This document shows, piece after piece, positions 1-56,338 of a stretch of 56,338 bases of DNA. The notes beneath the pieces are model-generated. The model was not told the origin of the DNA. It made no database searches and saw only the letters and a program-made list of their open reading frames with translations. The position numbers and the translations under genes were made by a program. Position 1 is the stretch's first letter. Each line of letters begins with the position of its first letter. Source of the DNA: Terriglobales bacterium (GTDB taxonomy: Bacteria; Acidobacteriota; Terriglobia; Terriglobales; Acidobacteriaceae); NCBI GenBank assembly GCA_035457425.1, contig DATIBR010000099.1:1-56338 (forward strand), read 5' to 3'.

Positions 1-1
1 C

Positions 2-1435
2 TCGCCGCACTTCCTCGAGGCGGTGGCCTACGCGCGGCAGGTCGGCTACTTCAGCGTGCAGGCGGCGACCAACGGCATCCGCTTCGCGCAGGATCCGGCG
101 TTCGCGCACGCGGCCGCGAAGGCGGGGATGCGTATCGCCTACCTGCAGTTCGACGGCATCGGCAACGCCGCGAATTCGCACCGCGCGGTCGGCAACCTGT
201 TCGACGTGAAGCTGCGCGCCATCGAGAACCTGTGGGCCTCCGGCGTCGACATCGTCCCGGTCACCACCATCGTCAACGGCATCAACAACGAGCAGGTGGG
301 GCGCATCATCCAGTTCGCCCTCGATAACCCGCGCAAGATCAGCTTCCTGTCGTTCCAGCCGGTCTCGTTCACCGGCCGCGACGAGGAGATCACCGACGAG
401 CGCCGGCAGGCGCAGCGCTACACGCTCTCGCACCTGGCGCACGACGTGAAGAAGCAGACCGGCCTGGGCGAGCCGGCGCGCGACTGGTTCCCCATCTCCT
501 TCATGTCCACCTTCAGCGACTGGGCCGACCTGATCCACGGGCCGAGCGCGGACTGGGGACAGCTCTCCTGCGGCTGCCACCCGAACTGCGGCGTCGGCAT
601 GGCCATCATGATCGACAAGGAGACCAAGGAAGCCAAGCCGGTCACCGAGTTCCTGTATGGCGACCAGCTGGCCAAGGACATCGCGAAGGTCAACGATGCC
701 GGCCGCGGCCGCTTCCTCTCGGTCGTGGGCATGGCGCTCGCGCTCATGCGCAACTACGACCCGTTCAAGTCGCCCAGGCACTTCAAGCTGATCGACCTGA
801 TGCGGAAGTTCGACAAGACCTTCGGCGCGACCAAGAACGCCGACAAGAAGTACGGCTCGGTCAAGGGTGAGCGGACGCTCGAGGATATCGAGCGCCGCCG
901 CCAGGACCGCTGGAACTTCCTGTTCATCGCCGGGATGTGGTTCCAGGACCTGTGGAACTACGACTTCCGGCGCACCGAGCAGTGCATCATCCCGTACGCG
1001 ACGCAGGAGGGCGAGATCAGCTTCTGCGCCTACAACACCGGCGTGGGCTGGCGGAATATCATCGAGAAGATGCACATGACCGCCACCCTCACCAAGTGGT
1101 ACGAGGAGAACGGGCGGCACGAGATCTTCGCCGGCGGCAAGAAGGTCGGCATGGATTCGGCCGCGCACACCCTCAAGCTGAACGAGGAGCACGTGCACGC
1201 CGAGCGCAACCACACGCTCGACGACCTGGGGATCGCCAAGACCGCGCGCGAGGAGAAGATCCGCGCCCGCGACGCGAAGGCCGCCGGCATCGATCCCAAG
1301 AACGCCGAGATGATGAAGCTCTACCGCAAGCACGTCCTGGGCGAGAAGGAGCCCGAGGCGTTCGTCTCACTCAACACCCTCATCGCGCCTGCTCCCAAGA
1401 AGGAGAAGGTCGAGGAGCCGGTCGCCGGCGACTAA
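2..1435 (+). CDS. Tes-like radical SAM protein, C-terminal part (5' end outside window)
   Basis: The reading frame is open from the first bases of the window, so the start codon and the radical SAM CxxxCxxC cluster lie upstream; about 477 residues are visible. The visible part begins in a barrel segment (SPHFLEAV, FSVQAATNGIRF, AYLQFDGIG, VPVTTIVNGINNEQVG, SFQPVSFTGR). It continues into a cysteine-bearing C-terminal region (SCGCHPNCGVG, then TEQCIIPY and ISFCAYN) that could hold extra FeS clusters. This order resembles the archaeal tetraether synthase Tes family (MJ0619-like), whose bacterial homologues have been proposed to join lipid tails into membrane-spanning lipids. Acidobacteria are known for iso-diabolic acid lipids, so a membrane-spanning lipid synthase is a reasonable guess. 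The family call rests on recalled motifs; the substrate is inference. A strong terminator follows at once, so it ends its transcription unit. Confidence 0.65.
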   Translation, partial: SPHFLEAVAYARQVGYFSVQAATNGIRFAQDPAFAHAAAKAGMRIAYLQFDGIGNAANSHRAVGNLFDVKLRAIENLWASGVDIVPVTTIVNGINNEQVGRIIQFALDNPRKISFLSFQPVSFTGRDEEITDERRQAQRYTLSHLAHDVKKQTGLGEPARDWFPISFMSTFSDWADLIHGPSADWGQLSCGCHPNCGVGMAIMIDKETKEAKPVTEFLYGDQLAKDIAKVNDAGRGRFLSVVGMALALMRNYDPFKSPRHFKLIDLMRKFDKTFGATKNADKKYGSVKGERTLEDIERRRQDRWNFLFIAGMWFQDLWNYDFRRTEQCIIPYATQEGEISFCAYNTGVGWRNIIEKMHMTATLTKWYEENGRHEIFAGGKKVGMDSAAHTLKLNEEHVHAERNHTLDDLGIAKTAREEKIRARDAKAAGIDPKNAEMMKLYRKHVLGEKEPEAFVSLNTLIAPAPKKEKVEEPVAGD

Positions 1436-1457
1436 GTTTCTTCGTGTAACCCTGTAC

Positions 1458-1486
1458 AGGCTGCCCACGCGGGCAGCCTTCTTTTT
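1458..1486 (+). terminator. Rho-independent terminator after the radical SAM gene
   Basis: A perfect 9-bp stem (AGGCTGCCC at 1458-1466 with GGGCAGCCT at 1471-1479) closes a 4-nt loop and is followed by TCTTTTT. It starts 22 bases after the radical SAM stop codon. Confidence 0.9.
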
Positions 1487-1505
1487 GGTGGCGAGTAGTT
1501 GGTGG

Positions 1506-1534
1506 TTAGCAGTTGGCGCCGGCTGATTTACAAT
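1506..1534 (+). promoter_or_regulatory. Candidate promoter of the lipoprotein gene (possibly leaderless)
   Basis: TTAGCA (1506-1511) and TACAAT (1529-1534) are 17 bases apart. The ATG at 1543 is only 8 bases beyond the -10, so transcription would begin within a few bases of the start codon. No purine-rich ribosome binding site precedes the ATG. Confidence 0.5.
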
Positions 1535-1542
1535 CGCGCGCC

Positions 1543-1995
1543 ATGAAGAGAGTCTTGTCGATGGCGGTCGTCCTCTGCCTCAGCCTGCTCACCACCTCCT
1601 GCTGGGAGGAGAAGCAGCCGCCGACCTGGAAGACGGCCACCGGCCCAGAAGCCTACGAGAAGTTGTTCTGGGACGAGGTGAAAGCCAAGAACTGGCCGCA
1701 GGTGGAAGGCCGCCTCGGCGCCACCTTCGTCGCCATCGACAGCGAGGGCCGCCACGACCGCGCCGAGACCATGGCGCTGTTCCGCCAGCTCGACCTGCAG
1801 GATTTCTCCCTCGGCGAGATGAAGAGCGAACCCAACGGCAGCGACATGATGGTGACCTACACCATCGTCATGCACGGCACCTACAAGGGGCAGCCCCTTC
1901 CGAACACGCCGCTCCGCATGCTTACGGTCTGGCAGCAGGTGAAGGGGGGATGGATCGCGGTGGCGCACGCCGATGTCCCCGCGACGAATCCGTAA
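1543..1995 (+). CDS. Small lipoprotein with NTF2/DUF4440-like domain
   Basis: A 150-residue protein. The N-terminus (MKRVLSMAVVLCLSLLTTSC) is a lipoprotein signal peptide with lipobox LTTSC; Cys20 would be the lipidated residue. The rest has the layout of a DUF4440/SnoaL-like NTF2 fold: an initial helix (EAYEKLFWDEVKAKNW), a strand with VAIDSEGR, then alternating strands ending in the typical VWQQVKGGWIAVAHADV. Such proteins form small cone-shaped barrels that bind ligands or act as domain partners; no catalytic residues can be named. The ATG at 1543 is preferred to an upstream in-frame start because the signal peptide begins there. It stands alone between a terminator and the pilin operon. 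Confidence 0.75.
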   Translation: MKRVLSMAVVLCLSLLTTSCWEEKQPPTWKTATGPEAYEKLFWDEVKAKNWPQVEGRLGATFVAIDSEGRHDRAETMALFRQLDLQDFSLGEMKSEPNGSDMMVTYTIVMHGTYKGQPLPNTPLRMLTVWQQVKGGWIAVAHADVPATNP

Positions 1996-2034
1996 AGCAC
2001 TGCCTCCCGAATCACTCCGACAACTTCCCAAGAT

Positions 2035-2056
2035 GTAACAAAAAGTTACGGGTTAC
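2035..2056. promoter_or_regulatory. Palindrome GTAAC-N5-GTTAC upstream of the pilin operon
   Basis: GTAAC (2035-2039), five A residues, then GTTAC (2045-2049), followed by GGTTACC (2051-2056 region). The site lies in the 265-base gap before the pilin operon, which otherwise shows no gene. It could be an operator; the same GTAAC core recurs near 10131 and 54437. Confidence 0.3.
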
Positions 2057-2260
2057 CCATCCGGGCCATTGCCTCCGCGCGGGCCTTATCCACGCAAGTC
2101 CATGCACCTAAGGCATTTACCTTGCCGATACAGGTGTGGAACTCAGGATGCTTTTGGAGTAGTATCGCTGCCACTCCTCCCCCGGCAGGCACGCAGTCAT
2201 CCCCCAGGCCTGGAACCAGCACCGACCGCAAAGCAGCAGGCGGCGAAAGCGAGTCATGCA

Positions 2261-2965
2261 ATGAGAAGCAGGAAGAAGCGGGCAAGCGGCTTCACACTGA
2301 TCGAGCTGCTGGTGGTGATCGCCATCGCCCTGGTCGTGGCGGGCATGGCGATCCCGTACTTCATCAACGTGATCCGCGACTACCGGTTGCGCGTGGCCGC
2401 GATCAACGCGATGGGCATGATCCAGGAAGCGCGCATGCGCGCGGTGCGCGACGCGCGGTTCTACTCCGTGTATTACATCGGGGCGAACCCGGTGCAGTAC
2501 TACGTGGACGTGTACCCGCAGAACGCGAATGGGACATCGGGGAACGGAGGCGCCGCGGTGGCGTGTGACAACCCACCGCCTGCCGGCACGGGGCTGTGCG
2601 ACCCGGTGATGGGATTCCCGGGCGAGATCGTGCCGCGCCCGGTGGGCACGGCGCCGATGACGGGCCAGCTGCGCAATCTCTTCCTGCCCGGTTCGGCGGT
2701 GAACCCGTATGACGGCATGAACGCGCAGAGTCCGGTGAGCTTCAGCGCGGAGGGTGTTCCGTGCCTGCCGGCGGGCGCCGCGGCCGGCATCGTCGGCGGG
2801 TCGATCTGCAACTCGCGCAGCAACTGGATGAACCCGGGAGCGCCGGTGGCGTACTGGGTCTTCTACCAACACAATACCAAGCTCACGTGGCAGGCCGTGA
2901 CGGTGACGCCGGCCGGCCGCATCCAGCGCTGGGTGTACTCGACCGGCGGCTGGGCGATGGCATAG
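2261..2965 (+). CDS. Type IV pilus/T2SS minor pseudopilin, GspH/FimT family
   Basis: A 234-residue prepilin. A short basic leader (MRSRKKRASG) is followed by the processing site and hydrophobic helix FTLIELLVVIAIALVVAGMA, with Glu at position 5 of the mature protein, the class III signature cleaved and N-methylated by prepilin peptidase PilD. The globular part starts with INAMGMIQEARMRAVRDARF, typical of the GspH/FimT fold, and carries a cysteine-bearing variable region. It opens an operon: PilV-, PilW- and PilX-like genes follow at 16, 8 and 24 bases. Products of such sets initiate pilus or pseudopilus assembly in the inner membrane. The ATG at 2261 places the leader correctly; upstream in-frame starts would add an unlikely proline-rich extension. 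Confidence 0.85.
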   Translation: MRSRKKRASGFTLIELLVVIAIALVVAGMAIPYFINVIRDYRLRVAAINAMGMIQEARMRAVRDARFYSVYYIGANPVQYYVDVYPQNANGTSGNGGAAVACDNPPPAGTGLCDPVMGFPGEIVPRPVGTAPMTGQLRNLFLPGSAVNPYDGMNAQSPVSFSAEGVPCLPAGAAAGIVGGSICNSRSNWMNPGAPVAYWVFYQHNTKLTWQAVTVTPAGRIQRWVYSTGGWAMA

Positions 2966-2981
2966 GGAAGCGAGGCGACTC

Positions 2982-3542
2982 ATGATGAAGCTCCGCAGGA
3001 AGGCACGCAACCCGCAGGCCGGCATGACGCTGGTCGAACTGCTGATCTCGATGTTCGTGCTGGCGGTCGGTCTGGGGGCGCTGGCGCAGTTGTTCTTCGT
3101 CGCGTCGGCGACGAACACGCGCAACATCCGCGACACCAGCTCGGTGATGATCTCGAAGATGTTCCTGGAAGCGGCGATGTCGCAGCACATCAACTCCGCC
3201 AACCCGACGTTCGTGACCGATTGCGCGGGGAACGTGTGGAGCGTGGGCGTGGCGGACGCGGCGGCGCCCAACGGCGCCGGCGCGCTGCTCGACAACAACC
3301 CGGCGAGCATCACCTACGGCAGCATCAACCGCCTGGGGCAGACCTACGCGGCGGTGCCGGCGAATTACAAGGCGCAGTACGTGGACTGCAACAACCTGCG
3401 CTACGACGTGCGCTGGAATTCCATGACGGTCACGCCCGGGGTGGCCCGGCTGATCACGGTCTCGACCCAGCTGCAACCCAACCAGAACGAGAGCCTCACG
3501 TTCACCATTCCGGTGTCGCTGCGCGGCATCGGTGGGCCGTAG
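2982..3542 (+). CDS. Minor pilin PilV-like
   Basis: A 186-residue prepilin with leader MMKLRRKARNPQAG, then MTLVELLISMFVLAVGLGAL, the PilV/GspI-type N-terminal helix (Glu5 conserved, MxxGLGALAQL layout). The cleaved residue is Met rather than Phe, which prepilin peptidases accept. The rest is a short globular domain with two cysteines (TDCAGN, VDCNN) that may form a disulfide. Two ATGs occur at 2982 and 2985; GGAAGCGAGG upstream serves either. The product would join the tip complex with the neighbouring minor pilins. Confidence 0.8.
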   Translation: MMKLRRKARNPQAGMTLVELLISMFVLAVGLGALAQLFFVASATNTRNIRDTSSVMISKMFLEAAMSQHINSANPTFVTDCAGNVWSVGVADAAAPNGAGALLDNNPASITYGSINRLGQTYAAVPANYKAQYVDCNNLRYDVRWNSMTVTPGVARLITVSTQLQPNQNESLTFTIPVSLRGIGGP

Positions 3543-3550
3543 GAGGAAGC

Positions 3551-4279
3551 ATGAGAACGGAACGCAAGCGCGAGCGCGGATTCTCGCTGCTGGAAATGAT
3601 GATCGTGATCGTGATCCTGACGGTCGTGATCGGGATCGTGATGAAGGAACTGGTGGACATGCAGCGGGTCAACATGGACCAGACCGCGCGCGTGGACCTG
3701 ACGCAGGAAGCGCGCCAGTTCCTCGACCAGATCTCGCTCGACCTGCACCAGGCCGGCTACCCGGGCTGGCGCTTGTTCGACTCCGCCGCGCCGCCGACGG
3801 CCGACAAGATCGCCAACGGCATGCTGGCCGGCGCCGGGCACCCCATGTTCCCGGTGGAGAACGGCATCGAGTACGTGAGCGGGACCGAGGTGCAGTTCGA
3901 GGGCGACATCGACGGCTCGGGCCAGGTGAGCGAGGTCTACCTGCAACTGGTGGACTCGAACGGCAACCCGGCGGTCGCCTGCTCGCTGGCGACGCCCTGC
4001 ATGTTGCGCCGCGGCGTGATCCCCAAGGCGCTGGCGATGGCTGGGGCGGCGCCGACCTACTACACCGAATTGACCGGCGTGATGAACACCAACATCTTTG
4101 CCGCGCGCGATTCGGCGGGCAACGTCCTGGGGCTTCCGGTGACCGACCCCAACGACCTGGGCAACATCCGGTCCATCGACATCACGGTGCAGGTGCGCTC
4201 GACCGTGCCGACGTTCGCGGGGCAGTACCCGCTCATCACGCTGGTCTCAGGCGCCAAGATCAACTCGGTTCTGAACTAG
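3551..4279 (+). CDS. Minor pilin PilW-like
   Basis: A 242-residue prepilin. Leader MRTERKRERG precedes FSLLEMMIVIVILTVVIGIV, a standard N-methylation helix with Glu5. It continues with DLTQEARQFLDQISLDLHQAGYPG, the pattern seen in PilW proteins. A perfect AGGAGG (3541-3546) sits 4 bases before the ATG. An acidic loop near residues 115-125 (FEGDIDGSGQVSEVYL) resembles a calcium-binding loop, though this is only suggestive. It belongs to the pilin operon and probably contacts the PilX-like protein encoded next. Confidence 0.8.
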   Translation: MRTERKRERGFSLLEMMIVIVILTVVIGIVMKELVDMQRVNMDQTARVDLTQEARQFLDQISLDLHQAGYPGWRLFDSAAPPTADKIANGMLAGAGHPMFPVENGIEYVSGTEVQFEGDIDGSGQVSEVYLQLVDSNGNPAVACSLATPCMLRRGVIPKALAMAGAAPTYYTELTGVMNTNIFAARDSAGNVLGLPVTDPNDLGNIRSIDITVQVRSTVPTFAGQYPLITLVSGAKINSVLN

Positions 4280-4303
4280 CAGGTAGGGGATAAGGAGCAA
4301 GCA

Positions 4304-6010
4304 ATGAAACGCAATCCATCGGGTCATCGCAACGGGGAACGCGGCATCGCGCTCATCACGGTGCTGCTGGCGCTGCTGCTGCTCTCGGCCATCGGGCTGG
4401 GCATGATGTACATGACCAACATGGAGACCAGCATCAACGCGAACTTCCGGCGGCAGCAGGTGGCGTACTTCGCCGCTCGCGCCGGGCTGGAAGAGGTCCG
4501 CGCCCGCATGATGAAGGCGAGCCCGAACAGCCTGTGGCCGCTCATCACCCCGGGCTCCATCCCGACCGCCATCAAGAACTACGACCCGGGAATGGCGCGC
4601 GGCCCGCTGACGTTCATTCCGACCGGCAACAACCAGGCCATCCTGTACATCCTCAACGAAGGCAACCAGGCGGGCTCGGTGCGGCCGTGGGACATCAACA
4701 ACCAGTACTACGACGACGAGCTCTGCCACGACGGCTACAACCTGCCGGGATTGCAGGCGCAGAACAGCATCGACTACTCGGTGCGGTGCACCACGCTGCC
4801 GAATGGCAATCTGTGGTATCAGACGGCGACCAGCACGGCGCCGTGGAACGGCACCTCGGCCGCGCTGCCCTGGAAGTGGGCGCGCGTGGCGCTGAAGCTC
4901 AACGGCTCGCAGCAGAACTATCCGGTCAGCAGCGTCGCCGGCGCGGCGACAGGGGTGTGCTTCAACGCCGCGAACGAGCAGGTGCTTCCCGCCGGTACGG
5001 CGCAGTGCAACGACACGATCCCGAGCATGAACCCGGTCTTCCTGGTCACGGTGCTGGCGGTGACGACCACAGGCGCGCGCCGCATGGTGCAGGCCGAGGT
5101 CGGGCTGCAGCCGACGCAACCGTTCCAGTATGGGATGTTCGCCACCGGCAACACCTGCCCGAGTCCGCTGGTCGTCGGCGGTGGCTCGACCACCGACGCG
5201 TACTACTCCTCGGCCGGGCCCTATGGCGGCACGAACGTGTACAACACGGGCGGCGACGTGGGCGCGGTCAGCACTGTGACCGTGATCGGCAGCGGCACGG
5301 CGATCGGTGGCTCGGTCGGCAGCGTCTTGCCTGCCGGCGTGGGTGCCTGTGGCACAGCTGCCCTGAACACGAGCCAGACCCCACTCGTGGGGAATCCGAC
5401 CAATGCCGTGTGCGGCGCCGGTGCGCCGACCAACTGCATCGCCAACATCGCGACGGCGCCAATCGTGCCCACGCCACCACCGCCCTCGCCGCTGCCGCCT
5501 ACGACCAACAAGGTCTACAACAGCAACACGTCGCTGACGCCGGGCACCTATGGCAACGTGACGGTCTCCGGCGGTTCCACCCTGACCCTCGCTCCGGGGA
5601 CTTACAACTGGAACAGCCTCACGTTCGTCGGCAACTCGAACATCGTCGTCAGCCCTCCGGGCGCGGTGGTGTTCAACTTTGCCGGCACCGGCATCAGCAG
5701 CCCGGCGAAGGTCTTTGATATGGGTGGCGGCAGCCTTACGTGCGCCGGCTGCGTGCCCAAGGATTTCCAGGTGATGTACGGGGGCACGGCGAAGATCGCT
5801 CTCAACGGCGGCGCAGCCACCTTCATGCAGGTGAATGCTCCGAATGCGGCGATCACACTCTCGGGTAACGGTGATTTCTACGGCGCCATCCTGGGCAAGT
5901 CGATCGACGTGAGCGGCGGCGCCAAGTTCCACTACGACCTGGATTCGTCCATCGTCAGCATCTCGAACGCCTACTTCACACTGTTGGCGTTCCGTGAGTC
6001 GTTCTACTGA
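4304..6010 (+). CDS. PilX-like minor pilin with large beta-rich C-terminal domain
   Basis: A 568-residue protein. The start (MKRNPSGHRNGERG, then IALITVLLALLLLSAIGLGM and FRRQQVAYFAARAGLEEVRA) matches the PilX N-terminal domain, where the Glu5 of ordinary pilins is missing. Residues about 390-400 are a proline-rich linker (PTPPPPSPLPP). The last about 165 residues are Gly/Ser/Val-rich strands (LTPGTYGNVTVSGGSTLTLA ... LSGNGDFYGAILGKSIDVSG), the appearance of the beta-helix domain (DUF7305-like) often attached to PilX in Acidobacteria and Myxococcota. At 568 residues it is about three times the length of classic PilX. It probably forms an exposed pilus-tip or surface domain; ligand unknown. 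Confidence 0.75.
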   Translation: MKRNPSGHRNGERGIALITVLLALLLLSAIGLGMMYMTNMETSINANFRRQQVAYFAARAGLEEVRARMMKASPNSLWPLITPGSIPTAIKNYDPGMARGPLTFIPTGNNQAILYILNEGNQAGSVRPWDINNQYYDDELCHDGYNLPGLQAQNSIDYSVRCTTLPNGNLWYQTATSTAPWNGTSAALPWKWARVALKLNGSQQNYPVSSVAGAATGVCFNAANEQVLPAGTAQCNDTIPSMNPVFLVTVLAVTTTGARRMVQAEVGLQPTQPFQYGMFATGNTCPSPLVVGGGSTTDAYYSSAGPYGGTNVYNTGGDVGAVSTVTVIGSGTAIGGSVGSVLPAGVGACGTAALNTSQTPLVGNPTNAVCGAGAPTNCIANIATAPIVPTPPPPSPLPPTTNKVYNSNTSLTPGTYGNVTVSGGSTLTLAPGTYNWNSLTFVGNSNIVVSPPGAVVFNFAGTGISSPAKVFDMGGGSLTCAGCVPKDFQVMYGGTAKIALNGGAATFMQVNAPNAAITLSGNGDFYGAILGKSIDVSGGAKFHYDLDSSIVSISNAYFTLLAFRESFY

Positions 6011-6037
6011 GGCTGGTCTGGAGAGCAAGGAGGAGTG

Positions 6038-6580
6038 ATGAAGTCATTGCTGGGCACCGCGATCCTGCTGCTGGCTGGCAGCCTGCTTTGGGGGCAGACA
6101 CAACCTGCGCCCGAGAAGAAGGCGAAGCACGTCATCACGGAGGATGAGCTGGTCGCTTCGCGACCCGCGGACTTCGAACCTTCGGTGACCGATGCGTCGG
6201 AAGCCTCCCCCGCGGGCGAGGCCTCGGCCAAGGACGGCGAAAAGCCGGCGGACGAACAGCCCGCGGCCAGCCAGACACCGGCTCTCGGCCCGAATGCTGC
6301 CGCGGACCTGGAAGCGCTGAAGCAAAAAGAGGCGGAGCTGCAGCAAGAGCTCGGCGAGCTCGAGGCCAGGCTTGCGGAACCGAGCACCAGCGAGCAGAGC
6401 GCGAGCGTCCAGTCGTCGATCGATGGCAAGCGCGAGTACCTGGAGTTGATCCAGCGGCAGCGTCAGGAGCTGGAGAAAGCCATTGCCGCGGCTGGCAAGG
6501 AACAACCGGCAAGCGCTGCGGAGGGCTCCGAAGCCAAGCCCGCGGCGGCACAGCCCGCGGCGGAGGCGAATCCGCAGTAG
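6038..6580 (+). CDS. Secreted coiled-coil protein of the pilin operon, function unknown
   Basis: A 180-residue protein I do not recognise. MKSLLGTAILLLAGSLLWGQ is a Sec signal peptide ending at a likely Gln-Thr cut. Residues about 25-90 are Pro/Ala/Glu-rich and probably disordered. Residues about 92-145 have heptads (LKQKEAELQQELGELEARLA, then LELIQRQRQELEKAIAA) and should form a coiled coil; the C-terminus is Ala/Pro-rich. A GTG at 6035 is also in frame, but the ATG at 6038 lies at better spacing from AAGGAGG (6027-6033). Position as last gene of the pilin operon, before a terminator, suggests an envelope accessory role. Confidence 0.65.
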   Translation: MKSLLGTAILLLAGSLLWGQTQPAPEKKAKHVITEDELVASRPADFEPSVTDASEASPAGEASAKDGEKPADEQPAASQTPALGPNAAADLEALKQKEAELQQELGELEARLAEPSTSEQSASVQSSIDGKREYLELIQRQRQELEKAIAAAGKEQPASAAEGSEAKPAAAQPAAEANPQ

Positions 6581-6599
6581 CGGTGGACCTTTTCACAGG

Positions 6600-6635
6600 C
6601 GTCCGCCGCGTCCGCCGCGGCGGACGTTTTCTTTT
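6600..6635 (+). terminator. Terminator of the pilin operon
   Basis: CGTCCGCCG (6600-6608) pairs with CGGCGGACG (6618-6626) and is followed by TTTTCTTTT. A second copy of the left arm (6609-6617) allows an alternative, nearly loopless hairpin. Confidence 0.75.
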
Positions 6636-6640
6636 CCGGC

Positions 6641-6646
6641 TACAAT
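6641..6646 (+). promoter_or_regulatory. Candidate -10 element of mutY
   Basis: TACAAT lies between the upstream terminator and the GTG start at 6653, 6 bases before it. No -35 is recognisable. Because the terminator ends at 6635, a mutY transcript would have to start close to the GTG. Confidence 0.4.
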
Positions 6647-6652
6647 CGCGGC

Positions 6653-7594
6653 GTGCCGCTCGCCCTCGCTGACTTCCGCCGCCGGCTGCTGCGCTGGTAC
6701 GACCGCCACGCGCGCGCGCTGCCGTGGCGCGGGACGCGCGACCCGTACCGCGTCTGGCTGTCGGAGGTCATGCTGCAGCAGACGCGCGTCGCTGCGGTGC
6801 TGGGCCACTATCGCGACTTCCTGCGGCGCTTTCCGACGCTGCGCGCGCTGGCCGCCGCGAACGAGCGCGACGTGCTGGCGGCGTGGAGCGGGCTGGGCTA
6901 CTACCGGCGCGCGCGCCTGCTGCACCGCGCCGCGCAGGTGGTCGCGCGGGAGCACGGTGCGAACATGCCGCGCAGCGCGAAAGGATTGCGCGGGCTCCCC
7001 GGCGTGGGACGGTACACCGCGGCGGCGATTGCCAGCATTGCGTTCGGCGAGCCGGTCGCCGTGGTGGACGGCAACGTGGAGCGCGTGCTGGCGCGCCTGG
7101 CCGGCCGGGCACTGCCGCCGGCCGAGACCTGGCTGCGCGCGCAGGAGCTGCTCGCGCCGCGCCGCGCGGGAGATTTCAACCAGGCGATGATGGAACTGGG
7201 CGCGACCGTCTGCCTGCCGGACAAGCCACTGTGCGGGCGTTGTCCCGTCGCCGCGGCGTGCGCGACGCGCGGCGAGCTGCCGCGCGCCGCGAGCCGGCCG
7301 CGCCGCAAGCAAGAGGTCGCCTACGCGCTGGCGCGGCGCAACGGTTCGGTGCGGCTGGTCCAGCGGAATGCGAACGCGAGCCTGATGCCGGGGATGTGGG
7401 AGCTGCCGGCCTGCACGGCAAATGGCGCACCAGCACTGATGCGCTTGCGGCATGCGATCACCGTCACCGACTACACGGTCGTCGTCTTCGAAGAGCCGTC
7501 GCGCGCAGGGAGGTGGGTGGAGATCTCGCGGTTGTCGGAGCTGCCGCTCACCGGTCTCACGCGCAAGATCCTGAAACGCGCGGGCATGCTCTAG
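6653..7594 (+). CDS. mutY: A/G-specific adenine DNA glycosylase
   Basis: A 313-residue MutY. It removes adenine mispaired with 8-oxoguanine in base-excision repair. Visible signatures: ALPWRGTRDPYRVWLSEVMLQQ with the catalytic Glu of the SEVMLQQT motif; the helix-hairpin-helix LPGVGRYTAAAI; the catalytic Asp in AVVDGNVERV; and the 4Fe-4S ligands in the spacing C-X6-C-X2-C-X5-C (CLPDKPLCGRCPVAAAC). The C-terminal NUDIX-like domain is short (about 90 residues, ending at MPGMWELP and a truncated tail), so recognition of 8-oxoG may be reduced compared with E. coli MutY (350 residues). The GTG start is chosen because the conserved N-terminus follows directly. Confidence 0.93.
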   Translation: MPLALADFRRRLLRWYDRHARALPWRGTRDPYRVWLSEVMLQQTRVAAVLGHYRDFLRRFPTLRALAAANERDVLAAWSGLGYYRRARLLHRAAQVVAREHGANMPRSAKGLRGLPGVGRYTAAAIASIAFGEPVAVVDGNVERVLARLAGRALPPAETWLRAQELLAPRRAGDFNQAMMELGATVCLPDKPLCGRCPVAAACATRGELPRAASRPRRKQEVAYALARRNGSVRLVQRNANASLMPGMWELPACTANGAPALMRLRHAITVTDYTVVVFEEPSRAGRWVEISRLSELPLTGLTRKILKRAGML

Positions 7595-7601
7595 AATCTA
7601 T

Positions 7602-7654
7602 GGTAGACACGCCCTTTTGGGCGTCCCGGAGACGGCCAGAAGGCCGTCTCTACC
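7602..7654. repeat. REP-like element with two hairpins and closing arms
   Basis: GGTAGA (7602-7607) and TCTACC (7649-7654) enclose two hairpins: ACGCCC/GGGCGT around TTTT, and GAGACGGCC (7629-7637)/GGCCGTCTC (7642-7650) around AGAA. This branched layout is typical of dispersed extragenic palindromes. It lies between mutY and the peroxiredoxin gene. Confidence 0.6.
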
Positions 7655-7667
7655 GGAGAATCGCCCG

Positions 7668-8171
7668 ATGCCCACGCTCGAAGCCGGAACCAAGGCGCCC
7701 GCAGTCAATCTGCCCACGATGACAGGGGAGACCTTCGACCTCGGCGAGGCGCTGAAGCACGGCCCGGTCGCGCTGGCGTTCTTCAAGATCAGCTGCCCGA
7801 TCTGCCAGATGACGTTCCCGTACCTCGAGCGGCTGCATCGCGCCAACGCGGGCGGCAAGGTGCAGATGGTCGGCGTCTCGCAGGACTCGAAGGCCGACAC
7901 CGCCGGGTTCCTGAAGGAGTACGGCATCACCTTTGCGGTGGCGCTCGACGACACCAGCCGCTATCCCGTGTCCAACGCCTATGGCCTGACCAACGTGCCG
8001 ACCGTCTTCCTTATCTCGCCGGACGGCGGCGGCGCCATCGAGCTGACCAGCGTGGGCTGGTACAAGAAGGACATCGAGGAGCTCAATGCGAAGATGGCGG
8101 CGCTGGCGGGCAAGGCGCCGCAGCCGGTATTCAAGCCCGGCGAGGACGTGCCCGACTTCAAGGCCGGTTGA
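7668..8171 (+). CDS. Peroxiredoxin/thioredoxin-fold redox protein
   Basis: A 167-residue protein with the AhpC-TSA/redoxin fold: PAVNLPTMTGETFDLGEAL, then strand LAFFKISCPICQM with a CxxC pair in place of the usual single peroxidatic cysteine, VGVSQDSKADTAGF, and the cis-Pro loop TNVPTVFLI. The CPIC motif is closer to TlpA/ResA-type thiol-disulfide proteins, while QDSKAD resembles peroxiredoxins; the substrate is therefore open. No signal peptide is seen, so it is probably cytoplasmic. The ATG at 7668 is preceded by CCGGAGAA; an upstream in-frame start would read through the REP-like element and is rejected. Confidence 0.8.
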   Translation: MPTLEAGTKAPAVNLPTMTGETFDLGEALKHGPVALAFFKISCPICQMTFPYLERLHRANAGGKVQMVGVSQDSKADTAGFLKEYGITFAVALDDTSRYPVSNAYGLTNVPTVFLISPDGGGAIELTSVGWYKKDIEELNAKMAALAGKAPQPVFKPGEDVPDFKAG

Positions 8172-8186
8172 GGGTCGAAGAACTAG

Positions 8187-8288
8187 CGTCGCCGTTGGCG
8201 ACGCCCAGCAATCAGCGACCAGCAATCAGCGATAAGCGATAAGCCAGTGCAGCAGGCTTATTGCTTATCGCTTACTGCTTATTGCTAC
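8187..8288. repeat. Hairpin and short-period inverted repeat
   Basis: Just after the peroxiredoxin stop, GCGTCGCC (8187-8194) and GGCGACGC (8198-8205) form a perfect 8-bp stem. Then about 8208-8245 repeats the words CAGCAATCAGCG and GATAAGC, and 8254-8288 carries their near-complement (GGCTTATTGCTTATCGCTTA), giving a long imperfect hairpin. This may stop transcripts or be a repeat relic. Confidence 0.5.
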
Positions 8289-8329
8289 CCAGTACAATGG
8301 AATGTTTCTTACGCACCAGGGGAGCTGAC

Positions 8330-10021
8330 ATGCGCAAGCTGGTCGCAGTGATCATCCTTCTTTCCACGTTGGCGGCGGCGCAATCCGCGAAAGCCGCAAA
8401 GACGAAGGCCGCCGGGCCCGGCATCCCAGGCGTCCCCGCGGCGATGCATTCCATCGACGCTGAGCGCATCAAGGCCCAGGTGAAGTTCCTCTCCGACGAC
8501 CTGCTGGAAGGTCGCGGCACCGGCCAGCGCGGCGGCGACGTGGCGGCGCGGTACCTGGCAGCCGAGTTCGAGCTCTACGGCCTGAAGCCCGCGGGCGACA
8601 ACGGCACGTACTTCCAGAAGGTGCCGATGGTCGGCGTCACGACCGACCCGAAGCAGTCGACGTTCACGATCGTCCCGCAGGCTGGCGGGGCGATGGAGCT
8701 GACCTTCGGCGCGGACTACATCACCACCAACCTCACCCAGACCGAAGTGGCCGAGGTGGACGCGCCCATCGTCTTCGCCGGCTACGGCATCGACGCGCCC
8801 GAGTACCAGTGGAACGACTTCAAGGATGTCGACGTGAAGGGCAAGGTGCTGATGCTGTTCGTCAACGAGCCGCCGTCCGACGACCCGAAGTTCTTCACCG
8901 GGCGAGCGCTCACCTACTACGGCCGCTGGACCTACAAGTACGAGCAGGCGGCGCGCAAGGGCGCGGTCGGCGTGCTGCTCATCCACAAGACCGAGATGGC
9001 CAGCTACGGCTGGGACGTGGTCAAGAACTCGTGGTCGGGCGAGAAGTCGTACCTGCACATCCAGCCGGGCGAGCCCAAGCTGAAGGCGGCGTCGTGGATC
9101 CAGCTGGAGGTGGCGCGCAAGGCGCTGGCGGCCGCCGGGCATGACCTCGACCAGCTGCTGGCCGCCGCCAGGCAGCGCGACTTTCGGCCCATCGCGCTGC
9201 CGCTCTCGCTCAAGGCGCACATCGTGAGCCAGGTACGGTCGTTCGTTTCCAACAACGTGGTCGCGATGCTGCCGGGTTCCGACGCGAAGCTCAAGGACCA
9301 GGCCATCTTCTACACCGCGCACTACGACCACTTCGGCGTCCACGCCAACGAGCCGGGCGACAACATCTACAACGGCGCGCTCGACAACGCCACCGGCTGC
9401 GCCATGGTGCTGGAGCTGGCGCGCGCCTGGTCGCAGGCCACGCCCCGGCCGAAGCGCTCCATCTACTTCGCCGCCGTGACGGCGGAGGAGCAGGGCCTGC
9501 TCGGCTCGGAGTACCTCGGCAAGCATCCGCCGCTGCCGGCGAAAAGCATCCAGCTCGACCTGAACTACGACGACGTGAAGCCCTACGGCTACCCCGAGCA
9601 GCTCGAGGTGGTCGGCTACGACCGCACCTCGTTCGCGCCGGTGGTCGAGCAGACCGCGAAGGCGTTCCGCCTGAAGATCATGCCCGACGCCGCTCCGGAA
9701 GCCGGGCACTACTACCGCTCGGACCACTTCTCCATGGCGCGCGTCGGCGTGCCGGCGTTCTCGGTGGGCGCTGGGCGCAAGTACCGCGGCAAGAGCGAAG
9801 AGTGGGGCAACAAGATGTACGACGACTACACCGCCAAGGACTACCACAAGCCGTCGGACGAGTTCCGCGAGGAGTTCGACTTCACCGCCAACGCGGTGCT
9901 GGCGAAGTTCGGCTTCGTGCTGGGGTGGAAGGCGGCGCAGCAGCCCGGCCAGGTCGAGTGGAAGAAGGGTGACGAGTTCGAGCGGGCGCGACAGAACTCG
10001 GCCAAGGGCACACCCGAGTAG
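8330..10021 (+). CDS. Secreted M28-family metallopeptidase with PA domain
   Basis: A 563-residue protein with signal peptide MRKLVAVIILLSTLAAAQSA. Residues about 130-285 form a protease-associated (PA) insert (VFAGYGIDAPEYQWNDFKDV, VGVLLIHK). The zinc-peptidase core shows the M28 ligand order: His and Asp in TAHYDHFGV, Asp in GALDNATG, the Glu pair in TAEEQGLLGSEY, an Asp in LNYDDV and the last His in YRSDHFSMARVGVPAFSVG. Such enzymes are di-zinc aminopeptidases or carboxypeptidases acting on peptides outside the cytoplasm. The ATG at 8330 follows GGGGAG and gives a proper signal peptide. A TACAAT at 8293-8298 could be the -10, leaving a 25-base leader. Confidence 0.88.
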   Translation: MRKLVAVIILLSTLAAAQSAKAAKTKAAGPGIPGVPAAMHSIDAERIKAQVKFLSDDLLEGRGTGQRGGDVAARYLAAEFELYGLKPAGDNGTYFQKVPMVGVTTDPKQSTFTIVPQAGGAMELTFGADYITTNLTQTEVAEVDAPIVFAGYGIDAPEYQWNDFKDVDVKGKVLMLFVNEPPSDDPKFFTGRALTYYGRWTYKYEQAARKGAVGVLLIHKTEMASYGWDVVKNSWSGEKSYLHIQPGEPKLKAASWIQLEVARKALAAAGHDLDQLLAAARQRDFRPIALPLSLKAHIVSQVRSFVSNNVVAMLPGSDAKLKDQAIFYTAHYDHFGVHANEPGDNIYNGALDNATGCAMVLELARAWSQATPRPKRSIYFAAVTAEEQGLLGSEYLGKHPPLPAKSIQLDLNYDDVKPYGYPEQLEVVGYDRTSFAPVVEQTAKAFRLKIMPDAAPEAGHYYRSDHFSMARVGVPAFSVGAGRKYRGKSEEWGNKMYDDYTAKDYHKPSDEFREEFDFTANAVLAKFGFVLGWKAAQQPGQVEWKKGDEFERARQNSAKGTPE

Positions 10022-10350
10022 GCCCGCCGCTCGCGGCTGGCGGCGTGCGGCGCAGTCGAGCCGCGGCTCGCCGCTCGCCGCGACCCGCCGCCCGCCACGC
10101 TGGATCATGCCCGCCCCTATTCCCAAAAGGTAACCTCCGTAACCTTGGGAATCAGCGGGTCTCGTGATACGCTGCGGGCCACATTCAAGGCAGTTCCCCT
10201 CGAAGTAAGGCGTGGAATGCGTCGCGGACCCTCATCCTTGGCGTCACGGTTCCGTTCGTGTGGACGTGGTCTAGGCGAGGTTGGCGGGCACCATCGGTGT
10301 TAGGGCGCCGGGACTCCACGGGGGACTAGCCAAGGAGCGAGCAGCCCAGG
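10022..10350 (+). other. 329-base intergenic region before the cyclase gene
   Basis: The first 80 bases are low-complexity repeats of CGCCGCTCG type. An inverted repeat and candidate promoter occupy 10120-10173. The remaining about 175 bases would be a long GC-rich leader; I see no recognisable riboswitch or ORF in it. Confidence 0.5.
10120..10173 (+). promoter_or_regulatory. Inverted repeat with GTAACC direct repeats overlapping a promoter
   Basis: TTCCCAA (10120-10126) and TTGGGAA (10145-10151) are inverted copies. Between them GTAACC occurs twice, 10 bases apart. TTGGGA (10145-10150) could be a -35, with TACGCT (10168-10173) 17 bases later as a weak -10. One helical turn between the repeats suggests a regulator site. 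Confidence 0.4.
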
Positions 10351-12612
10351 GTGGCATTTTCATTCCTCCAACGCGGGAATCCCGCCGACCACGCGCGGCG
10401 GATGAGCCTCTCCACCTACACGCCGGCGCTCACGTTGAGCGACCTGCAGCTCGGGGTCGACAACATCCGGCACGACGTGTGGCTGAGCCCGAAGATGTGC
10501 GAGGTGGCGCGCTTCCACATCGGCAAGCTGGTCGCCAAGCACGGGCAGGTCGAGGACATGGTGGCGGAAGACCCGCTCGCCGCCCCGCAGGCGCCGCGCC
10601 CCAGCAACAAGATGATCGGGACGCCGGGCGGAGCCCCCAAAGCGCCCCCCAAGCCCCCCGACGCCGGCGACTTCAAGCGCCTGCTGGCCGACCTGCACAT
10701 CGCGGCGCTGAACCGGGCGAAGTCGGAGGAGAACGTCTCGGTCGACCTGCTGGCGCGGCTGGCGTGCGTGAAGTTCCTGCGCAACGAGATCCTGCAGCAG
10801 TACACCCAGGTGCTGGAGCGGTGCCGCGCCAAGCTGAAGAGCATCGAGGGCCTGCGCCACACCACGCCCAAGCACGTGGAGATGCGCGAGCGCTTCTGGC
10901 GCTTCCAGGTGGGGAAGAAAGCGGTGCTGCGGCGCGTGGGCCAGGAGATGTTCGCGACGCTGCGCGAGATCGAGAAAGAGACGCTTGCGCGCATGCGCCG
11001 TTCGCTGTTCGGCGAGGCGGCGGCTGCCAGCTATGACCTGTTCACCAACCGGCTGATCTTCACCGAAGACGGGCGCGACGACTACCTCAACGCCGAGCAC
11101 TACGTCATGCTCGGCAACTACGAGCGCGATCCCGACCGCTTCCAGACGATGCAGGAGATCGCCATCGAGTTCCTGAAGTCGCTCGACCTAATCAAGGACC
11201 TGAGCGAGGGCGAGCACACGCTCGACGCCGTGCTGAACTCGCCCGAGAACGCGCAGGAACTGATGGCGGGCGGGACGCCGAACGAGGCCGACGACAAGGG
11301 CAGGGCGCAGAAGGCGCTGGTCGGCTTCTGGGTCGAGGCGCTGGAGTCGAAGAACGTGATGCAGCACGTCATCGCGTCGTACGAAGCGGTGCCGCTGCTG
11401 GGGCAGTACTCTCCGCCCATCAACGCGCAGCAGCTCAAGAACGCGCTCATCTCGCGCACCGAGCGCAAGCGTGTGGAGACGCTGCTGGAAGAGCACGGCA
11501 AGATCTCGCCCGACAACCTGAACGCCGCGGTGAAGAAGGTGGAGGCCTGCAAGGGCAACGACCGCGCCAAGATGGCGGGGCGCTTCCTGGTCGATTTCAT
11601 CCGCTACCACCGCGACCTGCGCCGGCTGGAGTGCCTGGTGGCGGCGATGGACGCCGTCAACGTCATCCTCAACGACAAGCTGCGCGAGCTCTCGGCCATC
11701 AACAACACGCTCTACGACTTCCTGCTGCCCGACGAGCAGAAGCCGACCGAGGAGAAGGTGATCCACCACGTCGTCATCAAGGCCGACGTGCGCGACTCCA
11801 CTACCCTCACCCGCACGCTCTATGAGCGCGGGCAGAACCCGGCTTCGTATTTCAGCCTGAACTTCTACGACCCGGTGAACCGGCTCGTCGCGCAGCACGG
11901 CGCGACCAAGGTGTTCATCGAGGGCGATGCCGTCATCCTGGCGCTGTTCGAGCGCGAGGGCGAGCCCGGCTTCGGCGTCGGCCGCGCCTGCGTGCTGGCC
12001 AAGGAGATCGTCGAAGTCGTCCACGCCTACAACCAGAAGTCGCTGGCCGCCGGCCTGCCGGCGCTCGAGCTCGGCATCGGCGTCTGCTTCCAGGATTCGC
12101 CCCCCATGTACCTGATGGACGGCTCCACGCGCATCATGATCTCCAAGGCCCTCAACGAGAGCGACCGGCTCTCGTCCTGCACCAAGGGCGCGCGCAAGTT
12201 CATGACCGCGGGCGACACGCTCTTCAACGTCTATTCGTTCCAGAGCGTCGACGACGAAGACACCGGCGGCATGCCGGAAGAGTTCCTCGTGCGCTACAAC
12301 ATCGGCGGCGTCAACATCAACCAGTCCGCCTTCGAGAAGCTGAAGAAGGAGATCTCGCTCCAGCCGCACGAGCTGAAGCTGCCCATGCTCTACGGCGAGG
12401 AGATCGTGCGGCTCTACAGCGGGCTGGTGCCGCTGCCCTCGGGCTCGTTCCAGCGCATCGTGGTGCGCGAAGCGCGCACGCCGCACATCGACGCCCGCGA
12501 CTTCTCGCTCAAGCACTGGACCGACCGGCCGTACTTCGAGGTCTGCACCAACCCTGCCATCTACGAGTACCTGGAAAGCGGCCTGGCCGCCCAGGCGACC
12601 ACCGGCGACTAG
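10351..12612 (+). CDS. Large protein with class III adenylate/guanylate cyclase domain
   Basis: A 753-residue cytoplasmic protein. About 470 residues of helical sequence precede a catalytic domain of class III nucleotide cyclase type (about residues 470-680). It shows KADVRDSTTL with the first metal-binding Asp, FIEGDAVILALF with the second, GIGVCFQDSP before the last strands, and NESDRLSS where the transition-state Asn/Arg pair is expected. A C-terminal 70-residue tail follows. The product is therefore probably cAMP or cGMP, but base selectivity cannot be read. The N-terminal part matches no domain I know and may sense a signal. Start is uncertain: GTG at 10351 (AAGGAG 13 bases upstream) or ATG at 10402 (51 bases shorter). 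Proteins binding cyclic nucleotides are encoded at 19.7, 20.7 and 32.1 kb. Confidence 0.75.
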   Translation: MAFSFLQRGNPADHARRMSLSTYTPALTLSDLQLGVDNIRHDVWLSPKMCEVARFHIGKLVAKHGQVEDMVAEDPLAAPQAPRPSNKMIGTPGGAPKAPPKPPDAGDFKRLLADLHIAALNRAKSEENVSVDLLARLACVKFLRNEILQQYTQVLERCRAKLKSIEGLRHTTPKHVEMRERFWRFQVGKKAVLRRVGQEMFATLREIEKETLARMRRSLFGEAAAASYDLFTNRLIFTEDGRDDYLNAEHYVMLGNYERDPDRFQTMQEIAIEFLKSLDLIKDLSEGEHTLDAVLNSPENAQELMAGGTPNEADDKGRAQKALVGFWVEALESKNVMQHVIASYEAVPLLGQYSPPINAQQLKNALISRTERKRVETLLEEHGKISPDNLNAAVKKVEACKGNDRAKMAGRFLVDFIRYHRDLRRLECLVAAMDAVNVILNDKLRELSAINNTLYDFLLPDEQKPTEEKVIHHVVIKADVRDSTTLTRTLYERGQNPASYFSLNFYDPVNRLVAQHGATKVFIEGDAVILALFEREGEPGFGVGRACVLAKEIVEVVHAYNQKSLAAGLPALELGIGVCFQDSPPMYLMDGSTRIMISKALNESDRLSSCTKGARKFMTAGDTLFNVYSFQSVDDEDTGGMPEEFLVRYNIGGVNINQSAFEKLKKEISLQPHELKLPMLYGEEIVRLYSGLVPLPSGSFQRIVVREARTPHIDARDFSLKHWTDRPYFEVCTNPAIYEYLESGLAAQATTGD

Positions 12613-12759
12613 TCCAACCCGCACGCCTGCAAGCGCTTAGCGGGAATGTGCGCCACGCGTCACCCCTCACCCCCGCCTGTGACCTGCCTCACCGAAATGG
12701 CCCCCGTCCGGGACGACGATATCCGGTTGGCAATCCTTGCTCCCGGAGCCCTCATAGCC

Positions 12760-14103
12760 ATGAAACGGATACTGATCCTCGGCGCAGCCGGCCGCGACTT
12801 CCATAACTTCAACGTCGTCTTCCGCAACGACCCCGCGTTCCAGGTGGTCGCCTTCACCGCCACGCAGATCCCCGACATCGCCGGCCGCACCTACCCGCCG
12901 GAGCTGGCGGGCGAGCGTTACCCCCAGGGCATCGCGATCCGCGACGAGAGCGAGATGGAGCAGATCATCCGCGACGAGCGGGTGGACGCTGTCGTCTTCT
13001 CCTACAGCGACGTCTCGAACCAGGCGGTGATGCTGCTGGCCGCGCGCGCGGTCGCCGCAGGCGCCGACTTCTGGCTGCTGAGCGCGGAAGAGACCATGAT
13101 CAAGTCGTCGCTGCCGGTGGTCTCGGTGTGCGCGGTGCGGACGGGCTGCGGCAAGAGCCCGGTGTCGCGCGCCGTCGCCGCCGAGCTGCGCGAGCTCGGT
13201 TTCCGGCCGGTCGTGATCCGCCACCCCATGCCGTACGGCGACCTCGCCGAGCAGGCGGTGCAGCGCTTCGCCACCCTCGCCGACCTGGAAAAGAACAAGT
13301 GCACCATCGAGGAGCGCGAAGAGTACGAGCCGCACATCATGAAGGGCACCACGGTGTACGCGGGCGTGGACTACGCTGCCATCCTGCGCCAGGCCGAGAA
13401 GGAAGCCGACGTCATCCTCTGGGACGGCGGCAACAACGACACGCCCTTCTACCAGCCCGACCTCGAGATGGTCGTCGTGGACCCGCACCGTGCCGGCCAT
13501 GAGCTCACCTACTATCCGGGCTCGGTGAACCTGCTGCGCGCGCAGGTGATTGTGATCAACAAGGTCGACACCGCGAAGCTGCCCGATCTGGAGACCGTCC
13601 GCAACAACATCCACCGCTACAACCCGAAGGCCCGGGTGATCGAGACGGCCTGCCACGTCAGCGTGCCGGACCCCGAGCTGGCGAAAGGGAAGCGCGTGTT
13701 GGTGGTGGAAGACGGGCCGACGCTCACCCACGGCGAGATGCCCTACGGCGCCGGCGTGGTCGCGGCCAGGCTCTACGGCGCGGCCGAGATCGTGGACCCG
13801 CGGCCGTTCGCGGAAGGCTCCATCCGCCGCACCTTCGAGAAGTTCCCGCACCTGCAGAACCTGCTGCCGGCGATGGGGTACAGCCCGATGCAGCGCGCGG
13901 AACTGGAAGCCACCATCAACCGCGTCCCGTGCGACCTGGTGCTGGTCGCCACGCCCATCGACCTGGCGAGCGTGATCCACATCGAGAAGCCGGCGCTGCG
14001 CGTGACCTACGAGGTCGAGCCGCGCCTGGGCCTCAACTTCCGCGACGCTCTGGCCGACTTCGCGGCGCGGTACCAGTCGGTGTCGGAGGCCGACTACGCA
14101 TGA
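12760..14103 (+). CDS. COG2403 P-loop protein, cyclic 2,3-diphosphoglycerate synthetase-like
   Basis: A 447-residue protein. It starts with MKRILILGAAGRDFHNFNVV, a Rossmann-like segment typical of COG2403, carries AYSDV-like FSYSDVSNQAVMLLA, then a P-loop domain with VCAVRTGCGKSPVSRAVA (Walker A), RHPMPYGDL, the conserved IEEREEYEPHI, GVDYAAILRQAEKEADVILW, DGGNND and a GTPase-like NKVD. Family members are annotated as predicted GTPase or cyclic 2,3-diphosphoglycerate synthetase from one archaeal enzyme; the bacterial role is unknown. It is the first gene of the carbamoyl-phosphate operon, and its stop overlaps the argF start (ATGA), which implies co-translation. TTGGCA at 12727-12732 could be a -35. 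The ATG at 12760 fits the family N-terminus. Confidence 0.8.
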   Translation: MKRILILGAAGRDFHNFNVVFRNDPAFQVVAFTATQIPDIAGRTYPPELAGERYPQGIAIRDESEMEQIIRDERVDAVVFSYSDVSNQAVMLLAARAVAAGADFWLLSAEETMIKSSLPVVSVCAVRTGCGKSPVSRAVAAELRELGFRPVVIRHPMPYGDLAEQAVQRFATLADLEKNKCTIEEREEYEPHIMKGTTVYAGVDYAAILRQAEKEADVILWDGGNNDTPFYQPDLEMVVVDPHRAGHELTYYPGSVNLLRAQVIVINKVDTAKLPDLETVRNNIHRYNPKARVIETACHVSVPDPELAKGKRVLVVEDGPTLTHGEMPYGAGVVAARLYGAAEIVDPRPFAEGSIRRTFEKFPHLQNLLPAMGYSPMQRAELEATINRVPCDLVLVATPIDLASVIHIEKPALRVTYEVEPRLGLNFRDALADFAARYQSVSEADYA

Positions 14104-15077
14104 ACAAGGATTTCGTCTCCATCCGCGACCATTCCTCTGAGGAGATCCACGCGCTGCTCGACCTGGCGTGCTGCATCAAGGCCGACCCGTCGGCCTATGC
14201 GCACACCCTGAGCGGCAAGACGCTGGCGATGATCTTCGAGAAGCCGTCGCTGCGGACGCGCGTCTCGTTCGACGTCGGCATCCAGCAGCTGGGCGGCTTC
14301 TCCGTCTACCTCTCGCCGGCCGAGATCAACCTCGGCCGCCGCGAGACGGTCTACGACGTGGCCAAGAACCTGGAGCGCATGGTGCAGTGCGTCATGATCC
14401 GCACCTTCGCGCACGAGACCGTGGAGAAGCTGGCGGAGTTCGCGAGCATCCCGGTCATCAACGGGCTCTCGGACTTCAGCCACCCGTGCCAGGCGATGGC
14501 TGACTACCTGACCATGTTCGAGCTGAAGGGGCACCTCGCCGGGCTGAAGGTCGCGTACGTGGGCGACGGCAACAACGTCGCGCACTCGCTCATGTTCGCC
14601 GGCGCGCAGCTCGGGGTGGACGTCTGGATCGCGACGCCGCGCGCCTTCGAGCCCGATTCCGGCGCGGTCGACTGGGCGCTGCATCGCGCCGAGCAGACCG
14701 GCGGCAACATCACGCTCACGCACAATCCGGAGTGGGCGGCGAAGGATGCCGACGTCATCTACACCGACGTGTGGACCAGCATGGGGCAGGAGGCGGAGGC
14801 CGAGCAGAGGCGTCCCCAGTTCCTGCCCTACCAGGTCAACGCCGAGCTCATGCGGCGCGCCAAGGGGGAAGCCATCTTCATGCACTGCCTGCCCGCGCAC
14901 CGGGGCGACGAGGTGACCGCCGAGGTCATCGACAGCGAGCAGTCGGCCGTCTTCCAGCAGGCGGAGAACCGGCTGCACGCGCAGAAGGCCATCCTGCTCA
15001 CCCTGCTGCGCGACGTGCCGGTGGCGGCGCACGAGACCACGCGCCGCCGCATGTTCGCGGGAGAGCTGGTGCGCTGA
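14100..15077 (+). CDS. argF: Ornithine carbamoyltransferase
   Basis: A 325-residue enzyme interconverting ornithine + carbamoyl phosphate and citrulline + phosphate. Carbamoyl-phosphate site FEKPSLRTRVSF (residues about 55-66), HPCQAMADYLT in the middle, DVWTSMGQEAE (the ornithine-binding SMG loop) and HCLPAHRGDEV (the OTC-specific HCLP) are all present. Length is typical. The gene starts inside the stop of the COG2403 gene and carbamate kinase begins directly after its stop. With carbamate kinase and ornithine aminotransferase it can run in the catabolic direction, but sequence alone does not separate anabolic from catabolic OTC. Confidence 0.92.
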   Translation: MNKDFVSIRDHSSEEIHALLDLACCIKADPSAYAHTLSGKTLAMIFEKPSLRTRVSFDVGIQQLGGFSVYLSPAEINLGRRETVYDVAKNLERMVQCVMIRTFAHETVEKLAEFASIPVINGLSDFSHPCQAMADYLTMFELKGHLAGLKVAYVGDGNNVAHSLMFAGAQLGVDVWIATPRAFEPDSGAVDWALHRAEQTGGNITLTHNPEWAAKDADVIYTDVWTSMGQEAEAEQRRPQFLPYQVNAELMRRAKGEAIFMHCLPAHRGDEVTAEVIDSEQSAVFQQAENRLHAQKAILLTLLRDVPVAAHETTRRRMFAGELVR

Positions 15078-16070
15078 GTGAAGACCGCGCTCATCGCCGT
15101 CGGCGGCAACTCGCTCATCCGCGCGGGTGAGAAGGGCACGGTCGCGGAGCAGGTCGCCAACGCGCGGCGCACCGCCGGCGCCATCGCCGGCCTGGTCGCC
15201 GATGGCTGGCGCCTGGTGGTCACGCATGGCAATGGCCCGCAAGTCGGCGCGCAGCTCTTGCGCTCCGAGCGCGCCTGCGACCAGGTCCCAGGGCAGACGC
15301 TCGACGTCTGCGGCGCCGCCACCCAGGGCGAGATCGGGTACGTGCTGGCGCAGGCCCTACGACATGAGCTGGCCGCCGTGGGCCAGCAGATACCCGTGGT
15401 CAGTCTCGTGACGCAGACGCTGGTCTCGCGCGACGACCCGGCCATGTCCCACCCGACCAAGCCCATCGGGCCGTTCTACTCGCGCGCCGACGCCGAAGCG
15501 CGCCGCCGCGAGTTCGACTGGCAGATCGTGGAAGACGCCGCCCGCGGCTACCGTCGCGTCGTGCCCTCGCCCGAGCCAGTCGAGATCGTGGAACTCGAGG
15601 TCATCCGCGATCTGGTCGAGCGCGGCGTGCTCGTCGTGGCCTGCGGCGGCGGCGGCATCCCGGTGGTGCGCTCCAACGGTGGCGTCGCGGGCATCGAAGC
15701 CGTCATCGACAAGGACCGCGCCTCGGCGCTGCTCGCCTCCGCGCTGGGGGTGAACCTGTTCATCATCTCTACCGACACCGACTACGTGTACCTCGACTAC
15801 AAGAAGCCGGCGCAGCAGCCGCTGCGGCGCGCCACCGTCGCCGAGATGGAGGGGCACTACCGCGACGGCCACTTCCCGCCCGGCAACATGGGACCGAAGG
15901 TGGAGTCGGCGCTGCGCTTCCTCAAGGCCGGCGGGCACGAGGTCATCATCACGTCCTACGAGCACCTGGTGGAGGCCGTGGCGGGTCGCGCCGGCACGCA
16001 CATCCAGCCGGAAGGCAGCGTGCGCGACGTCGTTCACCGCGAACTCATCAGCGCAGGAGCAGAGCCATGA
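15078..16070 (+). CDS. arcC: Carbamate kinase
   Basis: A 330-residue amino-acid-kinase-fold enzyme transferring phosphate between carbamoyl phosphate and ADP. N-terminal LIAVGGNSLI and THGNGPQVG (phosphate-binding glycine loops), SLVTQTLVSRDDPAM, the substrate segment PTKPIGPFYS, CGGGGIPVV, DKDRASALLA and STDTDYV, the pattern of ArcC. Slightly longer than the usual 310 residues. GTG start immediately after the argF TGA; the next gene overlaps its stop by four bases. ATP formed here would come from carbamoyl phosphate released by OTC. Confidence 0.92.
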   Translation: MKTALIAVGGNSLIRAGEKGTVAEQVANARRTAGAIAGLVADGWRLVVTHGNGPQVGAQLLRSERACDQVPGQTLDVCGAATQGEIGYVLAQALRHELAAVGQQIPVVSLVTQTLVSRDDPAMSHPTKPIGPFYSRADAEARRREFDWQIVEDAARGYRRVVPSPEPVEIVELEVIRDLVERGVLVVACGGGGIPVVRSNGGVAGIEAVIDKDRASALLASALGVNLFIISTDTDYVYLDYKKPAQQPLRRATVAEMEGHYRDGHFPPGNMGPKVESALRFLKAGGHEVIITSYEHLVEAVAGRAGTHIQPEGSVRDVVHRELISAGAEP

Positions 16071-17017
16071 GCACAGCCACGCTGAACCCCCCGGCGGCGG
16101 CGCGCGTCCGCCTGGAGCACGTCATCGAGTCGCAGCAGTTCACCGTGCCGCTGCTGATGGAGCTGTTCCACCGCTCGGCCGGCATGGAGCGCCTGGTCGC
16201 GCGCGGTGGCACGCAGGATTACCAGAACCGCATCCTCGCGACGCTGTTCTACGAGCCTTCCACGCGCACGCGCTTCTCCTTCGAAGCCGCGATGCACCGG
16301 CTCGGTGGCCGCGTGCTCTCAAGCGAGCACGCGCGCAGCTTCTCCTCGGAGATGGACGGCGAGCAGGTCGAGGACTCCATCCGCATCATCGGCAATTATT
16401 CGGACGTCATCGTGATCCGCCACCACGAGGAAGGCGGCGCCAAGCGCGCCTCCGAGGTCTCGCCCGTGCCCGTCATCAACGCCGGCGACGGCCAGGGCGG
16501 CCAGCATCCCACGCAGGCGCTGCTCGACCTCTACACCATCTACCGCGAGCGGCCGCTTCACGGCCTGAGCGTCGCGCTCATCGGCGAGCTCGACAAGGGG
16601 CGCACGGCCCGCTCGCTCGCCTACCTGCTGGCGAAGTTCGACCGCGTGAAGCTCTACTTCGTCGCGCCGCCCGAGATGCAGATGCGTGACGACATCCTGC
16701 AATACCTCGAGCGGCACAATGTCTGGTACGAGCTCACCGAGGACCTGCCGCGCGTGGTAGGCGAGGTCGATGTGGTGTACCAGACGCGCATCCGGCCGGA
16801 GCGCGTCATCGACCGCGGCGGCCTGCTGCGCTTCGCGCTGCACTCCGGGCTGCTCTCCCGCATGAAGCGCGAGGCCATGATCCTGCACCCCCTGCCCCGA
16901 ACGGTAGAATTGGATAAGACCGTCGACCGCGATCCGCGCGCGTTCTACTTCCGCCAGGCTGCCAATGGACTGTTCGTGCGCATGGCGCTGCTAACGATGC
17001 TTCTGGATAAGGATTAG
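16067..17017 (+). CDS. Aspartate-carbamoyltransferase-like protein with altered active site
   Basis: A 316-residue transcarbamylase of PyrB type. The carbamoyl-phosphate motif [15 protein letters not shown], the [13 protein letters not shown] segment, [12 protein letters not shown] (Arg167 equivalent) and HPLPR are conserved. Aligning by eye with E. coli PyrB, the 80s loop [10 protein letters not shown] keeps the Ser80 equivalent but has Met-Asp where Lys83-Lys84 stand, and [10 protein letters not shown] has Arg for Gln231. Lys84 is supplied by a neighbouring subunit and is needed for catalysis in E. coli. The protein may therefore use another amino acid, or have lost activity. Position among argF, arcC and rocD also argues for a role outside pyrimidine synthesis. 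Starts with an ATGA overlap. Confidence 0.8.
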
Positions 17018-17022
17018 GAATC

Positions 17023-18240
17023 ATGACGACCCTCCTCGAACAACACCTGCAAGCCGCCGAGTTGATAGACCTGGAAGATCGCTATGGCGCCCATAACTAC
17101 AAGCCGCTCGACGTGGTGCTAGCGCGCGCCGAGGGCGTCTGGGTCTACGACGTCGACGGCAAGCGCTACCTCGACTGTCTCGCCGCCTACTCCGCGGTGA
17201 ACCAAGGGCACTGCCATCCACGCATCCTCGAGGCGATGCTCGAGCAGGCGCACAAGGTCACGCTCACCTCGCGCGCCTTCCGCAACGACCAGCTCGGCCT
17301 GCTCTACGAAGACCTGCACCGGCTGACCGGTTTCGACATGGCGCTGCCCATGAACACCGGCGCCGAAGCCGTGGAAACGGCGGTCAAGGCCGCGCGCAAG
17401 TGGGGATACAAGGGGAAGGGCATCCCCGACGGCCAGGCGGAGATCATCGTCTGCGCGAACAACTTCCACGGGCGCACCACGACCATCGTGAGCTTCTCGA
17501 CCGACGAGCAGTATCGCGACGGTTTCGGCCCATTCACGCCCGGCTTCAGAGTCATTCCGTTCGGTGACGCCGAAGCTTTGCGCGCCGCCATCACGCCGAA
17601 CACCTGCGCGTTCCTGGTGGAGCCCATCCAGGGCGAGGCAGGCATCCTGATCCCGCCGCGCGGCTTTCTCGCGGAAGCGGCGCGCCTCTGCCGCGAAAAC
17701 AACGTGCTGCTGATGTGCGACGAGATCCAGTCGGGCCTCGGCCGCACCGGCAAGCTCTTCGCCTACATGCACGAGGGCATCCGGCCCGACCTGCTCATCG
17801 TCGGCAAGGCGCTTGCCGGCGGATTCTATCCCGTGTCGGCCGTGCTGGCGTCGAAGGAGATCCTCGGCGTCTTCCATCCCGGCGACCACGGCTCCACGTT
17901 CGGCGGCAATCCGCTTGGCTGCGCCGTCGCGCGCGCCGCGCTGCGCGTGCTTGTCGAAGAAAGGATGGTCGAACGCTCCGCGGAGCTGGGCGCTTACTTC
18001 CTCGAGCGGCTGCGCACGCTGCGCAGTCCCGACCTCAAGGAAGTCCGCGGCATCGGCCTGTGGATCGGCCTGGAGATGAACAGCGCGGCGCGGCCCTACT
18101 GCGAGCGCCTGAAGGACCAGGGCGTGCTGTGCAAGGAGACGCACGACCGCGTCATCCGCATCGCGCCGCCGCTGGTCATCACCCGCACCGAGATCGACTG
18201 GGCGTTCGCGTGCATTCGCCGCGTCATCGAAAGCACCTGA
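17023..18240 (+). CDS. rocD: Ornithine--oxo-acid aminotransferase
   Basis: A 405-residue class III PLP aminotransferase. It converts ornithine to glutamate-5-semialdehyde. The start [18 protein letters not shown] is diagnostic for the ornithine family; [56 protein letters not shown] and [16 protein letters not shown] (PLP lysine) follow, then the phosphate loop [12 protein letters not shown]. Typical length. It closes the operon, 5 bases after the preceding stop, with AAGGATTAGGAA as ribosome binding region. Together with OTC and carbamate kinase it completes conversion of citrulline to semialdehyde, ATP, ammonia and CO2. Confidence 0.93.
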
Positions 18241-18265
18241 CCCCAAGCGCCTTCTCGTCTCGCAG

Positions 18266-18281
18266 TGTGATAGCGGTCACA
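18266..18281. promoter_or_regulatory. Perfect CRP-type palindrome TGTGA-N6-TCACA
   Basis: TGTGA (18266-18270), six bases, TCACA (18277-18281). This equals the core consensus of the E. coli cAMP receptor protein site. It sits 70 bases before the flavoprotein/cNMP-binding/SRPBCC operon. No CRP-like gene with a helix-turn-helix is encoded in this window. Confidence 0.5.
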
Positions 18282-18351
18282 GACTTCCGTCGCGCCGGGC
18301 CCCACGATGCCGCACGACGCTCGCGCAGCATGCGGACGTAAGGGAGGGTTC

Positions 18352-19737
18352 ATGTTTCCCGACGGCTCCGCACCAGCACCCGATACGCCTCGGCTGGAGA
18401 ATGGATCGCGAGTGGCCGTGATCGGCGGCGGCCCGGCCGGTTCGTTCTTCAGTTACTTCCTGCTGCAGACCGCGACCCGAGTGGGCCTCGGACTCACAGT
18501 CGATATCTATGAACCGCGCGACTTCCACGTCAGTGGTCCCGCCGGCTGCAACATGTGTGGTGGCGTGATCTCCGAGACGCTGGTGCAACATCTTGCGACC
18601 GAGGGCATCACGCTGCCCGAGACCGTGGTCGAGCGCGGCATCGACTGCTACGCGCTCCACCTGGACGTAGGCAGCGTGCGCATCGAGACCCCGCTGCACG
18701 AGAAACGGATCGCGGCGGTGCATCGCGGCGCGGGGCCGCGCGGCATCGCGTCGCCCAACCCTTGCGGGTTCGACGCCTTCCTCCTGGCGCTGGCGCAGTC
18801 GCACGGCGCGCGCCACCTCCGCCAGCGCGTTGAGAGCGTGAATCGGGCGGAGGGGAAGCCGCTGGTGCGGGCGCAGGGAGGCGCTTCCGCGACCTACGAC
18901 CTGGTCGCCATCGCCACCGGCGTCAATGGGCCGAGCGCCAAGCTGGTGCAGTCGCTCGGCCTGCCCTATCGCGAGCCGCCGAGCACCAAGACCTACATCT
19001 GCGAGTTTCTGCTGGGACGGGAGACCGTGCAGGCGACACTCGGCTCGGCGATGCACGTGTTCCTTCCGCACCTGCCGCGGCTGGAGTTCGCCGCTATCAT
19101 CCCGAAAGGCGAATTCGCCACGCTGTGCGTGCTCGGTCACGACATCGACAAAGCGATCATCCGCGAGTTCCTCGAGCTGCCCGAAGTGCGCGCATGCATG
19201 CCGCCGGGATGGGAGCCGCCGGTGGACCTCTGCCACTGCTCGCCGCGCATCAGCACCGGGCCGGCGCTGATCCCTTACGCCGACCGCCTGGTCTTCGTGG
19301 GCGACTGCGGCACCACGCGTCTCTATAAGGATGGCCTCGGCGCCGCCTATCGCACCGCCAAGGCAGCCGCCAAGACGGCCATCTTCCACGGCGTCGGGGC
19401 GCGCGATTTCCAGCAGCATTTCGAGCCCACGTGCAACTCCATCGCCCATGACAACTGGCTCGGCCGCCTGGTCTTCGTGGTGACGCGCGTCATCCAGCAC
19501 AATCGTCTGCTGCGGCGCGGCCTCTGGCGCATGGTGTCGCGTGAGCAGGGCGTCAGCGGAGCGGAACGCCGCATGAGCATCGTGCTCTGGGACACCTTTA
19601 CCGGGAGTGCGCCCTACCGCGAGGTCGTGCTGCGGACGCTGCACCCCCGCTTCCTGCTGCGCTTCCTGTGGGAGATCGCGGCGGCCGGTTTCGAACGGTC
19701 CACCGATTGGAGGACTCATGCCAGCCATGCTCGGTAA
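18352..19737 (+). CDS. FAD-dependent oxidoreductase, geranylgeranyl-reductase-like
   Basis: A 461-residue flavoprotein. VAVIGGGPAGSFFSYFLL near residue 20 is the FAD dinucleotide-binding loop, followed by VDIYEPRDF, a cysteine cluster GCNMCGGV, ASPNPCGFDAF, the second motif AIATGVNG, and the late FVGDCGTTRLYKDGLGAA that contacts FAD. The layout matches the geranylgeranyl reductase/PHBH superfamily of cytoplasmic or membrane-edge reductases; substrate unknown. The C-terminal about 120 residues look amphipathic and basic, suggesting membrane contact. Start chosen at ATG 18352 behind GGGAGGG. The next gene begins 20 bases before this stop, so the genes are coupled. Confidence 0.7.
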   Translation: MFPDGSAPAPDTPRLENGSRVAVIGGGPAGSFFSYFLLQTATRVGLGLTVDIYEPRDFHVSGPAGCNMCGGVISETLVQHLATEGITLPETVVERGIDCYALHLDVGSVRIETPLHEKRIAAVHRGAGPRGIASPNPCGFDAFLLALAQSHGARHLRQRVESVNRAEGKPLVRAQGGASATYDLVAIATGVNGPSAKLVQSLGLPYREPPSTKTYICEFLLGRETVQATLGSAMHVFLPHLPRLEFAAIIPKGEFATLCVLGHDIDKAIIREFLELPEVRACMPPGWEPPVDLCHCSPRISTGPALIPYADRLVFVGDCGTTRLYKDGLGAAYRTAKAAAKTAIFHGVGARDFQQHFEPTCNSIAHDNWLGRLVFVVTRVIQHNRLLRRGLWRMVSREQGVSGAERRMSIVLWDTFTGSAPYREVVLRTLHPRFLLRFLWEIAAAGFERSTDWRTHASHAR

Positions 19738-20131
19738 GCTCTACCGCGACGGCGAATACATCATCCGCCAGGGTGAGACCGGCGACTGCATGTACGTGTT
19801 GCAGTCGGGCGAGGTCGAGGTCGTGCGCCGGGACGGCGGCCGCGAGTACTGCCTTGCCGTGCTGGGCGCGGGCGAGTTCTTCGGCGAGATGGCGCTGGTG
19901 GAACGCGACGTCCGCGTCGCCAGCGTCCGTGCCCTGGGCGACGCCCAGGTGCTCACGCTCGACAAGTCCAGCTTCCTGCGCCAGGTGCACCAGGACCCCT
20001 CGCTCGCCTTCCGCCTGCTGGAGAAGATGTCGGAGCGCATCCGCCATCTCAACGAGCGCCTCGTCAACATGAGCAGTTCACTCCTCGAAGACCTCGAAAG
20101 GGAACATGCCACAGTTGATCGTCCGCACTGA
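19718..20131 (+). CDS. Stand-alone cyclic-nucleotide-binding domain protein
   Basis: A 137-residue protein consisting of one cNMP-binding barrel: YRDGEYIIRQGETGDCMYVL, SGEVEVVRRDG, then the phosphate-binding cassette GEFFGEMALVERDVRVASV, where Arg of the family RxA motif is replaced by RVA. A final helix (LAFRLLEKMSERIRHLNERL) follows, but there is no DNA-binding domain. It probably acts as a regulatory subunit of a partner protein, perhaps the flavoprotein encoded upstream, which it overlaps by 20 bases. TTGGAGGAC precedes the ATG. Ligand identity (cAMP, cGMP or none) is not readable. Confidence 0.8.
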   Translation: MPAMLGKLYRDGEYIIRQGETGDCMYVLQSGEVEVVRRDGGREYCLAVLGAGEFFGEMALVERDVRVASVRALGDAQVLTLDKSSFLRQVHQDPSLAFRLLEKMSERIRHLNERLVNMSSSLLEDLEREHATVDRPH

Positions 20132-20624
20132 GGTGTTGATTCGCGCCCCGGCCCAGCGTATCTGGGATCTCATCCTGGACTTCGAGAACTACCCGCGGTG
20201 GAATCCTTCCATCCGGCGGGTCCGCGGCCACGCCCTCCCCGGCGAGCCCGCTGTCCTCTGGGTGCCGCTGTTCCCGTTCGGACCGTGCCTTCCCGTCCAC
20301 GTCATCTTTTTCGAGGTCGAGCCGCCGCTCCGGCTGCGCTGGATGGGGACTCTCCTTGTTCCCGCACTCTTCTGCGGCGATCATCGCTTCATCCTTAGCC
20401 CGGAGGAGGCGGGTACGATCCGGCTCATCCAAGAGGAGACGTTTCACGGCATGCTGGTGCCTTTGCTGGCGCCCTTGTTGCGCCGCCGCCTGGGGCGACT
20501 CTTCCATCAGACCTCGATGGTCTTCAAGCAGCTTGCCGAGTCGCGCGACCGGCCGGCCACGTTTCCGGTAAAAGTGGGAGGGCCCGGCGAAGGTCGTCTT
20601 CGGCCGGATTCGTCCGCCGGCTAA
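20106..20624 (+). CDS. SRPBCC (START/PYR-PYL-like) family protein
   Basis: A 172-residue protein with the SRPBCC helix-grip layout: TEVLIRAPAQRIWDLILDFENYPRWNPSI at the N-terminus, the central strand LRLRWMGTLL, FCGDHRFILSPEEAGTIRLIQEE, and a long C-terminal helix (residues 120-150). These proteins bind hydrophobic ligands or act as polyketide-cyclase-like enzymes. It overlaps the cNMP-binding gene by 26 bases and is the last gene of this three-gene unit. With a reductase resembling prenyl reductases next to it, a lipid or isoprenoid ligand is possible, but that is inference. Confidence 0.75.
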   Translation: MPQLIVRTEVLIRAPAQRIWDLILDFENYPRWNPSIRRVRGHALPGEPAVLWVPLFPFGPCLPVHVIFFEVEPPLRLRWMGTLLVPALFCGDHRFILSPEEAGTIRLIQEETFHGMLVPLLAPLLRRRLGRLFHQTSMVFKQLAESRDRPATFPVKVGGPGEGRLRPDSSAG

Positions 20625-20660
20625 GACCCGGGGTATGATGCCGCGGGAGCGAGCGACCGC

Positions 20661-22919
20661 TTGGCTACACCTGTTCTGAGCACTCCGAACCCGAGCCCGG
20701 CCGTAACCGTCAGCCGTAAGTCTGCAGCGACCCTCGCCGGCGACTTCTGGGGCGGCTTTGCGGCCATGCTGGTCGCGCTGCCCTCGGCCATCGCCTTCGG
20801 CGTGACCATCTTCGGTCCCTTGGGCGGCAGCTACGCCGCGCAAGGCGCGCTCGCCGGCATCCTCGGGACCGCGGCACTCGGCATCGTGGCAGCGGCGCTC
20901 GGCGGCACGAAGCGCCTCATCAGCGCGCCGTGCGCGCCCGCGGCCGCCGTGCTTTCCGCGCTCACCATCGAACTGGTGGCGAAGGGGACGCCGCCCGCGC
21001 AGATCGTCCTGATGCTCGCCGCGGTCGCGCTGCTCTGCGGCCTGTTCCAAGTCGTCTTCGGCCTCATCCGGCTCGGCACGCTCATCAAGTACATGCCCTA
21101 CCCGGTGGTCAGCGGATATCTGACCGGCGTCGGGCTCATCATCATCATCAGCCAGATCCCGAAGTTCCTCGGCGTCACCAGCGCTACCCGCTTCTGGGAC
21201 GCGGTCGGGCACCCGCACGCCTGGCGCTGGCAGAGCATCGCGGTCGGCGTGGTGACGATGGTCGTGATGGTGCTCGCGCCCAAGCTCACCAAGGCGATCC
21301 CCGCGGCCATCCTGGCGCTCGCCGCCGGGGTCGCGACGTATTTCGGCGTAGCGCTGGCAAACCGCTCGCTGCTCACCCTCGCCGGCAACAAGCTGGTCAT
21401 CGGGTCGCTGGGCGCGTCGGAAGCTGGCTTCTTCGACTCCATCGCGCTGCGCTGGCGCGCGGTCGGCGGGATGAGCATCGAGCAGCTCACGCTGCTGCTC
21501 GTTCCCGCGCTCACGCTCGCCGTTCTGCTCTCCATCGATACTCTGAAGACCTGCCTGGTCCTCGATACGCTGACGCGCAGCCGCCACGACTCCAATCGCG
21601 AGCTCGTCGGGCAGGGTCTGGGGAACGTGGCTTCGACGGTCGTCGGCGGCATCCCCGGCGCCGGCCAGATGGGCGCCACGCTCATCAACCTTTCCAGCGG
21701 CGGGCAGACGCGGCGCTCCGGCGTGCTCGAGGGCGCGCTTGCGGTGGTCGCGCTGCTGCTGCTCGGTCCGATGATCGCCTGGGTCCCGATCGCCGCCTTG
21801 GCCGGCATCCTGATCGTCGTCGGGGTGCGCATGTTCGATCGCAGCAGCCTGCGCCTGCTGCGCTCGCGCTCCACCATCCTCGACTTCCTCGTCATCCTGG
21901 CGGTCGTGGTGGTCGCCGAGACGGTGGGCCTGATCCCCGCGTCCGCGGTCGGCCTCGGCCTCGCCGTCCTGCTGTTCATGCGCGCGCAGATCGGCGGGCA
22001 CGTCGTCCGGCGCAAGCTCTTCGGCAACGAGATGTTCTCCAAGCAGGTGCGCCTGCCGGAAGAGTCCGCCATCCTGGAGCAGCGCGGCGACCGCACCGTC
22101 ATCTTCGAGCTGCAGGGCAGCCTGTTCTTCGGCACCGCCGACCAGCTTTACACCGCGCTCGAGCCCGAGCTGAAGAACGAGCGCCGCAAGTACTTCATCC
22201 TCGACATGCGCCGCGTGCAATCGGTGGACTTCACCGCCGCGCACATGCTCGAGAACATCGAGCACATCCTGCGCGAGCGCAACGGGTACCTCATCCTCAG
22301 CCATCTGCCGCTCAACGTCCCCACCGGGCAGGACATGGAAAGCTACTTCGGCCACGTGGGTCTCGCCCGCGAGGGCCGCCGTGTCATGACCTTCGGCCAC
22401 CGCGACGAGGCCCTGGAGTGGGTGGAAGACGACATCCTGCTCGAGGAGCGCGCGCTCGGGCGCGGCGACGAGTCGCCGCTCGACCTGCACGAGATCGCGC
22501 TGCTCAAGAAACGCAAGGAAGAGACCATCGCCGCGCTCGCCGGCTGCATGGATTCGCGCACCTACAAGGCGGGCGAGACCATCTTCACCCTCGGCCAGAA
22601 GGGCGATGAGCTGTTCCTCATCCGCCGCGGGATGGTCCGCATCATGCTCCCACTCAGCGGCCGCAGCCCGCACCACCTGGCGACCTTCCGGCGCGGCGAT
22701 TTCTTCGGCGAGATGGCCTTCCTCGACCAGGAGCCGCGCTCCGCCGACGCCGTCGCCGTCAGCCACACCGAGGTCTACGTCCTGTCGCGCGAGCGCTTCG
22801 ACCAGCTCGCCGGCGAGCACAAGAAGCTGGCCGCCGACCTGCTCGAAAGCCTGGCGCGGGCGCTCGCCATGCGGCTCCGCCACACCGACCGCGAGATCTG
22901 CACCCTGCAGGATTCCTAG
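20661..22919 (+). CDS. SulP-family anion transporter fused to STAS and cNMP-binding domains
   Basis: A 752-residue inner-membrane protein. Residues about 25-440 are the SulP/SLC26 transporter (LPSAIAFGVTIFGPLGGSYA, SAPCAPAAAVLSALT, PYPVVSGYLTGVGLIII, LSIDTLKTCLVLD, GGIPGAGQMGATLINLSSGG). Residues about 460-580 are a STAS domain (RTVIFELQGSLFFGTADQLY, FILDMRRVQSVDFTAAHML), and about 610-740 a cyclic-nucleotide-binding domain (YKAGETIFTLGQKGDELFLI, GDFFGEMAFLDQEPRSADAV). Substrate may be sulfate, bicarbonate or another anion. The C-terminal domain implies control by cyclic nucleotides, matching the cyclase encoded at 10.4 kb. A TTG start at 20661 behind GGGAG is proposed; nearby ATGs are out of frame. 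Confidence 0.85.
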   Translation: MATPVLSTPNPSPAVTVSRKSAATLAGDFWGGFAAMLVALPSAIAFGVTIFGPLGGSYAAQGALAGILGTAALGIVAAALGGTKRLISAPCAPAAAVLSALTIELVAKGTPPAQIVLMLAAVALLCGLFQVVFGLIRLGTLIKYMPYPVVSGYLTGVGLIIIISQIPKFLGVTSATRFWDAVGHPHAWRWQSIAVGVVTMVVMVLAPKLTKAIPAAILALAAGVATYFGVALANRSLLTLAGNKLVIGSLGASEAGFFDSIALRWRAVGGMSIEQLTLLLVPALTLAVLLSIDTLKTCLVLDTLTRSRHDSNRELVGQGLGNVASTVVGGIPGAGQMGATLINLSSGGQTRRSGVLEGALAVVALLLLGPMIAWVPIAALAGILIVVGVRMFDRSSLRLLRSRSTILDFLVILAVVVVAETVGLIPASAVGLGLAVLLFMRAQIGGHVVRRKLFGNEMFSKQVRLPEESAILEQRGDRTVIFELQGSLFFGTADQLYTALEPELKNERRKYFILDMRRVQSVDFTAAHMLENIEHILRERNGYLILSHLPLNVPTGQDMESYFGHVGLAREGRRVMTFGHRDEALEWVEDDILLEERALGRGDESPLDLHEIALLKKRKEETIAALAGCMDSRTYKAGETIFTLGQKGDELFLIRRGMVRIMLPLSGRSPHHLATFRRGDFFGEMAFLDQEPRSADAVAVSHTEVYVLSRERFDQLAGEHKKLAADLLESLARALAMRLRHTDREICTLQDS

Positions 22920-23085
22920 CTGCCCACCGAGTCTTTTCCCTGGGGCACGGGTCTAAGCAGGATGGGACTGGTGTCTGCGGTCCTATCGGGCGCGCTCGCC
23001 GTGCTGGTAGACTCAGCTGTTTCCTCATAGCATGTCGCTCCCACCGGGCCCACAGCGCATTCATCCGTCGGAAGGACAGCAAGGC

Positions 23086-24531
23086 GTGAAGCTCTCAAAG
23101 CGCACTCTATACATCCTCATCGCGATCGGCGTGGCCATCGTCATCCTGGCGGCCTTCTCGCTGCGGAGCCGCAACGACGTGCAGTACTTCACCAGCAGGG
23201 TCGAGAAGGGCGACGTGCGCCAGGTGGTGGAAGCGACCGGCACCATCAACGCCGTCACTACGGTCCAAGTCGGCTCGCAGGTCTCCGGCACCATCTACAA
23301 GCTCAACGCCGACTTCAACTCGCGCGTGAAGAAGGGCCAGGTGATCGCCGAGATCGACCCGGCCATCTTCCAGGGGAACGTGCTCCAGGCGCGCGCCGAC
23401 CTGGAGAACGCGCGCGCGAACCTGGCCGCCGCCCGGGCGAACCTGGAGAAGAGCAAGGCGACCGCGGCGCAATCGGCCGCCGAGTACCGGCGCACGCAGG
23501 CCCTGGTGCAGGAAGGCGTGCTGAGCCAGCAGCAGCTCGACGTGGCGCGCGCCGCGGCGGAATCGGGCGCGGCGCAGGTAAGCGCCGACCAATCCGCCGT
23601 CGCGCAGGCCCAGGCCCAGGTCTCGCAGAAGGCCGCGGCGCTCCAGGTCTCCGAGACGAATCTCCGCCACACCATCATCACCGCCCCGGTGGACGGCGTG
23701 GTGGTGGCGCGTAGCGTCGACGTCGGCCAGACCGTCGCCGCCTCATTGCAGGCGCCCACCCTCTTCACCATCGCGCAGGACCTGACCAAGATGCAGGTCT
23801 ACTCCAAGACCGACGAGAGCGACGTCGGCATGATCAAGGCCGGACAGCCCGTCAGCTTCAAGGTCGACGCCTTTCCCAACCAGACCTTTCGTGGACGCGT
23901 GGTGCAGGTCCGCATGAATCCCACCACCGTGCAGAACGTCGTCACCTACGACACCATCGTCGAGTTCGACAATCCGGAGATGAAGCTCTTCCCGGGCATG
24001 ACGGCGTACGTCTCCATCCCCGTCGCGCACGCCAGGGACGTGCTCAAGGTCCCGAACGGCGCGCTGCGGTTCAAGCCCGACATGAAGCCCGAGGAGATCC
24101 GCGCGCTCTACAAGAAGTACGGCATGGAAGAGATGGCGCGCGGCGGTGGCGGTAGCGACGCCGCGGGAGGTGGCGGCGGGCGGCGCGCGGGCACCGGCGG
24201 CGCAGGGGCAGGCAATCGGCGCGCCCGGCAAGACGCCGCGGCGGGCGAAACGCCCGGAGGCGGCACCACTGCCGCGGACCAGGCCGCCACGCACGGCGGC
24301 GACAGCATGACCGATATCAGCTCCGAGCGCGCCGTTGTCTGGAAGCTGCACAAGGACGGCACGCTCGAGCCCATCAAGCTGCGCACCGGTATCACCGACC
24401 GCACCGTCACCGCGGTGGTCGAAGTGTTCAAGGGCGAACTGAAGGAAGGCGACGAGGTCATCACCGGCTCTACTTCGGCGCGGGGCGGCCAGGCGCGCAT
24501 GCCGGGCGTGGGTGGGCCGCAGCGGCGGTAG
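23086..24531 (+). CDS. MacA-like periplasmic adaptor (HlyD/RND family)
   Basis: A 481-residue membrane fusion protein. One N-terminal membrane helix ([18 protein letters not shown]) precedes the biotinyl-lipoyl half ([21 protein letters not shown]), a long coiled-coil hairpin (residues about 100-190, [20 protein letters not shown]), the second lipoyl half ([20 protein letters not shown]) and the beta-barrel ([20 protein letters not shown]). Residues about 360-415 are an unusual Gly/Ala/Arg-rich insert inside the membrane-proximal domain. It links the MacB-type ABC transporter to an outer-membrane channel, which is not encoded here. GTG at 23086 behind GGAAGGA is preferred to the ATG at 23032, which would add a proline-rich extension. 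Confidence 0.87.
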
Positions 24532-24532
24532 C

Positions 24533-25318
<786 letters not shown>

Positions 25319-25319
25319 C

Positions 25320-26540
<1,221 letters not shown>

Positions 26541-26543
26541 GCG

Positions 26544-27722
26544 CTACGCCTGCCGCGTGAGTCGCTCCAGGCGGCCCGCGAACGCGTAGTGCAGCACCAG
26601 TCCGAGCGCCAGGCCGATGGCGTAACCGTACGGCAGCGCGACCGCGCTCAGACCGACGACCAGCACGATGGCGAACTGCCCGGCCGTTTGTGCCATGTCG
26701 CGGCACAGCAGCAACAGCGCGACCGCCTCGAACAGCAGCATGATTCCCAGCACCGGCTTCGGGAACAGCGGGATGATGCTCGCGAACCCCAGCGAGAAGA
26801 ACAGACCCAGCACCAGGTAGAACAGGCCGTAGATGATGACCGACCCGCCGGTGCGCGCGCCGAAGGTGTAGTGCCCGGCCATGCCGCCTGAGCCGTGGCA
26901 CGTCGGGACGCCGCCGAACCACGGGTTGATGAGGTTCATCGCGGCATAGGTCAGCCCGATCTTGCGGATGGTGAGCTTCTTTTCCGGGAAGAGGTCGGCG
27001 GTGATCTGCTTGGTCGCGAGGATGGAGTTGCCGAACGAGAGCGCGAGCTGCGGGATGGCCAGCAGATAGAACCCGACCCAGATGTCGCTTCGCGTGGGGA
27101 GGTTGAGCTGCGGCAGCGCGAATCCGAATCCCTGCCCGAGCAGCTTGGGGTCGACGCGCCATATCAGCGCGTAGACGAATCCGAGCGCCAACACGAACGG
27201 CGCCGGTGGCACGCGGCGGTTTCCCAGCAAGAGCAGGGTGATGACGAACGCGATGCCGGCGAGCATGAACCCGGCGCCGCCCTCCGCCGGCACGTAGTCC
27301 CGCAGCGCGAGCGTCGCGAGTTGCAGCCCCAGTCCGAACTGGATGCCGCGCACCACCGCCTTCGGCACCGCGTTCGCGGCCGCGCTCAGCAGGCCGGTCG
27401 CGGCCAGCACCAGCATGATCACGCCGATGGCCAGCCCCGCGCCGTACAGCGCCGCGCCGCTCGCCTTCTGCGTGATCACGATGACCGCCATCGCCTTCAG
27501 CGGCTGCGCCGGCATCGGGATGCCGTACAGTAAGCCCGTGAGGATCTGCATCGCGCCGAACATCGTGAGCACTCCGGCGGGGTTCAGTCCGGCGGCCAGG
27601 ATCATGCCGGCGATGAGCGGGAAGTCGGTCCCCATGTCGCCGAACGCCCCGGAGAACTCGTTGCGGTCGAACCGGATGCGCTCGCGGCGCGGCGTTTCCA
27701 GGGCTGGGGGTGCGGCGGCCAT
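26544..27722 (-). CDS. MOT1-like molybdate/sulfate transporter
   Basis: A 392-residue protein with about 11 membrane helices. The MOT1 motifs are clear: FSGAFGDMGTDFPLIAGM near the N-terminus, and GGVPTCHGSGGMAGHYTFG with ARTGGS in the middle. MOT1 proteins are distant SulP relatives without a STAS domain that take up molybdate; sulfate uptake is also possible. It converges with the MacB permease gene, whose stop is only three bases away, and is divergent from the next gene. Confidence 0.8.
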   Translation of the reverse strand: MAAAPPALETPRRERIRFDRNEFSGAFGDMGTDFPLIAGMILAAGLNPAGVLTMFGAMQILTGLLYGIPMPAQPLKAMAVIVITQKASGAALYGAGLAIGVIMLVLAATGLLSAAANAVPKAVVRGIQFGLGLQLATLALRDYVPAEGGAGFMLAGIAFVITLLLLGNRRVPPAPFVLALGFVYALIWRVDPKLLGQGFGFALPQLNLPTRSDIWVGFYLLAIPQLALSFGNSILATKQITADLFPEKKLTIRKIGLTYAAMNLINPWFGGVPTCHGSGGMAGHYTFGARTGGSVIIYGLFYLVLGLFFSLGFASIIPLFPKPVLGIMLLFEAVALLLLCRDMAQTAGQFAIVLVVGLSAVALPYGYAIGLALGLVLHYAFAGRLERLTRQA

Positions 27723-27812
27723 GACCCGCTATGGTCGCACAGCAGCCTCGAAGCCCGCATCTTTCCTGCCCGGCAAAGCAACGCTGCTGCCGCGCCGGGA
27801 CGTCCTACTAAT

Positions 27813-28379
27813 ATGCGTTCCCTAGCCATTTCCGGGGTGCTCTCTGCCTTGCTGCTGGTGTGCCCGGCGTTCGCCGCCGGCCCGGCAGGGAAGGAGAAGC
27901 CCGCCGACCCGGCGCTCGCCGCGTTCGAAGGTCGCCTCAACGACTTCCTGAAGCTGCGCGACGAAGCGGAGCGGGCGTCACCGCACATCGACGGCAAGAG
28001 CAAGCCGGAGGAGATCACCGCGCACCGCCGGCAGCTGGCCGAGGAGGTCCGGAAGCGCCGTCCGACCGCGCGCGTGGGCGACGTCTTCGGCGCGGAGCTG
28101 ACCGCGCGCATCGGCAAGGTGATGGCGGCGTACCTGGGGCGCCGCGCCAGCCCCGAGCGCCGCGCCGTTGAAGATGACAAGCCGGAGCAGATCGAAAAGA
28201 AGATCATGGTGAACGGCCCATACCCGGCGGACGGCCGCGCGATGATGCCGCCCGACATCCTGAGAGTCCTGCCGCGTCTCCCCGACGGCCTCGAGTACCG
28301 CTTCGTGCAGGATGACCTGCTGCTGGTCGACACCCGCTCGCAGCTCGTCATCGACCTCGTCCCGAGAGCGCTGCCGTGA
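27813..28379 (+). CDS. Secreted hypothetical protein
   Basis: A 188-residue protein I cannot assign. MRSLAISGVLSALLLVCPAFAAG is a signal peptide. The mature part has a helical segment (FEGRLNDFLKLRDEAERASP), a basic region, and ends with YRFVQDDLLLVDTRSQLVIDLVPRAL, a strand pattern often seen at the end of small periplasmic proteins. Its stop overlaps the start of the metallophosphoesterase gene (GTGA), so the two are co-translated and likely work together. Confidence 0.65.
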   Translation: MRSLAISGVLSALLLVCPAFAAGPAGKEKPADPALAAFEGRLNDFLKLRDEAERASPHIDGKSKPEEITAHRRQLAEEVRKRRPTARVGDVFGAELTARIGKVMAAYLGRRASPERRAVEDDKPEQIEKKIMVNGPYPADGRAMMPPDILRVLPRLPDGLEYRFVQDDLLLVDTRSQLVIDLVPRALP

Positions 28380-29260
28380 AGACGCTCCGCCGCGCCGCTC
28401 TCGCGCTCCTGCTGCTGGCGCTGTCCGCCTCGGCCCAGCAGCCGCAGCTTCCCGCCGGCAACGACGCCGTCCGCTTCGCCGTCATCGGCGACACCGGCAC
28501 CGGCGACAAGCACCAGTACCAGATCGCAGAGCTGCTGAAGAACTATTACGACCGTTACCCGTTCGACTTCGTCCTGATGATGGGCGACAACCTCTACGGC
28601 GGCGAGAGCCCCGACGACTACGAGAAGAAGTTCTCCCGTCCGTACCAGCCGTTGCTCGAGAAGGACGTGAAGTTCTACGCCGCGCTCGGCAATCACGACG
28701 ACCCCGCGCAGCGCTTCTACGAGAAGTTCAACATGGGCGGCAAGCGTTACTACACCTTCAAGAAGGGCGACGTCCGCTTCTTCGCGCTCGACAGCACCTA
28801 CATGGACCTGGAGCAGCTCCGCTGGCTGGAGGCCGAGCTGCAGAAGAGCAACGACCGGTGGAAGATCTGCTTCTTCCACCATCCGCTGTACTCCTCCGGC
28901 AAGCGCCACGGGCCGGACATCGAGCTGCGCCAGGCGCTCGAACCTCTGTTCCTGAAATATGGTGTGAACGTGGTCTTCGCCGGTCATGAGCACTTCTACG
29001 AGCGCATCCGCCCGCAGAAGGGGATCTACTACTTCATTGAGGGCGGCTCCGCGAAGCTGCGCGAAGGCAACATCGGGTCGCGCTCCGAGTTCACCGAGAA
29101 GGGCGAAGACCAGGACAACACCTTCATGGTGGTCGAGATCGAGGGCGATTCGCTGAACTTCCAGACCATCCGCCGCGACGGCCAGACCGTCGACGCCGGC
29201 GTGCTGCCCCGGCTGGTCAACGGCCAGCCCGTCCGCGCCACCCAGGCCGCGGTGAAGTAA
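28376..29260 (+). CDS. Secreted metallophosphoesterase (calcineurin/purple acid phosphatase-like)
   Basis: A 294-residue enzyme with signal peptide MKTLRRAALALLLLALSASA. All metal-binding blocks of calcineurin-like phosphatases appear in order: AVIGDTGTGD, MMGDNLYGG, ALGNHDD, FFHHPLYSSG and FAGHEHFYER. The fold and GDNxY spacing resemble tartrate-resistant acid phosphatase. It should hydrolyse phosphate esters in the periplasm; the substrate is unknown. GTG start overlaps the stop of the preceding gene. Downstream at 29.35 kb lies a nucleotide-transporter operon with a kinase-like secreted protein, which gives a possible functional link. Confidence 0.88.
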   Translation: MKTLRRAALALLLLALSASAQQPQLPAGNDAVRFAVIGDTGTGDKHQYQIAELLKNYYDRYPFDFVLMMGDNLYGGESPDDYEKKFSRPYQPLLEKDVKFYAALGNHDDPAQRFYEKFNMGGKRYYTFKKGDVRFFALDSTYMDLEQLRWLEAELQKSNDRWKICFFHHPLYSSGKRHGPDIELRQALEPLFLKYGVNVVFAGHEHFYERIRPQKGIYYFIEGGSAKLREGNIGSRSEFTEKGEDQDNTFMVVEIEGDSLNFQTIRRDGQTVDAGVLPRLVNGQPVRATQAAVK

Positions 29261-29352
29261 GCCGCGGGTTTCCCCACAAATCCCTGATTTTTAGCGGGTT
29301 TTCGGCCATGCGCTGACCAAACTCGCGCACTCGAACCGGCATCCGATTCGGG

Positions 29353-32145
29353 GTGCCAGAGCTGCACCTCAGCGACCGTTTCCGCTCCGCCTTCGGCCTG
29401 CGCCGCGGCGAGGGCCCCACTGCGTTCGCCTTCTTCGCCTATTTGGTGCTGGTGATCAGCTGCTACGTGATCTCCAAGTCGGTGCGCGACGCGCTCTTCA
29501 TCAGCCGCTTCGGCGCCTTCAAGCTGCCGTACATGTACATCGGCATCGCCGCCATCGCCGGGGTGTTCGTCTCCATCTACATCCGGCTCGCGCGTCGCGT
29601 CTCGCATGAAAAGCTCGTCTCCGGCACCCTGGTCTTTTTCGCCGTCAACCTTTTCGTCTTCTGGTGGCTGCTGCGCTTCAAGTTCGGGTGGCTCTACCCG
29701 GCGATCTACTTCTGGGCCGGCATCTTCGGCGTCATCGCGCCCATGCAGGTCTGGACACTCTCCAACTTCATCTACACCACGCGCCAGGCGAAGCGGCTCT
29801 ACGGCTTCATCGGCGCCGGCGGCATCCTGGGCGCGGTTATCGGCGGCTTCTTTTCCAGCGAGGCGGTGAAGCGCATCGGCACCGACAACCTGCTGCTCGC
29901 CATCATCCTGTTCATCGCCGTCTGCGTGGTGCTGGTGAACTTCATCTGGCGCACCGGACGCCGGGCGAGCGCGGACGAGCGCGAGGCGCCGCGGCAGCCG
30001 CAGAACCTGCGCCAGAGCCTTGCCATCATCCTGAAGTCCCGCTACCTCACGCTCATCGCGGTGGTCATCACGCTGTCGCAGGTCGTCTCCACCGTCATCG
30101 ACTTTCAGTTCAAGGCGGTCGCGGAGCAGATCTATCCCGCCAAGGACCAGCTCACTCACTTCTTCGGCTCGTTCTACGGATACCTCGGCATCCTCTCCTT
30201 CATCCTGCAGATCTTCTTGACCAGCCGCCTGTTGCGCCGGCTGGGCGTCGGGATCGCGCTGTTCATCTTGCCGCTCGCAGTGGGCGCGGGCTCGCTGGCG
30301 CTGCTGGTGTGGACCGGCCTGGCAGCCGCGCTCGCCGCCAAGGGCCCCGACCAGCTCCTCAAGCACTCGGTGGACAAGAGCGCGAGCGAGCTGCTCTACC
30401 TGCCGGTCGCCAGCGACATCAAGCCGGCGGTGAAGTCGTTCATCGACACCGTGCTGTGGCGCATCGCCGACGCCTCCGCCGGCGCGCTGGTGCTGGGCCT
30501 GACGGCGATCGCCGGCCTCAGCGTCCGCGGCGTCAGCGCGGTGACGCTCGGCATCATCGGCGTCTGGATGGTCGCGCTGATGGCGGTGCGCTACCGCTAT
30601 CGCGACGCGCTGCGCGCGGCCCTCGCGGAAGGCGGTTTCGGCCTCGATGCGCGGCCGCCGGTCGACGTTCGCGACCCCGAGACCGCCGTCACGTTCATCA
30701 AGAGCCTGCACAGCCGCAACACGGAAGACGTCCTCTATGCGCTCGAGATCATCCGCGCCACGCGCGCCGGAGGCACCGTGGTGCCGCACGTGCAGCGCCT
30801 GCTGACGCACGACTCCGAGGCCGTGCGCGCCGCCGCGCTCGACGCGCTCGCCACCACCGGCGACCGCCGCGTCGCCGAGAAGCTGACGCCGCTGTTCGAC
30901 GACGAGTCGCCCAAGGTGCGCGCCAAGGCGATGCACATCGCGCGCAAGTTCGGCAAGCCGGTACCCAAGAAGCGCGTGCTGCGCTACCTGCGCGAGACCA
31001 ACTACCGCCTGCGCGGCGCGGCCATCGTGTGGGCGCTCGATCGCCGCGCGAAGCAGGGCCATCACGCACTCGCCACCCGCGCGCTCGAGAGCCTGCTGCG
31101 CAGCACCAACGAAGGCGCGCGCAAGGAAGCGGCCCGCGCCCTCGGCTCGCTGCGATCGCTCGAGGCCGTGCACGAAGCGCTCGCGCTGCTGCTTCAGGAC
31201 CCCTCGCGCGAGGTCGTCCACGAGGCTCTGCGCAGCGCCGGCACTCTCGCGCATCCGGAACTGGTTCCGCTGATCGTACCGCACCTTGCCACGCACAGCG
31301 CGCGCTCCGCCGCGTGCGCCGCGCTGGCGCAATGCGGGCCTGCCATCCTCGAGCGCCTGCGGCACTATGTGCTCGAGCCGGGACACGACGCCGCCATCCG
31401 GCGCGGCGTCGTGCGTGCCCTCGCCGCCATGGGCGCGCAGCCGGCCGTGGACCTCCTGCTCGAGGCGCTGGCCTCCGGCGACCGCGAGCTGCGGCCCGCC
31501 ATCGTGCACGCGCTCAGCGCCGCGCGTGCGCGCCATCCCGAGCTGCAGGTTTCGGAAAAGGCCATCCGCCACGAGCTCGAAGCCGAGCTGCGCGAGTACT
31601 ACGGGACGGTGGTGCTGCTACAAGCCGTCGCCCCGGCCACGGACGACGAGTCGGAGCGCACCCCCGAGTTGCTGGAGGCGACCTTGCAGCAGCGCCTCGC
31701 CGCCTCGCTGGAGAACGTCCTCCGGCTGCTCAGCCTGCTGCATCCCGCCGAAGACCTGCTGCGCATCTACCGCGGGCTTTCCAGCAAGGACCACGCGGTG
31801 CGCGCCAACGCGGTCGAGTTGCTCGAGCAGTTGCTGCCGCAGGAGATGAAGCAGGTCGTGCTGCCGGCGCTCGACGAGGAGATGGCGATGGGCGCGCGCC
31901 TCGCGTGCGCGGAGCGGCTGGGCATCGCGCCGCCCGAAAGACGCGAGGCCGCGCTCGCCGAGCTGCTGCGCTCGCCTTCGCCGGCGGTTGCGCTGGCCGC
32001 GCTCGACGAGGTTGCCGGCAAGCGCGTCGCAGAGCTGTACGACAGCCTCGAAGAACTTGCGCGCGGAGAGGAGCCGCTGGTCGCCGCGACCGCGGCGTCC
32101 GTGCGCGAAAGACTCGCTCCACCACCACAACGGAGGATCGCATGA
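29353..32145 (+). CDS. ATP/ADP-carrier-type nucleotide transporter fused to HEAT repeats
   Basis: A 930-residue protein. The first about 415 residues have 12 predicted membrane helices of the plastid/rickettsial NTP/NDP exchange (TLC/Npt) type: AYLVLVISCYVISKSVRDAL, FGVIAPMQVWTLSNFIYT, YGFIGAGGILGAVIGG, DFQFKAVAEQIYP, DKSASELLYLPV, VKSFIDTVLWRIADASAG. Residues about 430-925 are helical repeats of HEAT type with many R/D-A-A-A-L units (EAVRAAALDALATTG, KVRAKAMHIARKFG). Such transporters are famous from intracellular bacteria, but HEAT fusions occur in free-living phyla, where direction and substrate are untested. Weak ribosome binding site; GTG start. The stop overlaps the next start (ATGA). 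Confidence 0.75.
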   Translation: MPELHLSDRFRSAFGLRRGEGPTAFAFFAYLVLVISCYVISKSVRDALFISRFGAFKLPYMYIGIAAIAGVFVSIYIRLARRVSHEKLVSGTLVFFAVNLFVFWWLLRFKFGWLYPAIYFWAGIFGVIAPMQVWTLSNFIYTTRQAKRLYGFIGAGGILGAVIGGFFSSEAVKRIGTDNLLLAIILFIAVCVVLVNFIWRTGRRASADEREAPRQPQNLRQSLAIILKSRYLTLIAVVITLSQVVSTVIDFQFKAVAEQIYPAKDQLTHFFGSFYGYLGILSFILQIFLTSRLLRRLGVGIALFILPLAVGAGSLALLVWTGLAAALAAKGPDQLLKHSVDKSASELLYLPVASDIKPAVKSFIDTVLWRIADASAGALVLGLTAIAGLSVRGVSAVTLGIIGVWMVALMAVRYRYRDALRAALAEGGFGLDARPPVDVRDPETAVTFIKSLHSRNTEDVLYALEIIRATRAGGTVVPHVQRLLTHDSEAVRAAALDALATTGDRRVAEKLTPLFDDESPKVRAKAMHIARKFGKPVPKKRVLRYLRETNYRLRGAAIVWALDRRAKQGHHALATRALESLLRSTNEGARKEAARALGSLRSLEAVHEALALLLQDPSREVVHEALRSAGTLAHPELVPLIVPHLATHSARSAACAALAQCGPAILERLRHYVLEPGHDAAIRRGVVRALAAMGAQPAVDLLLEALASGDRELRPAIVHALSAARARHPELQVSEKAIRHELEAELREYYGTVVLLQAVAPATDDESERTPELLEATLQQRLAASLENVLRLLSLLHPAEDLLRIYRGLSSKDHAVRANAVELLEQLLPQEMKQVVLPALDEEMAMGARLACAERLGIAPPERREAALAELLRSPSPAVALAALDEVAGKRVAELYDSLEELARGEEPLVAATAASVRERLAPPPQRRIA

Positions 32146-32606
32146 CCACGAGCACAACCCTGCGCGACGCGGCCGGACTGAACGTGCTCGACAAGATGAA
32201 GAGCCTGCGCCGCGCGCAGATCTTCGCCTACTGCACGACCGAACAGTTGCTGAAGATCGCCGGCATCGCGCAGGAAGTCCGCTTTGCCGCGGGCGAGGAC
32301 ATCTTCCGCGAAAACGATCCCGGCGACGCGCTCTTCCAGATCGTTTCAGGGCGCGTCCGGCTCAGCAAGCCCGCCGCCGACTTCGAAGCGGTGCGCACCG
32401 AGGACGAGACCTTCGGCACGCTCGCCATCCTCGACCGCAGCGAGCGCGAGTCCAACGCCACCGCCGAGGAAGACACGCTTGCGCTGCGCATCGATGCGGC
32501 CGAGTTCCTCGAGGTCCTCGCCGAAAACCCCGAGATCGTCCAGGGACTCTTTTCCGCGCTCACGCGCGAGATCCGTGACTATCGCTATGGGTACCTCCGT
32601 GGCTGA
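32142..32606 (+). CDS. cNMP-binding domain protein
   Basis: A 154-residue single cNMP-binding barrel without DNA-binding domain: LRRAQIFAYCTTEQLLKIAG, VRFAAGEDIFRENDPGDALF, SGRVRLSK, then a weak cassette (EDETFGTLAILDRSERESNA) in which the family GE and R/TA residues are poorly conserved. It may have lost nucleotide binding. It is coupled to the transporter by ATGA overlap and overlaps the barrel gene by 20 bases, so it probably regulates the transporter or HEAT domain. Confidence 0.75.
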   Translation: MTTSTTLRDAAGLNVLDKMKSLRRAQIFAYCTTEQLLKIAGIAQEVRFAAGEDIFRENDPGDALFQIVSGRVRLSKPAADFEAVRTEDETFGTLAILDRSERESNATAEEDTLALRIDAAEFLEVLAENPEIVQGLFSALTREIRDYRYGYLRG

Positions 32607-33903
32607 GGCCCGCTCCATCGCGCGCGTGGCGCTGGTCGTCGCGCTGCTGGCGACGGCCGCCTGGCCGCAGGCGGCGTCGCAGGCCGGCGCCCCGGAGCAG
32701 GGTGCGCCGCGCCGGCGCATCGTGGACAAGTCGAAGTTCCCGCCGAAGCAGAGCGCGGTGCGCAAGGTCTTCATGGCGCCGGTGCGCCTGCTGAATCTTC
32801 CCATCGAAGGCGTCGCCAACATGGCCGGACACCTTCCCGCGGGCGCTTTCGGCGACAACAAGGACCGGCTCGCGACCGGCCATCACCATCTGCACAAGAA
32901 GTTCATGTACGGCGGGCTGGGCGAGGGCTCGGGCATCGGCGGCGGCTTCTCGGTCTCGACCGCCGACCTGCTCTCGCGCGACTTCGAAGCGTCCGCCGCG
33001 GTCGCCGCCACCCTGCGCCGCTACTTCGACACGCGCGCGCGCCTGACCTACGACCCCACCGGCGGCCACAAGCGCACCTTCCGCCTCATCGCCGCCGGCC
33101 GTTACCAGATGCGCCCGCAGGAGGACTTCTCGGGCATCGGGGCGTTCTCGTCCGAGTTCGATCGCACGACCTTCGACCAGCAGGAGCGCAGCGCGCGCCT
33201 CGGCGCGGAGCTCCAGCCGCACCGCCGCGTGCAGCTCGGCGCGGGCGTGGACTACTCCAGCACCAGCATCTTCCCCGGCAGGGACGAGCGCTTCCCGACG
33301 ACGCAGGCGCTGTTCACCCCCGCGGAGGTGCCGGGCCTGGCCGGCGGCCAGCTCTTCGGGCCGTACGCCTCGCTGGAGCTCGACGCACGCGACGCCGCCG
33401 ACGATCCCCGCGCCGGCGCCTGGGTCGGATTCGGCGTCGCTGACAACTGGAGCGTCGACCGCCAGGCCTTCGCCTTCACCTCGTATCGCATGGACGGCCG
33501 AACGTATCTCCCGCTCGGCACCAAGCGACGCGTCATCGCGGTGCGCGTCCTCGGACTGTTCAACGACCCGCGCGGCGACCGCGCTGTGCCGTTCTTCCGC
33601 ATGGCGCGACTGGGCGATTACGAGACGCTGCGCGGATATCCGTCGTATCGCTTCTACGGCAACAATGCGCTCGCCGGCAGCCTGGAGTATCGCTGGCAAC
33701 TGGTCGAGCAACTGCGCGCGTTCCTCTTCGCGGACTTCGGCCAGGTCTTCAACGGGCTCTCTGAGCTGCGAGCCGACAACCTGCGCGCGACCTTCGGCGG
33801 CGGCTTCGAGGCGCGCCCCGCAAAGCAGTTCACCTTCCGCATCTTCGTAGGGAAGAGCCCGCAGGAGACGCGCCTCTTCCTGAAGCTCAACCGGGGGTTT
33901 TAG
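32587..33903 (+). CDS. Omp85-like outer-membrane beta-barrel protein
   Basis: A 438-residue protein with signal peptide (SIARVALVVALLATAAWPQA). The body alternates amphipathic strands; ETLRGYPSYRFYGNNALAGS then LEYRW is the LRGY hallmark of Omp85/TamA barrels, and the chain ends in Phe after FLKLNRGF, as required for BAM-dependent insertion. No POTRA repeats are evident in the about 90 residues before the barrel, so it is not BamA itself. The ATG at 32587 is used here; a GTG at 32599 also gives a complete signal peptide. It is in the operon with the transporter and secreted kinase-like protein. Confidence 0.75.
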   Translation: MGTSVAEARSIARVALVVALLATAAWPQAASQAGAPEQGAPRRRIVDKSKFPPKQSAVRKVFMAPVRLLNLPIEGVANMAGHLPAGAFGDNKDRLATGHHHLHKKFMYGGLGEGSGIGGGFSVSTADLLSRDFEASAAVAATLRRYFDTRARLTYDPTGGHKRTFRLIAAGRYQMRPQEDFSGIGAFSSEFDRTTFDQQERSARLGAELQPHRRVQLGAGVDYSSTSIFPGRDERFPTTQALFTPAEVPGLAGGQLFGPYASLELDARDAADDPRAGAWVGFGVADNWSVDRQAFAFTSYRMDGRTYLPLGTKRRVIAVRVLGLFNDPRGDRAVPFFRMARLGDYETLRGYPSYRFYGNNALAGSLEYRWQLVEQLRAFLFADFGQVFNGLSELRADNLRATFGGGFEARPAKQFTFRIFVGKSPQETRLFLKLNRGF

Positions 33904-33906
33904 GCC

Positions 33907-35274
33907 ATGGACCTCTTCCACACATCGCGAGCTGCTCTGGCGGCGCTGCTCCTCGTTCTCGCGCTGCCGGCGCTCGCGCAACAGAAGCCGGGCGAGCCTC
34001 CGCTCTGGCTCGACTACGACATGGAAGACATCAAGGAGCCCAAGGAGCTGAAGACGCTCGACGTCATCGAGTTCCTCGACGGCACGCTGTGGGAGCAGAT
34101 CAGGCAGTCCTTCGACTTCCCGCGGCAATATCGCTACGTCACCGACCAGGAGAAGGAGTCGTACAACGTGAACTCGGTCGACGAGGTGCCCGACTCCTCG
34201 TGGTTCACGAACCGCAACGGGCGGCGCGCGATGTCGCTCGACGAGATCCGCCGCGGACCCAATCGCGGCACCGGCCCGGCGCCGGGGAAGCTCCTTGTCA
34301 CCAAAGGGAAGGCCGCCGGCGTGGGCAGCGGCTTCTGGATCAAGGATGAGCGCGGCGACAGCTACCTGCTGAAGTTCGACCCGCCGGACTTCCCGGAAGT
34401 CGCGACCGCGGCCGAGGTCATCAGCACCAAGCTGTTCTACGCCATCGGCTACAACGTGCCGGAGAACTACCTGTTCTACTTCCGGCCGGAGCAGCTCCAG
34501 CTCGCGCCCGACGCCAAGCTCACCATGCGCGGCAAGAAGCGCGCGTTCAAGCAGGAAGACCTCGACCGCATCCTCGCCCTGCTGCCGCGCCGGCCTGACG
34601 GCGCCTACCGCGCCGTCGCCAGCAAGATGCTGCCGGGCAAGCCGAAGGGCGGCTTCCGCTTTACCGGTGTTCGTGAGGACGACCCCAACGACATCATCCC
34701 GCACCAGCACCGCCGCGACGTCCGCGCGCTGCGCATCTTCGCCGCCTGGCTGAACGACTACGACATCCACACCGCCAACACGCTCGACATGTTCGTGGAA
34801 GAAGGCGGCCGCCACTTCATCCGCCACTACGTCTTCGACTTCGGCTCCACCCTCGGCAGCGCCGGCAACACCATCAAGCCGCAGTGGGCGGGCTTTGAGA
34901 ATCGTTTCGACCTGAAGGAAGCGGGCAAGGGCCTAGCGACCCTCGGCGCATACCAGCCGCCTTCCACGCAGCATCCCATTCCGGTAGAGTTCCCGAGCGT
35001 CGGGCGCTACTCGGCGGACGGGTTCGACCCGCTGGCGTGGAAGCCGACCTTCCCGGTCATCGCGTTCGAGAATCTCACGCTGCGCGACGCGCGCTGGGCG
35101 GCGCGCATCGTCGGGTCGTTCACCGACGAGCAGATCCGCGCGGCGGTCGCCACCGGCGAGCTCTCCGATCCGGCGGCGGCGGAATATCTCGCGCGCCAGA
35201 TCATGGCTCGGCGTGACAAGACGGTGCTGCGCCTGCTGCGGCCGCTCGTGGTCGCCTCCGAGCCGAATCCCTAG
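33907..35274 (+). CDS. Secreted protein with HipA/Fam20-like kinase motifs
   Basis: A 455-residue protein with signal peptide (AALAALLLVLALPALAQ). No family name known to me, but kinase-fold landmarks appear in order. A glycine-rich turn (KGKAAGVGSGFWIKDERG) leads into DSYLLKFD with Lys156 as candidate ATP-binding lysine. Glu170 in ATAAEVIS is the candidate salt-bridge partner. FYAIGYNVPENYLFYF resembles the HipA N-lobe end. LNDYDIHTANTLDM (Asp286, Asn291) matches the HipA catalytic D-x-H-x-x-N. VFDFGSTLGS (Asp311) takes the DFG place. If active, it would phosphorylate a substrate outside the cytoplasm. It is last in the transporter/cNMP/barrel operon and ends 4 bases inside the converging gene. 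Confidence 0.6.
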   Translation: MDLFHTSRAALAALLLVLALPALAQQKPGEPPLWLDYDMEDIKEPKELKTLDVIEFLDGTLWEQIRQSFDFPRQYRYVTDQEKESYNVNSVDEVPDSSWFTNRNGRRAMSLDEIRRGPNRGTGPAPGKLLVTKGKAAGVGSGFWIKDERGDSYLLKFDPPDFPEVATAAEVISTKLFYAIGYNVPENYLFYFRPEQLQLAPDAKLTMRGKKRAFKQEDLDRILALLPRRPDGAYRAVASKMLPGKPKGGFRFTGVREDDPNDIIPHQHRRDVRALRIFAAWLNDYDIHTANTLDMFVEEGGRHFIRHYVFDFGSTLGSAGNTIKPQWAGFENRFDLKEAGKGLATLGAYQPPSTQHPIPVEFPSVGRYSADGFDPLAWKPTFPVIAFENLTLRDARWAARIVGSFTDEQIRAAVATGELSDPAAAEYLARQIMARRDKTVLRLLRPLVVASEPNP

Positions 35275-36161
35275 CGGCTCTTCTTGAACCCGGCGTAGAT
35301 GGCCTGCACCTGCTCCGGCGACGGCGTGGCGATCGGCGTCAGCCCGGCAGGCTCCGCGGCGCACTTCGGCGGCGGGTCCGTGCGCCCGCGCAGCGCCAGG
35401 AAGTCGAGCAGCTCCCGGGCGAGCTTCGCGCGCTTCTCGTCCGAGCCGGCGGGGACGAACCCAACGATCTTCATCTGCACGAACCCTTCCGTGGGATACC
35501 GCGCCGCCAGCGCTTGTCCCTTCTCTTTCAGAGCGCCGCACCAGGTGTCGGGGATGAGGAGGTAGCGGTCTCGCGTCACAGTCTGGTCACGCAGCAGAGT
35601 CTCGAGCGGCTGCGCGTCCACATCCTTCGCATCGGCGGCGCGCTTCGACCTCCGTGCCGCGAGCGATTCCAGGTAAAGCGCGTACATGCCCGCGGCGGAG
35701 TCCGCCGCAGCCTGGACCAGCGCTGCTCGCCGGGCCTTGCCGGCCAGCGCCTGCGCCAGCGAAAGATTCTGCTTAGGGAAGCGAACCGCCGCCAGCACCA
35801 GGTCGGCCTTCCCAACGCTCTTCGCATCCGGCGGCAGCGTTATCCCGTACAGTCCCGGCTCGAGGTTGGCTTCCAGGATCACGAGGTCCGGCTGGGGCGG
35901 CGTGTCCGCCACCGCACTGCTCGTCTGGCTCTTCGCGTCCGGGGCGGCGCCTTTCGGCTGCGCGTCCAGGAACACGATCTCCACCGGCGTCTTGCTCTGC
36001 CGGATGAACCACCGGCTGGTGTCGTGCAGCCACGGCTCGAGCGCGCTCTCCGGGCTCCGGAGCACGTGCAGCACCAGCGGCTTCGGGTCGTCAGGGAAGG
36101 CGCGCACTCCGGACAGGGCACCCAGCGCCAGCGCCAGCGTGAGGCATCGTCGCAAGTTCAT
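35271..36161 (-). CDS. Periplasmic solute-binding-like protein
   Basis: A 296-residue protein with a signal peptide (MNLRRCLTLALALGALSGVRA). The mature part resembles type 2 periplasmic binding proteins: VLHVLRSPESALEPWL, PDLVILEANLEPGLYG, a hinge-like ADLVLAAVRFPKQNLSLAQA, and a final helix QVQAIYAGFKKSR. No transporter membrane or ATPase genes are adjacent, so it may be an orphan receptor. No good ribosome binding site is seen before the ATG. Its 3' end overlaps the kinase-like gene tail to tail. Confidence 0.5.
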   Translation of the reverse strand: MNLRRCLTLALALGALSGVRAFPDDPKPLVLHVLRSPESALEPWLHDTSRWFIRQSKTPVEIVFLDAQPKGAAPDAKSQTSSAVADTPPQPDLVILEANLEPGLYGITLPPDAKSVGKADLVLAAVRFPKQNLSLAQALAGKARRAALVQAAADSAAGMYALYLESLAARRSKRAADAKDVDAQPLETLLRDQTVTRDRYLLIPDTWCGALKEKGQALAARYPTEGFVQMKIVGFVPAGSDEKRAKLARELLDFLALRGRTDPPPKCAAEPAGLTPIATPSPEQVQAIYAGFKKSR

Positions 36162-36235
36162 GACTGATTAGAGAGTGGAAGGCAGCAGGAGTTTGGATTG
36201 CTCTTGTGCGATACTGAAGAGGCTGGTCCGAGCAG

Positions 36236-36294
36236 TAGCACGCAGGGCGATCGCGCTCCCCGTACCCGGGAGCTAAGTGCTTTGCGACGTGCTA
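36236..36294 (+). ncRNA. Structured element directly upstream of tRNA-Leu
   Basis: TAGCACG (36236-36242) pairs perfectly with CGTGCTA (36288-36294), and inside GCTCCC (36255-36260) pairs with GGGAGC (36268-36273). A candidate extended -10 (TGC then GATACT, 36207-36215) lies upstream. The element could be the 5' leader of the tRNA precursor, or a small RNA. Confidence 0.3.
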
Positions 36295-36306
36295 GTTGCC
36301 CCGAAA

Positions 36307-36395
36307 GCCGGGATGGCGGAACTGGCAGACGCAGCGGACTCAAAATCCGCCGGGCCTCACGGCCCTTGCGGGTTCGACCCCCGCTCCCGGCACCA
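36307..36395 (+). tRNA. tRNA-Leu (anticodon CAA)
   Basis: An 89-nt class II tRNA. The acceptor arms GCCGGGA (36307-36313) and TCCCGGC (36385-36391) pair perfectly, the discriminator is A and CCA is encoded. The anticodon stem GCGGA/TCCGC encloses CTCAAAA, giving anticodon CAA, which reads UUG. A long variable arm (GGGCC TCAC GGCCC) and GGTTCGA T-loop are present. Confidence 0.95.
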
Positions 36396-36401
36396 GATCC
36401 C

Positions 36402-37670
36402 TCACTCTTTGACGGCTTCCGCCGCGATGGCGGGCGCTCCGGCGGCCGGCGTCTGGCGCAGGCGCGCCAGCGCCTCACGCGTGTCTTTGTCCTTCGGCGT
36501 GCGCTGCGCGAAGAAGCTCAGCAAGTCGGCGCGCAGGGGCGCGTCGAGCGTGCGGAAGCGCTGCTCGTTCAGCGTGCGCAGCAGCTTGTCGTAGACGCGG
36601 TCGGTGCGCGCGTACTCGCCCGGGCGCGCCAGCGCGCCGGTATCGCAATCGTAGTCGGCGAGCGTGATGGGCACGCCCTTGCGCAGCTCCGCGAGCCGCG
36701 CGCGGAAGTGATCGAGCGTGGTGTTCATGCTTTCGAAGTACATGTTCTCGGTCACGGCCGTCGGGTCGCGGTACTTTGCCGCGCGGAACGGGCCGATCTT
36801 CGGCACCAGCCGCACGAAGAACGCCAGGATCTTCGCGCCCAGCCCGGGCTTCTGGTACTTCGTGCCCCACTCCTTCTCGTAGTCGGCGCGCGACAGGTTG
36901 TAGAGGAACTTCTTCTCGTCGAAGTCCTTGAACTCGTGCATCATCTGCGGCTTGCGCGTGGCCAGCGCCACCTGCGTGAGGTGCGGGATGGTCTGGCTCA
37001 CCGCGTGCCGGTAGGTCGCGACGGCCAGGCCCTGGTGCGTCATCACGTCTTTCAGTTCGAGCCCGTAGGTCTCGCGGAAGGCGCGCTCCAGCAGTTCCTC
37101 CGCGACCTCGAAGCCGATGAAGTCGTGATACTGCTTGGGCGCGTAGCGCGCTTTCGCGACTTGCAGCACGTCGAAGCCGAACTCCGTCTCCAGGTGCGCC
37201 GACTTCGCCTGGTCGTACGTGATGACGTCGCCGAACCGCCGCCGCAGCTTGGGATACTCGAGCGCGACGGCGCGGTTCACCGTCGGGTGGCCGTGGATGT
37301 CGGAGACGTAGTGCGCGAGCGCGCCTACCGCGAAGGCGTATTCATTCAGCGTCTGCGCGTCCTTCAGCAGCGCGACCACGAAGTCGCCGCTGCGCACGTA
37401 GTGCACCAGGTCGCTGAAGAAGGGGGACCCGAACGGGTAGTACCCCAGGTCCTGGATCACGCATCCGCCGAAGGCGTAGGCCTCGGCTGCCTTGATCTCG
37501 TCGGGCGTGGCGTGCGGGAAGCGCGCGCGCAGCAGCGGCGCGATCGAGTCGTTCCATGCCATGTCGATGACCTGCTCGTGGCTGAGCACCGAGTAGGCCG
37601 CCGCCGGCGGGCACACCACCCCCAGGCACAGTACGCACAGCAGCAGGGCGGCCAGGGACCGGCGATACAT
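36402..37670 (-). CDS. Zinc-dependent phospholipase C family protein
   Basis: A 422-residue secreted protein. MYRRSLAALLLCVLCLGVVC then PPAAAYSV is a signal peptide. The zinc-dependent phospholipase C pattern follows: SVLSHEQVIDMAWNDSIAPL, AFGGCVIQDLGYYPFGSPFF, SDLVHYVRSGDFVVALLKDA and FAVGALAHYVSDIHGHPTVN, containing the histidines and aspartates that would hold zinc. C-terminal about 250 residues are specific to this subfamily. Likely acts on phospholipids or phosphodiesters outside the cytoplasm. Its end is 6 bases from the tRNA on the other strand. Confidence 0.8.
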   Translation of the reverse strand: MYRRSLAALLLCVLCLGVVCPPAAAYSVLSHEQVIDMAWNDSIAPLLRARFPHATPDEIKAAEAYAFGGCVIQDLGYYPFGSPFFSDLVHYVRSGDFVVALLKDAQTLNEYAFAVGALAHYVSDIHGHPTVNRAVALEYPKLRRRFGDVITYDQAKSAHLETEFGFDVLQVAKARYAPKQYHDFIGFEVAEELLERAFRETYGLELKDVMTHQGLAVATYRHAVSQTIPHLTQVALATRKPQMMHEFKDFDEKKFLYNLSRADYEKEWGTKYQKPGLGAKILAFFVRLVPKIGPFRAAKYRDPTAVTENMYFESMNTTLDHFRARLAELRKGVPITLADYDCDTGALARPGEYARTDRVYDKLLRTLNEQRFRTLDAPLRADLLSFFAQRTPKDKDTREALARLRQTPAAGAPAIAAEAVKE

Positions 37671-37753
37671 GCATAGATAGGAGGTAGGAGCGGCAGCTCT
37701 GGTTGTGCCACGAAACGCATTCGTCGCCGCCCGGCGCGGACAACCCGCGCGGG

Positions 37754-37759
37754 TACAAT
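37754..37759 (+). promoter_or_regulatory. Candidate -10 element (TACAAT) of the aminotransferase gene
   Basis: TACAAT is 9 bases before the ATG at 37769. There is no clear -35. It adds to the set of -10-like hexamers close to start codons. Confidence 0.35.
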
Positions 37760-37768
37760 AAGAGCCCG

Positions 37769-38938
37769 ATGATCTCGTTGAGCAAGCTCGCCGCTTCCAT
37801 CATCCAGTCCGAGATCCGGATCATGTCGGTGGAGTGCGCCCGGGTCGGCGGCATCAACCTGGCACAGGGGGTGTGCGACACCGAGCTCCCGCCGCCGGTG
37901 CGCGCGGGCGCCATCCAAGCCATCGAGCGCGGCCTGAACTCCTATACGCGGCTCGACGGCGTCGCCGAGCTTCGCCAGGCCATCGCCGCGAAACTGCGCC
38001 GCGACAACGGCATCACCGTCGATCCCGAGAGGGAAGTGGTCGTCACCGTCGGCTCGACCGGCGCGTTCTACTCCACCTGCGTCGCGCTGCTCGACCCCGG
38101 CGACGAAGTCATCGTCTTCGAGCCTTACTACGGCTACCACGTCAACACGCTGGCGCTCGTCGGCGCCAAGCCGGTGTTCGTGAAGCTCGCGCCACCCGAC
38201 TGGAAGTTCACGCGCGCCGAACTGGAGCGCGCCCTCACTCCGAAGACGCGCGCCATCGTCGTGAACTCGCCCGCGAATCCGACCGGCAAGGTCTTCACCC
38301 GCGCAGAGCTGGGCTGGATCGCGGAGCTCGCGGTCGCGCGCGACCTGTTCGTCTTCACCGACGAGATCTACGAATACTTTCTCTACGACGGCCGCGAGCA
38401 CGTCTCGCCCGGCACGCTGCCGGGCATGGCAGAGCGCACCGTCACCATCTCCGGCTTCTCCAAGACCTTCAGCATCACCGGCTGGCGCATCGGGTACGCG
38501 GCCTGCGCGGCGCGCTGGGCCGGCGCCATCGGGTACTTCCACGACCTCGCCTACATCTGCGCGCCCGCGCCACTGCAAGCGGGCGTCACCGCCGGCCTGC
38601 GGGAGCTGCAGCCGGATTTCTACGCGCAGCTCGGCGTCGAGTACGCCGCCAAGCGCAAGCTGCTGTGCGACACGCTCGCCGACATCGGCCTCGCGCCCTG
38701 CATCCCGCAGGGCGCTTACTACGTCCTGGCCGACGCTTCGTCGCTTCCGGGAAAGACCGCGAAAGCGAAGGCCATGCACTTGCTCGAGACCGCCGGCGTC
38801 GCCAGCGTCCCCGGTTCGTCCTTCTATTCTGGTGGAGGCGGCGAGCAGATGCTGCGCTTCTGCTTCGCCAAGACCGACGCCGACCTCGCCGAAGCCTGCC
38901 GCCGGCTGGAGAAAGCGCCCGCCGCGACCGCGCGCTAG
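37769..38938 (+). CDS. Class I/II pyridoxal-phosphate aminotransferase
   Basis: A 389-residue fold-type I enzyme. GGINLAQGVCDTELP, LNSYTRLDGVAELRQAIA, TVGSTGAFYSTCVALLDPGD, VNSPANPTGKVF, TDEIYEYFLYDG and the PLP lysine motif SGFSKTFSITGWRIGY are the usual blocks of aspartate/kynurenine-type aminotransferases. Amino-acid substrate is not readable; the set resembles kynurenine or methionine aminotransferases (YbdL-like). Convergent with the cysteine dioxygenase gene, with a 4-base overlap. Confidence 0.88.
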   Translation: MISLSKLAASIIQSEIRIMSVECARVGGINLAQGVCDTELPPPVRAGAIQAIERGLNSYTRLDGVAELRQAIAAKLRRDNGITVDPEREVVVTVGSTGAFYSTCVALLDPGDEVIVFEPYYGYHVNTLALVGAKPVFVKLAPPDWKFTRAELERALTPKTRAIVVNSPANPTGKVFTRAELGWIAELAVARDLFVFTDEIYEYFLYDGREHVSPGTLPGMAERTVTISGFSKTFSITGWRIGYAACAARWAGAIGYFHDLAYICAPAPLQAGVTAGLRELQPDFYAQLGVEYAAKRKLLCDTLADIGLAPCIPQGAYYVLADASSLPGKTAKAKAMHLLETAGVASVPGSSFYSGGGGEQMLRFCFAKTDADLAEACRRLEKAPAATAR

Positions 38939-39504
38939 GCGTGCAGGTTCTCGTGGATCCCGAACTTCGTGTTGTAGTGCAGGTCCACGCGCCCGCAGGT
39001 GTGCTTCTCCTGCGAGTACACCGTGCAGGCGTCGATGGGATGCGAGTAGATGTGGAGGCTCACCGCGCGCGTGTTCGCCTCGCGCGGGTTCTCCACGCGA
39101 TGCACCGGGCGCTTCGGGTCCACGGCGCACGGGTTCCCGGGCTCGATCCACTCCACGTTGTCTTCTTCCAGGTCGCAGGTGCCGGCCTTCGGGTCTTCCG
39201 CGATCACGCGATAGTTCTGCACCTTGAGCCGCCCGATCGGAACCGACATCCAGCAGTTCTGGCCCTCGTGGTTGTGGATGGCCGAGATGTGTCCCGGCTC
39301 CCAGCAGATGGCGATCAGCTCATACAGCGGCGTGCGGTCGATCAGGTTGCGCGTGTAGTGCTGCTTGTCCCAGAGCGTGTAGCGCTCAATGGACTCCGGC
39401 GCCACCGGGTTCTGGCGCACGTAATCCCGGATGCGCTCGATGCGCGTGAAATCCGCCGGCGCGAAGCGCTGCAGCCCCTGGACGAAATCTCCGATCGCGA
39501 TCAT
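38935..39504 (-). CDS. Cysteine dioxygenase type I
   Basis: A 189-residue cupin enzyme oxidising cysteine to cysteine sulfinate. The Fe(II) triad is visible: both histidines of SAIHNHEGQNCW and the His of PVHRVEN. The Cys in NCW and Tyr in LHIYSHP could form the Cys-Tyr cofactor crosslink of the mammalian type. The start at 39504 is favoured by GAGGAGAG just before the ATG; upstream in-frame starts lack family similarity. Minus-strand TATCAT near 39533-39538 could be its -10. Confidence 0.87.
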   Translation of the reverse strand: MIAIGDFVQGLQRFAPADFTRIERIRDYVRQNPVAPESIERYTLWDKQHYTRNLIDRTPLYELIAICWEPGHISAIHNHEGQNCWMSVPIGRLKVQNYRVIAEDPKAGTCDLEEDNVEWIEPGNPCAVDPKRPVHRVENPREANTRAVSLHIYSHPIDACTVYSQEKHTCGRVDLHYNTKFGIHENLHA

Positions 39505-39555
39505 CTCTCCTCGCAGAAAAACTCGGGCAGCATGATACCGCAACCTCCTTGGTCG

Positions 39556-39584
39556 TTGTCTCGGCCGCGAAAATCGAATACCAT
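39556..39584 (+). promoter_or_regulatory. Candidate promoter of the FHA-ABC transporter gene
   Basis: TTGTCT (39556-39561) and TACCAT (39579-39584) are 17 bases apart, 41 bases before the ATG at 39626. Confidence 0.4.
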
Positions 39585-39625
39585 GCGCCTTCCCCCGAGA
39601 AACCTCCCAGGGCTTCGGACTCGCA

Positions 39626-42600
39626 ATGGTTTCCACGGTGACGTGTCGGTCGTGTGGTCGGGTCAATTACGGGACCGCGGCCGAATGCGCCCTTTGCGGC
39701 AAGCCTCTCCTGCAAGACACCAGCACCCCACCCATCGGCTCCGGGTACCTGGAAGGCGCGCACCACTGGCTGGTGGGCGAGCAGGGGGAGAACGCCGGCA
39801 AGCGCTTTGAAGTCACAGCCACCGCCGTCACGGCCGGGCGGCATCCCACGCAGAACCAGATCGTGCTCAACGACCCTGAGGTCTCACGCATCCACGCGCG
39901 CTTCTCGCTCGAGGGCGGCCGCGTCATGGTCGAAGACAGCTCGGCCAACGGGACGTACGTCAACGACAGCCGCATCGAGCGCGCCACGCTGCACGACGGC
40001 GACCGCGTCCGTTTCGGACATTCGCCGAAGAATAGCTTGACCTACGAGTTCCAGAACGCGGTGGCGGCGCGCGCCGCGGCCGCGGCTTCCGCGGTCCACG
40101 AAGACCTGCCGAAGGGCGAATCGCGCCCGGTGACGCAGGTGGCCGCCGCGGTGAAGCCCTCGCGCTCGGCGGTCACGGTACGCCTCGCCGCCGAAGATGC
40201 CACTGCTGTCAGCCGCGGCTCGCTGCAGCTCGTGCTCGACCAGTACGCGGTCGAGAACATCCCGCTGACCGCGACCCGGCTGCGCATCGGCCGCGCACCC
40301 AAAGAAGAAGGCCGCATCCAAATCGTCCATCCCACCATCTCCGAGAACCACGCCGAGATCACCGCCACCCCCGCCGGCGCCACCGTGCGCGACCTGGCCT
40401 CCAGCAATGGCACATTCGTGAACGGCCAACGCGTCTCCGAGCGCCTGCTGCAGGATGGCGACCTCATCCAGTTCGGCGACTGCGACGCGAAGCTGCTGCT
40501 CTACCGCCATCCGCGCCGCCGCGTGCAGGTGCTGCGCGACCTCGAGCTCACCAAGCCGGTCGTGGTGCTCGGTCGCGACTCCGCCAGCGACATCCGGCTC
40601 GACCATCCCAGCGTCTCGCGCGCGCACGCCGAGATCCGCCGCACGGCTTCCGGCTACGAGGTCCTCGACAAGGATTCCGACAACGGCACGTTCGTCAACG
40701 GCATGCGCATCAAGCGCCAGGCGCTCAACCCGCGCGACAAGCTCGCGCTCGGCGCCGTCCAGCTGCTGTTCGACGGCTCACAGCTCGAGCAGCAGTCCGA
40801 CGGGACGCGCGTCCGCCTGGTCGCGCAGCGCCTCAAGCGCACGGTCAAGGACCAGTACACGCAGCGGCCGGTCACGCTGGTGGACGACGTCTCGCTCGTC
40901 ATCGAGCCGCGCGAGTTCGTCGGGCTGCTCGGGCCGGTCGGCTCCGGCAAGTCCACGCTCATGCACGCCCTCAACGGCTTCCAGCCGGCGGATTCCGGGC
41001 GCGTCCTGATGAACAGCGCGAGCCTCTATGACGAGTTCCGCTCGCTGCGTTCGCTCATCGGCTACGTCCCGCAGGACGACATCCTGCACAAGACGCTGAC
41101 CGTGCGCGAGTGCCTGAACTACGCCGGCCGCCTGCGCCTGCCCGACGACTCTGACGCCGAGGAGATCCGCAAGCGCGTGGCGGAAGTCGTGGAGCTGCTC
41201 GACCTCGGCGACCGCCTCGACGTCGCCGTCGGCGAGCTCTCCGGCGGACAGCGCAAGCGCGTCAACGTCGCCATCGAGCTGCTCTCCAAGCCCAGCCTGC
41301 TGTTCCTCGACGAGCCCACCGCCGGCCAGGATCCGCGCACCGAGATGCGGATGATGCAGCTCTTCCGCCAGATCGCCAATCGCGGCTCCACCGTCGTGCT
41401 CACCACCCACCTGCTCAGCTCGTTCACCCTGCTCGACAAGATCGCGGTCCTGGCGAAAGGGAAGCTCGCCTACTACGGGCCCGGCCAGGAGATGCTGCAC
41501 TACTTCCAGGCCACGCGTCCCCACGAGGTCTACGAGAAACTGCTGGAGCGCGACGCCGACGAGTGGGCGCGCCGTTACCGCCAGTCCGAGCTGGCGAAGG
41601 AATTCACGCAGGGCGGCGATGAGCCCGCTCCGCGGCGCGGCGCGGTCGCGCCCGCCAGGCCGGAGAAGCACTCGCGCCTCCGCCAGTTCGGCACGCTCGC
41701 GGCCCGCCAGTTCGCCAGCAAGCTCAAGGACTGGAAGAACGTGGCCGGCATGCTGGTGCCGCCGGTCGCCATCGCGGCCTTGACCGCGCTCATCGCCGCC
41801 GGGCCTAACGAGCCCAAGACGCTGCTCATGGTCGTCTTCGCGGGCCTGTGGTTCGGCTGCTCGTTTTCGGTGCGCGAGGTCGTCGACGAGATCTCCATCT
41901 ACCGCCGCGAGCGCCAGCGCGGCCTCTCCATCCTCAGCTATCTCGGCTCCAAGCTCGCCTACCTCGGCGTGGTTGCGCTGGTGCAAAGCGCACTCTTCGT
42001 CACCGTGCTCACCGTGATGAACGCGCAGAGCAACCACTACCTGGGCGCGACCGTGATGATGTGGGTGATGACGATGCAGGGCGTGCTGCTCGGCCTGCTC
42101 ATCTCCGCGCTCGCGCGCAACGCCGATTGGGCGCTCTACGTGTTCCCGCTGGCGCTCATCCCGCAGCTGCTGCTCGCCGGCTTGCTCATCCCGGTCGAGC
42201 AGCGCCACCCGTTCAATATCGTGAAGGCGGGCGAGTCGGCCGCCTGCACCGAAGCCGTCGCGCCCACCGGCTACTGCCGCGAAGACGCGCCCGCCTGGAC
42301 GCTCTCGCCCAGCATGCCGGCCGCGCTGCGCTACGGCGCCGCGCCCCTGATGGCCGCGCGCTGGGGGCTCGAGGCGCTCAGCGACCTCTACGTCCACGAC
42401 TACTCCACCGACCCGCATAACCTGCAGAGCTACGGCTACAGCTTCCAGGACCTCGGCGCCGTCCACGTGACCTTCCACGCCGACGACGAGGCGCGCATCC
42501 GCAAGGACATCGACGCGTTCCTCGCCGGCGACATCAACGCCTCGCAGCTCGGCGACCGCGGGCGCCATCCCGAGCTCGCGCCCTACGCCGCCGTCTTAAG

Positions 42601-42676
42601 CGGCTTTGCTTTTCTCATGCTTTTGTTCATCATGGTGGCGCTCAAGGGCCGGGACCACGATGGGAGTCGCCTGTGA
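39626..42676 (+). CDS. ABCG-type transporter with zinc ribbon and three FHA domains
   Basis: A 1016-residue protein. Residues 7-26 carry two CxxC pairs (CRSCG, CALCGK), a zinc ribbon. FHA domains lie at about 65-130 (TAGRHPTQNQIVLND, SRIHARF, NGTYVN), 215-285 (IGRAPKEEG, SENHAEI, NGTFVNG) and 310-380 (LGRDSASDIRLDHPS, SRAHAEI, NGTFVNG). The ATPase (about 400-640) has GPVGSGKST, LSGGQRKRVNVAIEL and LLFLDEPTAGQD. A C-terminal ABC2 membrane domain with about six helices (residues 705-1010) follows, in the ABCG/White order. FHA domains bind phosphothreonine, so transport is probably phosphorylation-controlled. The next gene overlaps by four bases. No Ser/Thr kinase of the standard type is encoded nearby. 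Confidence 0.9.
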   Translation: MVSTVTCRSCGRVNYGTAAECALCGKPLLQDTSTPPIGSGYLEGAHHWLVGEQGENAGKRFEVTATAVTAGRHPTQNQIVLNDPEVSRIHARFSLEGGRVMVEDSSANGTYVNDSRIERATLHDGDRVRFGHSPKNSLTYEFQNAVAARAAAAASAVHEDLPKGESRPVTQVAAAVKPSRSAVTVRLAAEDATAVSRGSLQLVLDQYAVENIPLTATRLRIGRAPKEEGRIQIVHPTISENHAEITATPAGATVRDLASSNGTFVNGQRVSERLLQDGDLIQFGDCDAKLLLYRHPRRRVQVLRDLELTKPVVVLGRDSASDIRLDHPSVSRAHAEIRRTASGYEVLDKDSDNGTFVNGMRIKRQALNPRDKLALGAVQLLFDGSQLEQQSDGTRVRLVAQRLKRTVKDQYTQRPVTLVDDVSLVIEPREFVGLLGPVGSGKSTLMHALNGFQPADSGRVLMNSASLYDEFRSLRSLIGYVPQDDILHKTLTVRECLNYAGRLRLPDDSDAEEIRKRVAEVVELLDLGDRLDVAVGELSGGQRKRVNVAIELLSKPSLLFLDEPTAGQDPRTEMRMMQLFRQIANRGSTVVLTTHLLSSFTLLDKIAVLAKGKLAYYGPGQEMLHYFQATRPHEVYEKLLERDADEWARRYRQSELAKEFTQGGDEPAPRRGAVAPARPEKHSRLRQFGTLAARQFASKLKDWKNVAGMLVPPVAIAALTALIAAGPNEPKTLLMVVFAGLWFGCSFSVREVVDEISIYRRERQRGLSILSYLGSKLAYLGVVALVQSALFVTVLTVMNAQSNHYLGATVMMWVMTMQGVLLGLLISALARNADWALYVFPLALIPQLLLAGLLIPVEQRHPFNIVKAGESAACTEAVAPTGYCREDAPAWTLSPSMPAALRYGAAPLMAARWGLEALSDLYVHDYSTDPHNLQSYGYSFQDLGAVHVTFHADDEARIRKDIDAFLAGDINASQLGDRGRHPELAPYAAVLSGFAFLMLLFIMVALKGRDHDGSRL

Positions 42677-43611
42677 AGGTAGAGCTCGAATCACTCGCCG
42701 ACGGCAAGCGCTGGAGCTTTGACCAGCGCGAGGTCTCCATCGGCCGCGATGCCCAGTGCGACGTCCGGCCGGCCGGCGAGATGGTCTCGCGCCGCCACGC
42801 CATCGTCCTGCGCACGCCCGAGGGCGAGCTGTGGCTCGAGGACCAGAACAGCTTCAACGGCACGCTGCTGAACGGTCGTCGCATCATGCGCGAGAGACTG
42901 CATCCCGGCGACGTCTTCCGCCTGGGCGAGGACGGCCCCGAGTTCCGGCTCGGCGCGGGCGCGGCCACCATCGCCGGCACCATGGAGATGGGGAGCATCG
43001 GCGCTACCACCGTGCGGGCGACGCCCACGCAGATGGCTGGCGCGACCCGCACGCCCCCGCCGACGTCGGTCGGCGGCTTCGCCACCACCTCGCACACGCC
43101 GGCGCCGAGCCAGGACAAGATTCCCACCGCCATCCCGAAGACCGCCGGCGGCATGAAAGCGCCCACCGGCTACGCGGCCGCCAGCGCCATCGCACGTCCG
43201 TCGTACGACGAGATCTCACCTGAGGAAGAAGCCATGTTGGAACGCAATCTCGCAGTCACGCGCAACCTGCTCGTGTTGGTCATCCTGCTGTGCCTCGCGC
43301 TCGGCGCGGTGGTCGTCTACCAGGGGCAGGAGATCCGCAAGACACGCGACACGCTCAACGCCATGCAGAAGCAGGCGGAGGGCGCCGTCGGCCAGTTCAT
43401 GCCCTCGCTCAACACGCGCCTCAACCGCTTCGATTCGCGCCTCGACCAGTTCCAGCAGAAGATGGACGCGATGGACGGCAACATCAAGAAGGCCGAGGAC
43501 CGCTTCGTCCAGCGCATGGACGTGGAGATGCCCAGGATCATGGACCGCTACCTGCAGATGAAGGCCAACGAGCTGCAGCGCGGCGCCAAAGCTGAAGTCA
43601 AGGTGCGGTGA
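42673..43611 (+). CDS. FHA-domain membrane protein with coiled coil
   Basis: A 312-residue protein. The N-terminal FHA domain (about 5-90) shows SIGRDAQCDVRP, SRRHAIV and NGTLLNG. A Thr/Pro-rich linker (about 100-175) with many threonines could hold phosphosites. One membrane helix (LLVLVILLCLALGAVVVY) follows near residue 205, then a periplasmic coiled coil (LNRFDSRLDQFQQKMDAMDG). It is translationally coupled to the FHA transporter by GTGA overlap and may be its partner or sensor. Confidence 0.8.
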   Translation: MKVELESLADGKRWSFDQREVSIGRDAQCDVRPAGEMVSRRHAIVLRTPEGELWLEDQNSFNGTLLNGRRIMRERLHPGDVFRLGEDGPEFRLGAGAATIAGTMEMGSIGATTVRATPTQMAGATRTPPPTSVGGFATTSHTPAPSQDKIPTAIPKTAGGMKAPTGYAAASAIARPSYDEISPEEEAMLERNLAVTRNLLVLVILLCLALGAVVVYQGQEIRKTRDTLNAMQKQAEGAVGQFMPSLNTRLNRFDSRLDQFQQKMDAMDGNIKKAEDRFVQRMDVEMPRIMDRYLQMKANELQRGAKAEVKVR

Positions 43612-43620
43612 GGCAGAAAG

Positions 43621-43640
43621 GGCACGGCTTCAGCCGTGCC
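43621..43640. repeat. REP-like hairpin
   Basis: GGCACGGCT (43621-43629) and AGCCGTGCC (43632-43640) form a perfect stem with a 2-base loop. It lies 10 bases after the FHA gene stop and between convergent genes, so it could also end transcripts. Confidence 0.6.
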
Positions 43641-43691
43641 GTAGGGGAGCGCGAGTCGAAGGATCAAGCCTCGGCGCGCCGCAATCGCGGC

Positions 43692-44771
43692 TTACTTGGC
43701 CAGGATGCTCTCGATGTAATCCAGCGCCCGCGGGTCCTCCGACTGCCCCAGCCAGAAGATGGCTTCCTTCCGCACCACCGGGTTCTTGTTCGTCTTCGCC
43801 ACCTGGATGAGCAGCGGCACCCCCTCGTTGTGGTCCATCTGCGTGAGCGCGAACACCGCCTTCTTCTTGATGTCGGTGTCGGGGTCGTTCTCGATCACGT
43901 CGGCGATCACGCCCCCGACCTTGCGGCCCGCCTTCTGCGCCAGCCAGAACAGCGCCTGCCCGCGGACGTCGGGATCCCTGTCCTCGTGCGCCAACCGGAT
44001 CATCTCCTGCTGCGCGTCAGGTTCGTCGCTCTCGCTCAGCGCGAGGATCGCTTCCTGGCGGAACTTTGAGTCGCTGTCGTTCCGGATGGCGTCGCGCACC
44101 GCCTCGTAACCCCTCCGGCCGTGCTCGCTTCCCAGCCAGAAAGCCGCTTGGTTCCGGATGTCTTTGGGCTGCGGCGGCTTCAACAAGCGGAGCAACACGG
44201 CCTCTGCCGCGGGATCCTGGTGCAGCGCCAGCGCCGTGAGAGCGTTGTTGCGCTGCTTCTTCGATTCATTGGTCAGGAAGCCCGAGAGCCACGCCACGCT
44301 CTCTGCCGGCTTCACCTGGTTCAGCCAGTACAGCGTGAGCCCGCCCAGGTCGAGACCACAGTCCACGCTCGCGGGCCGGATGCGCAGCACCTCTCCCGAC
44401 CCGACGCGCACCAGGACGAAGAACCGGTCCGTCTGCGGCTCGGGGCAGTCGTTCACTCTTCCCATGGTGTTGCTGTTGTCGCCGCTCTCCAGCCGGCATC
44501 CTCCGCAGCACTGCGGGTTTCCACGGAAGGCGCTGCGCGCGTTGAAGCAGCACATTTGCTGCACGCCCGCCACCTTGGCCGCCGCGTACCCGATCCACGC
44601 CGCCCGGCCCCCCGCCCCCAGGCGCTCGATGGTCTGGGCTAGGGTGCCGCTCATCGCCTGCTCGGAGATCTTGCCGTTGACGATCTGCGGGCGTGGATCC
44701 TCGAGTCTTACCGCCTGCGCCGTTGCGACCGCGGCGCCCAGTAACATCACACACAGTACGAGTCGCTTCAT
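43692..44771 (-). CDS. Secreted HEAT-repeat protein with cysteine cluster
   Basis: A 359-residue protein. MKRLVLCVMLLGAAVATAQA is a signal peptide. Residues about 65-95 contain a cysteine cluster (QQMCCFNAR, NPQCCGGCRLE) that may bind metal or form disulfides. Residues about 170-355 are HEAT-like repeats with the pattern KxIRNQAAFWLG, FRQEAILALSES, VRGQALFWLAQ and IKKKAVFALTQ. It is the last gene of the sigma/anti-sigma operon, 8 bases after the preceding stop. Presumably a periplasmic scaffold; no enzyme motif is seen. Confidence 0.75.
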   Translation of the reverse strand: MKRLVLCVMLLGAAVATAQAVRLEDPRPQIVNGKISEQAMSGTLAQTIERLGAGGRAAWIGYAAAKVAGVQQMCCFNARSAFRGNPQCCGGCRLESGDNSNTMGRVNDCPEPQTDRFFVLVRVGSGEVLRIRPASVDCGLDLGGLTLYWLNQVKPAESVAWLSGFLTNESKKQRNNALTALALHQDPAAEAVLLRLLKPPQPKDIRNQAAFWLGSEHGRRGYEAVRDAIRNDSDSKFRQEAILALSESDEPDAQQEMIRLAHEDRDPDVRGQALFWLAQKAGRKVGGVIADVIENDPDTDIKKKAVFALTQMDHNEGVPLLIQVAKTNKNPVVRKEAIFWLGQSEDPRALDYIESILAK

Positions 44772-44779
44772 GGCTGGCC

Positions 44780-46057
44780 TCACTTGTTCAGGATCTCCAT
44801 CATGTAATCGCGCGCCTCGCGACAATCCATGAGCGAGAGCTGCTGGATGAGCGCCCGCTTCATGTCGGAGTTGGTCTCCTTCTTCACGAGCGTCACCATC
44901 TCGCTGCACGCGCCGCTGATGAACATGCCGTTGATAGCCGCTTTGCGGATCTCCGGGTTGGTGTCGGCGTTGTAGACCTCGAACAGGTAGCGGCCTCCCC
45001 CTCCGATGCCCAGCCCGTTGAGCGCGGCCTTGCGCACCTCCATCTGCTCCGCGCCGTTCCTGGCGACCTGTGCCAGGAAGGCAATGTCGCCGCCGATGCC
45101 GCAGGCGTTCATGATGGCCTTCTTTTCGTCGATCGACCGCGCCGACTGGTAGAGCTGGTGCAGTTGCTTGTGCGCGCCCATGGCGCCCAGTTGGTGGATC
45201 GCGGCGCGCCGCATGTCCGGATCGGGATCGCCCGTCGCCACCGCCAGCGTCTCGTCCTCGGCGCCGCCCGTCAGGAAGGCCTGCAGCACCGTGCGCTTGA
45301 CCGCCGTGTCGTTGGTGGACTTGTAGATCTCGACCAGCGCCTGCTTGTTCTGTTGGTTGCCGTTGAGGCCGAGATTGCGGATCGCCTTGATCTGCAGCTC
45401 GGGGTGCGCGTTGCCGCGCGCGATGTTCATCAGCGCCGCCGTCGCCCGCGGAGAGTCGCTCTGCGAGAGCACGAACAGCGCCTGGTTCTTCGCCTTCGGG
45501 CACGTGTTCGAGTTCAGAAGCTTCTCGACCATCGGCACGGCGCGCTCTTCGTCGCTGTTCATCAGCGAGTTGATGGCCATCACCTTCAGCTCGCAGTCTT
45601 CGATCGTCTCGGGTTTCGGCACGACGCCCTGCCGCGTGTTGATCTCCTGCTCCAGCGCGCTCGCGTCCTTCACCCACTTGCTCTGCGGATTGCCGCGCTT
45701 CAGCGTGGCGAGCGTCGCCAGCGCCTCCTGCCGCCGCCCGAGCTTGCTCAGCGCGTACGCCTTCCAGTACATCGCCGCGTCCATGCGGCGGCTCTTCATC
45801 TCGATCAGCTGGTCGAACTTCCCGAGGGCCTTTTGCCACTCGCCTTCGTCCAGGTACTCGGTGCCGTCGTTGTAGAGCTCGTCTTCGCGCTCGGCGCGCT
45901 CGGCCGCGCGCTCCTTGTCGCGCTCCGCGCGCTCTTTCTCGCGCTCGCTCGCCGTCTGCGGTGCGAACGCGTTCCCCGTGACGTCGTCCAACGACTGCCC
46001 GCGCGCGCTCACCAGCGCCGCCAACATCAGCGCCATCAGCACTGCCTTGCTTCTCAT
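44780..46057 (-). CDS. Secreted TPR/HEAT-repeat protein
   Basis: A 425-residue protein. A signal peptide (SKAVLMALMLAALVSARG) is followed by a highly charged Glu/Arg stretch (about 40-65, REKERAERDKERAAERAERE), a TPR-like segment (YLDEGEWQKALGKFDQLIEM, MYWKAYALSKLGRRQEALAT), and then HEAT-like repeats (HPELQIKAIRNLGLNG, VKRTVLQAFLTG, MRRAAIHQLGAMG, VRKAALNGLGIGG) to the C-terminus. It overlaps the anti-sigma gene by four bases. GAGGAAA precedes the ATG. Function is likely protein-protein scaffolding in the periplasm. Confidence 0.8.
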   Translation of the reverse strand: MRSKAVLMALMLAALVSARGQSLDDVTGNAFAPQTASEREKERAERDKERAAERAEREDELYNDGTEYLDEGEWQKALGKFDQLIEMKSRRMDAAMYWKAYALSKLGRRQEALATLATLKRGNPQSKWVKDASALEQEINTRQGVVPKPETIEDCELKVMAINSLMNSDEERAVPMVEKLLNSNTCPKAKNQALFVLSQSDSPRATAALMNIARGNAHPELQIKAIRNLGLNGNQQNKQALVEIYKSTNDTAVKRTVLQAFLTGGAEDETLAVATGDPDPDMRRAAIHQLGAMGAHKQLHQLYQSARSIDEKKAIMNACGIGGDIAFLAQVARNGAEQMEVRKAALNGLGIGGGGRYLFEVYNADTNPEIRKAAINGMFISGACSEMVTLVKKETNSDMKRALIQQLSLMDCREARDYMMEILNK

Positions 46058-46872
46058 ATCTGTTTCCTCGGTTCTGCCTGCTTGGATTCGTTCTTCATCC
46101 CTTGATCTCTGTGGGGCAACTGCTCGCGCCGCACCTTCGACTCCACCACCCGGACCTTGAAGATCAGGCCGCGCGCCTCGATGCGCTGCTGCATGCGCTT
46201 CAGCTCCGGCCCCTCGAGCTGCGACGGGCTGTGCGCGATGTCGAGCAACGTCCGCTCCAACTCGTCCAGCAGCTTGGCCGTGGAAGCATCGCCCACCGCC
46301 TGCGCCGTCTGGCGATAGAGCCGGCTGGAATCGACCAGCTGCTCGGCGCGCCGCTGCTCCGCGCTGATGTCTACCGGCCCGCCCTGCGTCGGCGCGTTCG
46401 CCAGCTCGATCAGGACCATCTGCGATTTCTCCAGGTGGTCGCTCAACGCGACCAGCAAGACGCGCTCGCGGACCTCGACCGGCGCGGGCTTTGGCGCTGC
46501 GGCTGTTTCCGTCGGCCCCTTCGGTTGTACGAAGCGTCCCAGCAGGAATGCCGCCACCAGGAGCGCGGCCAGCGCGCCACCCAGCGCCCAGCGCTGCGCG
46601 GGGAAGACCCCGAACCAGCGCCGCGGCTCGGGCTGCTCCTGCGCGATGTGCGCGCGGATGCGATCCCACACTTCGCTGCCGTAAGCCTCGTCGCGCGCCG
46701 GCGCCTCCGGCGCCGTCACGGCGTGCAGGAACGAGCGCAGGCCGGCGAGCCGGCCGGCGCACTCCGCGCAGCTCGCCAGGTGCTGCTCCGCCGCCGCGCG
46801 CTCGCGCGCGCCGGCGTCGCCGTAGTGATGCGCAACCAGCTGTTCTTCCGTCAGGTGCATTTCTTTCTTCAT
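46054..46872 (-). CDS. Putative anti-sigma factor with zinc-finger domain
   Basis: A 272-residue membrane protein. The N-terminal domain has the H-x3-C-x2-C pattern EQHLASCAECAG of zinc-containing anti-sigma factors (ZAS). One membrane helix (LGGALAALLVAAFLLGRFV) lies near residue 105. The periplasmic half is helical (LDELERTLLDIAHSPSQL, then MQQRIEARGLIFKVRVVES). It is coupled to the sigma gene with a four-base overlap, the classic arrangement for sigma control. Release would need a signal sensed in the envelope. Confidence 0.85.
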   Translation of the reverse strand: MKKEMHLTEEQLVAHHYGDAGARERAAAEQHLASCAECAGRLAGLRSFLHAVTAPEAPARDEAYGSEVWDRIRAHIAQEQPEPRRWFGVFPAQRWALGGALAALLVAAFLLGRFVQPKGPTETAAAPKPAPVEVRERVLLVALSDHLEKSQMVLIELANAPTQGGPVDISAEQRRAEQLVDSSRLYRQTAQAVGDASTAKLLDELERTLLDIAHSPSQLEGPELKRMQQRIEARGLIFKVRVVESKVRREQLPHRDQGMKNESKQAEPRKQI

Positions 46873-47435
46873 CTCGCCAACACCAATGGGCCGAGCGCGC
46901 GGCGCAGCTTCTGCACCGCGCGGAAGATGCTGTTCTTGGTCGCGTTCGCCTTCAGACCCAGGACCTTGCCGATCTCCTCGATGGACTGTCCTTCAAAGTG
47001 GCGCAGCACGAACGCCGTCCGCTCCACCGGCGAAAGCTCATTCATCGCCTCCGCCAGCTTGGCGCGCAGCTCGCCCGAGAGCGCCACGCGCTCCGGGCTC
47101 GGGTCCGCGGCCGGCAGCGGTATCAGGTCGCCTTCCTCGTCCTGGATGGGCGTCTCGGCGAAGTGCTTCTTGCGGCGGCCGAGCAGGTCGTACGAGCAGT
47201 TCGCCGCGATGCGGTACAGCCACGTCCCCACCTCCGCGCGCGACTCGAAGTCGGCCAGCTTCCGGTAGGCGCGCAGGAACGTCTCCTGCACCACCTCTTC
47301 CGCGTCTTGTTCGTTCTGCGTCATGCGATAGGCCAGCTTGAAGATGGAGCGGCTGTGTTTCTCGACCAGCAGCCGGAACGCCTCGCGGTCGCCCGCGCGC
47401 ACCGCGGCTACCGCTCCTCGGTCGCTCATCTCCAT
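46869..47435 (-). CDS. ECF-type RNA polymerase sigma factor
   Basis: A 188-residue sigma-70 family protein. Region 2 (LVEKHSRSIFKLAYRMTQNE, then QDAEEVVQETFLRAYRKL) and region 4 (LSPVERTAFVLRHFEGQSIE, EIGKVLGLKANATKNSIFRA) are complete, with a short linker of about 40 residues. It directs RNA polymerase to stress promoters and is bound by the anti-sigma encoded next. The ATG at 47435 lies 6 bases after a GTCTAAT element (see promoter entry), so it could autoregulate. A second in-frame ATG is at 47429. Confidence 0.92.
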   Translation of the reverse strand: MEMSDRGAVAAVRAGDREAFRLLVEKHSRSIFKLAYRMTQNEQDAEEVVQETFLRAYRKLADFESRAEVGTWLYRIAANCSYDLLGRRKKHFAETPIQDEEGDLIPLPAADPSPERVALSGELRAKLAEAMNELSPVERTAFVLRHFEGQSIEEIGKVLGLKANATKNSIFRAVQKLRRALGPLVLAR

Positions 47436-47441
47436 GCGCCC

Positions 47442-47469
47442 ATTAGACCTGAAGGGCAGCCCCCGGTTA
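47442..47469 (-). promoter_or_regulatory. Candidate ECF-type promoter of the sigma operon
   Basis: On the minus strand TAACC (47469-47465) and GTCTAAT (47448-47442) are 16 bases apart, matching the AAC and GTC cores of ECF promoters. The start codon is 6 bases beyond, so the mRNA may be leaderless. It suggests autoregulation. Confidence 0.45.
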
Positions 47470-47568
47470 GGGGGAACGGCAAGAAAATGGGTGCCACGGC
47501 CCGCGGCCTTTGACGCTGCACCTTGGGGGCGCAACCAGCCGCTGCCCGCGTGCGTCCTACAGACTTCG

Positions 47569-48345
47569 ATGGGAGCGCGCCTCACTCGTGGCCTACGGCA
47601 GATGGAGCGCCAGCAAGCGCGCACGGCGGCGCGCTCGCAGGCCGCCATGCCGCGCGCGGCTGGCAAGCTGCGGCCCATGCCCGGCCGCCCTCCCAAGCCG
47701 CTTGTCGTGAGCGAGATCGCGCCCGCGCCGCTGCGGCGCGCGCCGCAGCCCCGCGGACGCCCCGCGCCCGTCGTCCCATTCCCCGGCCGGAACCAGCTGC
47801 TGCCCGCGCCCGTCTCGGCTCGCCGCCGTTTCCAGGCGGAGCGTGACGACCTGGAGCTCGCCGAGATGGCGCGCCGCCACCTCGCCTACGAGATCAAGAT
47901 GGTGCGCGAGACGGCGAACGCGCTGCGCGGCAAGGGCATCGGGCCGCGCAGCTTCCGCAACGCCATGCTCGAAACCTTCCTCATCCACTACCGCAACCTG
48001 CTCGATTTCTTTTACGCCGACAAGAAGCGCTCGCTGGCGCACGACGTGCGCGCCGCCGACTACGTGATCGACGCCAAGCGCTGGCGCGAGCGCCGCCCGC
48101 GCATGGACAAGGAAGCCACCTCGAACCGCGAGCGCGTCAACGCGTTGCTCGCCCACCTCACCTATCGCCGCCTGCGCTACGACGAGCGCAACTGGAGCGA
48201 CCGCCGCATGCTCCGCCAGATCGAGGAGCTGCTGGCCGCCTTCGCCGAGCAGTTGCCGCCGCGCCGCCGCCGCTGGTTCCAGCGCGCGCTGGAGGGGAGC
48301 GCCGACCTCTCGCCGGCAGGGCCGGCCGCGTCCCGCCGCCGCTGA
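47569..48345 (+). CDS. Helical protein of unknown function, possibly HEPN-like
   Basis: About 258 residues if the ATG at 47569 is used; starts at 47602, 47647 and 47677 are also in frame, so the N-terminus is uncertain. The first about 90 residues are Pro/Arg/Ala-rich and probably disordered. The rest is helical: LAEMARRHLAYEIKMVRETA, SFRNAMLETFLIHYRNLLDF, SLAHDVRAADYVID, LAHLTYRRLRYDERNWSDRR. The segment FLIHYRNLLDFFY resembles HEPN-type helices, but the RxxxxH ribonuclease motif is not evident. No partner gene is adjacent; function unknown. Confidence 0.6.
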   Translation: MGARLTRGLRQMERQQARTAARSQAAMPRAAGKLRPMPGRPPKPLVVSEIAPAPLRRAPQPRGRPAPVVPFPGRNQLLPAPVSARRRFQAERDDLELAEMARRHLAYEIKMVRETANALRGKGIGPRSFRNAMLETFLIHYRNLLDFFYADKKRSLAHDVRAADYVIDAKRWRERRPRMDKEATSNRERVNALLAHLTYRRLRYDERNWSDRRMLRQIEELLAAFAEQLPPRRRRWFQRALEGSADLSPAGPAASRRR

Positions 48346-48418
48346 GTCTTTCCGCCTGCCTCGGCATCCAATATACTCAGTCGTTGCTCTCATACTTGCG
48401 CAGGAAGCTGGAGGAAGA

Positions 48419-48748
48419 ATGGCCGCCGAAGGGATCTTTGAAGTCACCGACCAGACGTTCGAGCAGGACGTCCTCAAATCCGACAAGCCCGTGATGATTG
48501 ATTTCTGGGCCGCCTGGTGCGGCCCCTGCAAGGCCCTCGCCCCCATCGTCGACGAGGTCGCCGCGCAGTTCCAGGGCAAGGTCAAGGTCGGCAAGATGGA
48601 CGTGGACCGCAACCCCGCCACGCCCATGCGCTACCAGGTCCGCGGCATCCCCACCCTCATCATCTATAAGGACGGCCAGCCGAAAGAATCCATCGTCGGC
48701 TACGTCGCCAAAGAGAAGATCCAGCAGGCCCTGGAGAAGTACGTGTAA
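48419..48748 (+). CDS. trxA: Thioredoxin
   Basis: A 109-residue cytoplasmic thioredoxin. VMIDFWAAWCGPCKALAPIV holds the WCGPCK redox pair, and RGIPTLIIYKDG the cis-proline. Ribosome binding site GGAGGA precedes the ATG. TATACT (48372-48377) is a likely -10, giving a leader of about 35 bases, unlike the leaderless genes around it. It converges with lexA across a shared terminator. Confidence 0.96.
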   Translation: MAAEGIFEVTDQTFEQDVLKSDKPVMIDFWAAWCGPCKALAPIVDEVAAQFQGKVKVGKMDVDRNPATPMRYQVRGIPTLIIYKDGQPKESIVGYVAKEKIQQALEKYV

Positions 48749-48779
48749 GTCTTCGAACGTCAGACGTCAGTCTTCAGCA

Positions 48780-48807
48780 AAAAGCCCGGCATGTGTGCCG
48801 GGCTTTT
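48780..48807. terminator. Bidirectional terminator between trxA and lexA, inside a larger inverted repeat
   Basis: AAAAGCCCGGCA (48780-48791) and TGCCGGGCTTTT (48796-48807) form a perfect 12-bp stem with A- and T-tracts on both sides, so it can stop both convergent genes. It is nested in a second inverted repeat: GACGTCAGTCTTC (48763-48775) and GAAGACTGACGTC (48824-48836). Confidence 0.9.
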
Positions 48808-48842
48808 GACTTTCCTGGAGTCCGAAGACTGACGTCGGACGA

Positions 48843-49481
48843 CTAGTACTTCCTGAGCACCCCGATCACTCTCCCCTGGATGGCGACGTTCTGTGCCGGC
48901 ACGATGATGGGCGGCATCGCCGCGTTCGAGGGTTGCAGCCGCACCTGCGCGTCTTCCTTGTACATGCGCTTCAGCGTGGTCTCCATGCCGTCGACCAGCG
49001 CGACGACCATCTCGCCGTTGCGCGCGGTCTGCGTCTTCTCCACCAGCACGTAATCGCCGCTCATGATGTGCTCGTCGATCATCGATTCGCCCGAGACCTC
49101 GAGCACGTACACGTCTTTCGAGCGCGTGATGTCGGTCAGCGAGATCGTCTCCGGATTCTCCAGTGTCTCCACCGGACGCCCCGCGGCGATGCGCCCCAGC
49201 AGCGGCAGCGAAGTGGAGGCCGGCGCCGCCGCGGCCGCCGCCGCGGCCAGCGACTTCTTCAGCGCGCCCTTCGGCGGCAGCACGTCGATCGAGCGGCTGC
49301 GGTTGTAATCCCGCTTCAGCAGCCCCTTCTTCTCGAGGTTGGAGATGTGCTTGTGGACGGTCGCCAGCGAGCTCAGCTTCATGCCCTGCCCGATCTCTTC
49401 GAACGAGGGCGAGTAGCCGTTCCGCGTCAGGAACTCCGCGATGAAGTCGTAGACCTGCTTCTGCCGCTTGGTGAGTGCCAT
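48843..49481 (-). CDS. lexA: SOS repressor LexA
   Basis: A 212-residue repressor that controls DNA-damage genes and cuts itself when RecA is active. N-terminal winged helix (LTKRQKQVYDFIAEFLTRNG, SFEEIGQGMKLSSLATVHKH), a long Ala-rich linker (AAAAAAAAP), the cleavage site Ala-Gly in GRIAAGRPVE, the nucleophile Ser in VSGESMIDEHI and the Lys in GMETTLKRMY. The recognition helix (SSLATVHKHI) differs from E. coli, so the operator may differ. Four GCGAA repeats overlap its promoter. Confidence 0.95.
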   Translation of the reverse strand: MALTKRQKQVYDFIAEFLTRNGYSPSFEEIGQGMKLSSLATVHKHISNLEKKGLLKRDYNRSRSIDVLPPKGALKKSLAAAAAAAAPASTSLPLLGRIAAGRPVETLENPETISLTDITRSKDVYVLEVSGESMIDEHIMSGDYVLVEKTQTARNGEMVVALVDGMETTLKRMYKEDAQVRLQPSNAAMPPIIVPAQNVAIQGRVIGVLRKY

Positions 49482-49482
49482 A

Positions 49483-49521
49483 GCGAAAGTGTTGGCGAAG
49501 ACAGGGCGAATGTCAAGCGAA
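49483..49521 (-). promoter_or_regulatory. lexA promoter with four phased GCGAA repeats
   Basis: On the minus strand TTGACA (49516-49511) and AACACT (49493-49488) are 17 bases apart, placing the start of transcription at or near the ATG at 49481. On the plus strand GCGAA occurs at 49483, 49495, 49506 and 49517, spacings of 12, 11 and 11, so all face the same side of the helix. This is a candidate LexA autoregulatory operator. Confidence 0.5.
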
Positions 49522-49544
49522 AACTCGCGGACGCCCCGCGGCCG

Positions 49545-50885
49545 CTACCTTGGCGGGTTCGAACCGCGCCGCCCGCGCGTCACGAAATACGCCACCGTCA
49601 GCGCCCCTAGGATGGGCGGGCCGCCCAGCAGCGTCACCCGCAGCTGCGTCGGCCACGTCGCCAGCACCGCCAGCGACATCACGATGAACGCGACCACGGA
49701 GCTGGCCGCGCCGCCCGGCAGCCGCAGCGGCAGCGCCTTGATCTGTTCCGCCGACATCCGCCGCCGGAACTGCACGTGCGCCGCCAGCCCCACCAGCCAC
49801 GCCGCCACGCCGCCGCCCAGCGCTCCGCCGAACATGTAGAGGAACGCGCTCTCCGGGTACCGCACCGCCACCCACGCCGCCGCGACGATCCCCAGGCTCG
49901 AGGCCATCAGCGCCCGCAGCGGCGAGCCGTGCCGCGTCAGCTTTCCCAGCCCGCTGGGCGCATAGCCGGTGCGCGCCAGCGAGAACACCATGCGCGCCGC
50001 CGAGTAGAGGGAAGCGTTCGCGCCCGAGAGCGCCGCGGTCAGCACGACCACGTTCATCACCGTCGCCGCGCCGCCCAGCCCCGCGAGCCGGAAGACGCTG
50101 ACGAACGGGCTCTCGGCCACTCCCGCCTCGCGCCACGCCAGCACGCCTACCAGCACCGCGACCGCGCCCACGTAGATGAACGTCAGCACGCCGTACATCA
50201 CCCAGGTCGCGCGCGCCACGTCCTTGCCCGACTTCGCCTCGCCCGACGCGATGGCCACCATCTCCACCCCGCCGAAGGTGAAGATGGCGAACGCGGTCGC
50301 CAGCAGCGGCGCGAGCCCGCCGTTGGGGAAGAACCCGCCGCTCGCGGTGTACTGCGGCGCCACGCGCCCGCCGGCGAGGAACAGCCCGCCCAGCACGATG
50401 AACGCCACGATCGTGACCACCTTCAGCATGGCGAACCAGTATTCGAACCAGCCGTAGTGCAGCACCGGCAGGACGTTGGCGCCCACCAGCAGCGCACCGA
50501 ATCCGAGCACGAACGCCCACGCCGGCACGCCGGGGAACCAGTAGCGCGCGTAGGTCGCCGAGGCCACCATCTCCGCCCCGATCGAGGTCACCATGGCGAA
50601 CCAGTAGCCGTAGCGCGAGATGAACCCCGCCCACGGGTTCAGGTACTCCTCGGCGTAGACACCGAAGGACCCGGCCGCGGGGTGCACGCAGGCCATCTCG
50701 CCGATGGCGAGCGCGACCACGCCCATCACCAGCGCCGCGATCACGTAGCTCAGGATCACCGCCGGTCCGGCGAGCTTGACGGCCGCGCCGGAGCCCAGCA
50801 GCAGCCCCGTCCCGATCGACCCTCCGATGGCGACCATGGCCATCTGGCCGGCAGTCAGCTCTTTCCGCAACCCGCTCTCGTTCAT
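49545..50885 (-). CDS. Amino-acid permease, APC superfamily
   Basis: A 446-residue protein with about 12 membrane helices. MVAIGGSIGTGLLLGSGAAV is the GS-G-T-G motif of helix 1 that binds the substrate carboxyl and amino groups; GEMACVHPAAGSFGVYAEEY and FTFGGVEMVAIASGEAKSGK are the further AAP-family blocks (GabP/AnsP/ProY type). It imports an amino acid with protons. AGGAG precedes the ATG. Only 63 bases separate its stop from the lexA start. Confidence 0.9.
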   Translation of the reverse strand: MNESGLRKELTAGQMAMVAIGGSIGTGLLLGSGAAVKLAGPAVILSYVIAALVMGVVALAIGEMACVHPAAGSFGVYAEEYLNPWAGFISRYGYWFAMVTSIGAEMVASATYARYWFPGVPAWAFVLGFGALLVGANVLPVLHYGWFEYWFAMLKVVTIVAFIVLGGLFLAGGRVAPQYTASGGFFPNGGLAPLLATAFAIFTFGGVEMVAIASGEAKSGKDVARATWVMYGVLTFIYVGAVAVLVGVLAWREAGVAESPFVSVFRLAGLGGAATVMNVVVLTAALSGANASLYSAARMVFSLARTGYAPSGLGKLTRHGSPLRALMASSLGIVAAAWVAVRYPESAFLYMFGGALGGGVAAWLVGLAAHVQFRRRMSAEQIKALPLRLPGGAASSVVAFIVMSLAVLATWPTQLRVTLLGGPPILGALTVAYFVTRGRRGSNPPR

Positions 50886-50929
50886 CCCGCTCCTGCCCCA
50901 AAAACCGCGCTCTCAGGCTTTTTCCCTAA

Positions 50930-50959
50930 TTGCCGCTGCTGTAGCGTTCCGCATACAAT
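50930..50959 (+). promoter_or_regulatory. Candidate promoter of the TPR-GAF protein gene
   Basis: TTGCCG (50930-50935) and TACAAT (50954-50959) are 18 bases apart, in the 170-base gap between divergent genes. The leader would be about 90 bases. Confidence 0.4.
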
Positions 50960-51055
50960 ACGCAAGCCTCACACTGGCTGCCACAACAGTCTTTTGCCGC
51001 TTCTTCGCGGCCGGACTTTCTTCGCGCGCCCGCCAGCGATGACGCAGGGTCCGCG

Positions 51056-53623
51056 ATGGCTGACATCTCCAAGCACCTGGAAAAAGCCGAGAAGTATCTC
51101 CAGAAGGGCAAGCAGAACGACGCCCTGAACGAGTACATCGACATCCTGGAAGCGGACCCCAATCAGGATGCCGTCCGGCAGTCGGCCGCCGACTTGTGCA
51201 TCGCCCTCGGCCGTCCCAAGGACGCGCACGAGCTGCTGAGCGAGCTCTTCGACCGCCAGGCGCAGATCGGCAACGCCGCCGGCGCGCTCATCACCTACAA
51301 GAAGCTCATCCGCGTCGGCCAGCCGACCAACGAACAGGTCTTCAAGCACGCCCAGTTCGCCGAGAAGAAGGGCGACAAGAAGGAAGCGCTCGAGGGCTAC
51401 CACGCTGCGGCGAAGGCCTTCGTGGCCACCGGCAGGAAGAAAGAAGCCGCGGCCTGCTACAAGTCGCTGGTCGTGCTCGAGCCCGAGTTGGAGAACTGGA
51501 AGCAGCTCGGCATCCTCACCGCCGAGACCGGCGACAACAAGACCGCGGCCGACGCCTATCTCCACGCCGCCGAACTGGAGAAGAAGGCGGGCTCCAGCCC
51601 GCTCGCGCTGCTCGAGCGCGGATATCCGCTGGACCCTGCCAACCAGGCGCTGGCCATCGCCTACGGCGCCGCGCTCACCGAGAACAGGAAGTCCGCCGAG
51701 GCCATCAAGATCCTGGAGCCGCTCGCCAAGGCCGCCGACTCCAAGCCGGAAGCGCGTGAGCCCTATGCGCTCGCGCTGCTGGGCTCGAACCGTCCGCTCG
51801 AAGCCGAGCCCTTCCTTTGGGAGCTGTTCGAGAAGAACCCCTCGGCGCAACTCGAGAACGTCGGCCAGGTCATCGGCGCGCTCATCACCGCCGAGCACCA
51901 CGGCAAGGCGCTCGCGCTCGCCCACAAGCTGGAAGAGTTCGAGAGCAAGCACAGCCGGCGCCGTGAGTACGTCGAGTTCATCAAGGGCGTGACGGACAAG
52001 CATCCGCCCGCGCCCGAGTTCCTCGAGTACCTGGTGGAGCAGTTCAACGCCACCAACCGCGAGGCCGACTACTGCGCCGCGCTGGTGAAACTCTTCGAGC
52101 TGTATTACGCGATGGGCAACTTCATCAAGGCGTCGGACTCGCTCGACCGCGCCGCCGAGGTAGACCCCTACGAGAAGGGCTACCAGAAGCGCCTCGAGAT
52201 GCTGCGCGGCAAGATCGATCAGAACCGCTACAGCGCCATCGCCAACCGTTTCGCCGCCGTCGGCGCCGTGCCCGGCGAGCCCGCGACTCAGCAGAAGCAG
52301 GTCGACAGCGAGCCCACCGTGCTGGAGGACTTCATCCTCCAGGCCGAGATCTACATCCAGTACGGCATGCGCTCGAAGGCCATCGAGCGCCTGGAGCGCA
52401 TCAACAAGCTCTTCCCGCGCGAAGAAGAGAAGAACGAGAAGCTGCGCAACCTGTACATGAACGCCGGCTACGTGCCGAAGTACGAAGGCGGCGCCGCGCC
52501 CGCGCCCGTCGCGGCTCCGGTCGCCGCTGCGGCGCCGGTGGCCGCCGCGCCCGCGCCGCCGCCCGCCGAGCACGGCGAGAACGCCGTCGACAACATCTCG
52601 CGCGTCACCGAGATCACGCGCAACATCTACCGCCAGTCCAACGTGAAGGGCGTGCTGTTCGCCGCGGTCAACGACGTCGGCCGGCACTGGAGCGCCTCGC
52701 GCTGTATCGCGGGCCTGTGCAATCCGGGCAAGCCGCCCTCGGCGGCGCTCGAGTACTGCGCGCCCGGCATCAAGCAATCCGACGTCCAGGCCATCGTGAA
52801 GTTGCTGGGCACGCTGCAGCAGATGTCCATCGCGCAGGGCTTCGTCTCGCTGGCCGACGCGCAGAAGTCGCCCGAGCTCGGTCCTGTGCAGCCATTCCTG
52901 ACCGCGCTCGACATCAAGAGCATCCTCGCGGTGCCGCTGATGGATGGCGACGAGCACGCCGGCATGATCATCCTGGAGCAGTGCGGCCAGCAGCGGCAGT
53001 GGCGCCAGACCGACGTGGTGGTGCTGAAGACCATCGCCGACCAGACGCAGCTCGCCGTCTCCAACGCCAAGCTGCGCTCGCTGATGAAGACGCTCGCCGT
53101 CACCGACGAGAAGTCCGGCCTGCTCAAGCGCTCCAGCTACCTCGACGTGCTGCTGTCGGAGACGCGGCGCTCGGTGCAGCAGAACTCCACCTCGACGCTG
53201 ATGCTGCTGCACTTCGGCAAATCCGGGACGCTGGTCAAGGAGATCGGCGAGCAGGCGGTCGAGAACATGATGACGCAGCTCGGCCAGGTCATCTGCTCGC
53301 ACATCCGGCAGAACGACGTCGCGGTGCGCTACGAGCTCACCACCATCGCGGTGGTGCTGGCCGACACCAACGACAAGAACGCCTTCTTCGTCATCGACAA
53401 GCTGCGCAAAGTGCTGGGCAGCGTGAAGATCCCCGGCACCGAGAAGCAGCCGCCCATGACCGTCGGCATCGCCGAGGCGGTGATGCAGGCCAAGTACGAC
53501 CCCATCGACATCGTCACCGAGGTCATCAACCGCGCCGACGCCGCGCTGGAAGCCGCCAAGGTCGAAGGCCCCGGCACTGCCAAGTCCCTCGCCGCCGAAC
53601 TCGAAGTCGCCGCCGTCGCCTAG
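51056..53623 (+). CDS. TPR-GAF protein with degenerate GGDEF domain
   Basis: An 855-residue cytoplasmic protein. Residues 1-480 are TPR helices (KAEKYLQKGKQNDALNEYID, AGALITYKKLIRVGQPTNEQ, KKEALEGYHAAAKAFVATGR). An Ala/Pro linker lies at about 482-505. A GAF domain spans about 520-690 (LDIKSILAVPLMDGDEHAGM, then IILEQCGQQRQWRQTDV, IADQTQLAVSNAKL). The C-terminal domain (about 695-850) starts like diguanylate cyclases (VTDEKSGLLKRSSYLDVLLS), but the GG(D/E)EF site reads YELTTIAVVL, so it should not make c-di-GMP. It may bind a nucleotide or act as a scaffold, as FrzS- and Acidobacterial TPR-GAF proteins do. Confidence 0.8.
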   Translation: MADISKHLEKAEKYLQKGKQNDALNEYIDILEADPNQDAVRQSAADLCIALGRPKDAHELLSELFDRQAQIGNAAGALITYKKLIRVGQPTNEQVFKHAQFAEKKGDKKEALEGYHAAAKAFVATGRKKEAAACYKSLVVLEPELENWKQLGILTAETGDNKTAADAYLHAAELEKKAGSSPLALLERGYPLDPANQALAIAYGAALTENRKSAEAIKILEPLAKAADSKPEAREPYALALLGSNRPLEAEPFLWELFEKNPSAQLENVGQVIGALITAEHHGKALALAHKLEEFESKHSRRREYVEFIKGVTDKHPPAPEFLEYLVEQFNATNREADYCAALVKLFELYYAMGNFIKASDSLDRAAEVDPYEKGYQKRLEMLRGKIDQNRYSAIANRFAAVGAVPGEPATQQKQVDSEPTVLEDFILQAEIYIQYGMRSKAIERLERINKLFPREEEKNEKLRNLYMNAGYVPKYEGGAAPAPVAAPVAAAAPVAAAPAPPPAEHGENAVDNISRVTEITRNIYRQSNVKGVLFAAVNDVGRHWSASRCIAGLCNPGKPPSAALEYCAPGIKQSDVQAIVKLLGTLQQMSIAQGFVSLADAQKSPELGPVQPFLTALDIKSILAVPLMDGDEHAGMIILEQCGQQRQWRQTDVVVLKTIADQTQLAVSNAKLRSLMKTLAVTDEKSGLLKRSSYLDVLLSETRRSVQQNSTSTLMLLHFGKSGTLVKEIGEQAVENMMTQLGQVICSHIRQNDVAVRYELTTIAVVLADTNDKNAFFVIDKLRKVLGSVKIPGTEKQPPMTVGIAEAVMQAKYDPIDIVTEVINRADAALEAAKVEGPGTAKSLAAELEVAAVA

Positions 53624-54557
53624 GTCGGCAAGCGGTCATCCCTGCAGGTAAGAGAGCAATAACCTCTCGCACGGCTTCGCGATTACCTTCGAGGTATCCC
53701 CTCCCCCCGGGGTGTCCTGGCGATTTCCGATTGTTCAGAACGGGATGCGGGTAGGGTAACCCTACGGCTTGAGCTTGCGGGTTGAGAAAGAGCAGTGGCC
53801 GGCGGGGTGTAGGTACACTCCGCCACTTTCAGCATGACATACGGGAGGGGTGAAACCGGACATCGGGGAGGGAACTCTATTTCGATTGTGCTCAGCGGTT
53901 TAGCGAGAAAGCAGGTGGAGTGAGGGCTTGACAGGAAAAGTGGCCAGTGGCTAAGGGCTAGTCGAGGCCGCGCAACTCTTTCGGGCGGGCGAGCCGCCGT
54001 TGCTCGGGTGGGAACGCTTGTTCCAGATCCAGAACAAGCGAATCGAAGATGTTGCATGAGTCGGCGACGGCGGTACTCTCTTCCCATGCCGAGCGACCTC
54101 AAGAGCTACAACGGCTTCGGCCAGGAAGGCGAACCTATGAGGATTCTGCCTCCCACCCGAGCCCGCCGCGGCGGGGCTCGGGTGGGGCACCCACATTCTG
54201 GTGGCTTGCTCCCACCCTTCGCGCGAACACCGCGCGCGAAGGATGGGGCACCCTCAGGATTCTCCGTCTCTATAATTCCTGCGCAGCGGGTAGGGTGGGC
54301 CACCCGCCCTATCAGATGCCCTCTCGTTTCCGGGATATGTGCTGCACATCGCCCCGAAAATGTCTGTTTTACGGTGACGGGGCACATCGCGTTCCAGAAA
54401 TAATGAGCATCTTCGAAGAACAAGTAAGAGACCCTAACGTTACGTAACGTATGTAACGACCTCGTAAGAAAAGTGGTCGCCGTGAAAGCTATGCCGCGTG
54501 GGTTTCTTCCCCTCTGTATCCGCTGTATCCGCGCGGTTAGTGGATGCCTTCAGTGTG
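53624..54557. other. 934-base gene-poor intergenic region
   Basis: No convincing complete gene. Contents: a 15-base palindrome GTAGGGT-A-ACCCTAC (53751-53765); hairpin CGCTTGTTC/GAACAAGCG (54015-54040); REP-like palindromes (54152-54311); and the 14-base palindrome ACGTTACGTAACGT (54437-54450). On the minus strand 53958-54098 is a short frame without start ending ...FPPEQRRLARPKELRGLD, which reads like the C-terminus of a lost gene. Confidence 0.6.
54152..54311. repeat. Three REP-like palindromes with a shared TGGGGCACCC word
   Basis: CCCACCCGAGCCC (54152-54164)/GGGCTCGGGTGGG (54174-54186); CCCACCCTTCGCGCG (54211-54225)/CGCGCGAAGGATGGG (54233-54247, one mismatch); TAGGGTGGG (54291-54299)/CCCGCCCTA (54303-54311, one G-T pair). 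TGGGGCACCC follows the first two at 54184 and 54244, 60 bases apart. Confidence 0.65.
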
Positions 54558-54836
54558 CTATTTGTAGGGCGACAGAAGTGTCGCCAGTCGCCCAATGCCT
54601 AGATAGACGACCACCACGAACGCCCCGAATGCAAGCGTGAATCCAATCCGTTGCATGAAACCCTTAAAAGTATCGCGAGGATATGTGAATTTAGGTGCGA
54701 AAGACCGGGGCTTCCCGGCTGTTCGTGGCAACCTGACAAAGAAGCTGACATAAAAAACGAGCGCGATGCTTAGTAGTCCCGTTAGGTGTTTGAGCCAGGC
54801 GGGAGAAGAGGGATCACCGATGATTAGCGCAATCAT
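54558..54836 (-). CDS. Small two-helix membrane protein
   Basis: A 92-residue protein with two membrane segments (HLTGLLSIALVFYVSFFVRL near residue 25 and RIGFTLAFGAFVVVVYLGIG near residue 70) and a basic loop between them. AGGGACGG precedes the ATG. It is not a family I know. Its start is 3 bases after the stop of the upstream small ORF, and a relic of an Rhs gene lies upstream, so an immunity protein is conceivable, without direct evidence. Confidence 0.5.
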   Translation of the reverse strand: MIALIIGDPSSPAWLKHLTGLLSIALVFYVSFFVRLPRTAGKPRSFAPKFTYPRDTFKGFMQRIGFTLAFGAFVVVVYLGIGRLATLLSPYK

Positions 54837-54839
54837 TGT

Positions 54840-55109
54840 CTACCGTCCCTTATGGTCGATACAATCTGTGACTGAATGGACGTTAAGGTAGGCTCCGACC
54901 CCTCCAGCGGCTCCTTGAAAGCCCCCTTCGCCCACGATCCCGAAAGAACCTGGGGTAGCGATGTGGCTTAGGCTCACATTGGTCAGCACAAGATCAACGC
55001 CCGCGCCAAGAAATCCAATGTGCTCAGCCGTACCGTTACTCAGATCAACCCGTGCGTAACCGGCGTGTACTAACTCACCGCCTTCTACCTCGAATGACTT
55101 GCTCACCAC
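54840..55109 (-). CDS. Small ORF downstream of an Rhs remnant
   Basis: An 89-residue frame (GTG start) with a regular strand pattern (DLVLTNVSLSHIATPGSFGI, FQGAAGGVGAYLNVHSV). No family recognised. It overlaps the Rhs-like remnant in another frame and may be a frameshifted Rhs tip rather than a gene of its own. Confidence 0.35.
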   Translation of the reverse strand: MVSKSFEVEGGELVHAGYARVDLSNGTAEHIGFLGAGVDLVLTNVSLSHIATPGSFGIVGEGGFQGAAGGVGAYLNVHSVTDCIDHKGR

Positions 55110-55215
55110 CCCACGGATAAAAATCCGACTCTTCCTTGATGGCTGTCCCGTCTACATTGCTCATGACTGTGGCAGTGACCTGCCCCCATTCTCCACACAC
55201 GCGATCATACGACAC
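55075..55215 (-). pseudogene. Rhs-repeat core remnant
   Basis: The minus-strand frame reads EWGQVTATVMSNVDGTAIKE then ESDFYPWGGEQV, like the end of an Rhs core (ESDxYPxGGER). The frame stops 7 residues later instead of continuing into the usual TGKERD segment. It abuts the transposase frame, so the upstream part of the gene has been lost or displaced by the insertion. Confidence 0.5.
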
Positions 55216-55708
55216 CTGATTTAGCTCCTGTTCTTGGTTCTGCGGCTGAGGACGGCGGTTTCTTGCCGTCCGAAGCCGCCCCCATCTCTGTAGCAAACTC
55301 CTTCGGCGTTCGATATCCCAGACTGCTGTGTGGCCGCTGTTCGTTGTACTCGGTCCGCCACGCCGCGATCTTGCGCCGCGCGTCGAACAGGTTCTCGAAC
55401 CAGCTCAGGCGCAAGCACTCTTCCCGCATGTGCCCGTGGAAGCTCTCGACCCGTGCGTTCTGCTGCGGCTTGCCGGGCTGGATGTGGCGCAGCTCGATCC
55501 GCCGCTCCACGCACCAGGCGAGGAAGTGGCGGCTGGTCAGCTCCGGCCCGTTGTCGCAGCGGATCGCTTGCGGTGCTCCGCGCTCGGCCGCGATCTCCTC
55601 CAGCACCCGCGTCACTCGCCGCGAGGCGAAGCTGGTGTCCGCCTCCAGCGCCAGGCACTCGCGCGTGAAGGCATCCATCACGCTCAGCACCCGGGTCGCC
55701 CGCCCGCC
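55205..55708 (-). pseudogene. IS3-family transposase (OrfB), N-terminally truncated
   Basis: An open frame beginning [17 protein letters not shown] and carrying the DDE integrase triad: Asp in VMDAFTREC, Asp in [10 protein letters not shown] and Glu in [18 protein letters not shown], then [19 protein letters not shown]. The about 100 N-terminal residues normal for OrfB, and OrfA, are missing; upstream of about 55708 the sequence becomes a REP-like repeat. It is thus an inactive remnant. Its 3' end overlaps the Rhs relic by about ten bases. Confidence 0.8.
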
Positions 55709-55783
55709 GGGTGGGCCAGCCTACGCTTGTTGCACCCAATCCAACTATGGGTGCCCCACCCAAGCCGGTTTTGCTTGGGTGGG
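55709..55783. repeat. REP-like element next to the transposase remnant
   Basis: Two tandem hairpins: GCACCCA (55732-55738)/TGGGTGC (55748-55754), and CCCACCCAAGC (55755-55765)/GCTTGGGTGGG (55773-55783). The words match the palindromes at 54152-54311. It replaces the missing 5' part of the transposase. Confidence 0.6.
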
Positions 55784-55863
55784 AGGCGAGAAGTCGCGCG
55801 CGGAAAAAGATTCCGCGACCCGGCCGTTCTGTCGCTCATCCACTCAAGGCAGGAGAACGTCCC

Positions 55864-56338
55864 ATGCCTGAGACCGTTCAGCAGTACATCGCCCGCATCC
55901 TGAGCCACTCCGATGGCAAGGACGCGCTGAAGCTCCAGCAGCAAGCGCCGAAGAAGCTGGCTGCGCTGTTGCGCGGCAAAGACAAGAAGCGGCTGGCGAA
56001 GCGTCCCGCGCCGGGGAAGTGGTCGGTGGCCGAGATTGTCGCGCACCTGGCGGACGCCGAAGTCGCCATCGGCTGGCGCATGCGGCAGATCCTCGCCAGC
56101 CCCGGCGTCGCCGTGCAGGCCTACGATCAAGACGCCTGGGCCAACACCTTCGGTTATGCGAAGCGCGACCCGAGGCAGTCGCTGGCCGCTTACACCGCGC
56201 AGCGCGAGGCGAACATCGTGCTGCTGAAGTCGGTCCCGCGCAGCGCGTGGGAGAACTATGGCATGCACTCGGAGCGCGGCCAGGAGTCGATCGCGCACAT
56301 GATCAAGCTCACCGCGGGCCACGATCTGAATCACATCA
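55864..56338 (+). CDS. DinB-like protein, 5' part (3' end outside window)
   Basis: At least 158 residues, running off the window without a stop. AGGAG at 55851-55855 precedes the ATG. The DinB four-helix layout is visible: PAPGKWSVAEIVAHLADAEV with the first metal His, DQDAWANTFGY, and AHMIKLTAGHDLNHI with the two later His residues of the metal site. Many such proteins are thiol- or DNA-damage-related metalloenzymes of unknown reaction. Confidence 0.8.
   Translation, partial: MPETVQQYIARILSHSDGKDALKLQQQAPKKLAALLRGKDKKRLAKRPAPGKWSVAEIVAHLADAEVAIGWRMRQILASPGVAVQAYDQDAWANTFGYAKRDPRQSLAAYTAQREANIVLLKSVPRSAWENYGMHSERGQESIAHMIKLTAGHDLNHI

Follow-up and report, generated by a model that had tools for sequence, protein, structure and literature searches.

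How could a protein with the hallmarks of a kinase act outside the bacterial cytoplasm, where ATP is usually assumed to be absent? This question is raised by an open reading frame at 33907-35274 (+) in a 56,338-nucleotide stretch of DNA from a Terriglobales bacterium (Acidobacteriota), the whole of which is referred to here as the window. The original prediction, made from sequence alone, held that this gene encodes a secreted protein carrying HipA/Fam20-like kinase motifs, namely a candidate Gly-rich loop, Lys156, Glu170, DIHTAN (286-291) and DFG (311-313) in kinase order. Using a combination of profile searches, alignment-based structure prediction, gene neighborhood comparison and genome-scale co-occurrence analysis, we find that the observation holds, that the kinase reading is supported by predicted fold and conservation, and that most of the interest lies in the operon context, which the original prediction missed.

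Results

An exported protein family with conserved kinase motifs

The reading frame starts with ATG, encodes 455 residues and is unique in its genome. Residues 1-24 (33907-33978, +) form a signal-peptide-like segment ending in LALPALA before QQ, with a helix at residues 6-24 in the structural model described below. Searches with the single sequence gave no meaningful match in Pfam, NCBIfam, PHROGs or PDB sequences, and scans of viral contigs and a first scan of genome contigs with the single sequence found no relative. Forty near relatives of the window genome lack the gene and near relatives mostly lack it, so its distribution is patchy. A search of 396 genomes of the phylum, however, found it in 61 genomes, with two further weak matches left out, and a profile-guided scan of named genomes found 260 relatives, of which 80 were kept, including Zixibacteria, Latescibacterota, Calditrichota, KSB1, Poribacteria, Marinimicrobia, Gemmatimonadetes and Deltaproteobacteria records. 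The protein belongs to a large unnamed family found in Acidobacteriota and several other phyla. Most relatives are 540-590 aa long and carry a further conserved C-terminal domain of ~100 residues (NPLDxF...W...FDN...VGIER), probably a beta domain, that the window protein and a few close relatives lack.

The motifs are not chance matches. In 73 aligned sequences, K156 (34372-34374, +), the presumed ATP-anchoring lysine, is K in 70 and E in 3; E170 (34414-34416, +), the presumed helix-C glutamate, is E in 59 and D in 8; in the catalytic loop D286-I-H-T-A-N291 (DxxxxN; 34762-34779, +), D286 is D in 72 and N291 is N in 72; and in the metal-binding D311-F-G313 (34837-34845, +), D311 is D in 73 and G313 is G in 73. 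The candidate nucleotide-binding loop, residues 135-143 (34309-34335, +), reads KAAGVGSGF in the window protein and K-x-x-G-I-T-P-G-F in the family, with G138 invariant (73/73) and G142 conserved in 68/73. Among the highly conserved columns near the active site, the window protein stands out at position 284, which is His in 67/73 members but Asp here, and at S141, where the family has Pro. In a first alignment, three relatives carry Glu and one carries Gln at the K156 position although D286 and D311 are kept, and together with the variation at E170 this means that some members may be inactive or act differently.

A hydrophobic N-terminal export segment is present in 69/73 members, 21 of which have a lipobox beside it. 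While this assignment rests on a simple heuristic rather than SignalP, the two kinds of export signal in relatives agree on an extracytoplasmic location.

The predicted fold matches kinases of the HipA/Fam20/PI4K/CotH group

Structure prediction from the single sequence failed (pLDDT 34.9), but with 72 relatives as alignment, AlphaFold2 gave a model with mean pLDDT 93.8 and pTM 0.90. Strands 129-134, 142-146 and 152-156 followed by helix 165-180 give the expected N-lobe order, with the candidate loop between the first two strands, K156 ending the third strand and E170 in the helix. A fold lacking kinase N- and C-lobes, which would have refuted the original prediction, was not observed. The best PDB hits in a Foldseek search include CtkA, HipT, PI4KII-alpha and Fam20C, and structural alignment with VIA-align 2 gave Z scores between 10 and 14.6, with CtkA at 14.6 (rmsd 4.0, 233 aligned), DrFam20C1 at 13.4, PI4KII-alpha at 12.9, CotH at 11.8, HipT(Lp) at 11.3 and HipA at 11.0. 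The closest solved structures are all kinases of the clan named in the original prediction or its neighbors.

The window protein has no match at E<=10 to HipA_C (PF07804), HipA_2 (PF20613), Fam20 (PF06702) or CotH (PF08757). Among 27 relatives, 14 hit HipA_2 weakly (best 8e-4) and one hits HipA_C at 8e-5, whereas none matches the Fam20 or CotH profiles at E<=1. A profile-profile comparison with eight loci matching HipA_C was not significant, though one of the extracted reading frames was probably the wrong one. In contrast to HipA toxin-antitoxin modules, which are cytoplasmic and paired with HipB, the protein carries a signal-peptide-like segment and no HipB or HipS partner was seen. Fam20C is a secretory-pathway kinase of the same fold group (Z 12-13.4) and CotH a bacterial one, but the protein studied here differs from Fam20C in being bacterial and paired with Omp85 and NTT genes, and from CotH in its partners, which include an ATP/ADP translocase gene of its own.

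The predicted kinase is the last gene of a tight operon

Five genes run in one direction in the window. A secreted calcineurin-like metallophosphatase of 294 aa with a signal-peptide-like start (28376-29260, +; PF00149, E 2.5e-22) is followed by an ATP/ADP translocase (NTT/TLC) fused to HEAT repeats, 930 aa (29353-32145, +). The latter matches PF03219 at E 8.6e-19 (68.1 bits versus a cut-off of 21, the best stretch covering positions 136-363 of 491 of the profile) and HEAT_2 at 8.6e-28, and aligns with the solved ADP,ATP carrier 9j3n (E 3.3e-10) and the chloroplastic 9j3j (E 1.3e-7). A cNMP-binding-domain protein of 154 aa (32142-32606, +; PF00027, E 2.9e-16) starts in the ATGA overlap with the NTT-HEAT gene and overlaps by 20 bp the start of an Omp85-superfamily barrel of 438 aa with a signal-peptide-like start (32587-33903, +; PF01103, E 2.6e-11, 44.1 bits versus 24), which in turn ends 3 bp before the predicted kinase. 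No POTRA domain was matched in the four Omp85 partners scanned, without a predicted structure; in this respect the barrel may resemble the Omp85 proteins without N-terminal extension ('noNterm', PMC4104836), but it appears as the dedicated partner of one exported kinase. NTT-HEAT fusions followed closely by a cNBD gene, the architecture and gene order seen here, were described in free-living bacteria by Major et al. 2017 (PMC5381601), with no known function, and we found there no link to exported kinases, phosphatases or Omp85. Promoter and terminator scans of the operon were uninformative. Just downstream of the region lies a tRNA-Leu (anticodon caa; 36307-36395), and the window also encodes a Zn-dependent phospholipase C domain protein with a signal-peptide-like N-terminus (36402-37670, minus; PF00882, 7.5e-20).

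Omp85 is directly upstream of the kinase gene, on the same strand, in nearly every locus with room for it, with gaps mostly between about -110 and +280 bp that include overlaps, and a profile of the barrel finds it in all but a few of the loci, mainly short contigs. The phosphatase family is found in 15 named loci and the NTT family in 28, in tallies that count the window too. In two Zixibacteria loci and one Electryonea locus the order is Omp85, kinase, phosphatase, NTT, NTT-HEAT, with variants in Latescibacterota and KSB1; one Latescibacterota locus has two Omp85-kinase pairs followed by NTT, phosphatase and NTT-HEAT. In a further locus, L119 (L numbers denote the loci compared), a cNMP-binding domain fused to a histidine-kinase ATPase domain (10046-11422, minus) lies directly upstream of the Omp85-kinase-NTT operon.

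NTT genes co-occur with two exported kinase-like families

With the general Pfam model, NTT genes are found in 49/61 genomes with the kinase gene and 53/335 without it (p 6e-23). This first count missed 9 of 12 kinase-bearing genomes, which were recovered by a profile of NTTs taken from kinase loci, giving 58/61 versus 97/335 (odds ratio 47, p 1e-23) over 25 families and 38 genera. While a profile built from kinase-linked genes could favor kinase genomes, the general model alone already gives the association. The 3 of 61 genomes without a detected NTT possibly reflect assembly gaps. There are 32 NTT-kinase pairs within 15 kb against 0.9 expected at random, and 11 kinase genes have the NTT next downstream on the same strand within 500 bp; these linkage counts are lower bounds. 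In kinase-bearing genomes of other groups reached through named loci, 26 of 26 have an NTT. Genomes were sampled one per species and many are incomplete, and the co-occurrence counts are not phylogenetically independent.

We next looked at NTT genes in genomes without this kinase. In four of six such loci they lie near a different family of exported kinase-like proteins of ~280 aa with a ...YEIAAYxLDxLLGLNxxPP...NEDRxxxN...LIDHSRSF pattern, usually with a secreted metallophosphatase (L115, 1013-3538 and 5974-6819, minus; L113, 3-740, minus; L116, 9740-10639, plus; L117, 9543-11420, minus); in L117 phosphatase and kinase are fused in one exported protein. In L114 and L117, NTT-HEAT genes are followed by a response-regulator receiver-like gene, with a secreted metallophosphatase nearby. 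The best members of this second family match PI3_PI4_kinase at 4.5e-6, Fam20C at 0.002 and HipA_2 at 0.004 in Pfam and TIGR03843 at 2.6e-12 in NCBIfam, and their catalytic loop aligns with that of the first family (local E 0.03). The family is found in 43/80 NTT+ genomes that lack the first kinase and in 0/80 NTT- genomes (p 9e-17; 39/76 and p 7e-16 when the four seed genomes are excluded), and within taxonomic families present on both sides p is 2.7e-6. The empty result is meaningful because the same query detected the family in 43 genomes of the NTT+ set. Of 112 such genes, 55 have an NTT within 15 kb, with 97 pairs versus 1.5 expected. By contrast, cytoplasmic HipA_C is equally common with and without NTT (17/80 versus 18/80, p 1.0), leading us to reject the idea that the association reflects HipA-fold kinases in general. 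Conversely, 97 NTT+ genomes lack the first kinase and about half of those tested lack the second family too, so NTTs have other roles as well; a more divergent NTT group (E about 1e-42 to 1e-74) occurs in genomes of three families with neither kinase family.

Discussion

Taken together, our observations show that exported kinase-like proteins of these two families are rarely found without an ATP/ADP translocase, and the simplest reading is one of supply. We posit, with moderate confidence, that the window protein is an extracytoplasmic kinase working in the periplasm or at the outer membrane, as part of a module that solves the problem of having no ATP there. In this model the NTT-type translocase exchanges cytoplasmic ATP for periplasmic ADP, driven by the cytoplasmic ATP/ADP ratio as a kinase consumes ATP outside, with its HEAT and cNMP-binding parts probably regulating it. 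The Sec-exported kinase, held at or passed through its partner Omp85 barrel, would bind ATP between its two lobes through K156/E170, D286/N291 and D311 and phosphorylate a substrate of the periplasm, outer membrane or cell surface; since the fold group contains protein, glycan and lipid kinases, a surface lipid or glycan is as likely as a protein. ADP would return through the NTT, and the secreted metallophosphatase would remove the phosphate or recycle nucleotides. Catalysis, direction of transport, location relative to the outer membrane, substrate and the roles of Omp85 and phosphatase are inferred here, and the NTTs are only ~21-45% identical to that of the window and far from characterized ones; their specificity and direction cannot be read from sequence.

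Other explanations appear less likely but are not excluded. The strict Omp85-kinase pairing, with the Omp85 gene first and almost always adjacent, together with the description of Omp85 relatives such as FhaC and PlpD as protein translocases (PMC4104836), could indicate a two-partner-like secretion pair in which the kinase is exported through the barrel to the cell surface or medium and acts on extracellular targets or neighbors using environmental or leaked ATP, the NTT link being indirect. We consider this unlikely, given that no POTRA domain was matched in the Omp85 partners scanned, that 21 members look like lipoproteins, that NTT co-occurrence is near absolute, and that the second family has the NTT link although no Omp85 gene was found in the six kinase-free loci examined. 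Similarly doubtful is a pseudokinase or nucleotide sensor that binds periplasmic ATP/ADP and gates the Omp85 barrel or signals without phosphotransfer, or a kinase-fold enzyme with another chemistry such as AMPylation or glutamylation. Such chemistries do occur on kinase folds, as in the polyglutamylating bacterial pseudokinase cited in PMC7948968, and the replacement of K156 in 3/73 members and of H284 by Asp in the window protein would be compatible with them; yet the near-invariance of D286, N291, D311 and G313 is a pattern expected of metal-dependent phosphotransfer, a secreted phosphatase lies in the same operon, and a phosphatase-kinase fusion exists in the second family (L117).

Least likely in our view is that the NTT imports nucleotides scavenged outside, with the phosphatase and kinase-like protein belonging to a nucleotide or phosphate salvage system. 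Characterized NTTs of parasites do import ATP (PMC5381601) and secreted phosphatases fit phosphate scavenging, but free-living bacteria probably lack a rich external ATP source, the fold is that of protein, lipid or glycan kinases, and the dependency is one-sided, secreted kinases of the first family occurring without NTT in only 3 of 61 genomes and those of the second in none of 80 NTT- genomes.

While the parts belong to known families or folds, the kinase families themselves and the system they form appear to be new, and we found no published description in the open-access literature searched, which excludes most subscription journals and preprints. In its broadest form, which we consider somewhat more likely than not, our hypothesis is that many free-living diderm bacteria run a periplasmic ATP economy, in which NTT translocases export ATP in exchange for ADP to power at least two distinct families of exported HipA/Fam20/PI4K-clan kinases, opposed by secreted phosphatases. 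This would be a bacterial counterpart of the eukaryotic secretory-pathway kinases. A conserved operon joining exported kinases, an ATP/ADP translocase and a secreted phosphatase would overturn, for a wide set of phyla, the usual assumption that ATP-driven phosphorylation does not occur in the bacterial periplasm. It would also give a function for the uncharacterized NTT-HEAT(-cNBD) transporters and offer a reason why free-living bacteria carry NTT translocases, whose presence is often seen as a hallmark of an intracellular lifestyle.
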